Shown: in pieces, positions 1 to 64,000 of the stretch | How positions within the stretch are numbered: the stretch's first letter is position 1 | Layout: the number at the start of each line of letters is the position of its first letter | Source of the DNA: Zygnema cylindricum | Lineage: Eukaryota > Streptophyta > Zygnematophyceae > Zygnematales > Zygnemataceae | DNA: 64,000 nucleotides | Direction of reading: 5' to 3' | Assembly (NCBI GenBank): GCA_037447655.1 | Contig: JBBHKE010003421.1 | Location: forward strand, 1 to 64,000 | Translations under genes and position numbers: made by a program | The notes under the pieces: model-generated | Database searches by the model: none | Seen by the model: the letters and a program-made list of their open reading frames with translations, nothing else | What the model was told of the DNA's origin: nothing

Positions 1-125
1 TTTTTTTTTTTGTTATTTATTTATTTTCCAGTGATTGTGTGTGAGAGAGTATGTGTGAGCGCACGTTTGGGCATATGATGTTTAGAACTCACTGTATAGG
101 GAGATAGGGAGTCTGGCGATACGTA

Positions 126-181
<56 letters not shown>

Positions 182-361
182 GTAATGACATAGAGGGATC
201 TTACCTATGGTTTTGCCAATGTGCGTGCGGTTGGCAACGGCCGCACGCCAAGTCCGTAGGTTTATGGTAACAAGGAGTAGGTGATGTCGCGTAGTGGAAG
301 AGGAAAAGACGACAGTGTAGATTGTAGGTTCATGGTAACGAGGAGTAGGTGCTGTTGCGTA
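1..361. repeat. Left copy of a direct repeat flanking the Copia nest
   Basis: This non-coding stretch matches 14102-14470 in the same orientation, including the T-rich start, the 'gggagtctggcgat' block and the 'acatagagggatc' block. Its last ~110 bases are two copies (about 251-320 and 321-361) of a ~69-bp unit containing 'gaggagtaggtg'; the right-hand copy has about three. It ends exactly where the element C LTR begins. It may continue beyond the window. No coding potential is supported. Confidence 0.75.
126..178. repeat. 53-base homopolymer G tract
   Basis: An uninterrupted run of G lies inside the left direct repeat. The right-hand copy has ordinary mixed sequence ('gtggaggggcggg') at this place, so the run is an expansion or an assembly artefact specific to this copy. 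Length is unreliable in such a run. Confidence 0.9.
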
Positions 362-1280
362 TGCAATTCTAAAAATCCCATAGGTCCTCATAATAGGCAG
401 CTCACAGGAAGCCCCTATGATAACACTAACCCCTTTGAGTTTCAACAAAAATAACTGCCACCCTAGCAAAAAAACCTTTGTCCACTTTGTGACGACAAGA
501 CTCCCCTGAGTTTATAGCAAAAAGAATCTTTGAATTTGCTCCCTTGAGCAGTAAAAGGGTCAAAGTTGACCTTTTATACATAAGCATTATGGGAGAGAGG
601 CGGCTACGTACGAATTTTTCTAAGTCCGAATTCCCTCTCTAAACCCTCTACGTACCCTCTAGAGTACGACACCAATCAGAATACTGTCTCGTTTACAAAG
701 GTACAAGTGTTGGAGTACTTTCTATACGGCCATGGTACGACATGGCCAAAATTTCGACGCCTGTCATATCCGGATTCCTTACCATATTCTCCAAAGATGC
801 CGGAAGCAAATGAGGTTATGCCACGTGTCACTTGACGTGGCGATGACAGAAAACCACAAAAATACATATTCCGCAATCTCGGCACCTATCGTGGCTGTTT
901 GATTAAAACCAGCTTTCAATTCAAATAGTCAAAAAAAAATACGCGGTATTCGTTTCGCGAAGTACCGTAAGCCGTACTATACTAAATTGTATCTTTGCCT
1001 TAAGAATCTTGTCTCGTCATTAAATGAATTGGTTTATATGTACATGGTTAAATAATTATCGAACCTTGTATACTTCAGCACTAGTCCTTAGCTTATAGGA
1101 CAAAGGTAACCACTACTGGCGGCTTTGACTGACAACAGGTACCACGATCAAATCCTAGGTCTGTGAAGTACCTTTTTAGTTAACCTACCAAAATTATTGC
1201 CTGTCTCTCTCTGGACAACATAGGCAGCCATGGCTTTAGCTCCCTCTTTCACCTTCAGTGATTGTAACAAGTGTGGGAGT
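362..1280 (-). mobile_element. Element C 3' LTR, outer part (split by element B)
   Basis: The sequence aligns along its length with the element A LTRs (3583-4635 and 9436-10486), for example the 'aacccctttgagtttcaac' region and the 'gcagtgattgtaacaag'-like end. Read on the minus strand it is the 3' part of the LTR. It stops at GGAGT (1276-1280), where element B begins; the rest of the LTR resumes at 12502. It belongs to a minus-strand Copia element whose pol remnant is at 12601-13941. Confidence 0.85.
1276..1280. other. Target-site duplication of element B, left copy (GGAGT)
   Basis: GGAGT here is repeated at 12497-12501, immediately after the element B 3' LTR. The two copies sit at the exact breakpoint of the interrupted element C LTR. 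A 5-bp duplication is the standard signature of Copia integrase. Confidence 0.85.
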
Positions 1281-2317
1281 TGTTTAAAAGAAGTAATTAA
1301 TTTTAACTTCTTAATTTAGACTCTAGAGTGAAGAGAGAGAGAGAGTCACCATGGTTGTCCCCATAGTCAAAAAGAAACAGGCAGACATATTGATAGATTA
1401 CCAAAATGCAACCCTAACCATGATTTGAACCTAGGACTACGAAGATTTATAGAGGTATGCCTTAACCATTAAGGCACTAACGAAATGATACACGTTTGTG
1501 GTTCCGTGATTAATTAGAATGTCACGTAAATGTCACTTTCACTTAAACACACCAAAATTGACGAAACGGCATCTTTAATCAAATGGCGCTCGCAGACGCG
1601 AATCTAACCATGTAAAATACATGATCGGACAAAAGACGTCGCCCCCGCCAAACCCGAATGAATCTTTGGCGGCTTTCGGACATAGCGGCGCATTGTGCCA
1701 CGTGGCGCCACATCATTGGACACCAGAAAAGATGGGAGGAGGAATGATGTCTCCCAAGTTGTCAAGTGTAAACCAGAAGGCCATGTTTTATAATGGTCGT
1801 ACAAGAAGTACAATCGAACACTGTACCTTCTTGTACTATACACTTTTTTTGATTAGCCTGGGGTAGAGTAGTAGGTAGTTGTGAGTAGGACTTAAGGGAC
1901 TTAGCGTGTTTGAGGCGCCTCTCTCCAAGTGACCTTTTGTATTTATAGGCCAACTTTGGCCAGCCATAACTAACAGGTCAAAGGAGGAAATTTAGAGATT
2001 CTTTTTGTTGTGGACTCAGGGGAGTCCACACTACACAAGGGTGCAGTTGGTCAGAGTCTTTTTTCCTGCTAGGGTGGTGGTATTTATAAGGGAAAGTTAA
2101 AGTGGGGAATGTTATCCAAAACTCATTTTCTAACTTTGTATTCTAAGGTGGAACTGAGCACACAGAAAGTCTTATTTCCCAGGGGTCAAGTTATATTGGG
2201 GTTCTGACTGTCAGGGTGTTAGTCATTTGGGTTTGTATCAACTTGGAGTCGACACTATCTAGATAAGCTTCTTTGGATCTGCAAATTCTATGGGGGAATA
2301 GACCCCATAGAATTTTA
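1281..2317 (+). repeat. Element B 5' LTR
   Basis: It begins TG and ends TA (the 3' LTR ends CA), directly before the primer-binding site. It is alignable throughout with 11413-12496, for example the shared 'gaagagagagagagagtcac' block. A GTAC-rich inverted repeat lies near 1798-1840. Confidence 0.85.
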
Positions 2318-2332
2318 GGTTATGGGCCCACC
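2318..2332 (+). other. Element B primer-binding site, tRNA-iMet anticodon arm
   Basis: GGTTATGGGCCCACC immediately follows the LTR. Its complement GGTGGGCCCATAACC matches the anticodon stem-loop (CAU anticodon) of plant initiator tRNA-Met as I recall it, not the 3' acceptor end. This is the half-tRNA priming mode known from Drosophila copia. Confidence 0.8.
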
Positions 2333-2352
2333 ATCTAAGGTGCATATAATTG

Positions 2353-3582
2353 ATGGAACAGACTTCACTTACTCGGAATTTATGAAGGAGGGATTGCTTT
2401 TCGAAAAGCACTTATAGGGATTATTTTCGGGACAAGTGAGGTGTCCGCCACTGGCCTTCGGGGGAACTCACTATAGAGATTCAACAGGGCTTCCCTAAAA
2501 ACCAAACAGAGTTTAGATGCAACAGTAGGTGAAAGGGAAATCATTGCAATGGGAGAAGGAAAAGGGGAGAAGGGTAAACGAACACCTGTGGTGAGGGGAG
2601 ATAGGCTCTCACATACAATTCCACTTGTAGGGGTTAAAGATAAACCAAAAACAGAAGAAAATGACAGTAAAATTTGGCAGTATAAAAACACTAGAGCAAA
2701 ACATCTCATACTTAGAAACATATCTAAGTCCATAAAAATCACTCTTATAAACCTAACCAAGTCTTCAGAAATTTGGGATACACTAATTCATATTTATAAG
2801 AGTGAGACTACATAGAGGTAGCAATTAGTAAAACTGGAAATAGAGGCCTATGTTTATAAAGGCGGTAGCATGATAAAGTTTTGCAATGAAATTGTTGCAT
2901 TATATGTTGACGTTGCTAGTGCGGGATATTCAGAATCCGAGGAGAGAAAAATTGACACACTAATCATGAAACTTCTAGATTAGTACAAAAGCATCATTAA
3001 CCGTATGCAGGAAATGAATTACTTCTCATGGACTTGGGGCATTACCATGGGGATGATTCTTGTGAGGGAAAGCACTTTGGAGCTTTGTAAGGGAAGTGAC
3101 AGGGTGAATGCACTGACAACTGGTGGTGACTGGCGGAAGTGTGATGAGAGGAATGATAGTGATTGGCGAAAGCGTGATGAGAGGAAGAAAGAAAAAGATA
3201 AACATTATTAGAACTTCAATAGAAAGAGAGGAAAAGGAAAGGAAATGGGAGCTTCGAATGGAGGGGTTTGCTTCTTTTGTAGGAAACTAGGTCACTATAT
3301 GGCAGAATGTCATTGTTTGGAAGATATTAGAGGTTGGAATGTGAATGAGGAGGAAGAAAGGGAAGAAGAGAAACAAGATGAAGATATTTTGGAGCTTCTC
3401 CACATCGATAGTATGGGGAAGAGAGAAAAAAACACAGAAATTCCACGAAAGCAACAATGTGCTTTTGGAGGTATAACGAAGGTAAAGAGAAAAGAGGTAC
3501 TTAAAAAAGGTAAAAATAATGAGGATATTTTCATATATATTTTGGTGACAGAAATTGGTCAAAAGAGGAGACTTCAACGGAT
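2353..3582 (+). pseudogene. Element B gag-like remnant
   Basis: The reading frame is broken by stops near 2813, 2981 and 3209 but is otherwise continuous. An early segment (2549-2812) carries a charged region followed by a gag-like stretch related to element A gag. A CCHC zinc knuckle with spacing C-x2-C-x4-H-x4-C lies at 3269-3310, followed by an acidic stretch and 'QQCAFGG', a motif also seen before the protease in element A. Nothing after that is pol: element A begins at 3583. Nucleocapsid RNA binding is inferred from the knuckle. The protein is almost certainly not made intact. Confidence 0.75.
3297..3582. repeat. 286-bp direct repeat abutting element A, left copy
   Basis: The sequence is repeated at 10487-10772 with about 90% identity by eye. 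The left copy ends at the first base before the element A LTR and the right copy begins at the first base after the other LTR. It is element B gag sequence (from inside the zinc knuckle onward). Confidence 0.85.
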
Positions 3583-4635
3583 TGAAACTCTGAGACCTCC
3601 ATAAGTCCTCAGAGTGGACAGCTTCCAAGAAGCCTCTAGGATAACCTTGACCCCTTTGTGTTTCAGCAACAACAACTGCCACCTTGGTAGACAATAACTC
3701 TAACCACCTTCACCCTTTTAAAGGCAAGACTCCCTTGAGTCAATAACAAAAAGAATCTCTGAATTTGCTCCCCTGAGCAGTAAGTTATGGAGGGTCGAAG
3801 TTGACCTTTTGTACAGAAGCTCTCTGGGAGAGAGGGTCCTATCTCCTAATTTTTCTATGTCCTATCTCTCTCACAGACTCTATCTACTGATGTTGGAGCC
3901 AATTAGAGTACACTTCCGTACACAAAAGTACAGCTGCCGATGTACTTTCTGTACGGACACTGTACAACATGGCCTTTATGTCGACACGTGGTATGTCCGG
4001 ATTCGCTCCCTTAATCCTCGGAGATGCCGGGATCCAATGTAATTCCGCCACGTGTCATCCGATGTGGCGATGACCACAAACCGCCGAAATTCCCTTGCGC
4101 AATCTCGGCGTTAATTCCGACCGTCGGATTACATTCATATTAAATCGTAGCCGTAATAAATACATGCGGGGTATTTGATTCGTTAAAGAATTAACTGCGC
4201 GGTATTCGTTTTTTATTCGTACCGTAATCCGAACTTTTACATTACTGGATCTATGTATCCCGTAAACATTTACAGTTCAATGAATTATCCTACCTGGTAA
4301 TGTTTAGTTAAATATCAAACCATATAGCATATAACACTAGATAAAGACTTAACAGCTAAGGCTACCAGCTATCGGTTGTCAGCCATCCGGTAGGTACCAG
4401 GATCAAATCCTGTGACCGGCACCTACATTTTAGTAAATAAACCCCTAACTAATATATATTTCCCGTAAACCTCTGGATAGCCTAGGTAGTCATGGCTCTA
4501 GCTTCCTCTCCAATTTCTCAGTGACTGCAACAAGTTTGAGAGTTGGAGAGAGAAGTTAGAGGTAGACTGCCTCGGCTTCTTTATATATTTCAATTCAGAC
4601 CTAGAAAATACTTTAAAAGACCATTAATTTCTACA
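3583..4635 (-). repeat. Element A 3' LTR
   Basis: On the minus strand it runs TG...CA. It aligns from end to end with 9436-10486; differences are scattered single bases. It is preceded on the minus strand by the polypurine tract (4636-4650, read AGAAAATAAGGGGAG). Confidence 0.9.
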
Positions 4636-4648
4636 CTCCCCTTATTTT

Positions 4649-6300
4649 CTAGTCAATCTTTAATTTCAGACCACACTTATCCTTGCAAAAAATTAGCTTA
4701 AGGGAAGGCACAGGTTTGGTCATCATATCTGCTACCATCTCACTATCTGGTCGATACTCTAAACTAATTATTTTGTTTTCTACTTTCTCTCTAACTAAGC
4801 TTAGTCTAATGTCCATGTGTTTGGCTTTAAAATGATGTTTAGGATTGGAAGAAATAGCGATTGCTGCCTGATTATCACAAAAAAAAATCTGCACACCACT
4901 CTTAAGGTGACCAAGCTCACCAAGCAAACACTTGACCCACATCAATTCTTTTACAACAGAGCAAGAGGCTATATACTCTGCCTCCATGGTGGACTGAGCA
5001 ATAACTTTTTGTTGTTTGCTACTCCAATAGCAAGCCCCATCACCCACGTATAATACATATCTAGAAGTGCATCTCCTCATCGGAGCATCACCATAATTGG
5101 CATCACTCCAAGTAGTGATATCAGTATTCTCCCCACCCAAATGCAACCATAGATCGTTAGTTCCTATCAAATATCTAAGGACTCTATTAGCTGCCTCCTA
5201 ATCCCTCTTAGTGGGAGCATTTCGACTTCTACTCAGCACTCCTACAGTTGCAACTAAATCCGGCTAGGTACAATTCATAAAATAGATTAGACTTCCCACT
5301 ACTTGTCTGTAAGGAATAGTCTGCATGAACTTCTGTTCTTCAGGAGATAATTCCTCGTCTAAGACTATGACTCCTTCGTCCTCACTCCCCTCACTTATGT
5401 TCTTCAACTCCATTGGAGTTGTACAACTATTAGCTTTATCCATTTGAAATTTTTCAAGCATGTTCCCTATTGCTTCCTTTTGAGTCAATCTTATATTTTT
5501 CTTTTTCGGTATCTCTCTACTTGAATTCACAAAATATAATTTGCTTCCCGCATATCCTTCATTTCAAATCTCCCCTTAAGATCCGTTTTCAGTTTATTAA
5601 TTTTTTCCATTGATTTACTTAAAACATGCAAATCATCAACATAAATTGCAATAAATATAAAACCTTCCTCATCTTCGAAAACATAGATTGAGTGATCTGA
5701 GCTGATCCGGATATATCCCAGATCAGTAAGAAACTCATCAAGCTTCTTATTCCACTGTCGAGGCGCCTGTTTCAAACCATAAAGAGATTTAATCAGCCAG
5801 CATACCTTACTCTCCTCTCCTTCCTCCACAAACCCTTCGGGTTGTCGCATGAAGATCTCCTCTTCCAATTTTCCATGCAAAAAGGCTGTCTTGATGTCCA
5901 TCTGGTGCACTTCCATGTCTTCCGCTGCAGCAAGGCTGAGAAGTATGCAGACGGAGGGAAATGTGACCACCGGGGAAAAGGTTTCCTCGTAGTCAATTCC
6001 CTCCTTTTGTGTAAATCCCTTTGCCACTATTCGGGCCTTGTAGCGCTCGATTGTGTTATCTGGGTTCAATTTTAATTTGAAAACCCACTTACAACCGATT
6101 GGTTATCTGTTAGGTGGACAATCCACCAGCTCCCAAGTATCGGCTGCCATAATTGAGGCCATCTCCTCATTGATGGCTATCTTCCACCGGTTTTTCTTTC
6201 TGGACAAGTCATTGCCTCTCCATAAGTTTGAGGTTCATCTAGATGAGATAGTTTAGTTACCTTGTTATTAACCTGTTTTTCTTGCAGTCTTTTGCTACTT
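4649..6300 (-). pseudogene. Element A reverse transcriptase and RNase H
   Basis: The RT reads from about 6230 down: a WELV-type segment, 'KARIVAKGFTQ', 'QMDIKTAFLHG', '[12 protein letters not shown]' and the catalytic YVDD at 5632-5643 are all present. It continues to the 'TTPME' region near 5420 and the 'VGSLIYFMNCT' block near 5270. The RNase H/connection part (5170-4649) has 'DANYGD', 'EAEYIA' and the 'HMDIRL' helix near its end. Stops and frame changes occur near 5527 and 5264 and between 5264 and 5170. These enzymes copy the element RNA into DNA. The segment is not intact. Confidence 0.9.
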
Positions 6301-7022
6301 CTCCTCCCCCCCTCAAAATCTGACGTGGATTTGTAGATGCGTCGTTGTAAATATTTGAAACATCAATGTTTTATCCTATTATAATTAATGATTTAGTGTT
6401 GATTAAAATAGGTATATTTTACGTGATCAATAAGGGTATCGAAAGTTTAATTTGTGTGTCTTTATGTGTCGTATTTGCAGACAAGTGTATGCTTACGATT
6501 GCTTGACTTTCACGTGTGCGCTTACGATTAATTTTTATCTTAGTAATGGGCTATTATGGTTAAATAGAACTTAATGACAGTTACGTAATTTATGTTGGTT
6601 ATTTTGACATTTAGTGATTCGTTGATAGCTCACAAGTGTATATATATGAATGAGCTTTGTTATGAATTATATCATCAATGATGTTAGAAAAGTAGGGACC
6701 AAAGATGTAGTATTTTAGGATTGTCGATTAGGTCATGCACTTTGAATTATATAATGATTATTTGATTATACTTTGATTATACTTTTGTTTATGTGTGATG
6801 CATTTGTTTGTTATTAATTATTTATGTTATTTTATATATGTTTGATATGCACTGTTTAGGCATTTATCATAGGGTTTATTTATGTTGATTATTCCATGAA
6901 ATCCTAAATGTTGTTTGTTGCGTCTGTGTACGCGTATGGAGGATACATTTCAAAAGATTGTTCATTAGCCTAGCTTTGCTTAGCTTCTTGCATGATAGTT
7001 TGGGTTGCTTCTGCGGTCTATT
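6300..7022. other. AT-rich non-coding stretch inside element A
   Basis: Copia coding sequence stops on both sides, with the hydrophilic integrase-RT linker ending near 6300 and integrase near 7023. In between lie about 720 bases of T-rich sequence with no reading frame. No terminal inverted repeats or target duplication were found, so it may be a later insertion or a degraded linker replacement. Confidence 0.5.
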
Positions 7023-7973
7023 TTAGACCAAAGAACAACATCCTTCATCCATAACAACTAGATGTTTTACTAAGATTATATCTTCCCTTTTTAGATCGTA
7101 AACTCTATATCCTTTAACATCCTCATCATATCCTAATAAGTATCCCAGTTTTCCTTTAGGATCTAGTTTCCAATTAGAGCGAACTGTATCTAGACTGAAT
7201 ACTTCACTGCCGAATACCTTTGAGTGAGATATGTCTGGTTTCTGGACAGTCCATCTCTCATAAGGTGTATGATATTTTATAGCTGAAGTAAGAACTCTAT
7301 TTTTGAGGTAATTAGCACAGTTCATTACTTCGGCCCAAAACCTTTTTCCTATCTTCTTGTCGACAATATACTTCTCGCACTATCACTTAGTGTCCTATTT
7401 AATCTTTCAGCTACCCCATTCTGTTCTAGGTTTTCTAGAACTGTCTTTTTGTGTTGGACTCCATCTTCCCTCAGAAAATCCTCAAACTGGTTAGAAGTAT
7501 ACTCTCCACCATTGTCACTCCTTGCTCTATTGATTGGAGTTTCATGGAGTTTTTCGCTCCATTCTTTATATTGTCAAAAACAATCCTGAGCTTTTGACTT
7601 GTTTTTTCAAAAAATACAACGTGGAATACCGAGACCAATCATCACTGATAGTCATCAAAAATCTCTTTCCCCCCGGTGAGGGCACTTGGGCTGGTCCGCA
7701 AATATTTGTGTGTACTAAATCTAGAATATTTTCTCCCCTATAGGTGGCTGTTTTGGGAAAGGGCAATCTGTGTGCTTTACCTTGAGCACATCCACTACAA
7801 TCACTTAGATTCTCACTCTCACTGAACTGAATTCCTTCTACCACTCCTATCGTTTTCCCCTCTCTTAGCTTATCTATATTCACATGCCCAGGCCTCTTAT
7901 GCCACATCATTATATCATGAACACTAGCATAATAAATTTTCTTCTTTTCATTGCTTAAAATCAGCCTAAACAT
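7023..7973 (-). pseudogene. Element A integrase
   Basis: The region 7973-7566 encodes the zinc-binding pre-integrase part (WHKR...GH...C-x2-C) followed by the core start 'LDLVHTNICGP'. Across 7560-7430 the core can be read in another frame as 'SDNGGEYTSNQFEDFL' with a downstream acidic residue and an 'NGVAERLNRT' motif, so the catalytic D, D and E region was present. 7325-7023 holds the C-terminal part with 'TPYERWTVQKPDISHSKVFG'. Frame breaks are near 7566 and 7380. The function would be DNA integration. It is inactive as sequenced. Confidence 0.85.
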
Positions 7974-7976
7974 CCC

Positions 7977-8444
7977 TTAGCTACCTTTTTCAGCGATGAA
8001 ATAAACTTCTTCCGCAAAACTAGCAGTTAAGACTCCTTTCCTAGTGCTAGTATCAAAACCCTTTTCATCTAATACAGACGTAGAGATGATGTTTTTGTTC
8101 AGCTCCAGAGTAAACAATACACCGGAAAATGTAACTATGGATGTCTTTCCTTCTACCAACACATTCATATCTACCTATCCTACAAGAGTAGTAGTGACTA
8201 TCCTCCCATCCCTGTACTCTATCTCTACTGTGGGAATCTTTCTTATCTTAGTGAATAGGTGTTTATCCTTACACATGTGCATGGAGGCACATGAATCTAC
8301 AATCCAGCGTGCTTCACCTTTCAATCCACCGAAAGCACATTTCTGCTTTTGTGGAATATCTACCTCGTTTTTCCCTCCCAACTCCTCATCCAATAGGAGC
8401 TCATCGTCCTCGTCTTCGAATTCCACCTCATGGACCTGTGTCAC
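7977..8444 (-). pseudogene. Element A protease region
   Basis: An acidic stretch and 'KQKCAFGGLKGEARWIVDS' lead into the aspartic protease active site. The triad reads D-S-C at 8283-8297 where D-S-G is expected, a change likely to abolish cleavage. The domain ends near 7977 with a stop before the pre-integrase region. Confidence 0.8.
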
Positions 8445-9400
8445 AAGGGTTATTTTCTTTCCTCTCAGGGTTCCACCGGTTTGCCCCTACTTTAACCAAA
8501 GCTCGGTTAGTTTAGTGCACTCCGCCATATAGTGCCCTAGTTTCTTACAGAAATGACATAAACCCTAGGGAGCCCTTAGTCCGAACTCGCCCGTCTGATT
8601 TTTGTGCTCCCCCCCTCCGTAGTTTCCGACCGGTCTTCGGGAATCTTTGTTCCTCCAGTCCGTCCCAGCAGCCAAGGCTTGCCCACTCTTTCCTCCCCTT
8701 CGGATCTCAATTGTATTCTCCAGAACGAGAATCATTCCTACCACTGAGTTCCATATCCACCTTGAGTCCGGCAAGTCCTGCACACGGTTCACTGTGTTCT
8801 TGAACTCATCAGGTAACTTCATCAGTAGACAATTAATCTTTTCTTTTTTCACTAAAATCTTTTCTAGCACCCTCTAGCTCCATGAAAAGTGTAGCAAGCT
8901 CATTGTAAAAATCCAACATCTTCCCCCTTTCTATACGTACTCTTTAACTTTTTTTTCAGCCAACTGTTGTTATTGAATCGTACCACTTCGGTACATCTCT
9001 ATAAGAGCCATCCAAAGATCGGATGCCCTTTCTACCTGGAAATGAGGACATCCAAGTCTTTGAGTAAGGTGGCGGAGGATAAAGTGCTTTGCCGCCATAT
9101 TGTTAAAGTCCCAGGTATCAGTATCATTCTCCTCATTCCTCGGAATAGGTGACATGAATGCTGGACCAGTTGCTATTGGTGTGGTCGCCTCCTTCTCCTT
9201 TCCTTTGTCCACCACCACTCCTTCCTTTGTCTCCTCCGTTGAAGATGGATTTGCATCTTTAGTGCATCTACCTCCTGTAAACCTTGGAGGTATCCCAAGA
9301 CTGGATGGACGCCTCACCCGTCCACTCACTATTCCCCAAAACCTTTTCTTACATAGAGCTCTTCTCATCATACTTTCCTAGTATATGAAGCTAGCTCTAT
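8445..9400 (-). pseudogene. Element A gag
   Basis: Translation in pieces from 9371 gives a basic N-terminal region, a 'DTWDFNNMAAKHFILRHLTQ' block and 'ASDLWMALIEMYRSGT', a pattern typical of Copia gag (UBN2-like). 8870-8565 continues it with 'CLLMKLPDEFKNTV'. A CCHC knuckle follows at about 8519-8560. Stops are present near 8967 and 8877-8870 and before the knuckle. The N-terminal part is homologous to element B gag. Confidence 0.8.
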
Positions 9401-9420
9401 TGAATATGGGCATCCTAGAT

Positions 9421-9435
9421 GGTGGGCCCATAACC
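9421..9435 (-). other. Element A primer-binding site, tRNA-iMet anticodon arm
   Basis: The plus strand reads GGTGGGCCCATAACC directly against the 5' LTR boundary. It is identical to the element B site and matches the anticodon arm of plant initiator tRNA-Met as I recall it. Confidence 0.8.
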
Positions 9436-10486
9436 TGCAACTCTAAGACCTCCATAGGACCTCAAAGTAAGCAACTCACACGAAGCCTCTAAAATAACCT
9501 TGACCCCTTTGTGTTTCACCAACAACAAATGCCACCCGCGCAGAGAATAACTCTGACCACCTTCACCCCTGTAAAGGGAAGACTCCCCTGAGTCGATAGC
9601 AAAAAGAATATCTGAATTTGCTCCCCTGAGCAGTAAGTTATGGAGGGTCAAAGTTGACCTCTTGTACAGAAGCTCTCTAAGAGAGAGGGTCTTATCTCCT
9701 AATTTTTCTAAGTCCTATCTCTCTCACAGACTCTATCTACTGATGTTGGAGCCTATCAGAGTACACTTCCGTACACAAAAGTACAGCTGCCGATGTACTT
9801 TTTGTACGGACACTGTACGACATGGCCTTAATGTTGACACGTGGTATGTTCGGATTCGCTCTTTTAATCCTCGGAGATGCCGCGATCCAATGTAATTCCG
9901 CCACGTGTCATCCGATGTGGCGATGACCACAAACCGCCGAAATTCCCTCCGCTATCTCAGCGTTAATTCCGGCCGTCGGATTACATTCATATTAAATCGT
10001 AGCCGTAATAAATACATGCGCGGTATTTGTTTCGCTAAAGAAAAAACTGCGCGATATTCGTTTCTTATCCTTACCGTAATCCGTACTTTTACATTACTGG
10101 ATCTATGTATCCCTAAACAGTTACAGTTAAATGAATTATCGTACCTGATAATGTTTAATTAATTATCAAACCATATAGTTCGTAACACTAGTTCTAGACT
10201 TAACGGCTAAGGCTACCGACTACCGACTGTTTACCGGCCGGTAGGTACCAAGATCAAATCCTGTGGCCGGCACATACCTTTTAGTAAATAAACCCCTAAC
10301 TAATATATATTTCCCGTAAACCTCTGGATAGCCTAGGTAGCCATGGCTCTAGCTTCCACTCCAATTTCTCACTGACTGCGACAAGTTTGAGAGTTGGAGA
10401 GAGAAGTTAGAGGTAGACTGCCTCGGCTTCTTTTTATATTTCTATTCAGACCTAGAAAATACTTTAAAAGACCATCAATTTCTACA
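9436..10486 (-). repeat. Element A 5' LTR
   Basis: It is TG...CA on the minus strand and pairs with 3583-4635. It should hold the promoter of element A; a cluster of GTAC-containing palindromic blocks lies at about 9765-9820, conserved in the other LTR. Confidence 0.9.
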
Positions 10487-10772
10487 TGGTGGAATGTTTT
10501 TGTTTGGAATAAATTAGAGGTTGGAATGTGAATGAGGAGGGAGAAGGGGAAGAGGAGTAACAAGATGAAGATATTTCGGAGCTTCTCCACATCGGTAGTA
10601 TTGGGAAGAGAGAAAAGAACACAGAAAAATTCCACGAAAGCAATAGTGTGCTTTTGGAGGTATAACGGAGGTAAAGAGAAAAGAGGTACTTGAAAAAGGT
10701 AAAAATAATGAGGATATTTTCATATATATTTTGGTGACAGAAACTGGTCGAAAGAGGAGACTTCAACGGATT
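10487..10772. repeat. 286-bp direct repeat abutting element A, right copy
   Basis: It duplicates 3297-3582 of element B gag (about 25 differences by eye) and begins at the base after the element A LTR. Element B sequence then continues past it. Confidence 0.85.
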
Positions 10773-11412
10773 CCATGTAAAAGGGCGAAGTAAATCTAGA
10801 GGGGGCTTTAAAGGATAGGGGAGAAGAGGAATATTTAATGAAAGGTTTAGGGGAGGAGAAATTTTTTTTGGGAATCAAAATAGAAAGTGATAGTGGAAAT
10901 AATTTTATGAGAGAGAGTGAGGGAAGTTCAGAAAATGAGGTAATTATCATGTACAAATATATGAGTACGGAAGATGTAGATTTTATGAGGAACTTAGTGG
11001 AGACTCGTGATTTAAAGATAAATTTCGGGGGTAATGGATTTGGCATCACTAATGGGAGTGATGCCATTTATGAAGGTGTGCCTCTAAAAGAGTTAGCATC
11101 TGGTTATATGTTGTAGGTTGGGGATGGGGCTGGCTGTTTGAAATGTAAGTGGGAATCTTGATTTTGCTCGGATGAAAAAATGAATGAGGTGGAAAACATC
11201 CTTGCTACGAAAGCTCGGATTGATGAAAAATGGCATGCAACATAAAATGTGTGATGTAATTATTATTTCGATTCATCTAATGCACTGTTTCAAATACAAG
11301 GGTATTCACTTAAAGTTTTATGAGGGGAATAAGGAAAATAAAAATAAATAAAAAATTGTGTTTTGTTATTAAGTGTGAGTTGAAAGAAAAATAGACTATA
11401 AAATAAGGGGAG
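10773..11412 (+). other. Element B internal region downstream of gag
   Basis: The sequence runs from the end of the 286-bp repeat to the element B polypurine tract (about 11400-11412). It contains one short frame (10838-11116, 92 residues, acidic, no recognised domain) beginning 'MKGLGEEKFFLGIKIESD'. No pol motif was found. Whether the frame is translated is unknown. Confidence 0.5.
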
Positions 11413-12496
11413 TGATAAAATGTGTGTATTTTCTAGGTCTGTATTTGTCTATGTTGAAAAATAAGTAATTAATATTCACTTTTTAATTTAGACTATAGAG
11501 TGAAGAGAGAGAGAGAGTCACCATGGCTGCCGCCATAGTCAGAAAGAGACAGGCAGACAGGCAGCAGATTGATAGATTACCAAAATGTTGCCCTAAACAT
11601 GATTTGAATCTTAGCCTACAGGGTACTTTATAAACATAGGCCTTAACCATTAATGCATTAACGAAACGATACACCTTAATGGTTCGATGATTAACTAAAG
11701 TGTCAAGTAAACGTCACTTTCACTTAATCAGACCAAAATTGACGAAACGGCATCTATAGTCAAACGGCGCTCGCGGACGCGAATCTAACTGTGTAAAATA
11801 CATTATCGGACGGACAATGTTGCCCCCGCCAAACACGAATGAATCTTTGGTGGCTTTTGGGCGTAGCCGCGCGCTGTGCCACGTGGCGCAACATCATTGA
11901 ACGCATGAAAAGATGGGAGGAGGAACGATGACTACCAAGCTGACAAGTGTCAACCATAAGGCCATGTTGTACAATACCCGTACAAGAAGTACAATCCCCC
12001 ACTATACCTTCTTGTAATATATACTCTTTTGATTGGTCTAGGGTATAGTAGTAGGTAGGTGTGACTAGGAGTTAAGGGATTTAGCGTGTTTGAGGCCCCC
12101 TCTAGGCACGTGACCTTTTGTATTTATAGGCCATCTTTGGCCAGCTATAACTAACTTCTCAAATGAGCAAATTCAGAGATTCTTTTTGCTGCGGATTCAC
12201 CAGAGTCCAAGCTACACAAGGGTGTAGCAAATCATAGTTTTTCCTTTTCATGGTTGTGGCATTTCTAATGGAAAGTCAAAGTGGGTAATGTTGTCCAAAA
12301 CACATGTTCAAGCTTTGCATTCTGTGATGAAACTAAGCACACAGAAAGTCTTCTTTCACAGGGTGAAGCTCTATACGAAATCTAACTGTCAAGGTGTCAG
12401 TCATTTGGGTTTGTATCAACTTGGAGTCGGCACTATCTAGATAAGCTTCTTTAGGTCTGCGATTTCTTTGGGGAAATGGAACCCATAGAATTTCAG
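11413..12496 (+). repeat. Element B 3' LTR
   Basis: It starts TG directly after the polypurine tract and ends CA before the GGAGT duplication. It is 1084 bp, against 1037 bp for the 5' LTR, which lacks about 40 bases near the start. Confidence 0.85.
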
Positions 12497-12600
12497 GAGT
12501 TGAAGAGAGGAGTTAGACGCAGACTGCCTCTGCTTCTTTTATGCATTTTATTTTTACAAGTTCAGCCCTAGAAAATACAAAAAGAACTATTAATTTCTAC
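12497..12600 (-). mobile_element. Element C LTR, inner end, with right GGAGT
   Basis: 12497-12501 repeats GGAGT. 12502-12600 continues the element C LTR that broke off at 1280, ending '...taatttctac', the same end as the element A LTRs. The polypurine tract follows at 12601-12615. Confidence 0.85.
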
Positions 12601-13941
12601 CTCCCATTGTTTTCTAGTCACTCTTTGATTTAAGACCACACTTCTCCCAGCAGGATATTAGTTTAGGGGGATCACGGGTTAGGTCATCATATTTGCTACC
12701 ATTTAACTAGCTTGGTCCATACTCTAAACTGATTATTTTTTCTTCTACCTTCTCATTAACGAAACTAAGTCTAATGTTCATATGTTTGGCTTTAAAGTGG
12801 TTTTTAAGATTGGCAAAAATGGCAATGGCTGCCTGATTATCACAAAACACTTTTTGAACACCACTCTTAGGATGACCAAGCTCACCAAGCAAGGAATTGA
12901 CCCACACTTTTAAGATGACCAAGCTCACCAAACAAGGAATTGACCCATATTAATTCTTTTACAGCAGAGCAAGAGGCCATGTACTCAAGCCATGTACTCA
13001 GCCTTCATGGTGGACTGAGCAATGACCTTTTGCTGCATGCTGCTCCAGCAGCAAGCCCCATCACCCACATACAATACATACCCAGATGTTAAGCAATGAA
13101 CTTTTGTTGCTTGCTGCTTCAACAGCAAGCCCTATTACCCACATACAATACATACCCAGATGTGCAGCTCGTAATAAGAGCATCCCCAAGCTTTCAGTAT
13201 TGTTCCCACCCAAATGCAACCATAAATCTCTAGTCCCTATGAGATATCTAAGGACTCTCTTAGCTGACTCCCAATCTTTCTTAGTGGGAGCATTCAGACT
13301 CCTACTTAGTACTCTTACAGTTGTGGCTATATTTGGTCGGGTACAATTCATAAAATATATTAGGCTGCCCACTGCTTGTCTATAAGGAATTTTCTGCATA
13401 AATCTTTCCACTTCAGGGCCTTACTCATCATCCTAGATTATAACTCCCTCTTCCACACTCCCCTCACTTCCCTTCTTTAGTTCCATTGGAGTGATACAAC
13501 TATTATCCTTGTCTATTTGGAATCTTTCTAACATGATTCCAATGGCCTCCTTCTAAGTTAATCTTATTATCTTTTTATCTTTGTCTCTCTCTACCTGGAT
13601 TCCCAAAATATACCTTGCTTCTCCCATATCCTTCATCTCAAATCTACCTTTTAGATCCGTTTTCAACTTATTAATTTTGTCCTTAGATTTGCTTACAACA
13701 AGCAAATCATCAACATAAATTGTAATGAAGATAATTCCTTCCTCATCTTCAAATAAATAAATTGAGTGATTTGAGTTGATCCCCAAACCTGTAAGAAACT
13801 CATCGAGCTTCTTATTCCATTGTCACGGCGCCTGTTTCAACCCATACAAAGATTTGATCAATCGGCATACCTTGCTCTCCTCCCCTTGCTCCACAAATCC
13901 TTCGGGTTGTCGCATAAAAATCTCCTCTTCTAACTCTCCAT
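12601..13941 (-). pseudogene. Element C pol fragment (RNase H and RT)
   Basis: It is homologous to element A pol. RNase H pieces lie at 12931-12707 and in short frames to 13080, and the 'VGSLIYFMNCTRPN' block is at about 13360. The palm region holds YVDD near 13700 ('ITIYVDDLLVVSK'), and the fingers end ('SLYGLKQAP') is near 13840. Homology stops abruptly at about 13941 within 'HGELEEEIF', so the 5' half of the element and its 5' LTR are missing. Two local tandem duplications (about 12893-12955 and 13030-13160) disrupt RNase H further. Confidence 0.85.
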
Positions 13942-14101
13942 GGAGGTTGAGAGGAAGAGAAAACGTGGGAGATGAAAAGGAACCATGTGGGATGGATGGG
14001 GAAATTGGTAGTGGGCCAGAATATAACATAAAGTTTGATGCCGGAAAAGAAAAGGGGGGGGGGGGGGGGGGGGAGGGGTCTAGGGGGGAGAGGGTAAAGA
14101 A
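13942..14101. other. Unassigned junction sequence with a 20-base G run
   Basis: This purine-rich stretch lies between the truncated element C and the right direct repeat. It contains an uninterrupted G run at 14054-14073. Nothing coding was recognised. Confidence 0.5.
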
Positions 14102-14470
14102 ATGTGTGATTGTTTTTTTGTTTTTGTTATTTGTTTATTTCAGTGCGCGTTTGTGCGTATGATGTGTGGAACTCGCTATATGGGGGGTTGGGGAGTCTGG
14201 CGATGCGTGGAGGGGCGGGAAGGCTAGTAATTACATAGAGGGATCGCACCTATGGTTTCGCCAATGTGCGTGTGGTTGGCAGCGGCGCAGGCCAGATCTG
14301 CGAGGAGTAGGTGTTGTTGCGTAGTGCGGGAGTAAAAGACGAGAGAGTGTAGATCTGTAGGTTCATGGTAACGAGGAGTAGGTGTTGTCGCGTAGTGCAA
14401 GAGTAAAAGACGACAGTGTAGATCCTAAGGTTCATGGTAACGAGGAGTAGGTGCTGTCGCGTAGTGCAAA
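14102..14470. repeat. Right copy of the direct repeat flanking the Copia nest
   Basis: It matches 1-361. It contains about three tandem ~69-bp units (about 14296-14351, 14352-14420, 14421-14466) sharing 'gttcatggtaacgaggag'. Confidence 0.75.
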
Positions 14471-15935
14471 GTAATAAATGAAAGACTAACATGTTGAGCT
14501 GGTGTGTTCATGGTCGGGACGTAATCAATCGCCTGAGCTGAAATTTTTTTATCCCATTCTTCAGATATATTCCCATTGACTTATCACAGCAGCACTTCTC
14601 TTAGTAAGGCTTTCACAATCATCTTTGAGAGGTGCCGCACCCTTTTTGAGTGTTTGTACGGCGTTTCATATTACTTTCGGCTTTCTCTACATGTATACTT
14701 CCATTTACTCTCGGGGGCGGGGTCAAACAATGCACATCTTAGCAGTATATTTTTACTTCCCATGATGTAGTTGTACTCGGTTGTTCACTCTAGCCAGTAA
14801 AGAATCAAAGGTATACAAAATCAAATAGTGTATTTGCTACCATGAGCCCTAATTTGAGGTGTCCCATATTTACCAAGGCTCACTGTACCAATTGGCGTTC
14901 TCAGTATGTGTTACACTCACGACTTCATTCGGGATTCAATTTGGAAATAGCACGGCCCTACATTCTGCGGAAGATACAAGCAAACTCCGCAAAATTCTGC
15001 AGTCTTAGAATTATATCTATTAATAACAAAAACTTGGAACCGTTTATCTACTTGTATGCTTGACAATGAGTTAATCATTGTTGTGCATATTCAATGAACC
15101 GGCACTCCATGTTTACAATCAAAAATCCAAGAGGTATCCATATCTCAAGTATAATGTGCAAACTTAATTTTGATGGAAAATGAGAAACACAATGGAACAA
15201 AGGCCCTAGAATATGTCCTTTTCACTCCACCTCGTTTTATACCATGAACACAACCTTTAGACATACGTTAAATGTGCCCACAGTGTAGAACTGCGCACTT
15301 GAATGGATGTTGCAAAGTCAACCAATGCTGAAGAATTCAAGAAACGGCTACCTTTTTCTTGAATCGGAGTTGCATAAAAAACACAAGAACGACTGGCCTG
15401 CTCCCGAGTGAAGGAAATATTGGGAGGAAACTGACAATGGATGCTGTGGATAATGACCACACATTAATAGATACTGTGGATAATGACCACACGTTGATAG
15501 ACTATAAATTTATTGATCACCGGCCCCATATACCGCGTAAAATTTTGATTGCAGCCACACCTCTGACCCATGAGGGATGTGCGGCTCACTTGGAGACACT
15601 TTTCAGCATGCCAGTTTGCATCGCACAATTCTAATGAGGTACATATCTTATATTTTTGCTTGCAAATGAGTGAGATCACGGAGCTTTTCCAGCAAGGTTT
15701 TGAGCTAGTTTCTACAAAGGGAGAGCATTTTTCAGCTGGTGACATAAGAACTAGCTACCATTGAGAAAATTGCGGCAATTTCGGCTATCAAGAAGGACAC
15801 CCACATTAGCTTTGACACATCAGTACAGCAAGAGATACCTCCAGAAAGTGATAAGGGTAGATAATAAGTTACTCAAATTTCTGGCGGACAGGAAGTTCAT
15901 GCCAGCATATTCAATAATACATGTTAAAATCAGAA
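14471..15935. other. Intergenic, downstream of the HPAT-like gene
   Basis: No gene was recognised. An imperfect 27-bp tandem duplication ('actgtggataatgaccacac'-like) lies at about 15439-15495. The part next to 15936 should hold the 3' UTR of the minus-strand gene; a possible AATAAA on the minus strand is at 15509-15514. Confidence 0.5.
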
Positions 15936-18900
15936 CTAACTACCACCGGTTTTGGGGGGAAATAAATCGTCAATGGCTTCATTTAATACCTTGATCATAA
16001 GTAATTGCAGCTCAGAAGCTCTCTGCAGCCCATGCTCCAAAAGACAAGTCAATCCAACAGCCAACCAAAACAAGCATTTACAAAACCTCACAGACTGCAA
16101 CGCTTCACAACAATACTTTGTAAATGATGCACTCACCCCCTCGGGAGGATCAGTAATATGAGGGGGGAAGTCGCCTTCAGCAATCCATGTTCGTTTATCC
16201 CATATCCAAATGGTAGTTTTGTTGTCATCCTGTAGAGATACAAGTCTTGTAAATGTTAGGAAATATTGTGTTTTCCTCACATTCGGCAGTAATGCCATGC
16301 ATTGCGATTGCTTCAGAACAGACCACATAAAATGGAGAAGGGAAGGACAATCAGAAAAGATGCCAAAAAAGACATAAACAATTAGTTTTTTCCATCACAA
16401 ACGCGATGGATGTGGTCACTTTCATGGTATTATCTATCTATCTGATGAAGTTCAAGCTCTCACCTCAAAAAGACTTGCCCATGTGTAGTGAATGATGCCG
16501 GCATCGCCAAGAATGCTATCCGCAGGAGGCTGCATTCCATTCTCATATCTCATAAGTTACTTCCTTACTGCTTCACATTTTGGCTAATCCTTGCACCTGA
16601 AACCAGCAAACAATACTAGCAAACACACAACTCAAAACTCTCTAGACAAATCTGAAAGATATATTAACATGCTAGTATTGAATAAGAGACAGCTGTAAAG
16701 GTTACCCAATAGGTTATGTAAAATTTGTCTCACCTGAACCATGATGGCTTCTGGGACCAAAGGCAAGTCAATGGGCACTCTAGCAAGAGCTGTGGCGATG
16801 GAAAAAGCGTACATCTCGCGAACCCACCTGGAAACCATCAAAATTGGACTCAGCCCGACTTTGCTACACCATAAACATGGCCGAGATTTAAAATGGAAAG
16901 AAAGATCAAAGTAAAGCAAATGTCTCTGATCTTCACAAATAAAGGTAAAAGACATTAGACTAGGAGCTCACCCAAGCTTCTCTTTTGCCTCTGCGTCCCT
17001 TTCAATTTGTCCCGTCACATCCACCCATAATGGAACGATCCTTCTGTAAAGCAGACAAGGCCGTTTGATGAACATCCGACAGGATTGGAGAAGGAAGGAA
17101 CGGAGAAGAACTGTAAGGAACACAATATTGACTAAGCAAGAATCTTAATAGTGATTGGTTTACCAGACCAATTATCTCTTCCTACTTACTTAAGATCTTC
17201 AGTTCGGGCCAAAACTGGTGCATTGCCTGTCTGAGGAATATCTTTAAGGTCGCCTGGATAAAACCTGAACCACCGAAGAATATGGGTCAAGAAGATGAGC
17301 AAGTCATAGTTGTTGAAAGAAATTGAGAAGGAACATTTAATAGATGTAACAATTCTAGCACCTTGACAAGCACAAAACAGTTACTAAGCTGTGCAGAAAG
17401 ACAGCATGATTCAATCCCTTTAATCTCACTGAACGTGCAACCATTAAGCTCTGATTCCATTTAGCAAATCATTTATCCTCCCATTATCCAGACTCGGCCC
17501 TATGGGACACTATAACTCCATAAGTAGTTGCTACCTTCTTCCTGATCAATTTCTCAACGGGCAAAAAGGGGCATCAGTTGTGTACAATACATGTAAAAAA
17601 CAAAGTCTCCATATAACTCATGCTGAAAAGGCACATCATGTGATACACAATCCTTAAATGCAGAAACTTTCCAAGTTGGGAATGTCCACCTGCCTTTTCA
17701 TGACATCCACAATAGTTGGATATGTTGGAATTATATACCCGAATGGAAAACCAAGAGCATTGCCACTAGCTGGAATACTGAAGGGTCTGCTCTGGCACAG
17801 TCCCAGATAAATGTTAAGAGTTCCAACACAATCGAATACAAATATGTGTGAGATTCAAACATATAACCATGTTTAGTCAAGTAAGTAACATAAGGAATTC
17901 AGGCATCTCTGTGTCAACTGCCTCAACACACAAGGAACAACTTTGGCTAGTCCTGAGGCTATATCTGGTGTACTACCATAAGATTTGAAAGGCTAAAATT
18001 GGAAAAGGTGCTCAATAGATGCAGTGGAAGGCGTTTATGGTCATGTTTGACAGGGGCGAAGAGTCATTAGCATGACTAATAACTGCCATCTACAAAGAGC
18101 ATAAGAAAAAAGGCCAAGCACCACACTTACTTCACAAAAAGGTAGTCCGTTTCAATCATGAAGATCCAATCACCCTTAACATCCCCTGAATCCAGCCACT
18201 GCTTGATAGCTGAGGGACGGCTGGCTACTGGATAATCGCACCTGCCCATGCCCAGGGTGGTTATGATTGGTCAAGCTAAGATTCACTTCATCCATAATTT
18301 TTTCACCATCCCACATCTAAACATCCTGACCATCAGCTTGTTCTCTTAAAACATCAATAAGGGGGGTCCCTTACCAGACATCGCAAGCTGGATCATGTGG
18401 TTCAACTCGAATCTGCGCAAACAGTCCCCCTCCCTTTCTTCAATACCCATTTACTAGCAGACGTTCAAAACAACGCTTGTAACACCTCGTAAAGTGCGAG
18501 TTCTGATGACCTGCCGAATCCTAAAATTTTAGCAAAAGTATCCAGTTCAAATCGCCTTAAGACCAGTCCCAACTGGGGAAGAACCCAGCTCTAAGACCTG
18601 TTTCGGTTTTGGCAAATGAAATTTTCAACGCCAATTAAAATTTTCCAAGTAAAGAAGAAGGCCAGAGAAAGCATCACCGTGGGAATCTCAGCCATCAATT
18701 CATCATCCTTAGATCGATGTAGCACTCTCGTAAAATATTTCATGTCGTTCCCAGGAAGGTTTATCACCTGGATTGCCCAGAATACACAACTGCACATAAA
18801 TCATCACGTATATGCCAGGGTAAGCGGAAATTCCCCAGCAAAAAGTTATGGTTGAGGCCCACCTTCTTCCAAGTATAGTACATGATACGCGTCTGCCAAT

Positions 18901-21900
18901 TCATGTACGGATTTCCGTTGCTGGTAACCATCACGTGAATACCTTTCCCTTCAGTTTGCTGCTTTTTCATCTCAGCCTCACCCTGTAACTGCAATTCCTG
19001 TGCACTTCCTTGGGTCTTCTTTTGCCGATCTTCAATCATAATGCGTGTAATCTCATCAGGTGTCTTTCCCATCTCCTCCAGCTCAGCAACAGTGTACTTA
19101 GGGAGGTTCATGATAGCCTCGTTTATTTTTGTGATCAAAACTTTTTGTGCTTCACTTGCCCTCTGCAAGGTTTAACAATTGTGACCTCAGAATAGTCAGC
19201 AAGTCTCAAGCACAGGCATCTCCAATTTCAAAATATATTACAGCATTACCCAGCAATTTGTAAATGACTCTCGCTCTTCAAGTCACGAAAGTACACAGCG
19301 AATCGCTATTAGAGTTAAAAAAAATTGCGTGGGATTTAACAAGATCTATTCATTCTAGTTCGCCTACGAATGACGTGGCCGGTTTTGAACCGTTTGAAGT
19401 ATTGGCAGTAAGAAGAAAGCAGCGTTATTAACGCTAGTTTGTGGTCAGCAGGCCAAAAAGACCGGCACCAAAATAATGTTGTTAAAGCTAATAGCGATTA
19501 ACGGTGTACCCCAGACGTCATTGCCAGAAATCAAGCCTGCTGTGACTTCAGAAAATTATCGACATAGGAAGGCAGAAAGGCTCGATCCATGCATGTAACA
19601 TGCCCGTTGGCTCAACCCTTCATTGGGTGAAGGCACGCTCAAAAAGTTAACACCGCTCCAAAAGAGTCGGGGATACCCCCCTTGCAAGAATACACCAATA
19701 TCTGAGGGTCACCGAATAAAAAACAAGGAGAAATCTGGCCAGAATGGATTTTGAATTAGGGAAGCATAAGCCATACAGAAGCTGGAGGTTCTGGAATAGG
19801 ATCAGGTAGGCCAGGGTCTGTGAACTTGCGCTTGTCAAACTCCCACACTTGTACTCCTTGATCATCCTGTTGTCCAAAAGCCCAACTCTGCATTGTCAAT
19901 CTCATGGACAAACACATCGGCCCTAATTAAATAATTCTAATGGGCAACTCTTAAGGAAGCAACCTTGCAATCTGCTTTTGTGACAATCTTCTGCTAAACA
20001 AAACAAAGATAAAGGTCAAAAAAAGCGGACAAGTGGAATTGGAGTGATTCAGTCCCGATAGCACATTAACGCTTATTGGCATACAATCAGCAGCTATAGA
20101 GCAAAATCAGAAATCAAATTCCACCTCCATTGACCTTCATAAAGAGTATGACACGACCAAATACTGCAGTGCAGTAAATATGCTTTGCTTGTCCAAAAGA
20201 AACATAATACTACTGTCATCACCTTAATAACACTTCCCCACGTGTAGTGCAGAATAGCCGCCTCTCCCACAACAGCATCCGCCGGTGGCTGATCCTCCCG
20301 CCCAGTTGATACACAAATTAGATGGGCCACGAGATGTTTCTCCATTACAACACTTTGCCATTACATTTTAGGAGGTTACAGAAGCATCAACCTCAGAACA
20401 TCTGTCCTAATAGAGAAGATGTACACAACTTGCAAGTATGGTGAATTAAAATGCTAGGAGTATTGTGGGACCTGGCTCATGATGGCTCCTGGCATCTCTG
20501 GCAAGTCAATTGGCATTTTAGCCTTTGCTGTGGCAATTGAGAATGAGTACATCTCACGAACCCATCTGCTTACCCAACGCCCAAGGTTGGTTAATAATGC
20601 CGCACTTCATTTAATCGAATAAGAACCACAATCATATAGAGTACAAACCAAAAATTATGCAGACCCAAACTGAAAGTAGGCAAGCTCGTCCCTGACATCA
20701 GATGAGACCAATGGATGCCAGAGACAAAAACCTCATTACGTAAATGCCAGATTATCTGCATTTAGAGAAACGGTATGCCTACCTATACCCTCATAATTAC
20801 ACCGGCAACAAATGATGAAACGTCCAGCCAGACAACAACCTTTGTACTCCAAATCTGCACGAAGTCTACCAGTACCAGCCTGCATTTCAGAACCAGCTAA
20901 GTTTCACATCTGCTCTCCTTCAAAAAAGTAACCGGCTTTTTATGGTGAATGACAAATGGTTGACAAAAAATATCACTGCCTGATCCATCCTACTTAGTCT
21001 GGTCCACACTCATTGCTACTGATGTATGTCATAAAATACGACCGCTCCCTATACTTTATGTCGTATTTAATTTCCAGTTCGACTAGAAAGAGTTAATAAC
21101 GATCATAACTTACGGAATTGATGAAAAAAGGGTACAAATTGTACCAGAAATTGGATGTAGGCCGATTAATTTCAAGAAAACCGCCTACATGGACATGAAG
21201 ATTTTTTGGAAAGCCAAAGGTATCGCAGTTTGAAATTACATCGAACAGTTGATACGACGGCAAAAAAAATCACACATCATGTTCCCAATCCGTAAGTAAA
21301 TTTTCAAAGTAAATCCGAAGTTCATATGCATTTTAAAATTGATCGAACATAATCCTGTAGATGCGATTACGTGACTTCGGACTCTGTTGACGATAGAACA
21401 TAGAATAGGATACAGACTTTGTAACGTTAAAAGAAGTGTATTCAAATACTTTTCGAAAATGGCTACTTATACTTGATGTCCACACAAAACTATATGTGGA
21501 CCAGAGCTACTAATTCTAAAATGTATCGGCCCAAAGCGTCCATGTAGGACCCCTTCTATCGCATACATGATTTTGCATCCATATTAATGGTTCGGAACAG
21601 ACTAATGTTAGTTTCCAGAAAAACATCTTTACAGCCCTTGGCAAAAGCTAGCATATGAATCTAAATCAGAACATATAGCCCTCACAATTTTGAACTTCCT
21701 GGGTGAAAACAGCAACTGTCATCTCACATGGTTCTAAAATTCTTATGCTTCAACACCACACTAGGCTCACACAAGACATTACAGGCAAAAATAGAGGGAT
21801 AACATAGAAGTGTTAAAGATATTGTATACAAAAAAAACAAGTACTACAATGGCATCCCTGGATAAGTTTGGTGCAACCACATCCTCAGCCCACATATTTT

Positions 21901-24900
21901 AACAGGGAATGTGAGGCCCAAATACAGGTAATCATGAAGCAGATAACAAAGAAACATGGTTAGCCATACAAATGTTATGTCCATATCACACTCATCCATC
22001 ATGCTATCAACGTGTCGTCAAAACATTACCATGAAATCGTGAAAGAAATCGTATGCTACAATGTTAGATGTACCACATTCAGCAGCATGGTGGTTTTAAG
22101 TGTGAGAACGATTTGTTCAACAGTTGCAGCTCCCAAGGCAGTGTGCCCTTACACATCCCTAGGAAAGCTTCAAATGCATGCTCCATAAGCAGAGAAAAAA
22201 TGAAGGTCTACTAGGTGCCTGTCTATCTCTGCATTCTGTCATGGGTGTTTCACTGACTCTCCAGGGTGATCAAGGAAAGTGACATACCCAAGCACATTTT
22301 TGGAATCCTCGTCCGCCTCAATCTTGGCTGTTAAATCCACCCAAATTGGAATCACCCTCCTGCGACCAGCCTCAAATAACTGCAGGTGAGGATTCATTGT
22401 CATGAATGAGTTTCAAATACCCGAAGTTACAAGAAAAACAAGCAGAAAACTGAACAACGCCTGCCATATTAGCTGATAAGAAGCATTTTCAAAAATCAGT
22501 CTGGGTGAAAAGCAGTTTTTGCCTCCAGGGTTTTCGAACAAAAGGAAGGCAAAGAGAACAAATTTACGTTTATACTCAACTTTCTAAACAAATGCAGGTC
22601 GCCACATGTTACTGCCAGACCTCATGTGAACAAAACGCTGCAAGTCTTTCTGGAAAATGTGAACTATTGTGAGATAACCATGGGTTCAAACTACTGCTCC
22701 CTGCTTCCCCTGGGCAACTAACCTGATATCTTCAAGAGGTGCCAAAACAGGTGCAATATCCTCCAAGGGGGCATCATAATACCTGCAAAAATATTGTCTC
22801 CCATTCAGTTCTCTTTCCAGCAAACTGGTTTGAGCAAAGTAACACACAATTTTCGGCGGCAAATCAAAAGCCACTTTTTGTTCCCGATCCTACGAAAAGC
22901 TGATGTGACTGAATACCACATACAAGCACAATTTGAAGTGTGTAGTTTGTCATGACCTGCACCTATAAAAAAGCTGACAAAAAAGTTGACACAGTAGACC
23001 AGCATTAAAACGAGCTGAAGGAGATGATAAACAGCGAGGAGGCTATCATACTTCCGCATAATACGTGCAACGTCATGATACGTCGGTGATATGTATCCAA
23101 AGGGAAAGCCAATAGCTTTGCCACTCACCGGAATGCTCAAAGGTCTGCTCAGCCCCCATCAAATCCCCCATGTCAACTGAAGTGAAGGTCACATTCTACG
23201 CTGAAGCATGCGACAACCGGCAATCGCTCAAGAAAGCATTCACTTTCCTTCACAGAAAGGACACTAGCTGACGCTTTAACTAGTGCTAGTAACTTCTGCT
23301 ATAAGGGCCAAGGACGTACTTAACAAAAACATAGTCCGTCTCAATCATCAGCACCCAGTCACCCTTTGGATCTCCAGATTCCAACCACTGGAGAATAGCA
23401 TACGGTCGACTTGCCACTGGATACTCGCACCTGGCCAGAAATAACGCCAAAGCTATGTCGACAATAAGCATGAGGGCAGATAAGCAAATTCATAGAAAGA
23501 TACAGGCACAAATTGCCATGGAATGCGCTTTCAGACATGTATATCCAATGAATGAGAGAAATGGTGCCTCTGACAGAAAGAAAAAGTGCTTTACCATGTG
23601 TCACATGATGGATCCAACGGTTTAACCCGGACCTGCACCCAAAGAGTGAACAAAACCATCAAAAATACACTCCTTTTTCATCCTCAGTGACACATAAGTA
23701 TAAGAATAAACAATCCCCTACGGTACAGTGCTGAGAAGAAAATGTTGCATGAATCAAAGAAAACAAAAAGGTGTGAAAGATTGCATTTTAAGCAGTGCTA
23801 GAAGGTCTACCGTTGGGATTTCCAGCATCATAGTGTCATCCGTTTGGCGATGCAGAACACGTGTGAAGTGTTTCAAATCACTCCCAGGTTGTTTGGCCAC
23901 CTGTGATCTCAAAAAGAATAATCGACTTAAAAGTGCATGAAACAAAACCAACTGTCTGACTCACAGCTTCAGGTAGCTTCATTATAACATAATTTTATTC
24001 TCCTTAACACATTTAATGCTGTCGTAATCCAGTAGATAACTGCACTATTCCCTGTCAAAACTTAATCGTAGGAACTAAGAGCAACAAGCATCTAGCACAC
24101 TCAATACTGCATGATTGTTACAGCAAGTGTTAGTCTAGGTGATAAGCCCTCATGTTGACAGCTTCGACAAGACCCCAACCCACGGCTAAGTATCCGCAAA
24201 TGTACAGACGAAATACAATAGGTTGTCTCCCAGCATGATCTAGCTCAATGGGCTATTAAAAAGCAGCCAGGAATTGCATATCGGCACATATGGCTCTCAT
24301 GGTTATTACATTTCAAGTTACAAATCCGGGAAGAAATGGGAAAGAGAAATGCGGCTTCTGAAACAAGGCAATTGTGAGAATTTAACTGCAAAGCATCTGT
24401 AGCAGACTCAGCCGTACAGAAAACCTTATCAAGGAAAACATAGAAATTTCATCCACTTGACTGTAAAACCGGATAAGTTAGCCATGAACCCCTTCCATGC
24501 TGTACCAAACCCAGCATCATGAAATAATCTGACCCCACCTGACACAGTTTCAGCTTCAGTCCTTTAATACTAGCTGCAGGTTACGAAATGTTCAGCCAAG
24601 AAAATTGTGTATTTTGAACTTACCGGGCTTAGATCTCAGCCAACGGCTACCAAAACACACACCTGGAGGTAAGTATAGTACATTATACGAGATTGCCAAT
24701 TCATATAAGGTGATCCGTTGCTTGTGAGTATCGCGTGGATTCCCTTGCTAACAGAAGGCTTCACTGCCGCTTTCAACCGTTGCTGCAATTCCAATGCATT
24801 TCTTGCGTCATTCTGTCCTTGCGACTCCACGTCATGGGCGGTTAAGGCTTCGCTGTCACCAAACACACGCTGCAGCACCAGCAACCCCTCTTAAATTGAC

Positions 24901-26541
24901 TACCTCCTCAAATCACTGTTGTCATTTAAGCAGGCACCTCCAATGTGTTTTTACCACTCTAATCCACTCCACCCCATTCCAATCGATTCCATTCCACTCC
25001 ATCCCTCTCCACTCTCTCCTCTACCCTCTCCACTCTCTCCATTCTCTCCACTCCCCAATCCCTCCATTTTCTCCAATTTCTCCACTCTCGTCACTCCCCG
25101 CTCTCCACTGCCCGGTCCCACTCCCCGGTCCCACTCCCCGGTCCCACTCCCCGCTCCGGCTCCCCACTCCTCGCTCCCACTCCCCACTCCCCCCACTTTC
25201 CACTTCCCACTTCCCACTCCCCTCTCTCCACTCGCCACTTCTCCACTCCATTCTCCACTCTCCACTCTCCATTTTCTACTCCTCACTCCCCCACTCTCCA
25301 CTCTCCCCTTTCCACTCCGTTCTCCACCCCACTCTCCACTCCCCACTCTCCATTCTTCACTCATCTCCACTCCCCACTCTCCACTCTTCACTCATCTCCA
25401 CTCCCCACTCTCCACTCCACTCCATTCCCCATTCCAATCTCTACTCCACCCCACTCTCCACCACTCTCGCTCTCCACTCCACTCTCCACTCTCCACTAAA
25501 ATCCACTCCACTCTCTCCTCCACTCTCCATTCCACTCCACTAACTCATGCTCCACTCCACTCCACCCCACCGCACCCCACCCCACTCCACCCCACTCCAC
25601 TAAAAATATTATAACTGATAATGAGCCAACTTACAGAGGCCCCACTGACAGATGCAAGAAGCTGACATTCGAAAAATAAACAACTACGTTACAATAATCT
25701 TAAGTCACTTCCTGAGGAAGCCTATCAACAACACAGTCGAGGCACTAAAATTTCAGGTGTATTCAGGAAGGCGACTTGACAAAGAGGATTAATGGCGCTG
25801 CTCAAATTAACAAATACATAGGACAAAGGGAACCCTGAGAAAACCCCTCACTGCAAATCACTTCGGTCAATACTTTCAGCTTTAAAGCTTAGAACGGCCA
25901 AGCCCTGCCAATGCCCACTCTGTTAAAAATGCCAGACTTCTCCAAGGGGGGAATCAGTGCATAAAAACTCGGCAGGCAGAGACCTATCTTTAAATAAGTA
26001 TGTTTGCTCATCACATGGAAGACCGTGACAGGTGGGCTACCCCACGCTTATGCTTCCTTGTCAATAGTCGTTAAGGAAAACAGCAGGGAGCTCGCTTAGA
26101 ATCTGGATTATCAACTATATCGGGACTGTTAACAAAACACATATTCATAAAACACACACCTTTGTAACGTGAGCAGACTGACGTGCCTCTTTATCCAGCC
26201 TGCATGCAAAGACCAGGCAGGGAGGAAAAAATGTTATTAGAATGCGTAGCTGCAGAAAGGTACGTGTAAAAGATTGGTTGGCAGCAACCAAATTAATTTC
26301 CGGAAGTGTATCACTCGGCCAGCAGCAATCCCTTGTTATTTCAAATTGGAACGAGATATAATTACAGTTTTATCCGGATCTGTAAACAATGCAAGGTACA
26401 AAGGTAACCAGCATCCTCTCACGTGATCTCATAATGTGAGCGAGGCCGTAGACCGATGCTGATGATGCCAAGCCCAACAACCAGGATAACGATTGATCGA
26501 CAGGTTGGTCCGTGCTGTACCTGCCGCTTAATGGACCTCAT
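15936..26541 (-). CDS. Two-domain HPAT-like glycosyltransferase, type II membrane protein (23 exons)
   Basis: Minus-strand exons: 26541-26423, 26199-26160, 24869-24663, 23900-23811, 23632-23595, 23430-23320, 23144-23052, 22782-22723, 22359-22288, 20565-20472, 20288-20223, 19866-19777, 19162-18863, 18767-18678, 18412-18375, 18241-18131, 17786-17694, 17264-17190, 17043-16972, 16827-16734, 16529-16464, 16229-16137, 16022-15936. They join in frame to 2199 nt (732 residues plus stop). Residues 1-16 are basic and 17-31 ('IVILVVGLGIISIGL') form a short membrane anchor, so a Golgi type II enzyme is likely. Domain 1 (about 97-383) and domain 2 (about 435-725) each show SNG-x-PYMNWQ-x-RIMYYT, FTRVLHR, CxYPVASRP, MIETDY, GFPFGY, WVREMY and HYTW. 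These resemble plant hydroxyproline O-arabinosyltransferases (GT95) and algal relatives; plant HPATs have EPDH where this has ETDY. Residues 384-434 are a charged linker. Donor and acceptor are unproven. Exons 1-2 rest on splice logic only. Confidence 0.88.
17692..17694 (-). other. GC donor splice site in the HPAT-like gene
   Basis: Exon 17 ends at 17694 and the intron begins GCAGGT (GC at 17693-17692). The paralogous exon 7 has the same length (93 nt) and phase with a GT donor at the homologous point. The alternative GT five bases downstream breaks the frame. The acceptor before 17264 is a normal AG. Confidence 0.8.
19294..19506. mobile_element. MITE (TA-flanked) in intron 12 of the HPAT-like gene
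   Basis: The terminal inverted repeats begin CACAGCGAATCGCTATTAGA and, on the other strand, CACCGTTAATCGCTATTAGC, and TA lies on both sides (19292-19293, 19507-19508). It is 213 bp without coding capacity and is related to copies at 59115-59325, 40544-40707 and 46625-46789. Confidence 0.8.
24952..25606. repeat. CCACTC-type low-complexity array in intron 2 of the HPAT-like gene
   Basis: About 650 bases are irregular iterations of CCACTC, CCACTCTCC and CCACTCCCC. On the transcribed strand this is GAGTGG/GGGGAGTGG, purine- and G-rich. All six frames give low-complexity translations that are not genes. Unit order is irregular, unlike a clean satellite. Confidence 0.9.
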
Positions 26542-27072
26542 TTCAAAGTTTTACCTTCCTCGGAAACACTAAAATTCCTGACTGTTCTTCGCTGAAAGTT
26601 TTTCAGAATCTCCCTGGCATCGCTAACGTACAAAAAAGACAATTGCGAAAACCACAAAGAAATAACGGTTTGTTTCAAGAATAAAATCGAGAAGCACTTC
26701 CAAGAGTACGGATAGACATGAAGACAGATGAGAGCGTCATTCCTGAGAAGAAAGACTTCTTGTGGAAGCGGCCATGAAAGTCAGTAGATTGTCTGAAGCA
26801 TGGATTTCTGTACAATAAGGTAAAGGTGCCTTTACAGTACGGTATAGTACAGTACAGTACAGTACTGTACTGTAACGTATTGCCACGCTATTTGTACCGA
26901 GAATAATTAGCGGCAGACGGAGTCTCGAAAAACTACATAATGAAGTCGGGGTTACAAAGGCCTGGAAATTGTTTGGTCGTGGGGAATGTGGAGTTCAAAT
27001 CGAGAACAAATCGTCAAATCTGTCTGAATAGTTTTACTGTTTTAGTGATGCGTATCGAGTTCGAGTCAGCGA
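26542..27072 (-). promoter_or_regulatory. Upstream region of the HPAT-like gene with a GTAC palindromic cluster
   Basis: This is the only sequence between the predicted start codon (26541) and the next transposon. 26837-26870 contains six GTAC cores, including the perfect palindrome ACAGTACAGTACTGTACTGT at 26855-26874. GTAC is the core bound by SBP-domain transcription factors of green plants and algae; a regulatory role here is inference. No clear TATA box was identified. Confidence 0.4.
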
Positions 27073-27080
27073 CTCTAAGG

Positions 27081-27498
27081 CAGAGGTCGCAATCGAGTAC
27101 CCGAAACCGTACCCTATCCGTACAATACTAGCCGCGTCGGATCTAGAACGGATTCGGGTGCCAAATTTCGGACGCCGGCCGGATTCGGCCGGGTGATTCA
27201 AAAAAATAAAAAAACAAATTCGGGTACGGCCCGTAGTGTCCATACTATCCAACATTATTGTACTTTGTTTTCCTGGTATCGTGGGAATTGGGAAGTACTA
27301 ACTTGTACTTATTTCGGTACGGCCGGGTACGGGTAGTCGCGAGAAATCAAGTTTGGGTTAACTTTTTTTTCCGTAAACGCATATCACATACCGGGTAACA
27401 ATTTAGGAGCGTGCCCGACCGAATTTCAGGTGTTCAAATTTTGAAAAAAATAAATTGTAGGATTCGGGTATTTGAAATTTTGACATTTGCGACCTTTG
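27081..27498. mobile_element. 418-bp non-autonomous hAT element
   Basis: Terminal inverted repeats are CAGAGGTCGCAAT and, on the other strand, CAAAGGTCGCAAA. The 8-bp duplication CTCTAAGG is exact at 27073-27080 and 27499-27506. Its ends and subterminal 'tccaacattattgtactttg' block match the larger hAT copies at 37825 and 44666. No coding sequence. Confidence 0.92.
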
Positions 27499-27506
27499 CT
27501 CTAAGG

Positions 27507-27969
27507 CTCTCGATCTTTGTCAATGTGACAATTTTCTTTTAAAAAATTGTCAATGCGAAGTGGAAAATAGCACATGGAATGAATTTATTATATTAATTTC
27601 TACCTCTGTGCATAGGACCTTATTCGTTTGGTCTAACAAAAGTATAAACCGTAACAGCTACACGAAAGAATGCGTAGATAAATTAGTGCAATAGTGTGTT
27701 AATTAATGTTTAATGTTTTGTGAAGTTTTAGGTCATTAATACCAAAGTAGCGTTGATAACCCTATTTGTTTCTTTACACTAATAATGTTCTTACAATAGT
27801 TAAGATTCACGGTCTACCATAGTGCAAACATTACATATGCACTTGTTTTATTATGATTTTTAGAAACATATCGTAAAATTTTTACTTATAGATATATGCT
27901 TCAAATTATAACTGTCATGACCTCTCCTAACCCTCCGAAAGCATCCACCAAAACATTGACACTACACTG
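27507..27969. other. AT-rich spacer
   Basis: Nothing recognised; it lies between the small hAT element and the Copia element at 27975. Confidence 0.6.
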
Positions 27970-27974
27970 TTTAT

Positions 27975-28496
27975 TGTTAGAATCAATGTTGTAATCGGCC
28001 GTCGCAGTTTGTCGCGCGGCCAACTAGCTTGTCGTTACGTGAAGTTAGTGGTCCAGGTTGGTTTGGAGTCATTAAGTTTTGTTGTACGTTTTTTGTAGTA
28101 CCTTGGTCTCGCGGAGATTTAGTTTGGCGACGACCATGTATTATGTCGTTTGGCGTGTACGGTATGTATGTTCGTTTTTGTCGTTATGTTTTGGTTTTGA
28201 TTGTACGTGTGTTTAGTACTTTAGTACGATGTCTTTTCGCGTATAGACACGATTTGATTTGTAGGCGCTTCGTGCGCACTTTATGTTTAGTTTGTTTTTA
28301 CTTTTTAGCTTGATAGTGTGACGTTTCACTTGCAGTACTATATACAACAACTTAGGAGGAAAGGGAAGTTAATCTTTTTATGGGAGAAAATGTCTATGAA
28401 ATATATTGGCTTTTGTGGACAGCTCTCTCTCGTGTGAAATGTTATCAATGCTTCCGCTGTAGTCTTGCACTCTGAGTTTTGTGTATGATCCTTTCA
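27975..28496 (+). repeat. 5' LTR of the Copia element
   Basis: It pairs with 33426-33947; differences are mostly in the first 60 bases. It is T-rich with a U3 block around 'ttggcttttgtggacagctc'. Confidence 0.95.
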
Positions 28497-28498
28497 AG

Positions 28499-28510
28499 TG
28501 GTACCGAAGC
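28499..28510 (+). other. Primer-binding site, tRNA-iMet 3' end type
   Basis: TGGTACCGAAGC, two bases after the LTR, matches 9 of 12 positions of the canonical plant TGGTATCAGAGC site for initiator tRNA-Met. Confidence 0.7.
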
Positions 28511-28538
28511 TTGTGTGCTCCTTTGAGGTGTAGAATGG

Positions 28539-30362
28539 GTGGCTATTTTGGCCGCCATGGGGAGAAAGAAGAAAAATACCCCTTCTCCTATGATGTCTTC
28601 TTCTTCTACGTTGATTCCTCAACCTCCGGATCCGGATCCTCCGGATCCAACCGAATCTGAATCATCGTCGTATCCGGAAGTAGAAACTCCATTTGCTTTC
28701 ACCGGCAAAACTTTTGAGGAAGTTGTTGCGATTGATCCGTTCGGACAAAATAAGGAGAATGAGAGGAAAAAGAAGGAGGGAGATGACGCGACGAAAGATC
28801 GTCTTCAAAAACTGATGGATGGTCTTTTCCGATATGTTGATCAACGGATCTCGGAGACGAACCGTGTCACGAGACCTTCATTTTTCGGAGATCCCATTCC
28901 AACACAAAACGTCGTTGATACGGAAGGAGATGAGGAGGAGATGAGGGAATTTATTCGAAAGGGGAAACTTCCCATCGATGACGATTCCGATCTTGATTAT
29001 TGTAGTGAATGGGACGAGCAAGTTGAATTTATCCTTTAATGGGACGAATCATCAATCGTGGAAGAAATATATCAAAGGTCAATTTAAATTAAAACGCCTT
29101 TGGAAGGTGGTAAAAGGGGTGGACAAGATGCCTACCTCGGATCGGAGAGCTTATCGGGTGTGGACAAAGAAAAATCATTCCGCCGTCGGCGGTTTATTTC
29201 AATCATGTAGCACTACAATTCACGATTTATTTCTCACCCGAAGATTCGCCCATGATTGTTAGGTAGCCTTTGAAAATCATTTTGAGAAGAGTCTTCAAAA
29301 CAAGGGGCAACATATTTATACCGATTATACATCCTTCAAAGTGAAACAAAATGAATCGATCGATGAGGCCGCAAAGAGATTTAATGTTATTATTGAGAAC
29401 TCGCAAATATGGGGAAATTTATTGAAAAGAATAATAAGGCATCGGTCTTCACCCATGCCTTACTGGAGAAAATGATATACTTAATGGACATTCTCTTATC
29501 GAGGGATTCAAACACCTAGGACTCGATCATTACATTCCTTAAATCAACCGAGAGGAATCGCCCGAGCTCATCGAGAAGAACCAAACCGACCAATTCCCTC
29601 AACGCGACAACACCAGAAACGCCCGATCTAAATTATTTTCGGGGAAAAGGAGGAAAAAGAGGGGGAAATCCGAGAGGAAGAGGGGGAAGAGGACACGAAA
29701 GGGTTGGGAGATCTCCTTCTCAGCCCGTGTATTCATATCTGACCAATATTGCCTGTTTTCAATGCAACAAACTTGGTCATATGGCGGCTTCTTGCCCGGA
29801 TAAGGAGCGCCAATGTCGCTTTTGCGAGAAATGGGGTCATATAAGCCCCCAATGTTATTCGAAGGCCGAAAATGGAGGCGGCGGTGGAAGAGGAGATCGC
29901 GGCGGTAGAGGAGACGGCGGCGGCCGATACGCTGGGCGCGGCAACGGTCGTCTTGGCGGCCGCGGAGGCCGCCATGGAAGAGGAGGAGGACATTTTATGG
30001 GCGACGATCAATTTGAAGGAGAAAAAGAAGGCGCGCAGATATTTTTGGTCCTTAACTTGTCGCTTGATTTGATGGCAGGTGCTACACATCAAGAAAAAGA
30101 GTGGATTATTGATTCTGGCGCTTCACACCACGTTTGTAATGACGCTTCACTCTTTGACAATTTTGGCGAACTCACGGTACCAAAACGAATCACTGTCGCA
30201 GGTGGACAAGTGAATTTGATAAGTACAATGGGTACTGTATGTTTTGATTTACCGATTTTGGAAGCAACTGGCTTTGAAAAAGTGACGCAAACCCAACTAA
30301 CAAATGTTTTGTACTTACCTGAAGATTCAGTGAACCTTCTCAGTGTACCGCAGATACAATGA
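28539..30362 (+). pseudogene. gag and protease of the Copia element
   Basis: The frame from 28539 (or the ATG at 28557) encodes a basic, proline- and serine-rich N-terminus and an acidic centre. A frameshift near 29020 leads into 'LSFNGTNHQSWKKYI', the typical Copia gag motif. After further breaks, 29727-30362 is open and encodes two CCHC knuckles in tandem (CFQCNKLGHMAASC and CRFCEKWGHISPQC), a Gly/Arg-rich stretch, and the protease with intact D-S-G ('WIIDSGASHHVCND' near 30100). Confidence 0.9.
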
Positions 30363-31449
30363 GCGGGCGTCAACTTACTCGCGTATGACGACTCCACAAT
30401 AACAATTGTACGTTTTGATAGTGTATTAATAAGCTAAGGAGAAGTTACGGATTTTATGCATAGTCGGCTAAAATGGCGTCGGCCAAAAATTTCCCCCCCA
30501 AATTTCGGTGGAATTATTTCTCAAATCTCTGAATTGAAAGGCGATCTAACTTTGTGGCACCACCGCATGTGTCACACATCCGAGGGGATTTTACGACGCA
30601 TGATCAAAAATTGAAGTTTAAAGGGATTGGACTTGGCGTCGGGGGAGAAAATTAACGGGTGCGAGGGATTTAGTAAGTGAGGACAAATACGAAAGCCGCA
30701 TCCGGCCAAGGATCCAACACATCGATGTAAGCACCCCCTTGATCTTGTGCATATGTATTTATGTGGGGACATAAAACTGGAGACGATTGGAGGAAACAAA
30801 TATATTTTGGTGGTGGTGGACGATTTCTCTCGCTTCACATGGGTAATATTACTTAAACACAAATCCTAAGCATTTTTACACTTTCAAGAGTGGCATGTGA
30901 TGGCCGAAAGGCAATGTGAGAGAAAATTAAAATCTATTAAATCAGATAATGGAGGGGAATTTCTTGCTTTTGATTCATATTGTGAAGAGTGGGGAATTTC
31001 TCACCAATAAACTGCATCTTACTCATCGGAATCTAACGGCGATGCCGAGAGGAAGAACCATACTCTTCAAGAAATGGTACGATCCATGGTACACGGATCT
31101 GGGAGGAGTATTAATTTATAGGGCGATGCAATTTTGACGGTGAATTATACTTGCAATCGGAGAATAACATCGCTTTCGGGTGATAAAAATCCGTATGAGT
31201 TTTGGTATGGCCGAAAGCCTACTCTTCCCCACATTCGGATTTGGGGATGTCGTGCATCAGTTTATATTCAAGCACAAAAGAGAAAAGGTAAATTTGCATC
31301 GAGTAGTTGGAGTGAATACTTTGTGGGGTATAGTTCAAAAAGGGAGTCTTTATCGAGTTTATGACCTTATTCGAAATATCATTGAGGAATCGAGGAATGT
31401 GAATTTTCACGAGGATTTATTATCCACAATCTCTCGATCGGCTAAGTGA
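30363..31449 (+). pseudogene. Integrase of the Copia element
   Basis: The zinc-binding pre-integrase ('LTLWHHRMCHTSEG') is near 30550. The core shows the D of 'LDLVHMYLCGD' and 'VVVDDFSRFTWV' near 30740-30850, then 'IKSDNGGEF' near 30940. The tail shows 'KNPYEFWYGRKPTLPHIRIWG' near 31200. Stops break the frame repeatedly. Confidence 0.85.
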
Positions 31450-33425
31450 CATTCGAATTTTGACTTTCATGAAGAATTTGAAATCGGTGATCTTAATGAC
31501 ATTGAGGGTTCCGATTCGGAAATCGATCCGGAATCCACCTTCAATGTTAAGAGGGGGAAAGGTAAAATTGAGGAGAATGTAAATTTTGGTAACATTGGTG
31601 GGGATTCGCGAAGCGAAAATTCCCGAATGTCTTCGGACACGAGGAAATCTTCGTCTTCTAAATCAAGTGAACCGAATATTATTGAGGAGGAACCGGCGAG
31701 GGAGGAGAAAGAATTTGAACCGAGGAGGAGTATGCGAAAAATTAGGGGTAAGAAACCGGCTCGTCTTTCTTTTGATGGTAAGGGGAATGTAGAGAATTCA
31801 TATTATATTTTTTCGGCGGCGAGGGAGGATGATTTTCTTTTATAATAATCATTATGTGAAAACAAGCCGGGCGATCCGCAATCGTATATAGAAGCACGAA
31901 AATCATGCGATTGGGAGAAGCATTGGAAACCGACGATGGGAAAAAGAACTTCAATCAATTATTGACAATCGTACTTTTGAGGAGGTAAGCCTACCGCAGG
32001 GTAAAAACGCTATTGATGCAAAATGGATTTTTAAAACCAAAACTGGTGCATCGGGGGAAGTAGTAAAACATATGGCTCGGTTAGTTTGCAAGGGCTTTCA
32101 ATAGAGGGAGGGGATAGATTATACGAATACATATACACCGGTAGTGAAGTTTGATTCATTGAGGATGATTATTGTCATTACCACTACCGGCAAGAAACAC
32201 ATTCACCAAATGGATGTAGAGACGACGTTCTTAAATTGTGACTTAGAAGAGGAGGTTTATATGAAAGTTCCAAAAAGAGTAGTGTTGAAGGAGGGGAAGG
32301 TATGGCGGCTGCGAAAGTCCTTGTATGGACTAAAACATGCACCGGGGACTTGGTATTTGAGATTACACAAGGTCCTAACCGAATTTGGATTTGTACGAAC
32401 AGTTTCATACTCTGGAGTTTACAAAAAAATGTGAGGGGAAGGATCAAATCATATTTTCTGTCTACGTGGATGACTTTTTGATGATATGTGACAAGTTGAC
32501 GCAAATCGCCGAGTTGAAGGAGTACACGCATCTACACTTTAAAGTCACAGATTTTGGGGGACGTACGATATATTCTTCGAGTGGAAGTTTTGAGATACGA
32601 TAATGGAGATATTAAATTGTCGCAAGCGCAATATTGTAAAAAAGAATTAACAAAATTTGCTATGTTGGATTCTAAGTCGGTTTTGACACCACTAGATTCC
32701 AAACTTCAATATCGCAAATTTGAGGAGGAGGAAACTGTCCACGTGCCCTATCGAGACGCCGTTGGTAGTTTAATATGTTTAAGTATGGCCACGCGACCAG
32801 ATATTTTGGCCGCGGTTTCTGTCGTGAGCCGATTTTGTCAGGTTCCTAAAAGATTCTTGGGAGGCCGTGAAGAGGATATTTTGTTACCTTGCAGGTACGG
32901 TCGAGATTGGTTTATTATTTTGATCTGGATAGATATCTTTCGAGTGCGCGAGATATTGTGACGCAGATTGGGGCGGAGATTTTGACACAGGAAAGTCAAC
33001 GTCTGGATATGCTATTGTTTTTGGTGGCACGACAATTTTTAGAAGATCGCGACTCCAGCCAACTGTCACATTAAGTTCAACCGAAGCGGAGTATATGGTT
33101 GTGTGTCATACGTCTAAGCGTCAATTTGGATAAAAGAGTTACTTGGGGAATTGAGGATTTCTATTGGGTGTATAAAAATAGTTACTAACAGCATGAGTTC
33201 GATGGCATTGGTGAAGAATCCTGTCTTTCACAAAAAGACAAAACATATCAGGATTCAGTAACACATTGTACCCGATTTGGTCACCTCAAAGGAAGTTGAA
33301 TTTTTGTACGTTTCGACGTTGGAAGAAGCCGCGGATATGTTGACGAAAGCCTTAACTCATGACGTACTTTTGAGGGGAAGACCTGAATTAGGGCTGGTGT
33401 AATGGTTACAACTTTGAGAGGGGGG
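31450..33425 (+). pseudogene. Reverse transcriptase and RNase H of the Copia element
   Basis: An acidic linker reaches about 31830. RT segments: 'NAIDAKWIFKTK' near 32010, 'HQMDVETTFLNCDLEEEVYMKVP' (as separate blocks) near 32200, 'SLYGLKHAPGTW' near 32320, and YVDD at 32463-32474. 'YRDAVGSLI' and 'ATRPDI' follow near 32750. RNase H is seen as 'SSTEAEYMV' near 33070 and 'KTKHIRIQ' near 33240. Frame breaks are numerous. Confidence 0.88.
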
Positions 33426-33947
33426 TTGTTAGAATCAATGATGTAATCCGCTGTCGCGGTTTGTCGCGCGGCCAGCTAGCTTGTTGTTACCTGAAGTTAG
33501 TGGTCCAGGTTGGTTTGGAGTCATTAAGTTTTCTTGTACGTTTTTTGTAGTACCTTGGTCTCGCGGAGATTTAGTTTGGCGACGACCAGGTATTATGTCG
33601 TTTGGCGTGTACGGTATGTATGTTCGTTTTGTCGTTATGTTTTGGTTTTGATTGTACGTGTGTTTAGTACTTTAGTATTATGTCGTTTCGCGTATAGACG
33701 CGATTTGATTTGTAGGCGCTTCGTGTGCACTTTATGTTTAGTTTGTTTTTACTTTTTAGTTTGAAAGTGTGACGTTTCACTTGCAATACTATATACAACA
33801 ACTTAATGGGAAAGGGAAGTTAATCTTTTTATGGGAGAAAATGTCTATGAAATATATTGGCTTTTGTGGACAGCTCTCTCTCGTGTGAAATGTTATGAAT
33901 GCTTCCGCTGTAGTCTTGCCCTCTGAGTTTCGTGTAAGATCCTTTCA
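33426..33947 (+). repeat. 3' LTR of the Copia element
   Basis: It pairs with 27975-28496 and is followed by TTTAT. Confidence 0.95.
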
Positions 33948-33952
33948 TTTAT

Positions 33953-36900
33953 TTCTACTTGCAAACGTGGAACTATAAAATATATTGTTTGCTTAATGTT
34001 TGGAGACGTTATCAAATATATCGTAATTCCTTGAAAATTGTCGTTCAAAATTTTTAAGACTTCAGGTCAAAAATGTTGCGACAAAAATATTGTTACAAAA
34101 TTAAATTGGGGCTTGATCCTCGTAGGCTCATGCCCATGGGAAGAAGCACCCCTCCCATCTCTCCAATTATCTTATCCCTCCTACCATTTAACCCTTATAA
34201 TGGTCAACACAATATTCATACCGGTCGTCGAACAACTGATGTACTATCGATATTGGAACTTGTAACAATACTAGTGGAAAAAACTTGTTCGTAAATGGTA
34301 GTTAAGCGTTACGAATATAGAGTTATGAATTTGGTAGACTTCCGCGAAAGAATCACACGATTTAGAGTTTTATTTTAAAAGATATAGTGATAGGTGTATT
34401 TAGGCGACAACGCGAGGTCAAAACAACGAATGGGTGTTCATTGTAACAGGTTAAGGGTCAAACTAGCCGCGAAATTTCAGGCGCACGTTTAAAAAGTACG
34501 GAATGAATCAATATTTTGTTTGGTACGCACGATGGTTCGTTCCGTACAATTTTTAGTACGCAACGTCACTTTCACTTTATGGAATTTCGTACGTATTTTC
34601 GCGTGTGAAATTTGCGACCCACGTTGATGCGAAGTCGCGTTTCGATTGGCGCGCATTTTTGCTCGTAAATGTTACGTAGTGAAATGTAGCGTTTGATTGG
34701 TTAGTAAATCCTACGTAGTTAGTAAGAGATTTCACACGTTTTTCCATTGATCAGTTTGAGTCCTAGCTGATCGATGATTGGCCCAAGCAAAAACTTGTTC
34801 AACAGAGCGTTGACTGTGGCATGGCTAGTCCAGGGCGATGATGGAAAAATAGTGAAGTCTAAGAGGAAAGTATACATCTTTTCTTTTGGAAAAGTTTGTG
34901 GAAATTTTGACTGATCTTGGTATTGAGCGATTAAATCCAAATTGGAGCAATGGCATTTTTACACTGAAATCCTTGCTAAGTAGTGTTTTAGTAGTTAAGA
35001 GATACAATTATTAAAAGTGGAGAGTAGTGGAAAACAATTTAAAAGAAGGGTTGAGCCACGAGGGCAAAAGACCAAGCTAAGCTTGTGGAAATTTTGACTG
35101 ATCTTGGTCTTGAGCGATTAAAACCAAATTGGAGCAATGGCATTTTTACACTGAAATCTCTTGCTAACTAAGTATTGTTTTAGTAGTTAAGAGATACAAT
35201 TGTTAAAAGTGGAGAGAAGTGGAAAACACTTTAAATGAAGGGTTGAGCCACGAGGGCAAAAGACCAAGCTAATGTAATGTGGACAGAAACTTCTTCCTAT
35301 TTAAAGTTTATCCTTATGTGAGTGCTTTCCAATGTGAATGTGTAATTTCCCAATGTGTGGAATGTGTGGTTGAAATCGGTTGTAGTAATGAAATTTTATG
35401 AGAGGTAGGAAATCTTGTTACAAAACTCTTCAAATATTTGCCATATTTGGTGGATTTCGTCCAGGTTTTCCTGAGGCTATAGCTCGAAGTAGTATGTTAG
35501 CTTTTCATTCTGGTTAAGCTCCCATGTGGCATCTTTTCTATGTAATATTTCCTCCCATTATTGGTACTAACGGACCGGATGGGTCCGTCAATGGGTTGGT
35601 ACAGTTGCGTATCGAATATTTTCAAAATTCCATGGGTATTTTGAAGCCAGGGTTAATAGAAAAGCACGACCGACGTTTTACATACTTACCACAAATTGTC
35701 GTATCCACAAGCATTCATGGGGGAACAACAACAAGTTTCACAAAGTAAATGGTCAATCGCTCGTCTCTTCCGCTCCTCCTCCCTACTATACAACACGTGA
35801 TAACAACATTGTCTATTATTCTTTTTTGTTATTATTCTATTTTGTTCTTTTTTTTTCCTTTTTGGCTTTTTTCATATAATTTTTTGCTATGTGGTTACAT
35901 TTATACTTAATGGAATTCTATCACTAAATATGATGCAATGGTCGTTGGACAAAGTCAGTCGTTGTTGTTGTCATTTTCATGATTGATTGTGTTACTAAAA
36001 TTGTTTTTGAAATACGACGTTTCTCAAATGATAGAATTGGCTTGACATCACTCCGTACATGGTCACTACGATTCGTTATAGCGATAACTCGTTTGTTGAT
36101 CGGTACTTTTTTTATTTTTTAAGTGAAATTGACATAAATCAAGTGAAACTTGGTTTGCACAGTTTGGTTCATTAAAGTTGGTTTTTTTTTTTTTTTTAGC
36201 TTGGTTCGGCTTTGGCTGTTTAATCAGAGATTATGTTCGACTTCATTAAGTTTAATCAAGTTTAATTTTTTGAAACCGTCGTATGAATGTACGAAGTACG
36301 ATAATCGAAAAGCTGAATTACCAAAGGTACGTGTAAATAAAAGTACATTAAAATTAGCGTAGCATTCATAAAAACAAGTAATATTTGCCAATTTCATATT
36401 ATATGTATAGCTTTACACAATCTAATTTAATTAAAACACTAGTTTTGGCATGAAAAACCAAATGGAGCTCTTACAAATCCATCATAAAAATTCATCATTT
36501 TCTCAATTTTTGTGACGTATGCGCCGTTTCTCTAACCGAAAGAGCCAACACACAAAAAGTCTCTCAAAGTTGTAAATCATGTCACATGCGGTAGGTCCTC
36601 GTTGGTTGGGGATTTGCGGGAACGAGTTGAGTGTGAAACACTAGTTGTACGCTTTTAAGCCTCTACATAACGGCATTGGTTTTTTCACATTCTCTTTGCA
36701 TAGTCGCTTCCTCTAGTTTTGTGTGCTCAATGATATACCATGACGCTTTAATGAAGCTCAATTTATTCAGAATTAGTTAGTTATATTTGGCAAAAAGTAA
36801 CATTGTAAAGTTTATTTGCATACTTTAATTTTTCTTTTGTATGTTTGAATGTCATAAACGGTTTAACGGTATAAAGGCTTCACTCATAACAAATCCAACG

Positions 36901-37009
36901 GTTTGGCTTGATTTTCAAATTTCAATTTTTTCAGTTTGGTTTGGTTAAGTTCAACGATATTTTACCACGATTATAAATGGGAGTCTTCTCAATAGAGTTC
37001 ACGATGCAT
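33953..37009. other. AT-rich intergenic region with one tandem duplication
   Basis: No gene was recognised. A tandem duplication of a unit of about 190 bp occupies 34894-35081 and 35082-35274 ('gtggaaattttgactgatct' in both). A 74-codon frame at 35524-35748 has no recognised domain and is not supported. Confidence 0.55.
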
Positions 37010-37017
37010 GTCCTACC

Positions 37018-37806
37018 TAGTGTTGTGTATCAGTTATAAATTTATCGCGATAACATCGATACCGATAGTTATCGGTTATCGAACGGTTAGAGGTCATGGT
37101 ATGTTGGTCAGAGACGAACAAATTCCATATCTGCGATAACTTTTAAAAAAGATAGTATGCATATAATAGTACTCTTTAACATACTGTATTCTATTATTTA
37201 CTTTATATAGCGTGGTATGTCGTATAATGTATATGTTCCGTATCCGTTTAACTAACATATATTACTGACAACGCAACACATAAACGCCAATAAATTTAAA
37301 ACAATACTAAACTATAGTATTGAAACGAACAAGTTAAATTGCATTATAACATTTTAAATCAAACTCTTTCGAAAAACATATGTAAAGACGAACAAATCAA
37401 ACGAGCACATTTGTCTGACTGCCGCCATTTACTGCAGCCTACTGCCACCATCTTTTGACGATTCAGGGGCACTTTTTTGAGGAAATATTAATTTTTTATA
37501 AATAGTAAAAATATATATTTATTCATTGCGATTTTTTACCGAAATTAGGGAGAAGGGGGTCCGCGGCGCGTCCGTGGAATAACACGTACAGTTGAGTGTC
37601 CTGGCTGTACATTTATTTGTACGGTCCGTAGAGATATCGTCGATACTTATCGATATCGGTGTTAACGCCGATAATAACCGATAAATATCGGTTATTTATC
37701 GGCAATAACACCGATAACGATATATCGTACCAATGTATCGATTATCGGTTACCCGAAAAAAGGCCCATATCGGTTATCGGCAAATCCTTACCGATACACA
37801 ACACTA
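37018..37806. mobile_element. Non-autonomous hAT-like element, 789 bp
   Basis: Ends are TAGTGTTGTGTATCAGT and, on the other strand, TAGTGTTGTGTATCGGT. Flanks GTCCTACC (37010-37017) and GTCCCACC (37807-37814) agree at 7 of 8 positions, as expected for an 8-bp duplication. The interior is rich in subterminal repeats of 'cgataaccgata'/'tatcggttatcg'. No transposase. Confidence 0.8.
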
Positions 37807-38505
37807 GTCCCACCGCATGCCACTACTGAGGTCGCAAATGGTCAACCGAAACCATGACAGGCCGTTAACCGACCGCCCGCACCGGATCTGGAACGGATTC
37901 GGTTGCCAAAATTTGGGGGACGGGTAGTTGCGGGTGGTTGATTCACCAAAAAAAAACATGGTTGGATACGGTCGGTTACCCAAAAAAACAAAAAAAAAAA
38001 AATGTATTGTCCATAGAATCCAACATTATTCTACTTTGTACTTTTTGGTATCGTGGAAGTACGTGACATCATGATTAGCGTCGCAAATATGACACGGTAG
38101 TAACACTAATCATTTCGCAAATCTTAGGGAACGCGACAAATCGTAATTAATGGCTTATTCATACGTCGTACATTTTTGCAACGTGATAATTATGCATTTT
38201 GTATCGTGTTTCCACAAATATATCATATCATTTTTACTTGTTTTTTTAATAAGTTTTCATATTTCAGCTTCATCACTATTTCCTTATAAATAATTTATAT
38301 TCATACGCTTATATTTATTTTTATTATTATTATTTGGTTTGTCATGATGTTGTTTTTTATTTGTCTGTCCATAAAAAAAAAATCGTTTTGGTATAAACCT
38401 TCTTTATTAATCATGGTTAGTAATGTATGATATTTTCTTATTGTTTTTTTTGTGTTTTTCCCGAGGTTTTCAAGCATTTTGTCAAGCATTGTTTGATGTT
38501 GGTGT

Positions 38506-40050
38506 TTGTCCAACAAAAGTGTTGACATCGACCAACTACTCCCGTCCGTCAATAGCGTAAAAAACTACATTATATCTTCGGCGAAAGATACTCGTAGTTT
38601 GATCATCCCAAAACTTAGAGAAAATATTGATAACATTATTTTTTTCGCATTCATGACCGATCTCTGGACCGAGACAATAAAAAGAACCTCATTCATGTTA
38701 GTAACCGCTCATTTTATCGGCAAAGAATTTAAATTTTATGCACGGACGCTTCAAGTCGATCATTTTCCGGAGGAAAAACACACCGCGGAAAATGTTTTAA
38801 CGACTTTCAAAAATTGTTTAACCAATTTTGAAATGTCTTATATTGATCTCTGCGTTGTCGTGATTGATAGTGGCAATAACATGTGTGCGGCTAGATGTCT
38901 ACCGAGTATGTTTACCTTGCACGGACCATAAAATTGTTACAATTGTGACAACGATCTTGAATAAGAGCGGAACTTCCAAAAAAGGCAAATACGATATGGA
39001 AGTTCCTGATTTTTTTGATCTAATTGACGCGTGTAAATCATTGGTCACGTTTTTCAAACAGAGTGATTTACAAAATATTTTGAAAAACACTTTAAAACAA
39101 GAAAACGCAACGAGGTGGAATTCTTTGATCCGAATGCTTATGAGTATTTACGATGCATTCAATGAGATATAACTAATCGTCAAGCAAAAAAAAAATTGAT
39201 ACTTTTTGCTTGTATCGATAAGACTCACCTCACCGAACTTATACGGTTTTTGGAAAGGTTTCAAGAAGCGACCCTAAAGTTGGAAAAAATCAAAGAACCA
39301 ACTTTACATATGGTTTTGTTTGAAGTATCGTCTCTCCATAACCATTGTAAGTTAAGAAAAACATCTTACAATGACGGTGGAAAAGAATGCCCCACCGATT
39401 CCCCAAACTTGCAAAAATTGAAACAACTTTTGGTGAAATTTGCACTACCGAAGTGGGGCTTTCATGAGTATCATATTGTCGCGGCACTCTTAGATCCCTG
39501 ACAAAAACAAAAGTTTGAAATAATTGGGGTATCGAAAATCGAAATTGAAAGCGTAAGGGTCAAACTTGGATAACTTGACAAAAGTTTGAAATAATTGGGG
39601 TATCGAAAATCGAAATTGAAAGCGCAAGGGTCAAACTTGGATAACTTGCAAACGACCTCGTTGATTTCGGTAGTCCTCAACGTATCAAAAACAATGAAAA
39701 AAAATGCAAAAAAAAGACGGTCTCCACAATTTTTTTGGTGAGAGTGACGACGAAAATAAGGTTCTTATTACCACCGACAAAAAAAACTCTCGTTAACGAC
39801 GAAATGAAACGTTATTTTGATTTAAAATTAACCAACGACGAAAGATTAAATTTTAACATACTTGAATGGTGGAAAAAAAAATAAAATGTACGTGCGAAAG
39901 ATGGAGGATTTCCTATTCTAGCCGGTGTTGCTAGATCTATTCTAGCTATTCCGGCTTCTAGCTCCATGTCCGAATGCAATCTTTTGGATGTTAGGAACAC
40001 GATAACAACGAAGACGAGCTCACTAGCGGCTTTGTTTGGATTTTTTTAGC
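38506..40050 (+). pseudogene. hAT transposase (broken)
   Basis: 38506-38931 encodes the RNase H-like core start: 'DQLLPSVNSVKNYI', 'FMTDLWTE' (first catalytic Asp region) and 'VVIDSGNNM' (second Asp region). After a frameshift at about 38920 the next block ends with 'ATRWNSLIRMLMSIYDAFNEI' (39110-39170). 39196-39501 continues it, with a stop at 39500. A 70-bp tandem duplication (about 39508-39646) and frame changes disrupt the next part. The C-terminal hAT dimerisation motif 'LAIPASSSMSECN' is near 39940. A BED zinc finger at the N-terminus was not found. It would cut and paste the element; it is inactive here. Confidence 0.88.
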
Positions 40051-40543
40051 ATTAGCTATATTGTTTTTTTTTCCTTTGAATTTTTTTATTGTATTTCACA
40101 ATTTTTCTAGTGCTAATTTGCTTTTTTTTAAAGCGGAATGCTTATTTTTATCAAATTACCAAAGCGTCGTATGTATACCAAATTCAGATTTATAGATTTT
40201 GTGTAGTTTTTAAGTTTGAGGTTGAAAATTTGTATAATAGAGTCGAAAATAGAACGAGGTGTTATTTGTTTATTTCTATATTTGATACTACATTAATTTT
40301 TATTTTGCCTATCACAATGTGTTTTTTGCTAATTGATTTTCCATGTGAAAAACTAAGATTTTTTTTTAAGCATACATAATAAAAACTTTACCTTTTTTGC
40401 ATAATTCATAACATAGTATCGTAGTCGGAAGAAAAACCGTCCAAAACATGTAGCAAAAAATTTAGATTTGCGAGAGAAAAAACATTAACATAAGAGTTTA
40501 AACATTAATATAAGAGTTACACGCAAAGGGAGATGTACCACTA

Positions 40544-40707
40544 CATCGCTCACTGTTATTGGTGTTAATAAGTCGCTACTATTTAGAGTCTTTACTATTT
40601 AAAGACGTGGATTACAACCTGCCCGTCTCCTTGTATTAAATAATGTTATTAATCACAATTTTTCATTACCAGTAGTAGATGCTTAACGCTAATAACAATG
40701 AGCGTTG
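40544..40707. mobile_element. MITE inside hAT copy 1
   Basis: It is TA-flanked; ends CATCGCTCACTGTTATTGGT and CAACGCTCATTGTTATTAGC (other strand). The same insertion is in hAT copy 2 (46625-46789), so it preceded their amplification. Confidence 0.75.
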
Positions 40708-40922
40708 TAATTTTATACTTTTTCGGTTACGGGCGGGTACGGTTAGTTGCGAGAAATCGAGTTTCGGTTAACTTTTATTTTCGTAAACGCCGGTCGGTTA
40801 ACGGTTAACAATTTTGGAGCGTGATCTAACCGGGTTGGGCGTCGGTTACTCAGATTTTGAAAAAAAAAAAGCGGTTTGTTTCGGTTATGTAAAATTTTGA
40901 CTTTTGCGACCTCTATGCCACT

Positions 40923-43900
40923 GCCTCTGTTGCTGGTAAACTTGAAATTACTGGATGCCGGCGAAACGCCCAAAAAGAGAAACCTACGGGTGTGGAGAGT
41001 CACCGGGTCCAGTCCGTACTAGATATGCTCTTTATTTCGTACAGCTGTACAGAAAAGAGTGTCCGATAAGGGCGTTGACACATAAAAGTGAAGTGCGTCG
41101 ACACGAAAAGCGCACTCAAATTTGATTCCCACTTTCCCAGTGATAAAGACGGGGGAAATCACGCGAACTTGCTTCCACGTTAAAACGTTGACTATGTGAG
41201 CACGGGCTATACCGGGAACAGTGGGAAAAATATACCCAAATCAGAGTTATGCATGAATAAGAGTTAATATTTTATTGGCGAAAGGCCGTGAACCCAAATA
41301 AGAGTTAATAACACTCATTATTTTTCTACACTAATTATTACTTAACGCTTATAGCGATTCAGGGTGTAGCTACCCTAGTTTGCTTGTCGCATATCGACAG
41401 CTTTGGAAGCAAAGATACGGAAATTTCACTCTTAAAATTATAACTTGTCAAATCTCACTATATCTCGCTTGACTTCCCTCACTTGTCCTCACTGTTTCAC
41501 TTTCTTATTGTTAGGCGGTTTCTGCCCTTGACTTTTTTCTTTCGTATTAGCATCCCTTTCAATCGGCCACAACATTTTTGTATTTTTTCCACCCTTGGAC
41601 GAACGATGACGATGATGATGGTAATGATTNNNNNNNNNNGACTCTAACGGGCTATACAGTTTTTTTACTAAACTATTTTCTCTTCATTTTTCTTCTTTTA
41701 TTGTTATGTTATTAAGCAGAGCGGTATTTTTATTAAATCACAAAGAATGAAAGATCATTTTTCACTCATCAAAATGCAAATCTATTTTTTTTTACTTTGA
41801 TGTTACCAGAAATATTTAGGAATGATATATTTGGGATGATTTGTAATAATTGTCTTCTTTTTTTTTTGGAATTCGTATATGTATATATATAAAAATTTAT
41901 AAAATAAGTAAAATTATGAAAAATTAAAATAAAATAAAATAAAAAGTTTTAAAGTGAAAAAAAAAATAACAAAAAAAAAGTTAACGAAAAAAATAAAAGT
42001 GTTTAAAAACAAAATACAAAATAATTGTTTTATTTTTAAATGAACTAATGAATAAAATATTTAAAAATATATATATGTATATGCTTAAGGTTTTTTTTTT
42101 CTTCTGTTAATAATGTTTAGTAGGGTTTATATAGTAAGGATTTATAAAGACCATTGTAGTTTCATTTTTTTTTATCTAAACGTAAAACTACTCACTTTTT
42201 ACTAGAAAGTAAGAAACACTAAATTATTTTTATGGCGAGACGAATTATTGTATTGTTATTTTCTTCTTTTTACTTCTCTTTTATCAAATCATTTTTTTGA
42301 CATATCGGGCAATCTCAGAAAGACGCGAGATGAAAGTGGATAACATGGACGAGACTGTGCGAGACTGAGGCAATTTTGAGATTCATGGATCTACAACGAC
42401 GAGTGAAATGTGAAAAAAAAAATTGTTGAAGTGTTGAGAGTGAGAGAACCAAATTATAAGATCTAGAAAATATGGTAATGATATTGGAGCGTTAGTTATT
42501 CGTCTCTTTTCTTTACCCTAAAAAATCTCTGAAAGAGCAAAAAAAATTGGCAATAACCATCTTTTTTTAAATGTTGATAAAATTTACGAACAAAATTAAA
42601 AAATAGCTTACTAATTTTTATCTTTTTTTTAATTACTTCAAAATCAAGCATTTAAAAGTTTAAATATCTAATCATATAATAGAACACTAATATCGAACGA
42701 TGCAAATTGAACATATTATTGTTCAAATTAAATATGTATTAAAAGAAAAAATATATTCGTTGTAAAAATATGCAAATAATTTCAAACTTTACATATAACT
42801 GTTTTTTTTTTAAGTACGTGCATGAAAAACGTGGGACGAATATGTTATTTTTTCATGTATTTTGTACGAATATTTTTTAAATCTTGGCATTTATACGAAA
42901 AAAACGCAAACTATGGCCAAACAATTTGAAAATTTGTACAAACATTTTTCAATTTGGCGTGTTTGTATTGTTACTATATACATAAAGCGCAATGTCTTGA
43001 AAAGTGGGTGTTGAAAATCAAAAACAAAATGTAAAATTTTAGATGTTCGATTATAACATCATGTAATTATGTACAACTAGATGTTGGATTCTAATACCAT
43101 ATAATTATATACAACTTCAATATTGATCAAACTGTGTGCACGCCTATCGTAAAAATACTAACCATGTTGTCTTTTCGTTTGCTCATAAAAGAATCCCTAT
43201 TGACCAAAAGAATAAAAAAATGACCATAGCTTTTATTTCGAACCTCTCAAAATGAACAACGATGTGTACGATCCAATTATTGTATCAAAAATTTTTTTTT
43301 TCCGAAAATTTTACAAATGAATTGGCCACATAATTAATTATAAGTTATTTCTGTTAATGTGTTATATAAACTTTCATTATGCAACATGACCGTAGTTAAA
43401 AACATTATTATTGTTCATTTGTGTTTTTCACACACTAAGTAAATGTTTCGAAAAAACCATAAATGTTTTAAAGCATCTCTCGATATAACCTATAAGTACC
43501 TTGTTTGTATTGCGAGATAATATATAGTAAATTGTGTTGAAAATAGTTAATGAGCTATATATTGTAACGTTTTAACTTTACATTCAGTGCAATAATATAG
43601 CTCAAATCGAAATTCAACTTTATTTAATTCAATACGACAAAAAACTTTTTTTTTTCACCCTCCAAAGTCGTCTTGCAAAGTAAATGAAACTATCACTACC
43701 ACACTGCCCGCAATTGAAGTTCGATATTGGGATTTTATTCGGTGTAGATTCGTATTTCACAATAGTTTCACATGATTGATTTGAGGTTGTAAATATTTGT
43801 TGTGTATGTCTCAAGTATGGTTTTTCTTTTTGAGGTTTTAGGTGGGTCCAAATGTAGATTAAATTCATCAATTATTTAATACTATATCGCCAATACTATC

Positions 43901-44656
43901 GGCAGTTTTCTTCGGTGGTCATTATAAGATGTTTGAACAAAACCTCTCTCATTTTTTTTGTCTTCAATTTTTTCGTCGTATTCTTACAGAAAGTTAGAGT
44001 ATAGGGTCAACTTTGCAATTTTCCATGTAAGGATCCAACACTAATCTGTTTGGTATAACGATCAAATCATTTTTTTCAATCCGTTTATTACCATTCAGTT
44101 TGTTTGTTTCTACATCCTCAAAATGTTTATCATCGCGCTTACTTAATGGAGCTTTCATTGTAGTTAATGACGTTGTTTACTTTAGTTGTTGTTTCGGAAG
44201 AGGCCACCAGGTTAGTTCGTTGGAATCTAACGGATTGGTTTGGTTCATAGATTCTAAATCAGTTAAGCCATTTAGTTTGGTTTCGACTAACTTAGAGCCT
44301 AATGTAATTGAATTGAACATAATAAATTGCTCAATTTCGGCTAGTATTTCTACCTCTTGAACCAAAGGAAAGTGAACTTTTTCATATCGCGTAACCAACA
44401 GACATCAAGTGCAATATTCTATAACAATCCACATTTTATAATCCGTCTATATGATACGCATTTTGTATGATAGCATGGGATTTTCCAAGTTGATGCGATA
44501 AGCTTTTTGGAATTAGTTAAACACATGGACTTTGTTGTTTTTTAGCAACATAAAAATATTGTATGTCACCCGTCCCATTGTATCGCATTGCATGGTATTA
44601 AAACTAGTGTATTGCCTCTCAGGATATAAACTATTGTATCGCGTAGGCACATCATA
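40923..44656. other. AT-rich intergenic region with an assembly gap
   Basis: No gene was recognised; long homopolymer A/T runs throughout. 41630-41639 are ten N. About 41297-41375 resembles one arm of the MITE family ('cgcttatagcgattcagggt'). Short frames at 43629-43871 and 44100-44360 have no domain and are not supported. Confidence 0.6.
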
Positions 44657-45088
44657 GCCAGAAATCAGAAATCGCCAAATTTTGGGGCCGGGCGGTTGTG
44701 GGCGGTTGTTTCACCAGAAAAAAAAAAGTCGGTTACGGTCGGTTAACCAAAAAACCAAAAAAATAAAGATTTTGTACAGTCCATACAATCCAACATTATT
44801 GTGCTTTGTATTATTTGGTATCGTGGAAGTACGTGACATCATGATTAGCTCCGCAAATCTGACATGGTAGTAACACTATTCATTTCGCAAATCTTAGGGA
44901 ACGCGATAAATCGTAATTATAGGCTTATTCATACGTCATGCATTATTGCAAAGTGATAATTATGCATTTTATATTGTGTTTCCAAAAATATATCATATTA
45001 TTATATCAATGTCATGCGACATGTAGTAATTATTGGTTAATAAATCGGTTAAAATCAAATTATCACGTCAATTTTCCACGAGAAATCG

Positions 45089-45975
45089 TTGAAAAACACT
45101 TTAAAACAAGAAAACGCATCGTGGTGGAATTCTTTGCTCCGAATGCTTAAGAGTATTTATGATGCATTCAATGAGATAGGACCAATCGCTCAAAGAAAAA
45201 ATAAATTGATACTTTTTGCTTGTATCGATAAGACTCACCTTACCGAATTTATACGATTTTTGGAAAGGTTTGAATAAGCGACCCTAAAGTTGGAAAATTT
45301 CAAAGAACCAACTTTACAATTGGTTTTGTTTGAACTATCGTCTCTCCATTACCATTGTAAGGTAAGAAAAACGTCTTACAATGACGGTGAAAAAGAATGC
45401 CCCTCCGATTCCCTAAACTTCAAAAAATTGAAACAACTTTTTGTGAAATTTGCACTACCGAAGTGGGGCCTTCATGAGTATCATATTGTCGCGGCTCCGT
45501 CAGATCCCCGACAAAAACAAAAGCTTAAAACAATTGGGGTATCGAAAACCGAAATTGAAAGCGCAAGGGTCAAACTTCGAGAACTCGCAAACGTCCTCGG
45601 TGAAGACGTTGATTTCGGTAGTCTTCAACGTATCACAAAAAAACGAAAAACATCGCAAAGTAAAGACGGTTTCCACAAGTTGTTTGGTGAAAGCGATGAC
45701 GAAAATGAGGTTCTTATTACCACCGAAAAAAAAACGCTCGTTAACGACAAAATGAATCGTTATTTTGATTTAAAATTAACCAACGACGAAAAATTGAACT
45801 TTAACATACTTGAACGGTGGGAAAAAATATATATATATATATACATGCGAAAGATGGAGGATTTCCTATTCTAGCCGGTGTTGCTAGATCTATTCTAGCT
45901 ATTCCGGCTTCTAGCTCCATGTCCGAATGCAATTTTTCGGATGTCGGAACACGGTAACAACGAAGAGGAGCTCAC
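45089..45975 (+). pseudogene. hAT transposase C-terminal half (copy 2)
   Basis: 45089-45277 and 45290-45874 align with 39077-39900 of copy 1 at roughly 90% identity by eye, with fewer breaks (one stop at about 45275, no 70-bp duplication). A frameshift near a (TA)n stretch at 45829-45842 separates it from the dimerisation motif 'FPILAGVARSILAIPASSS' near 45862-45920. No catalytic Asp region remains. Confidence 0.88.
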
Positions 45976-46624
45976 TAGCGGCTTCAATTGTTGGTGATAT
46001 TTTGTGTGTTAGATCCAACTGAGATCTTTTAAATGCTAGTTTTTTTATTTTGTTTTGTTTTCTAATTATTGTTATTTTTTTAGTATTAGTTATATTGTTT
46101 TTTTTTCCTTTGAAATTTTTGTTGTATTTCACAATTTTTCTAGTTTTATTTTGCTTTTTATTTTAAACCGGAATGCTTATTTTTATCAAATAACCAAAGC
46201 GTCGTACGTATACCAAATTTAGATTTATAGATTTTGTGTAGTTTTTAAGTTTGAGGCTGAGAATTTGTATAATAGAGTCGAAAATAGAACGAGGTTGTTA
46301 TTTGCTTATTTCTATGTTTGATACAACAAAATAATTTTTGTTTTTTTTTGCCTATCACATTGTGTGTTTTGCTAATTGATTTTCCATGTGAAAAACTAAG
46401 ATTTTTTTTTTTTAAGCATACATAATAATAACTTTACCTTTTTTTGCGTAATTCATAACATAGTATCGTAGTCGAAAGAAAAACCGTCCAAAACATGTAG
46501 CGAAAAATTTAGATATGCGAGAGAAAAAACATTAACATAAGAGTTCAAACATTAATATAAGAGTTACACGCAAAATTATAATGATTAAGACTAAGAGTTA
46601 CACGCAAATGGAGATGTACCACTA

Positions 46625-46789
46625 CATCGCTCATTGGTATTAGTTTTAATAAGTCGCTACTATTTATGGTCTTTACTATTTAAAGACGTGGATTACAACC
46701 TGCCACGTCTCCTTATATTAAATAGTGTTATTAATCATAATTTTTCATTAACAGTAATAGATGCTTAACGCTAATAACAATGAGCGTTG
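46625..46789. mobile_element. MITE inside hAT copy 2
   Basis: It is TA-flanked and homologous to 40544-40707 at the same position in the host element. Confidence 0.75.
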
Positions 46790-47004
46790 TAATTTTGTAC
46801 TTTTTCGGCTACGGGTGGGTACGGTTAGTTGCGAGAAATCAAGTTTCGGTTAACTTTTATTTTCGAAAACGCCGGTCGGTTAACGGTTAACAATTTTGGA
46901 GCGTGACATAACCCCGTCGGGCGTCGGTTACTCAGATTTTGAAAAAAAAAAACGGTCGGTTTCGGTTATGTAAATTTTTGACTTTTTCGAACTCTGCCAG
47001 AAAT

Positions 47005-47987
47005 TGAAAACATTATTCCCCTACATCGGATCGAGGCCTGCCGATGCGTTTACGAAACGTCATCAGTGCGCAGATACATCCGCTACCGATGCAACATGAT
47101 ACGCTTCCTACAAACTGACAGTAAATAACACCAAGCCAAGCTCTACCAACGACCTCCCTTGGAAACGGGTAGTCCACAAACAGGCACATGCGAAAGCTGT
47201 GTGTGGACCAGATAATCAGTGTGTAGTCGGCTGAAAATCCCACGCCTAAAATAGTACTGATATGTTGTAAGGTACGGGAAAACCATGATGATTGATGAAC
47301 GATGAGCCGTACGGCCTACGTAGATAGACGCGGCTATCCAAGGAAAGGCCACAACGTCGAGATTTCTGAAGCCAAAAAGTACCGTAGAACGGGACAACGC
47401 GCTAATCACAGTATGCACATATGTATAGAATCAGTACCCTATTGTCCAGATCCGCCTAGCCACACGAGGCTACCGGGTATCCACGTCCACCCCGGTCATC
47501 CAAGAAATCGATTACAGAATTAGTGTTTCTTACGGACTGCTCCAGCGAATCGGTGGAGTTTAATTTGGTCTACAAATGTGAACGGATGCTGTTACCCGCA
47601 AACTGTACGGAATTGAAATTTCGCAAAATGCTTACAACCTATCCATTGACGCTGACGTCGGTGACCGAAAACAGTACTTGGCAAGTTCCGACCTTCAGAA
47701 CCTGTCTGCGAAATCGAGCTTCCCATGCCTTCTCCTCTGAACGTGACATCCGTGGTCGCTCCAGTATATACCTGTAAACAGGCAGATTTGACATTTGAAA
47801 ATTTACAACTTCTCAGCAGCTGCTGTACTTCAGCTGCTTGTATAGAAATCTGTAGTTCCGAACTCTACAGTAGTCTTGGAAGCATTGTACAGAATATAGG
47901 CAAAAAAAATTAGTCATCTCGACTCTGTTACTAAATACAATTATTTAGTATTTTTATTTTCATCTCTAGTCTCACCTGACCAGAAAC
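47005..47987 (+). promoter_or_regulatory. Upstream region of the glycine decarboxylase P gene
   Basis: About 980 bp, more GC-rich than the transposon to its left. It must include promoter and 5' UTR, but no TATA box or known light-response element can be claimed with confidence. Short frames here have no recognised domain. Confidence 0.4.
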
Positions 47988-50900
47988 ATGGCGGGTGGAC
48001 GTCCTGTGTCTCGGCTTCTATGGTCAGCTAATCTTATCAGACGATCTGTTGCCAAACAGAATAATGCCATGTCATCTCCACACGTGTCAGCTCCTGCAGT
48101 GAACTCTACTGGAACTCCAGGAACTGGTTCTATGTCAGTTATGTCAAAGTCTTTCAGTTTTGGACAGATGAGGTCAAGCTCAGGTATTGCGAGTGTTGGA
48201 ATGATTCGCAGCCTTCCGATGAGCTCAGCATTATTGCGACAGGCAAGAACAATCTCAGTGGAAGCTTTGAGACCGAGTGACACTTTTCCTCGAAGACATA
48301 ACAGTTTGACTCCCGAAGAATCTCAGAAAATGGCTGAAATCTGTGGATTTGAAAGCATGGATGCTTTGATTGAAGCAACAGTTCCTAAGTCTATTAAGAG
48401 ACCACCAATGAACTTAGGAAAGTACGACAAAGGCTTCACAGAGAGTGAGATGTTGTCTGATTTCAAGGCCATGGCGTCTAAAAACAAGGTGTTGAAATCA
48501 TTTATCGGGATGGGTTATTATAACACTTTCGTTCCTCCTCCGATTCTTCGCAACATTATGGAAAATCCAGGCTGGTATACTCAGTATACTCCTTACCAAG
48601 CTGAAATCGCTCAGGGAAGGTTGGAGTCTCTCCTCAATTTCCAAACTTTGGTCACTGACTTAACCGGTATGCCTATGTCAAATGCTTCTCTTTTGGATGA
48701 GGGAACTGCTGCGGCGGAAGCCATGGCTATGTGTTCCTCTATCTCTCGAGGCAAGAAAAAGACTTTCCTTATTGCCTCTAACTGCCATCCTCAAACCATT
48801 GGCGTGTGTGAGACAAGAGCAGATGGTCTTGGTATGAAAGTGGCTGTAGGAGATTTCAAATCCTTTGATTTGAGTGACAAGGATATTTGTGGAGTGCTCT
48901 TGCAGTATCCTGCTACAGACGGTTCGATTGAGAATTACGAAGAATTTATCAAGACGGCACATTCTCATGGAGTGAAGGTTGTTGTGGCGACCGACTTATT
49001 AGCTCTTACTGTGTTGAAACCACCTGGTGAAATTGGAGCTGATATGGTGGTGGGATCGGCTCAGCGTTTCGGTGTTCCAATGGGGTATGGTGGCCCACAT
49101 GCGGCTTTCCTGGCAACTTCACAAGAGTACAAGAGACTTATGCCTGGACGTATTATTGGAGTCAGTGTTGATTCCCAAGGGAAGCCCGCCCTTCGTATGG
49201 CAATGCAAACTAGAGAGCAACACATTCGACGAGATAAAGCCACAAGCAATATTTGCACTGCTCAGGTCTGTCTCTCTTGCCTTTGTCTTGCCTTGTTTAC
49301 TCTTTTTTGTCACCATTTTTTTTTTTTAATGTTCTGTTTTCTATGGAATATGCCTAAGTTTCATGTGGTTTTTAGCAACACATTCGACGAGATGAAGGCC
49401 ACCAGCAGTACTTGCATTGTCTGCATTTTTCTTTACCCTTTTGGTTTCTAATGACTAATGGTTCAATGAACGGTCCTCAATGTTTCTACTTAGTATGACT
49501 TGTGATTTTTATGTCTAACAGAGTCTTCTGCTGTTTCACGCTGATGATGGACGGATATTACTTTTTTGCTGTCTTCCATATTGACTTGTGCCTGGTTGTT
49601 TCCGGTTCGCTTTTGGAATTTGTGGACTTGTCAAGATGCCGACTTTTGTGCATTCTACATTTTCCTCCATTCTGACAAATAGTATCTGAACCTAGTAATT
49701 GTTTTGACTTTTCTACCTTTGATTGGCTTTTAAAATACGAATGGCATTTGAACTCATAAGTTTTTTGAAGTTTTTAACTTTTTTTCCGTAGTATCTTCAA
49801 TTTACCTCCGTTTTGACAAATAGCGTTCTGTCTATTGCAGGCTCTCTTGGCCAATATGGCCGCAATGTATGCTGTTTACCATGGTCCGGCTGGTTTGAAG
49901 GAGATTGCTGAGAGAGCCCATGGTCTTGCAGCTGTATTTGCAAATGGCGTTGGGAAATTGGGTGTTGGCGAGGTTGCGTCAGCGCCCTTTTTTGACACCG
50001 TCAAAGTGGTTGTTCCTGGAAAGGCTAAGGCCGTGGCTGAAGCTGCGGTAAAGGACGGGCTAAACTTGAGAATCGTTGATGATGATACGGTATGTTCTTC
50101 ATTTCTCCCAGCTGTTTGTAGGTGACGTAGGAGTGATTCATTAACTGTAAGTTTAGTGGTTTTTTTCTGATTTTGTTTTCCGCAAATTAGAGAGTGAGGC
50201 ATATCTGTGACCCATACAGACTTTTTAAAGTAACTTGTAGGTGGTTTATTCTGATTTTGTAATTTGTATTGTGTTACGCGCTAGAATATTGTGAACCATT
50301 GTGATGTAAGTGGAAAACCAAATTAATGATGTATCTCTGATTACAGCAGGATACTGTTTCTGCAGGTCTTGTAAGTAGCTAATGCAGTTTGTTTTTTGTT
50401 TTCAACAGATCACCGTTTCATTTGATGAGACTACAAGGTTGTCTGATGTAGACCTCCTCTTCAAGGCGTTTGCCCTCGGGAAGGAGGTAAACACTTGTTA
50501 TTGTAGTCTTGCTGGTTTTCGTCACCTCATGGAACTTCCACAAGACTTTTCTTGGTGGATTTTTGCTCTCTTTTTTCATTGTAGTGCATTCAACCTGGTG
50601 CTAGCTGGTGAAGGTTGGATTGATGTGTGATTGAGTGGTAAATGTAATGCAACTTAATTCTTCATCAGTGAAATTATGTCCTTTCTTATTGTTTTCCTGC
50701 GTGAGCTATAACTTTTGATTAATGGTGCCAGTGCTTTACCAAATTATTGCCCTCCATAGTATCATTACTTTACCCTAAATTATTTCTTGTACTGCTTTTT
50801 CTGGTCTAAATTTGGGACTGTCAAATTGCAGGTGGGCTTTTCTGCTGAAAGCCTTGCCCCAGAGACATCAGCCAAGTTGCCTGCAAGCAGTCTTCGGAAT

Positions 50901-53900
50901 TCTTCTTACCTCACTCATCCCGTCTTTAACATGTGAGTATATGATAGAATGTTGTTGAATGTTAATGAAACTGTTGGCTCGGCTGTTGCCGAATCTCTAT
51001 GGTTTTCCAAGATTTGACAAATGGAATAATCTGTGTCAATTTAGGATTGTGCCATACCTCCTAGCAATGACCTATCCGCGCCTCGTACTAGCTGAACCTA
51101 CAAAGTTTAGCTGGTCTAGATATTGTGAGATGTTTTAACACGCTCATCATGGAAGTGTCTATCACTGGAATGTTGTTTAGTTTGTTCATTCCCCTTGAGG
51201 ATTTTGTCAGGTACCACTCTGAGCATGAACTTCTACGATACATGATGCGTCTTCAAAGCAAAGATCTCAGCCTTGTGCATTCCATGATTCCCCTTGGATC
51301 TTGTACAATGAAACTCAATGCCACCTCAGAAATGATCCCTGTCACATGGAACGAGCTTGCCAATCTCCATCCATTTGCACCTGTGGAGCAGACTCAGGGT
51401 TTCCAGGTATAGTGCAATGAACAACAAGTAGGTAGTGCAATTAACAATAAGGGTGGTAATACAGCAGAAAGACCACAATCCGGTGTTTAGCATTATGCAT
51501 GTAAAAGGAAAATTGCACAACTTTTGTGAATTATGGCCATTAGTGAAGATATGAAGCAGTTGTATGTTTAATTTATCACTTGGTAATTCTGAAATCTATT
51601 GAATGCCTGGTTCATTTCAACTATGTCAAGTGCAGTTATGGGTCTTTTTTGGCTGTTTCTATTTTAGAACTACGTGTGTTGTGTTTTTTTAAGGGAATGC
51701 TATCGGCATTTAATTGGCTATTTTATTCTTTACAATTTTGTTTTATTCAATTTAAGTACTTATGCTGTCTTTGGCTGTGTTTCAGGAAATGTTCGCCGAT
51801 CTTGGTGAGATGTTGGCGGAGATCACTGGCTTTGATTCAGTTTCTCTGCAGCCAAATGCTGGAGCTGCCGGTGAATACGCTGGACTCATGTGCATTAGAG
51901 CATTTCACCAGGTCAGTTTTAATTATTGTCCTCTCGTTTTACTTGTCTTTAGTTGTAGTCTTTAGTTGTAGTCTAACTTGCCTGGTACTTGATCAACATG
52001 CTCTATGGTGGGTTCATTTGATCACTCTCTTCCTCCTTTGAGCTTCCCTGCAAAGTGGTAGAGGTATTGGCTATGCTACGTCGTATGTGACTGAAATTGT
52101 ATCGCCAGGAACAGGCGCCTCTCTGAGGAGCTTGTGTCTCGGGTAGGACAGTTATTTGTTGAAGACTAGCTTTATCCAGTGTAAACTACCACATTTTATT
52201 TTCTTTTCTCAATATGCTTATTTCGCCACACATGAATTTGAAATGTTTCTTAAATTTGCAGTTGCACACTTATTATTCCACACTTTCCTGGGGGTTTTGT
52301 TGTTTTTGGCCAGTTATTTTCTACCGTCCATTAAGTCATAGTAATGCAAAACTATACATTTGTATTTTGTCAGGTGTTAGCTGTAGTGTCTGTGCATTAT
52401 AACCACCAGGGAAAGTTTTCAGCCTGTTTCTTCAACAGTAAATAGGTTATTTTTTCTGTTGGAAGCTCTGTCTCTGTATAACTACTGCTTGCTTGTGAAC
52501 CTGGTGATATACATTCATCGCTGTCAAACACAAACGGTGTACTATAGCGTGAGACTGAGGAACAGGGAGAGGAACCGGGCACCTTTTAAACTGTCTGATT
52601 CAGTTTAGCTTCGATGTTCAACCCCTCTGGTTTTTCCTTTAAGAAGAGTTGTTAGGCTTTATGTCTCAAACCAGCTTGCCAATAGGTCCAGATTCAGCTT
52701 TTTCTTTGCCCATGTGGTCTGATCCTTTCTGTGTTATTCCATCTCCTGAGTTGTTGCCATGATCATATTGCAATACTTGTTTCTCCTATCAGTTTGAAGT
52801 GGTTCATATTGGTTCATTTATCCTTATTCTGGCTCGCTTATCATTGCTTCACTGAGTGCTTTTATTGTTGGTTCTCTAGTTAGCATTATTATGGTTCAGT
52901 TATTGTTCTCTTATTATCCTCTCTACGTTGAGGGACAAACTCTGGTAAAGGCTGGGTCAATCATTGATGCATGCTGTAGTACACGGTGGATGACTATCAA
53001 CCTAAAGAGTTAGTTAGTATTAGGACTGCTTCACATATGTTAAGTTCGGGTTCAAATGATATGGACAACCGTGAATCGCTTAAAGAATTAGTGTAGCGAT
53101 TTACTTGTCCTAAATCTGTTATTCATAGGTGCTCTTCAATGTTAGAAATTGACAGGAGGCACATTTTAAGAGCCTCATCTCACAGATTCGTGTCACAAGT
53201 GGTACTGTTATTGCGGTTGACTGTGTCATTTGATTGATGCACACACACAAATCTTCTTTCAAGGCACTTGAATATGAAATCTAATTACAGATTTTTGTTG
53301 ATAACAGGCCAATGGAGACCACCACCGTGATGTTTGCATTATTCCTGTCTCGGCCCATGGAACCAATCCTGCGAGTGCGGCCATGTGTGGAATGAAGATT
53401 GTCGCAGTAGGCACAGATGAGAAAGGGAAATGTGAACATTGGTGAACTGAAGGCCGCTGCAGAGAAGTACAAGGATAATCTCGCAGCTCTCATGGTAAAC
53501 AGTTCGCAGCACTGGTCCATTCCTATATTGTCTACTGGAGTGGTCTTGGTCAGGGAATTCAATTATTGGGTGGTTATTTTTTTGGGAAGCTTTATTCTTA
53601 TGGAGTCTTGACAGATTCCGCAGTTTGTTGTTTACTGTTTTGTTTTGGTGATGGTTTTTTTGACTATTGTGGGGAAGGTAGACATGTCCTTTTTAAAGTT
53701 AGCCCTTTATAAAGCTCAGTCATGCGTAAAACATGCTATGCAGGCCTATGAGGATTGAGGATGTTGCTGAAATAGTGGGACAATTTCGCTAATCAGCAGG
53801 AAGCTCCATCTGTGATTGGATGCAGATCACATATCCTTCTACCCACGGTGTCTATGAAGAAGGTGTGGATGAAATTTGCCGCATTATCCATGAAAATGGA

Positions 53901-56900
53901 GGCCAGGTGTACATGGACGGTGCCAACATGAATGCACAGGTAAGGCACTGGAGCTTGTACCTCACCCTTGTTTTTGTGTTATGTTTTTTTTTGCCACTTA
54001 AAACACCTTCTCTCCATACACGCTTGTTGGATTATGGACCTGACGGTTGCGTTTGAAATCCAAGATTCTCACCTTCCGATCGCCAGTTTCCATGTGAAAA
54101 TCGGGCAAGTGTGTACGGAGAAAAAATATTTTAAGTGGCGAAAAAGTTATTAATAGTTGATGTATTTCAAACTGTGGAGGAGGGCGTTTAGTGACTGAAT
54201 TTAAAAGCCTCGTTGGCCCTTGAACAAACCTCCTTTTAATTTTCTTTGTGCTTGAAAGCAGCAAGCTGGAACGTCAATTGCAGGGTCTTTTAAAATGGAG
54301 AGTATGTCAACTGATTATCTGTCATTATTTTTTTTGGGGGCAGGTGGGACTTACAAGTCCAGGACACATTGGAGCTGATGTCTGTCACTTGAATCTTCAC
54401 AAAACTTTCTGTATTCCCCATGGAGGCGGTGGACCTGGTATGGGCCCCATTGGAGTGAAGGCACATTTGGCACCGTTCCTCCCTTCACATCCTCTGGTAA
54501 GCTTGTGTGATTCTGATTAACACCGAGGTTCGATGTTCTTACTGACTAATTTGTTTAATGCTTCAGGCCTTTTCTACACCTTAAGAGTAATTCCAGTTAC
54601 TAACCTATATACCAGTTAATATTAACTGGTAATATGTCACTCACCTGTGTATTCTTGTCTAATAAAATTACTACCGGTGATCAAGATAAGGAAGCATAAT
54701 CTTTTCGGTGCAAATTTACTGGGGGTATCGAGTTATCTCGAGCAACCCCGATTGTTATGTTTTTATCACATCTGAAATGTCAATATGGTTGATTCTTTTT
54801 CAGATTCCTACTGGAGGACTTCCTCCTCCGAAAGAAAAGGTGCAACCTCTTGGAACTATCTCTGCTGCTCCCTGGGGATCTGCTCTCATTCTTCCCATCT
54901 CCTTCATGTATATTGCTATGATGGGATCAGAAGGTCTCACCCAGGCATCCAAAATGGCCATTTTGAGTGCTAACTACATGGCCAAGCGGTTGGAGGTGAG
55001 TGAAAATCATATAGATTTTGCAAGTTAAAAAGGGTAGAAGAAGTAGATGCGAAGGGATCGAAGAAGCTGGAAGATGGCAAACATTGACGACTAGTAAAAA
55101 TTTTTGGTATCCAGAGGTTTTGAAGAGGAAAGGTCGTATGAAGGGGTGGAAAGGTAGAAGTTGGGGTAAAGATGCAAATTTCTGTTTTAAAGTGTGAGAT
55201 TTGTTTCTGATTGACATTAATGTTTGTATGAGTATTCATGATGTGACGGGACGTAAATAGTACTTATTGTAGCTGTTCTCTTGGTGAAGTGATTTGAATT
55301 ATATGGTTTATGGGTGGAATAGGACCATTTCCCTGTACTCTTCCGTGGAGTGAATGGAACCTGTGCTCACGAGTTTATCATTGACTTGCGTGAATTCAAG
55401 GTGACTTCCCAAACTATATTGAAGTGTTTCAAATGATCGAGCTCTTGGAGGCTTTTTTTCTGGACTGTTTAGACTTTCAGCTTTTGATTTGTTTCCTTCA
55501 TTTTTTTTGCAGAACACTGCTGGTATTGAGGCAGAAGATGTTGCGAAGAGACTTATGGATTATGGTTATCATGCCCCTACCATGTCGTGGCCTGTCCCTG
55601 GAACTCTTATGATTGAGCCCACTGAGTCTGAGAGTAAGGTAAGACCTCAATCAGTTCAACTTCATCTTAACCTTACTCCATTCAAATAAGGGGTGCGCAC
55701 ATGTGGTGTGGTGGGGGATGAGATTAACATGTGGCCTTGAGAACAGCCTTCCCTGCCGGATGCCCACGTGTCCACATCAAAAGTACAGAGTTTTTCTTTA
55801 CTTTTCGAAAGTGAATTCTGTGATTTCATATCAAGTGGTCTTTATTTCAAGTTTTAATGTATTTATTGGCTTTGTCGTCTGGCCCACTTGTAGACTGAAA
55901 TATTACCAAATCGCTAAACATGTAACCTTGTGGCTTACCCATTAAGTTCCATGTCATAGCAAATTAGACACTTCTTGACTAACCACTCACCTGGGTTACC
56001 TGTAGCAATCATATCCCCAATTTATTGTTACTTCTATACAGATTGCTTGCTAGGCTTTTTTTTTATTGTCTCTGAATGTTTAGATGTTGACAAGGTTAAT
56101 TTATTGGCGAGGTTAAGGCTTAAGTAAATTCAGTTAGGAAGTGTTGAAAGCTGTCCTCTGAGTGAAAACATAGACCTGTGGGTCGTGGCCATTGAGTGGA
56201 ACCATACTGACATTTACTTTTTGGTGCTCTGTTCAGCTTTTTTGACTTTTTTTGTGATTTGTTTTTGTTTCTGTAGTCGGAGTTGGACCGATTCTGTAAT
56301 GCCATGATTGCGATCCGGGAAGAAATTCGCGCAATTGAGACCGGCTCGGCGAGCAAATGGGACAATGTCCTCAAGGTGAGAAAATGGAGCATTGAGACAA
56401 ATGCGTAGTATCTCAATTATTTAAAGATCAGTGTGAATTTTATTTGAGTAAAGCCAAGGAAAGCGAAACTGTTGTTATATATTCATACTTATTCCTTTGT
56501 TGTTTTATTTTTGGATTGTTTATAACTATTCGTTTGCAAGAAGTGTTGTTCACGAATTCAGTATCAAATGTTACGGAATTGAGCTGATCAAGCATATTTT
56601 GGGCTCATCTTTTTTTTTCTGTTTTTTGTTTTTTGTCCTTCCACAGAATGCTCCTCACCCAGCTTCCCTGGTATTGGCCGATGAATGGACAAAGCCATAT
56701 TCTCGAGAACAGGCTGCATTCCCGGCTTCCTGGGTCCGTGCCTCCAAGTTTTGGCCTACAACAGGTACGCTCGGTTTTCTTCTGAGGCTCTGTTACATTT
56801 TCTTTCTTTAAAAGCTCTTTTTGTTTGAAAAGAGCTTTGAATTGATATTTGAACTTTGGATATATTTTATCGGGCCGAAGTTTTATGTGATTCAGTGTAT

Positions 56901-57332
56901 TTTCTCCCTGTGGGCTGTTGTTTTATATTGGAAAGTATTGAAAAATGTAGTTGCAGGGATGAGCAGGGGCGCGAAGAATTCTTTTGTTGCGGGGATAAAG
57001 AGAAAAAGGGATGACACTGTTGAAGTTAGAGATTATGGATTATGGGTTTGTATGGATTAGAGATTTGTATGGAGTATGGGTTGTAATGGGTTGTATGGGT
57101 TGTTCTGATTTGTGCGGAGTTCATTTGTATGGAGTTTCGATTTCTGTTTTGATGTGTGTGTTGTATTGATTTGGTTGGAGTACAGATTTGGTTTGGTTTT
57201 TGATTTGGTTGGAGTCTTACGGCTTTTGTTCTGATTTGCAATTGTGCAGGACGAGTGGATAATGTATTTGGAGACCGTAATCTTGTCTGTACAAACCCAC
57301 CTGTGGAGACCGTTCAAGAAGTGGCAGCTTAA
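47988..57332 (+). CDS. GLDP: Glycine decarboxylase P-protein, mitochondrial (15 exons, one apparent frameshift)
   Basis: Exons: 47988-49265, 49841-50089, 50409-50486, 50832-50932, 51211-51406, 51786-51911, 53308-53494, 53826-53939, 54344-54496, 54804-54995, 55323-55400, 55513-55638, 56277-56375, 56647-56764, 57250-57332, all GT-AG. Apart from one extra base the CDS gives about 1058 residues, close to plant P-proteins (about 1040). The first ~90 residues are Arg/Ser-rich, a mitochondrial presequence; homology to mature P-protein starts near '[17 protein letters not shown]'. The N-terminal half includes '[17 protein letters not shown]'. The C-terminal half has '[14 protein letters not shown]' (exon 7) and '[18 protein letters not shown]' (exon 9), whose Lys (about 796) binds PLP. 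The enzyme decarboxylates glycine and passes the aminomethyl group to lipoyl H-protein in photorespiration. Exon 7 has an extra A in 53428-53430, giving a TGA at 53443; exon 7 is 187 nt where 186 is expected. Error or true lesion is undecided. Confidence 0.96.
49374..49424 (+). repeat. Duplicated end of GLDP exon 1 inside intron 1
   Basis: 'agcaacacattcgacgagat' at 49374 repeats exon 1 sequence at 49217, and similarity continues for about 45 bases ('gccac.agca.tatttgca'-like). It lacks a good donor and changes the frame, so it is a decaying partial exon copy. Confidence 0.75.
53989..54141. mobile_element. MITE remnant in GLDP intron 8
   Basis: Inverted repeat arms: 'tgccacttaaaacaccttct' at about 53992 and its complement 'attttaagtggcgaaaaa' at about 54127. 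The inner arms match those of the MITE at 59115-59325 ('ctcttaaaacattttttctc'). Outer ends are degraded. Confidence 0.7.
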
Positions 57333-58779
57333 ATCGGATTTAATATCCACTCTACGAATCAGTTTATTGTCTCCGTGCATCTGATATGGACAAACGAAGT
57401 ATATATACACATCAGAATCTTTTGGACCGGTGTTATCAGAAACAAAACGGCTTTTTTTCGGAGAAAACTTGCCTCGAAGAAGTAATGTAACAGAGGAACA
57501 TGTTTTTGTAAGCAATAAGGGGTTTTTTAACGAAAGACTTTATTGTCGAAGGTGATAAAAAAGATAAGTCCGTAAGGTGGGAAGAAGAGGAAAAGTTATT
57601 GAAGTGAAAGCTTAAGGTAGGTCGAGGAAAGCTGTTTTAATTTGGACGATTAGTTTCTTGTTGCAATTAGGAATGAAGTACAAAGAGAACTTCACCCAAT
57701 TGTATAGAGTGACAACCGAAATTGTTTTTATTAGGTCAAAAAGGGACGTTCCTTTGTGCAGTTGATGATATAGTTAAAATTAGTGTAGCACATTTTAAGT
57801 AACTATAATGCAGGCTTTTTTTAAAATACAAAAATAAATTCATATATATTTTTTTCTGATTTATAATTGTTATCTGGATTATAGTATGCTGCATTAGTTC
57901 AAAGTGTATCTGGTTTTGAGCTGGAGGTATATTTGGTGTGGAGAGTAAACATTTTGAACCTTGAGAATAGTGGGTAAAAACAATTCATTTCTCCTTTTTT
58001 CTTTTTTTTTATTGATCTTTTAATTTTTGTGTTGATTCATATTCCTCTTGGCAAATAGACATCAGCAATATAACTAAATATAGCAATTCAAGATGGAATG
58101 TGACTATCTCCATTTATTCGCCATGAAAGAAGTAAAAGCTAAAATATTGTGGAAGATTCCTATGTGTTTAGAGTAACATTGTCTATGTATGGAATGGGAA
58201 AAAAAAATACTAGCTACTGATAACTTAAGCGATGAAAACTGTGCAGTCTATGATAAGAAACAGTCTACCCCCCCACCAGACATTAGTAACTTTTTCCCAT
58301 TATGGTGTTTTACCTCCAGATTTGGATAATTACTCCTCCTGCACTACAGGACAAGTGTTACAAAACTTATCTACTTCACACGACATCATCAACATCCACA
58401 CAAGCAAAGAATATTGACGGTGTCAATTCTAAGAAATCTCAATGTGCAGTTTCGACGTAAACACTCCTTTTCATATATCACATATTTTTTCGCTAGACAT
58501 GCAACCTCTCTCTCTCTCATTATTTTCTCCCTCTCTTCCCTCCCAATCCCCTCTCGCTCCTTCCATCCTCACTCTCCCCCTCTCTCCCCTCACTCTCCCT
58601 CCTTCAACCTCTGCTTTTGGTTTTTCACGCCGGCGTCGTTTCTAAAAAACAAAATACAGAGGAGCTTGAGAGTAATGACCAATCAACAAAAACCCTTGAC
58701 GACTGTCAGAATCTTGACCTCCGTCAGAATAAAACCACCTGCAACATCCCAAACCGCATAATCACACTCCATCCTAGAG
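57333..58779. other. Intergenic, downstream of GLDP
   Basis: It should contain the GLDP 3' UTR; an AATAAA is at 57833-57838. A pyrimidine-rich low-complexity stretch (ctctctc, tccct) covers about 58505-58615. No gene was recognised. Confidence 0.5.
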
Positions 58780-59790
58780 TGTGACGGGCGATCACTCTAA
58801 CATGCTGAGCTGTCAGAGCTACAACTGCAACTGGGGAAGAGTTCGCCCAAAACATGTCTCCAAAAAAGTAAATGGGCATCATCGAGCAAAAAAAATTCAA
58901 TACTTTGCGAAGAATAACAGGTGAGTCTCACTTGGAGCAGAAAACCCACCCTCGTAAGCAATTGTCACAATAGTGTCGTGAACAGTGCCGTATGCTTGAA
59001 TCAACTCTCTCCTATGTGGACATCAAATCAAATGAACCCCATGTGGCACAAGAACACAGGCGCACCAACAAACGAGAGAATCGAGCAAAGACAAATGAGG
59101 GAGGCCAAGCGGTACACTGTGCATCACTATTAGAGTTAATATTTTTTTTGTCTCTTAAAACATTTTTTCTCGTTACACGTCCGGTTTTCACATGGAGGCC
59201 GCCAATGGGAAACTGAAAATATTACCTTTCAATCACAAACGTTAGATCCACAATCCGACATGTGTACGGAGAAAAAATGTTTTAAGAGACGAAAAAAATA
59301 TAAACATTAGTAGCGATTCTCGGTGTAGTGAATTGAGGAGCCGTGAAACAAATAGTGGAAAAAAATGTGTATTTCTTGTTGCTAAGCTCGAGAACTAGGA
59401 GCCCGAAAAAGAGAAACCCGGGACCAAAGAGTCAATGGGAAGCTCCTCGTGGAGATCAGATCCAACGGCGGTGACAACCATCTCATATATTACTTCTTAG
59501 ACACAAGAAATAGACTCCATAAGGAGGGTAAAACAACTGAGCGTATCCGCCAAAGTACGATCCGACGGCCGTAAAGCATATCCGTCAAAGTAAAAGATCA
59601 AAAGTCGTTCGGGTGTCGAGAAGGTTGGGGAGGTCGTCTATGTGGGACAAATCAGTATGAAGACAAGAATCAAGAAATTGGGTCACAAAAGAATGCAAGA
59701 CCACCGAGAAAACGTTTGGCCACAAGAGAACTCAACGAGTGGGCACCTTAACAGAAGAACGCTCTCAGGTGGAGTGGGAGAGTGAAAACC
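58780..59790 (-). mobile_element. Highly decayed LINE-like fragment
   Basis: Several blocks align with the LINE at 61490-63010 in the same order: about 58785-58850 with 61808-61870, 58975-59110 with 62020-62145, 59328-59360 with 62150-62185, and 59600-59690 with 62775-62870. An internal deletion and many indels leave no reading frame. A MITE is inserted at 59115-59325. Confidence 0.7.
59115..59325. mobile_element. MITE (211 bp, TA duplication) inside the decayed LINE
   Basis: Long inverted repeats of about 57 bp: CACTGTGCATCACTATTAGA at the left and CACCGAGAATCGCTACTAAT on the other strand at the right; inner blocks 'gtctcttaaaacatttttt' match exactly. TA at 59113-59114 and 59326-59327. The uninterrupted sequence is visible in the paralogous LINE at about 62150. 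Confidence 0.88.
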
Positions 59791-61480
59791 ATGAGAGAGA
59801 CTGGAAGGAGAAGGGAGAAGGTGACATTCTGTTAGAATGTTTGAAGAAATTGTAGGTCAACAACCTGATATATTGGGCCATGTTTTGTGTGTCATCAGGT
59901 AACGAATGGAAGAGGCATGAAGAGGAAAGCAAAACCGGAAGTATTTAAGGCATGGTTTTCACCAAGAAAGAATAAAAGTCTAGAGTGACCATTACGAGTG
60001 ACGAGTCTCGATCACAGAGGAAGGAAGTCATTGTTGGCTGACAAAGTGAACTCCATGAAATCGCAAGCTGCCAAATACAAACGCGTATCGAGACGTGGAT
60101 TTTTCCCAATTGTGATCTCCCCCGAATCCGCATCACAATAATCAATACACTAGCGATTCTCTTCCCGTTTTTTATACTTAAACCGCTTTCAGTTGTACCC
60201 ACCAAGTAGCGGAATTTAAGCTTCACGGCCCCCTAATACGATTTCTCGGGCGCTTGATAATATCGACTTAGAATGTATACGGTCGCGGGTATATTGGGCC
60301 ACATAACAACACTTAAATACCCAATGAATCGTGACTAGTGTAAATAAGTTATCAGTGTAAAGAAACAGATAATGTTGTTAGTTCGATTTTGGGTTCAAAG
60401 ACCTAACGCCAAAAAAACATTGATGCGGATTTGCACATTTAAAGGCTAATGTCCATCAGGGAAAATGTGAGGTTGTTGGCAAACGTGGTACCACATAAGT
60501 TCAAATCGGGTATTGAAAATCATCACTAATTTTCACTGTGTTCGCACAAGGTCATTCTACTAGTGTACAACACAACTTTTGTACTCTTTGCAGATGCTTT
60601 GTCAAATACCAGCTAATTTTTTTAGGGGTTCTTATTCTTTCGCGTGACGAATGAGCGTTGCTAGAAGTAGTGTGCCGAATGGACGTTGACTACAATAGCG
60701 TGACGAAAGTGCGTTACGAGATTACTTTTGTGATTTTGGTTGGATTTTTGATTGTACATATCATGTGCAATGCTTTTTGAGTTAGGTTGGTTGCCATCCT
60801 AACATGTATGTTCATCGCTAGTTACAGAAAGTTTTGAAGGGAATGCTTCGCGAATGAAATAGACAACGGTCATTGCTACTTCCCATACCTCCGAAGATAG
60901 TGATCGAATTTCTCAGAGAATTATTACCTACTATGTTAAACTATTAAATCTTGATTCTAATGGTGCTGTACATGTAAGTTTTTAGAGGTTGACTCTTTAC
61001 CCTTTTAATTTATCATTTTCATCTTTGTTTGCCTTTTTGTCTTAACAAAATCCAATGGAAAAAAAAACCATAAACATATAATCAAATAAAAAAATAATAT
61101 TAGTTTATTGGCAAGATACTCTGTAATGTTGTTCGCAGATAACAACAAAATAAAAGGTACGGCGTAGTACAGAGGGCTCCCGATTTATGTAAACAACCTC
61201 ACATTTAGTCCGATAGAACTTCATAAAAATATTATATGGCCGACTTTATTAAAAAGCGCGATGGTAAACCATCTGAGTCCATAAAAAAAAAAAAAAGTAG
61301 CTTTGCTAAAACTAAGAAACCACATAACAAGGGAATAAACAAAAGGGAAAATCAAGGGAAAAACTACGAAAATACGAAAGGATGGCAGGGAAGTCTAAAA
61401 CACCCAAAAAAACCAAATCCAACAAACAAAACATCAAAGGAAAAAGCTAACACGTAGCGAAAAAAGCCCCCAACATAACC
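59791..61480. other. Intergenic region without a recognised gene
   Basis: Mixed composition, turning AT-rich after 60900. Frames at 59945-60226 (minus) and 61236-61457 (plus, lysine-rich because of A runs) have no recognised domain and are not supported. Confidence 0.5.
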
Positions 61481-61489
61481 AAAAATTTA

Positions 61490-63010
61490 CGGAAAGCAAC
61501 CACGTAAGTCCCCGAACCCCGGAGGAGCACAGGGAGGAAGTTCCGGAACACGCCGTCGATCCATAACGGCAATAGACGAAAGAAGTAATATAGAGGCCAA
61601 CACCCGTTGTAGGGCCACGGAAAAACGTTGACGATAAAAAGAAGTAAGGACTGAAACAGGAGGGCTCCCAGGTCCTTGCCTCTCGAACGAGCGTCGACCA
61701 AAAGTACGGAAAAACTCGTCCAAAGCAACACCCAAGCAACCAAATATCTCGACCGCCATCGGAATGAAGCCATCCATCGCGTCGCGATGGGCATAATCAC
61801 GCTCTTTCCTTTAAGCTGGGTCACGGGCAACCACTCCCATATGCCGAGCCGCTTGGTTGACGACTGTAGTTGAGGTAAGGTTCTTCAAAACAATGTCACC
61901 AAATGTACGACGCGCACCATCAAGTAATACAAGGTCGATCCGACGCGAAGGAATAATGTGAGAGACCTCGCGACGAACAGAAAATCCCCCCTCAGAAGCG
62001 ATAGTAGCGATGGTGTCTCAAATCGTGTCGTGCGCATGAATCAACTCGCCCCCGTGGGAGCAACGAAGCAAATGGACCCCATCGGGCTCGAGAACGGAGC
62101 AAACAAGTGAGCCAAGCAAAGGTGGGTGAGGGAGGCCAAGCCGGAATCTAAGGGCCGTGGTGAACTGAGCCGGGGTGAAACGAAGAGTGGATAGGATAGG
62201 GACGGCCAATAGCCAAGCTCTAGAGCCAGGTCCGCCACAAGACAGAAAACGGGCACGCGAAGAATTGGAAGGAAGCGCGTGAAGATTGAATAGCGGCGAC
62301 AACCCGATCAGAAATGGATTCTTGAACACGTGCAACTGATGTCGTAACGAGAGTGGAAAAAATTGGCATGTCCTCGATAGCAGCCGGATTAAGAGAACGT
62401 GATGCATCCAAAAGAAACCGCTGAAAGGCGAGCTCACCATCCGAAACACGGGGAACCACGGCCGCAAGAATAAGAGTGTCCCCGGCCAGAAAACGAGAGA
62501 CAATAGTGGAAGCAACAAGGCACCAACTCCCCAAATAGGCGGCAGGAGCAACACGCGCCGTCGAGAGTAAACCCAAACCGCCAGCCAAGACAGGAAGAGA
62601 GGCTTGGATGCGTGCCACAGGCCCAAACTCGCGATCTAAAGCTCCACGGCCCAACAAAGTATGGAGGACATCCATAAGCCGATCATTGAATGTAGAAAGT
62701 GAGGACACAAAAGATGGGGTGGGAGGGGAAGTCCGAGTAAGGTAGGAGGGTCGGTGAGGGAAACAACGTGTCAGAAGAACAAAGGCAACCTGGGGATCAC
62801 AAAGGTGAGGAAGGTCGTCGACGTGGGATAAATCTGTCTGAAGAGCGGAATCAAGGAATGGCGTGACGTATGGATCGGAACCAAGCGGGCAACCCAACAC
62901 ACGAATGCCTTCGGAAGGAGGAGTCTGAAAACCAGGAGGGGGAGTGAAAGGAGGAGGAATAGGACGTGGGGACCAGACAACACACTTAGAGGGCTGGTCC
63001 GAAAGACTTC
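61490..63010 (-). mobile_element. 5'-truncated LINE-like retrotransposon with a REL-type nuclease end
   Basis: From about 63010 downward the minus strand encodes the region after the RT palm ('PPSEGIRVLGCPLGSDPYV'), then a helical region to about 62265. A frameshift leads to 'FTTALRFRLGLP' and a Cys/His segment (C-x9-H-x3-C, then H, near 62050-62110). After a stop at 62018 comes 'GGFSVRREVSH', 'RRIDLVLLDGARRTFGDIV' and 'FIPMAVEIFGCLG', ending near 61490. The zinc-knuckle-like part followed by E...D...DIV resembles the restriction-like endonuclease end of R2-type LINEs; that assignment is inference. The RT catalytic motif would lie beyond the truncation. Confidence 0.75.
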
Positions 63011-64000
63011 ATCATTAGATTTCAATTTATGCGACTAAGTTTAAAAGTCACCTTGTGGTTTAAACATTGTTCACATAGCAGTGTAATAAATTGGCCTTGC
63101 GCACAACACTGTTACATGTGGTCCTCACAGTTCTGTTAACGTCACATTTTGCCGACCGTGTGGATTGTTGCTTTTCTTATGACGGTCAACATTCACAAGC
63201 GCACCAAAAGCTTAACCGGTTAATTATAGTTTTCCAGAAGTCAGATTTTCAACGCAATGACCGTCAATTACTGACTCGAACGATACCGAATCTGTACATA
63301 TGTGTGCGTAGATTGTACTGCACATCGTACTATTTTGAACAAGCTGAGTAAGCGCTTGCGCCCAACCAAAATACGCACGGACTTATCATTTCCAAGATTC
63401 AATTCCTTTGATCTTCAGACCGCTAGAGCCGTTAATAGGAACATGGGCACATGTAGCAATGCTATTCAGTACCCTCCAGATAATGATTCACTGCTATACA
63501 GCAGTGACATTAGGATTACATTAGTTAGTTGACCAAAAGTTGAATGTGTCTTTTACCAGATGATCAAGTCTTTTACCAGATGATCAAGTCTTTTACCAAA
63601 AAATAATGAAACTTCCACTTTTGTCCTCTAATACCATATTGAGCATGAAAACATCTACAAGCTAGCACCATACCAGAGTACTATTGATCTGATCTGCAGA
63701 GACTATGGTTATAAAAGTTGAAAACAAAGTCCAGACAACAAGCCACATCGATATACATTAAAAGCGCCATTAACTTGTAAATTCCATATTGAACAAAAAC
63801 CCGAAAGAAATAGGAGAATACAAAAACGCCAACCTCCAAAAATAAACAGCAGCATGGTGATGTAAAAACTTGAAACAGACTCTCATAGTCAGTCAGTTGT
63901 CACAACATTACAAAATTTGTGTCCTACAACAAATAGTGCATTCAGACTGGAAAGTTTTACTTCAAAAAAGAAATACAAGGAACAAATAACTGCAAAAAAA
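63011..64000. other. Intergenic region to the window end
   Basis: No gene was recognised. A 20-bp tandem repeat ('ttttaccagatgatcaagtc', 2.4 copies) is at 63551-63598. Confidence 0.55.

Follow-up and report, generated by a model that had tools for sequence, protein, structure and literature searches.

Two tandem HPAT-like domains in a single Zygnema cylindricum gene, an architecture shared with other zygnematophycean algae

The window, a 64,000-nucleotide stretch of Zygnema cylindricum DNA, contains a locus in which two HPAT-like domains follow one another, and it raised the question of whether one gene carries both domains, how old the duplication is, and what a two-domain protein might do. 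A first-pass annotation had proposed 23 exons that join in frame into 732 residues, and an exon-by-exon rebuild on the minus strand reproduced this structure. The gene ran from position 26541 to 15936, a span of 10.6 kb, and the 23 exons yielded 2199 nt (732 aa) without an internal stop codon. The paired exon lengths and equal phases in that annotation were recovered exactly: exons 4 to 12 and 14 to 22 measured 90/90, 38/38, 111/111, 93/93, 60/75, 72/72, 94/94, 66/66, and 90/93 nt, with equal start phases, and introns 3 to 12 and 13 to 22 matched one to one (10 of 10 positions). Splice sites were GT-AG in 21 of the 22 introns and GC-AG in intron 17 only (17265 to 17693, minus strand), across which the reading frame was consistent with that of a 737-aa homologue, P0001. 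Because the exon ends were chosen by hand with the tandem-domain finding already in view, P0001 served as the independent check. Identity was 90% across the entire query, with 662 matching residues among the 730 aligned. Gaps accounted for a single residue in the variable stem and another within exon 22, for 5 residues midway along exon 8, and for 2 close to the C-terminus; no gap fell at any exon junction within the domains.

All of the features described here are on the minus strand. Exon 1 (26423 to 26541) contained the start codon, a conserved N-terminal tail that was kept across P0001 to P0005 in the alignment, and a hydrophobic segment at about residues 14 to 32, judged by eye, that corresponds to the membrane anchor proposed earlier. 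Exon 2 (26160 to 26199) encoded stem region, and exon 3 (24663 to 24869) encoded further stem and the start of domain 1 at about position 24743. Based on hmmsearch boundaries and the exons, domain 1 comprised residues 96 to 360 (19777 to 24743; part of exon 3 to exon 12) and domain 2 comprised residues 434 to 704 (16137 to 18943; part of exon 13 to exon 22). The 300-nt exon 13 (18863 to 19162) was a single open exon in which, as the first-pass annotation had stated, the end of domain 1 and a linker are joined to the start of domain 2. The 5' part of this exon (18944 to 19162) encoded the charged, probably tail-derived linker. Its earlier estimate of about 50 residues held under Pfam's longer domain, which assigns the first part of the linker to domain 1, whereas the hmmsearch boundaries gave 73 residues (361 to 433). 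Exon 23 (15936 to 16022) encoded the C-terminal tail and the stop codon, and it began with RAS, as did exon 13. About half of intron 2 (24963 to 25601) was occupied by a long degenerate tandem repeat of the CCACTC/GGAGTG type, with TRF periods of 5 to 105.

The Pfam HPAT domain (PF23452) matched the protein in two stretches, with a total of 445.3 bits (E = 1.6e-133) against a curated cut-off of 23.9. Identity between the two domains was about 60% (162 identities in 269 alignment columns, or in 265 aligned pairs), which is lower than the 75 to 78% estimated by eye in the first-pass annotation. Nucleotide identity was 61 to 76% across the seven equal-length exon pairs of the nine, synonymous sites were near saturation (dS 1.77 and dN 0.29 by NG86), and a comparison of the introns of the two halves returned chance-level matches only (best E, 0.018). 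We also scored 25 columns, E-x-D and H-Y-T among them, in which 95% or more of 136 other domains agreed. Domain 2 kept all 25 columns, and domain 1 kept 24.

Members of the family in land plants (HPAT1-3, RDN, NOD3, and PLENTY; CAZy GT95) have the same Pfam domain, as seen in a protein of the land-plant type, P0136, and they share the W-Q-x-R-I-M, E-x-D, G-N-[AS]-P, E-M-Y, Q-P-P, and H-Y-T positions. They differ in having E-P-D-H where the Zygnema protein has E-T-D-Y, and P0136 lacks the two cysteines of C-D-x-W-C. They also appear to have a single domain of about 360 residues, which is not a formal requirement for membership, and the Zygnema protein has two domains. The earlier statement that plant HPATs have one domain was consistent with a search that covered lengths of about 202 to 644 aa, in which the 120 land-plant-type matches listed of 876 were 331 to 461 aa and single-domain by length. 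P0136 was 37% identical to P0001 and 39% identical to P0006, a single-domain protein of Klebsormidium nitens (KFL_001240160). The figure for P0001 came from a mixed alignment of proteins with one and two domains, in which the single-domain rows seemed to be spread over both domains and which served for this value alone. P0006 and P0007, whose Chlat1 identifier we take to denote Chlorokybus, were the closest single-domain proteins, with up to 66% and 59% identity, respectively, to individual domains. P0006 resembled the Zygnema protein in its predicted N-terminal helix (residues 15 to 66 of the model) and in a C-terminal tail like the linker, but P0006 and P0007 each have one domain.

The proteome search for two-domain architectures that had been suggested as a check found them in several relatives. 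The first homologue search covered lengths of about 403 to 1281 aa and scored only the 7996 candidates that shared the most words; within this range, it found no two-domain proteins beyond the set P0001 to P0005. Two full-length domains were present in 5 of 160 sequences (159 database matches and the Zygnema protein). P0002 (748 aa) and P0003 (800 aa) were Trinity transcripts encoding both domains. The coding sequence of P0001 takes up 2211 bases and the longest contig for it was 2577 nt, compared to the 10.6-kb span of the Zygnema gene, so this contig is almost certainly spliced RNA. P0004 (771 aa; SM000072S21174), which we take to be from Spirogloea, was a genome model with two domains, and P0005 (Mesen1 7092), presumably from Mesotaenium, contained only pieces of two domains. 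All five shared the two-domain architecture and a similar N-terminus with the Zygnema protein; they differed from it in that domain 1 was complete in P0001 to P0004, and parts of both domains were absent from the P0005 model. Thus, the two-domain architecture was shared with other zygnematophycean algae, and it was carried on single mRNAs in the three relatives represented by P0001 to P0003.

These results bear on whether two neighbouring single-domain genes were wrongly joined in our model. Intron 12 is 614 nt long and exon 13 contains in-frame ATG codons, which makes internal initiation conceivable. However, the linker and the start of domain 2 share one open exon, the RNA-derived contigs P0001, P0002, and P0003 carry two-domain open reading frames, and domain 2 made as a protein of its own from a start in exon 13 would, as judged by eye, lack an N-terminal anchor. 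We consider a wrong join highly improbable, and two adjacent single-domain genes were rejected on the open exon 13 and the two-domain transcripts of the relatives. The original proposal was supported as regards a single gene, two HPAT-like domains, an internal duplication that kept the intron positions, and a hydrophobic segment at the N-terminus.

Several oddities in the gene models of relatives coincided with Zygnema intron positions: P0005 lacked 24 residues corresponding to Zygnema exon 19, P0004 carried additional residues where exons 7 and 8 meet, and a Closterium fragment (P0070) ran off at about the exon 17/18 boundary. These coincidences suggest that the introns are shared with the relatives. 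As a separate matter, the public Mesotaenium model P0005 seems to skip parts of both domains, and the two-domain architecture is hidden as a result.

The first-pass annotation had described the duplication as intron-exact. This description held for the intron positions (10 of 10) but not for the junction, which lies inside exon 13, where an exon-23-like tail runs straight into sequence of the exon-3 type. Intron positions were thus inherited exactly, but the fusion itself is exonic, unless the junction once held an intron that has since disappeared. In the single-domain P0006, the tail resembled the linker that follows domain 1, and 7 of 5000 shuffles reached its summed score; the linker is therefore probably an old C-terminal tail, the alternative being that the Klebsormidium model is cut short. 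P0006 itself may predate the duplication, have lost a domain, or be a truncated gene model.

A tree of both domains had been suggested as a means of dating the duplication. The domain set consisted of 146 full domains, with 19 of the 160 sequences left out because they had no full domain. One tree had 41 rows (38 of the 146 full domains and 3 partial rows) and another had 28 rows (25 full domains and the same 3 partial rows). The 120 listed land-plant-type matches were kept out of the trees and the conservation counts, and P0136 was included as one land-plant-type row. The domains 1 of Zygnema, P0001, P0002, Spirogloea, and Mesotaenium (the last represented by its C-terminal third only) formed a clade with support of 94/88 in the 41-row tree and 91/81 in the 28-row tree. 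The domains 2 of the same five, together with the Closterium fragment, formed a second clade with support of 96/87 and 87/84, respectively. Support for both clades was below full in the 28-row tree, and the clades that were tested had first been seen in the 41-row tree. Holding domains 1 and 2 of Zygnema and P0001 together, as expected for a recent duplication, was rejected (AU p = 4.3e-6). A duplication in Spirogloea only was also rejected (p = 0.012), and one in P0003 only was marginally rejected (p = 0.045). Because Spirogloea and Mesotaenium belong to different zygnematophycean subclasses and both are found in each domain clade, the duplication predates the split between these two sampled subclasses. 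The event is neither recent nor unique to this gene; it is shared by P0004 and the transcripts of relatives.

The placement of P0003 was less simple. The first of its domains adjoined the domain 2 clade and the second adjoined Klebsormidium, on branches with support of 95/84 and 97/91 (41 rows) or 84/82 and 78/60 (28 rows). P0003 is at odds with a simple two-clade history; the colinear alternatives gave p values of 0.33 and 0.36 and were not rejected. When we tested for a group of zygnematophycean domains without Klebsormidium and P0003, the p value was 0.21, and a duplication before or after the Klebsormidium split was compatible with the data.

A further feature of the Zygnema gene was found in exon 8 (22723 to 22782). 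This exon is 60 nt, compared to 75 nt for its partner, so domain 1 lacks five residues, including a near-invariant glycine; the first-pass annotation had given both lengths but had not noted the lost glycine. Zygnema domain 1 has the sequence EDI-APVL at the place of EDIPGTGNAPVL in P0001 domain 1; the missing residues are PGTGN in P0001, and the gap point lies between about positions 22755 and 22754. The glycine was present in 145 of the 146 full domains, with Zygnema domain 1 the sole row without it, and P0136 has G-N-S-P at this segment. In the predicted model of P0006, the segment lies at the start of a strand (residues 285 to 293), which follows the E-T-D site and precedes a long helix. 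In GT-A families including GT6, residues for the donor sugar sit on the strand-helix unit that follows DxD, and by analogy the lost segment may do so here. Zygnema domain 1 may be weak or dead, with the domain 1 of P0001 intact. Outside the loss, domain 1 was 96% identical to that of P0001 and domain 2 was 93% identical, so selection is likely to have maintained domain 1 until recently. It is possible, if doubtful, that the loss is an assembly or allelic artefact and that both sites are active in Zygnema too. That the loss occurred in 1 of 146 rows only, in a domain otherwise 96% identical to P0001, would fit an artefact, but the loss is exactly in frame and inside an exon.

Taken together, these data lead us to favour, with moderate confidence, a Golgi protein with two tethered GT-A domains that glycosylate hydroxyproline, both competent in relatives and the first impaired in Zygnema. 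The protein would be a type II Golgi glycosyltransferase, and each domain would adopt a GT-A fold, have its site at E-T-D (E-x-D), and transfer an arabinofuranose-like sugar to hydroxyproline in secreted wall glycoproteins. Two sites on one anchor could modify more neighbouring hydroxyprolines per encounter. Both sites look competent in those relatives that were scored. In Zygnema, catalysis probably falls to domain 2, and domain 1 would be weak or non-catalytic owing to the five-residue loss, perhaps still binding acceptors. The domain is distant from land-plant HPATs (37 to 39%), so the donor or the acceptor may differ.

The conserved residues also bear on two other roles for the domains. 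The domains could be specialized for consecutive steps, with domain 1, for example, adding the first sugar and domain 2 either adding a different one or acting on another type of site. Stable divergence of the domains fits this idea: Zygnema and P0002 were 77% identical in domains 1 and 77% in domains 2 but 61 to 64% across domains, and P0001, P0002, P0004, and P0005 carried a signature specific to each domain, SQPPAD in the first and VQPPAD in the second. We consider it unlikely, however, since P0003 lacks SQPPAD in both domains, the same conserved residue set occurs in both domains, and the loss of a near-invariant residue from Zygnema domain 1 is hard to reconcile with an essential first step. 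Alternatively, domain 1 could be regulatory or acceptor-binding in the whole group, with domain 2 alone catalytic, which would suit a Zygnema domain 1 without the glycine kept by the other 145 rows. This is quite unlikely, because all 25 conserved columns (E-x-D and HYT among them) are kept in domain 1 of P0001, P0002, P0003, and P0004, conservation between Zygnema and P0001 is no lower in domain 1 than in domain 2, and the loss is restricted to Zygnema among the 146 rows. A bolder extension of the two-tethered-site reading, which we put forward only tentatively, is that the zygnematophycean ancestor had a two-active-site enzyme working along hydroxyproline runs and that the five-residue loss has just turned the first Zygnema site into a non-catalytic acceptor-binding one. 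If true, this ancestral enzyme had an architecture absent among the land-plant proteins listed (120 of 876).

Two glycosyltransferase domains on one type II anchor are found in Golgi transferases such as LARGE1 and EXT1/EXT2, in which the two domains belong to different families and build a polymer of alternating units; the Zygnema domains, in contrast, are copies of one domain. A LARGE1 structure, 7zvj, appeared in our fold-comparison list. A profile search of solved structures returned two weak matches to unrelated membrane proteins (best E, 0.029), and a whole-protein model of P0001 predicted from 5 rows had a pLDDT of 43 and was discarded; it gives no relative domain orientation. GT95 is said to be related to GT96, and the land-plant targets of hydroxyproline arabinosylation are said to include extensins and peptide hormones (PMC8012813). 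GT96 is the family of the peptidyl-serine alpha-galactosyltransferase SERGT1. A Chlorella ohadii protein (P0140; COHA_002618) was predicted to fuse an HPAT domain to a 2OG-Fe(II) oxygenase of the prolyl hydroxylase-like type. Hydroxylation and glycosylation possibly occur on one chain in this protein, or it may be a fused gene model; the fusion would lend indirect support to the predicted transfer of beta-L-arabinofuranose to hydroxyproline by the HPAT family. Several HPAT-domain proteins, including P0046, P0055, and P0057, carried a PAN_4 domain (PF14295), which was on the N-terminal side in P0046.

No description of a two-domain or zygnematophycean HPAT was found in the titles and abstract beginnings of the open-licence literature searched, which is weak evidence of absence. 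Because the proteins are already in public sets, the tandem HPAT would seem to be a form of a known family that has gone unreported, and not a new kind. Zygnematophyceae are the algae closest to land plants, and the tandem form may mark a difference in wall-glycoprotein machinery between the two groups. Kept since before the split of the sampled subclasses, it offers a natural test of whether tethering gives processivity, and the lesion in domain 1 provides a species pair (Zygnema and the source of P0001) for testing the role of the first domain.

Rfam (at the gathering threshold) and tRNA scans of the window were empty. Retroelement pieces, presumably copia-like, were found at 5527 to 6102 and 7566 to 7976 on the minus strand and at 29520 to 30362 on the plus strand, with RVT_2, gag_pre-integrs, Pol_BBD, and zinc knuckle matches. 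An open stretch at 47970 to 49451 on the plus strand matched the glycine cleavage P-protein profile (GDC-P) with 503 bits over profile positions 2 to 331 of 429.
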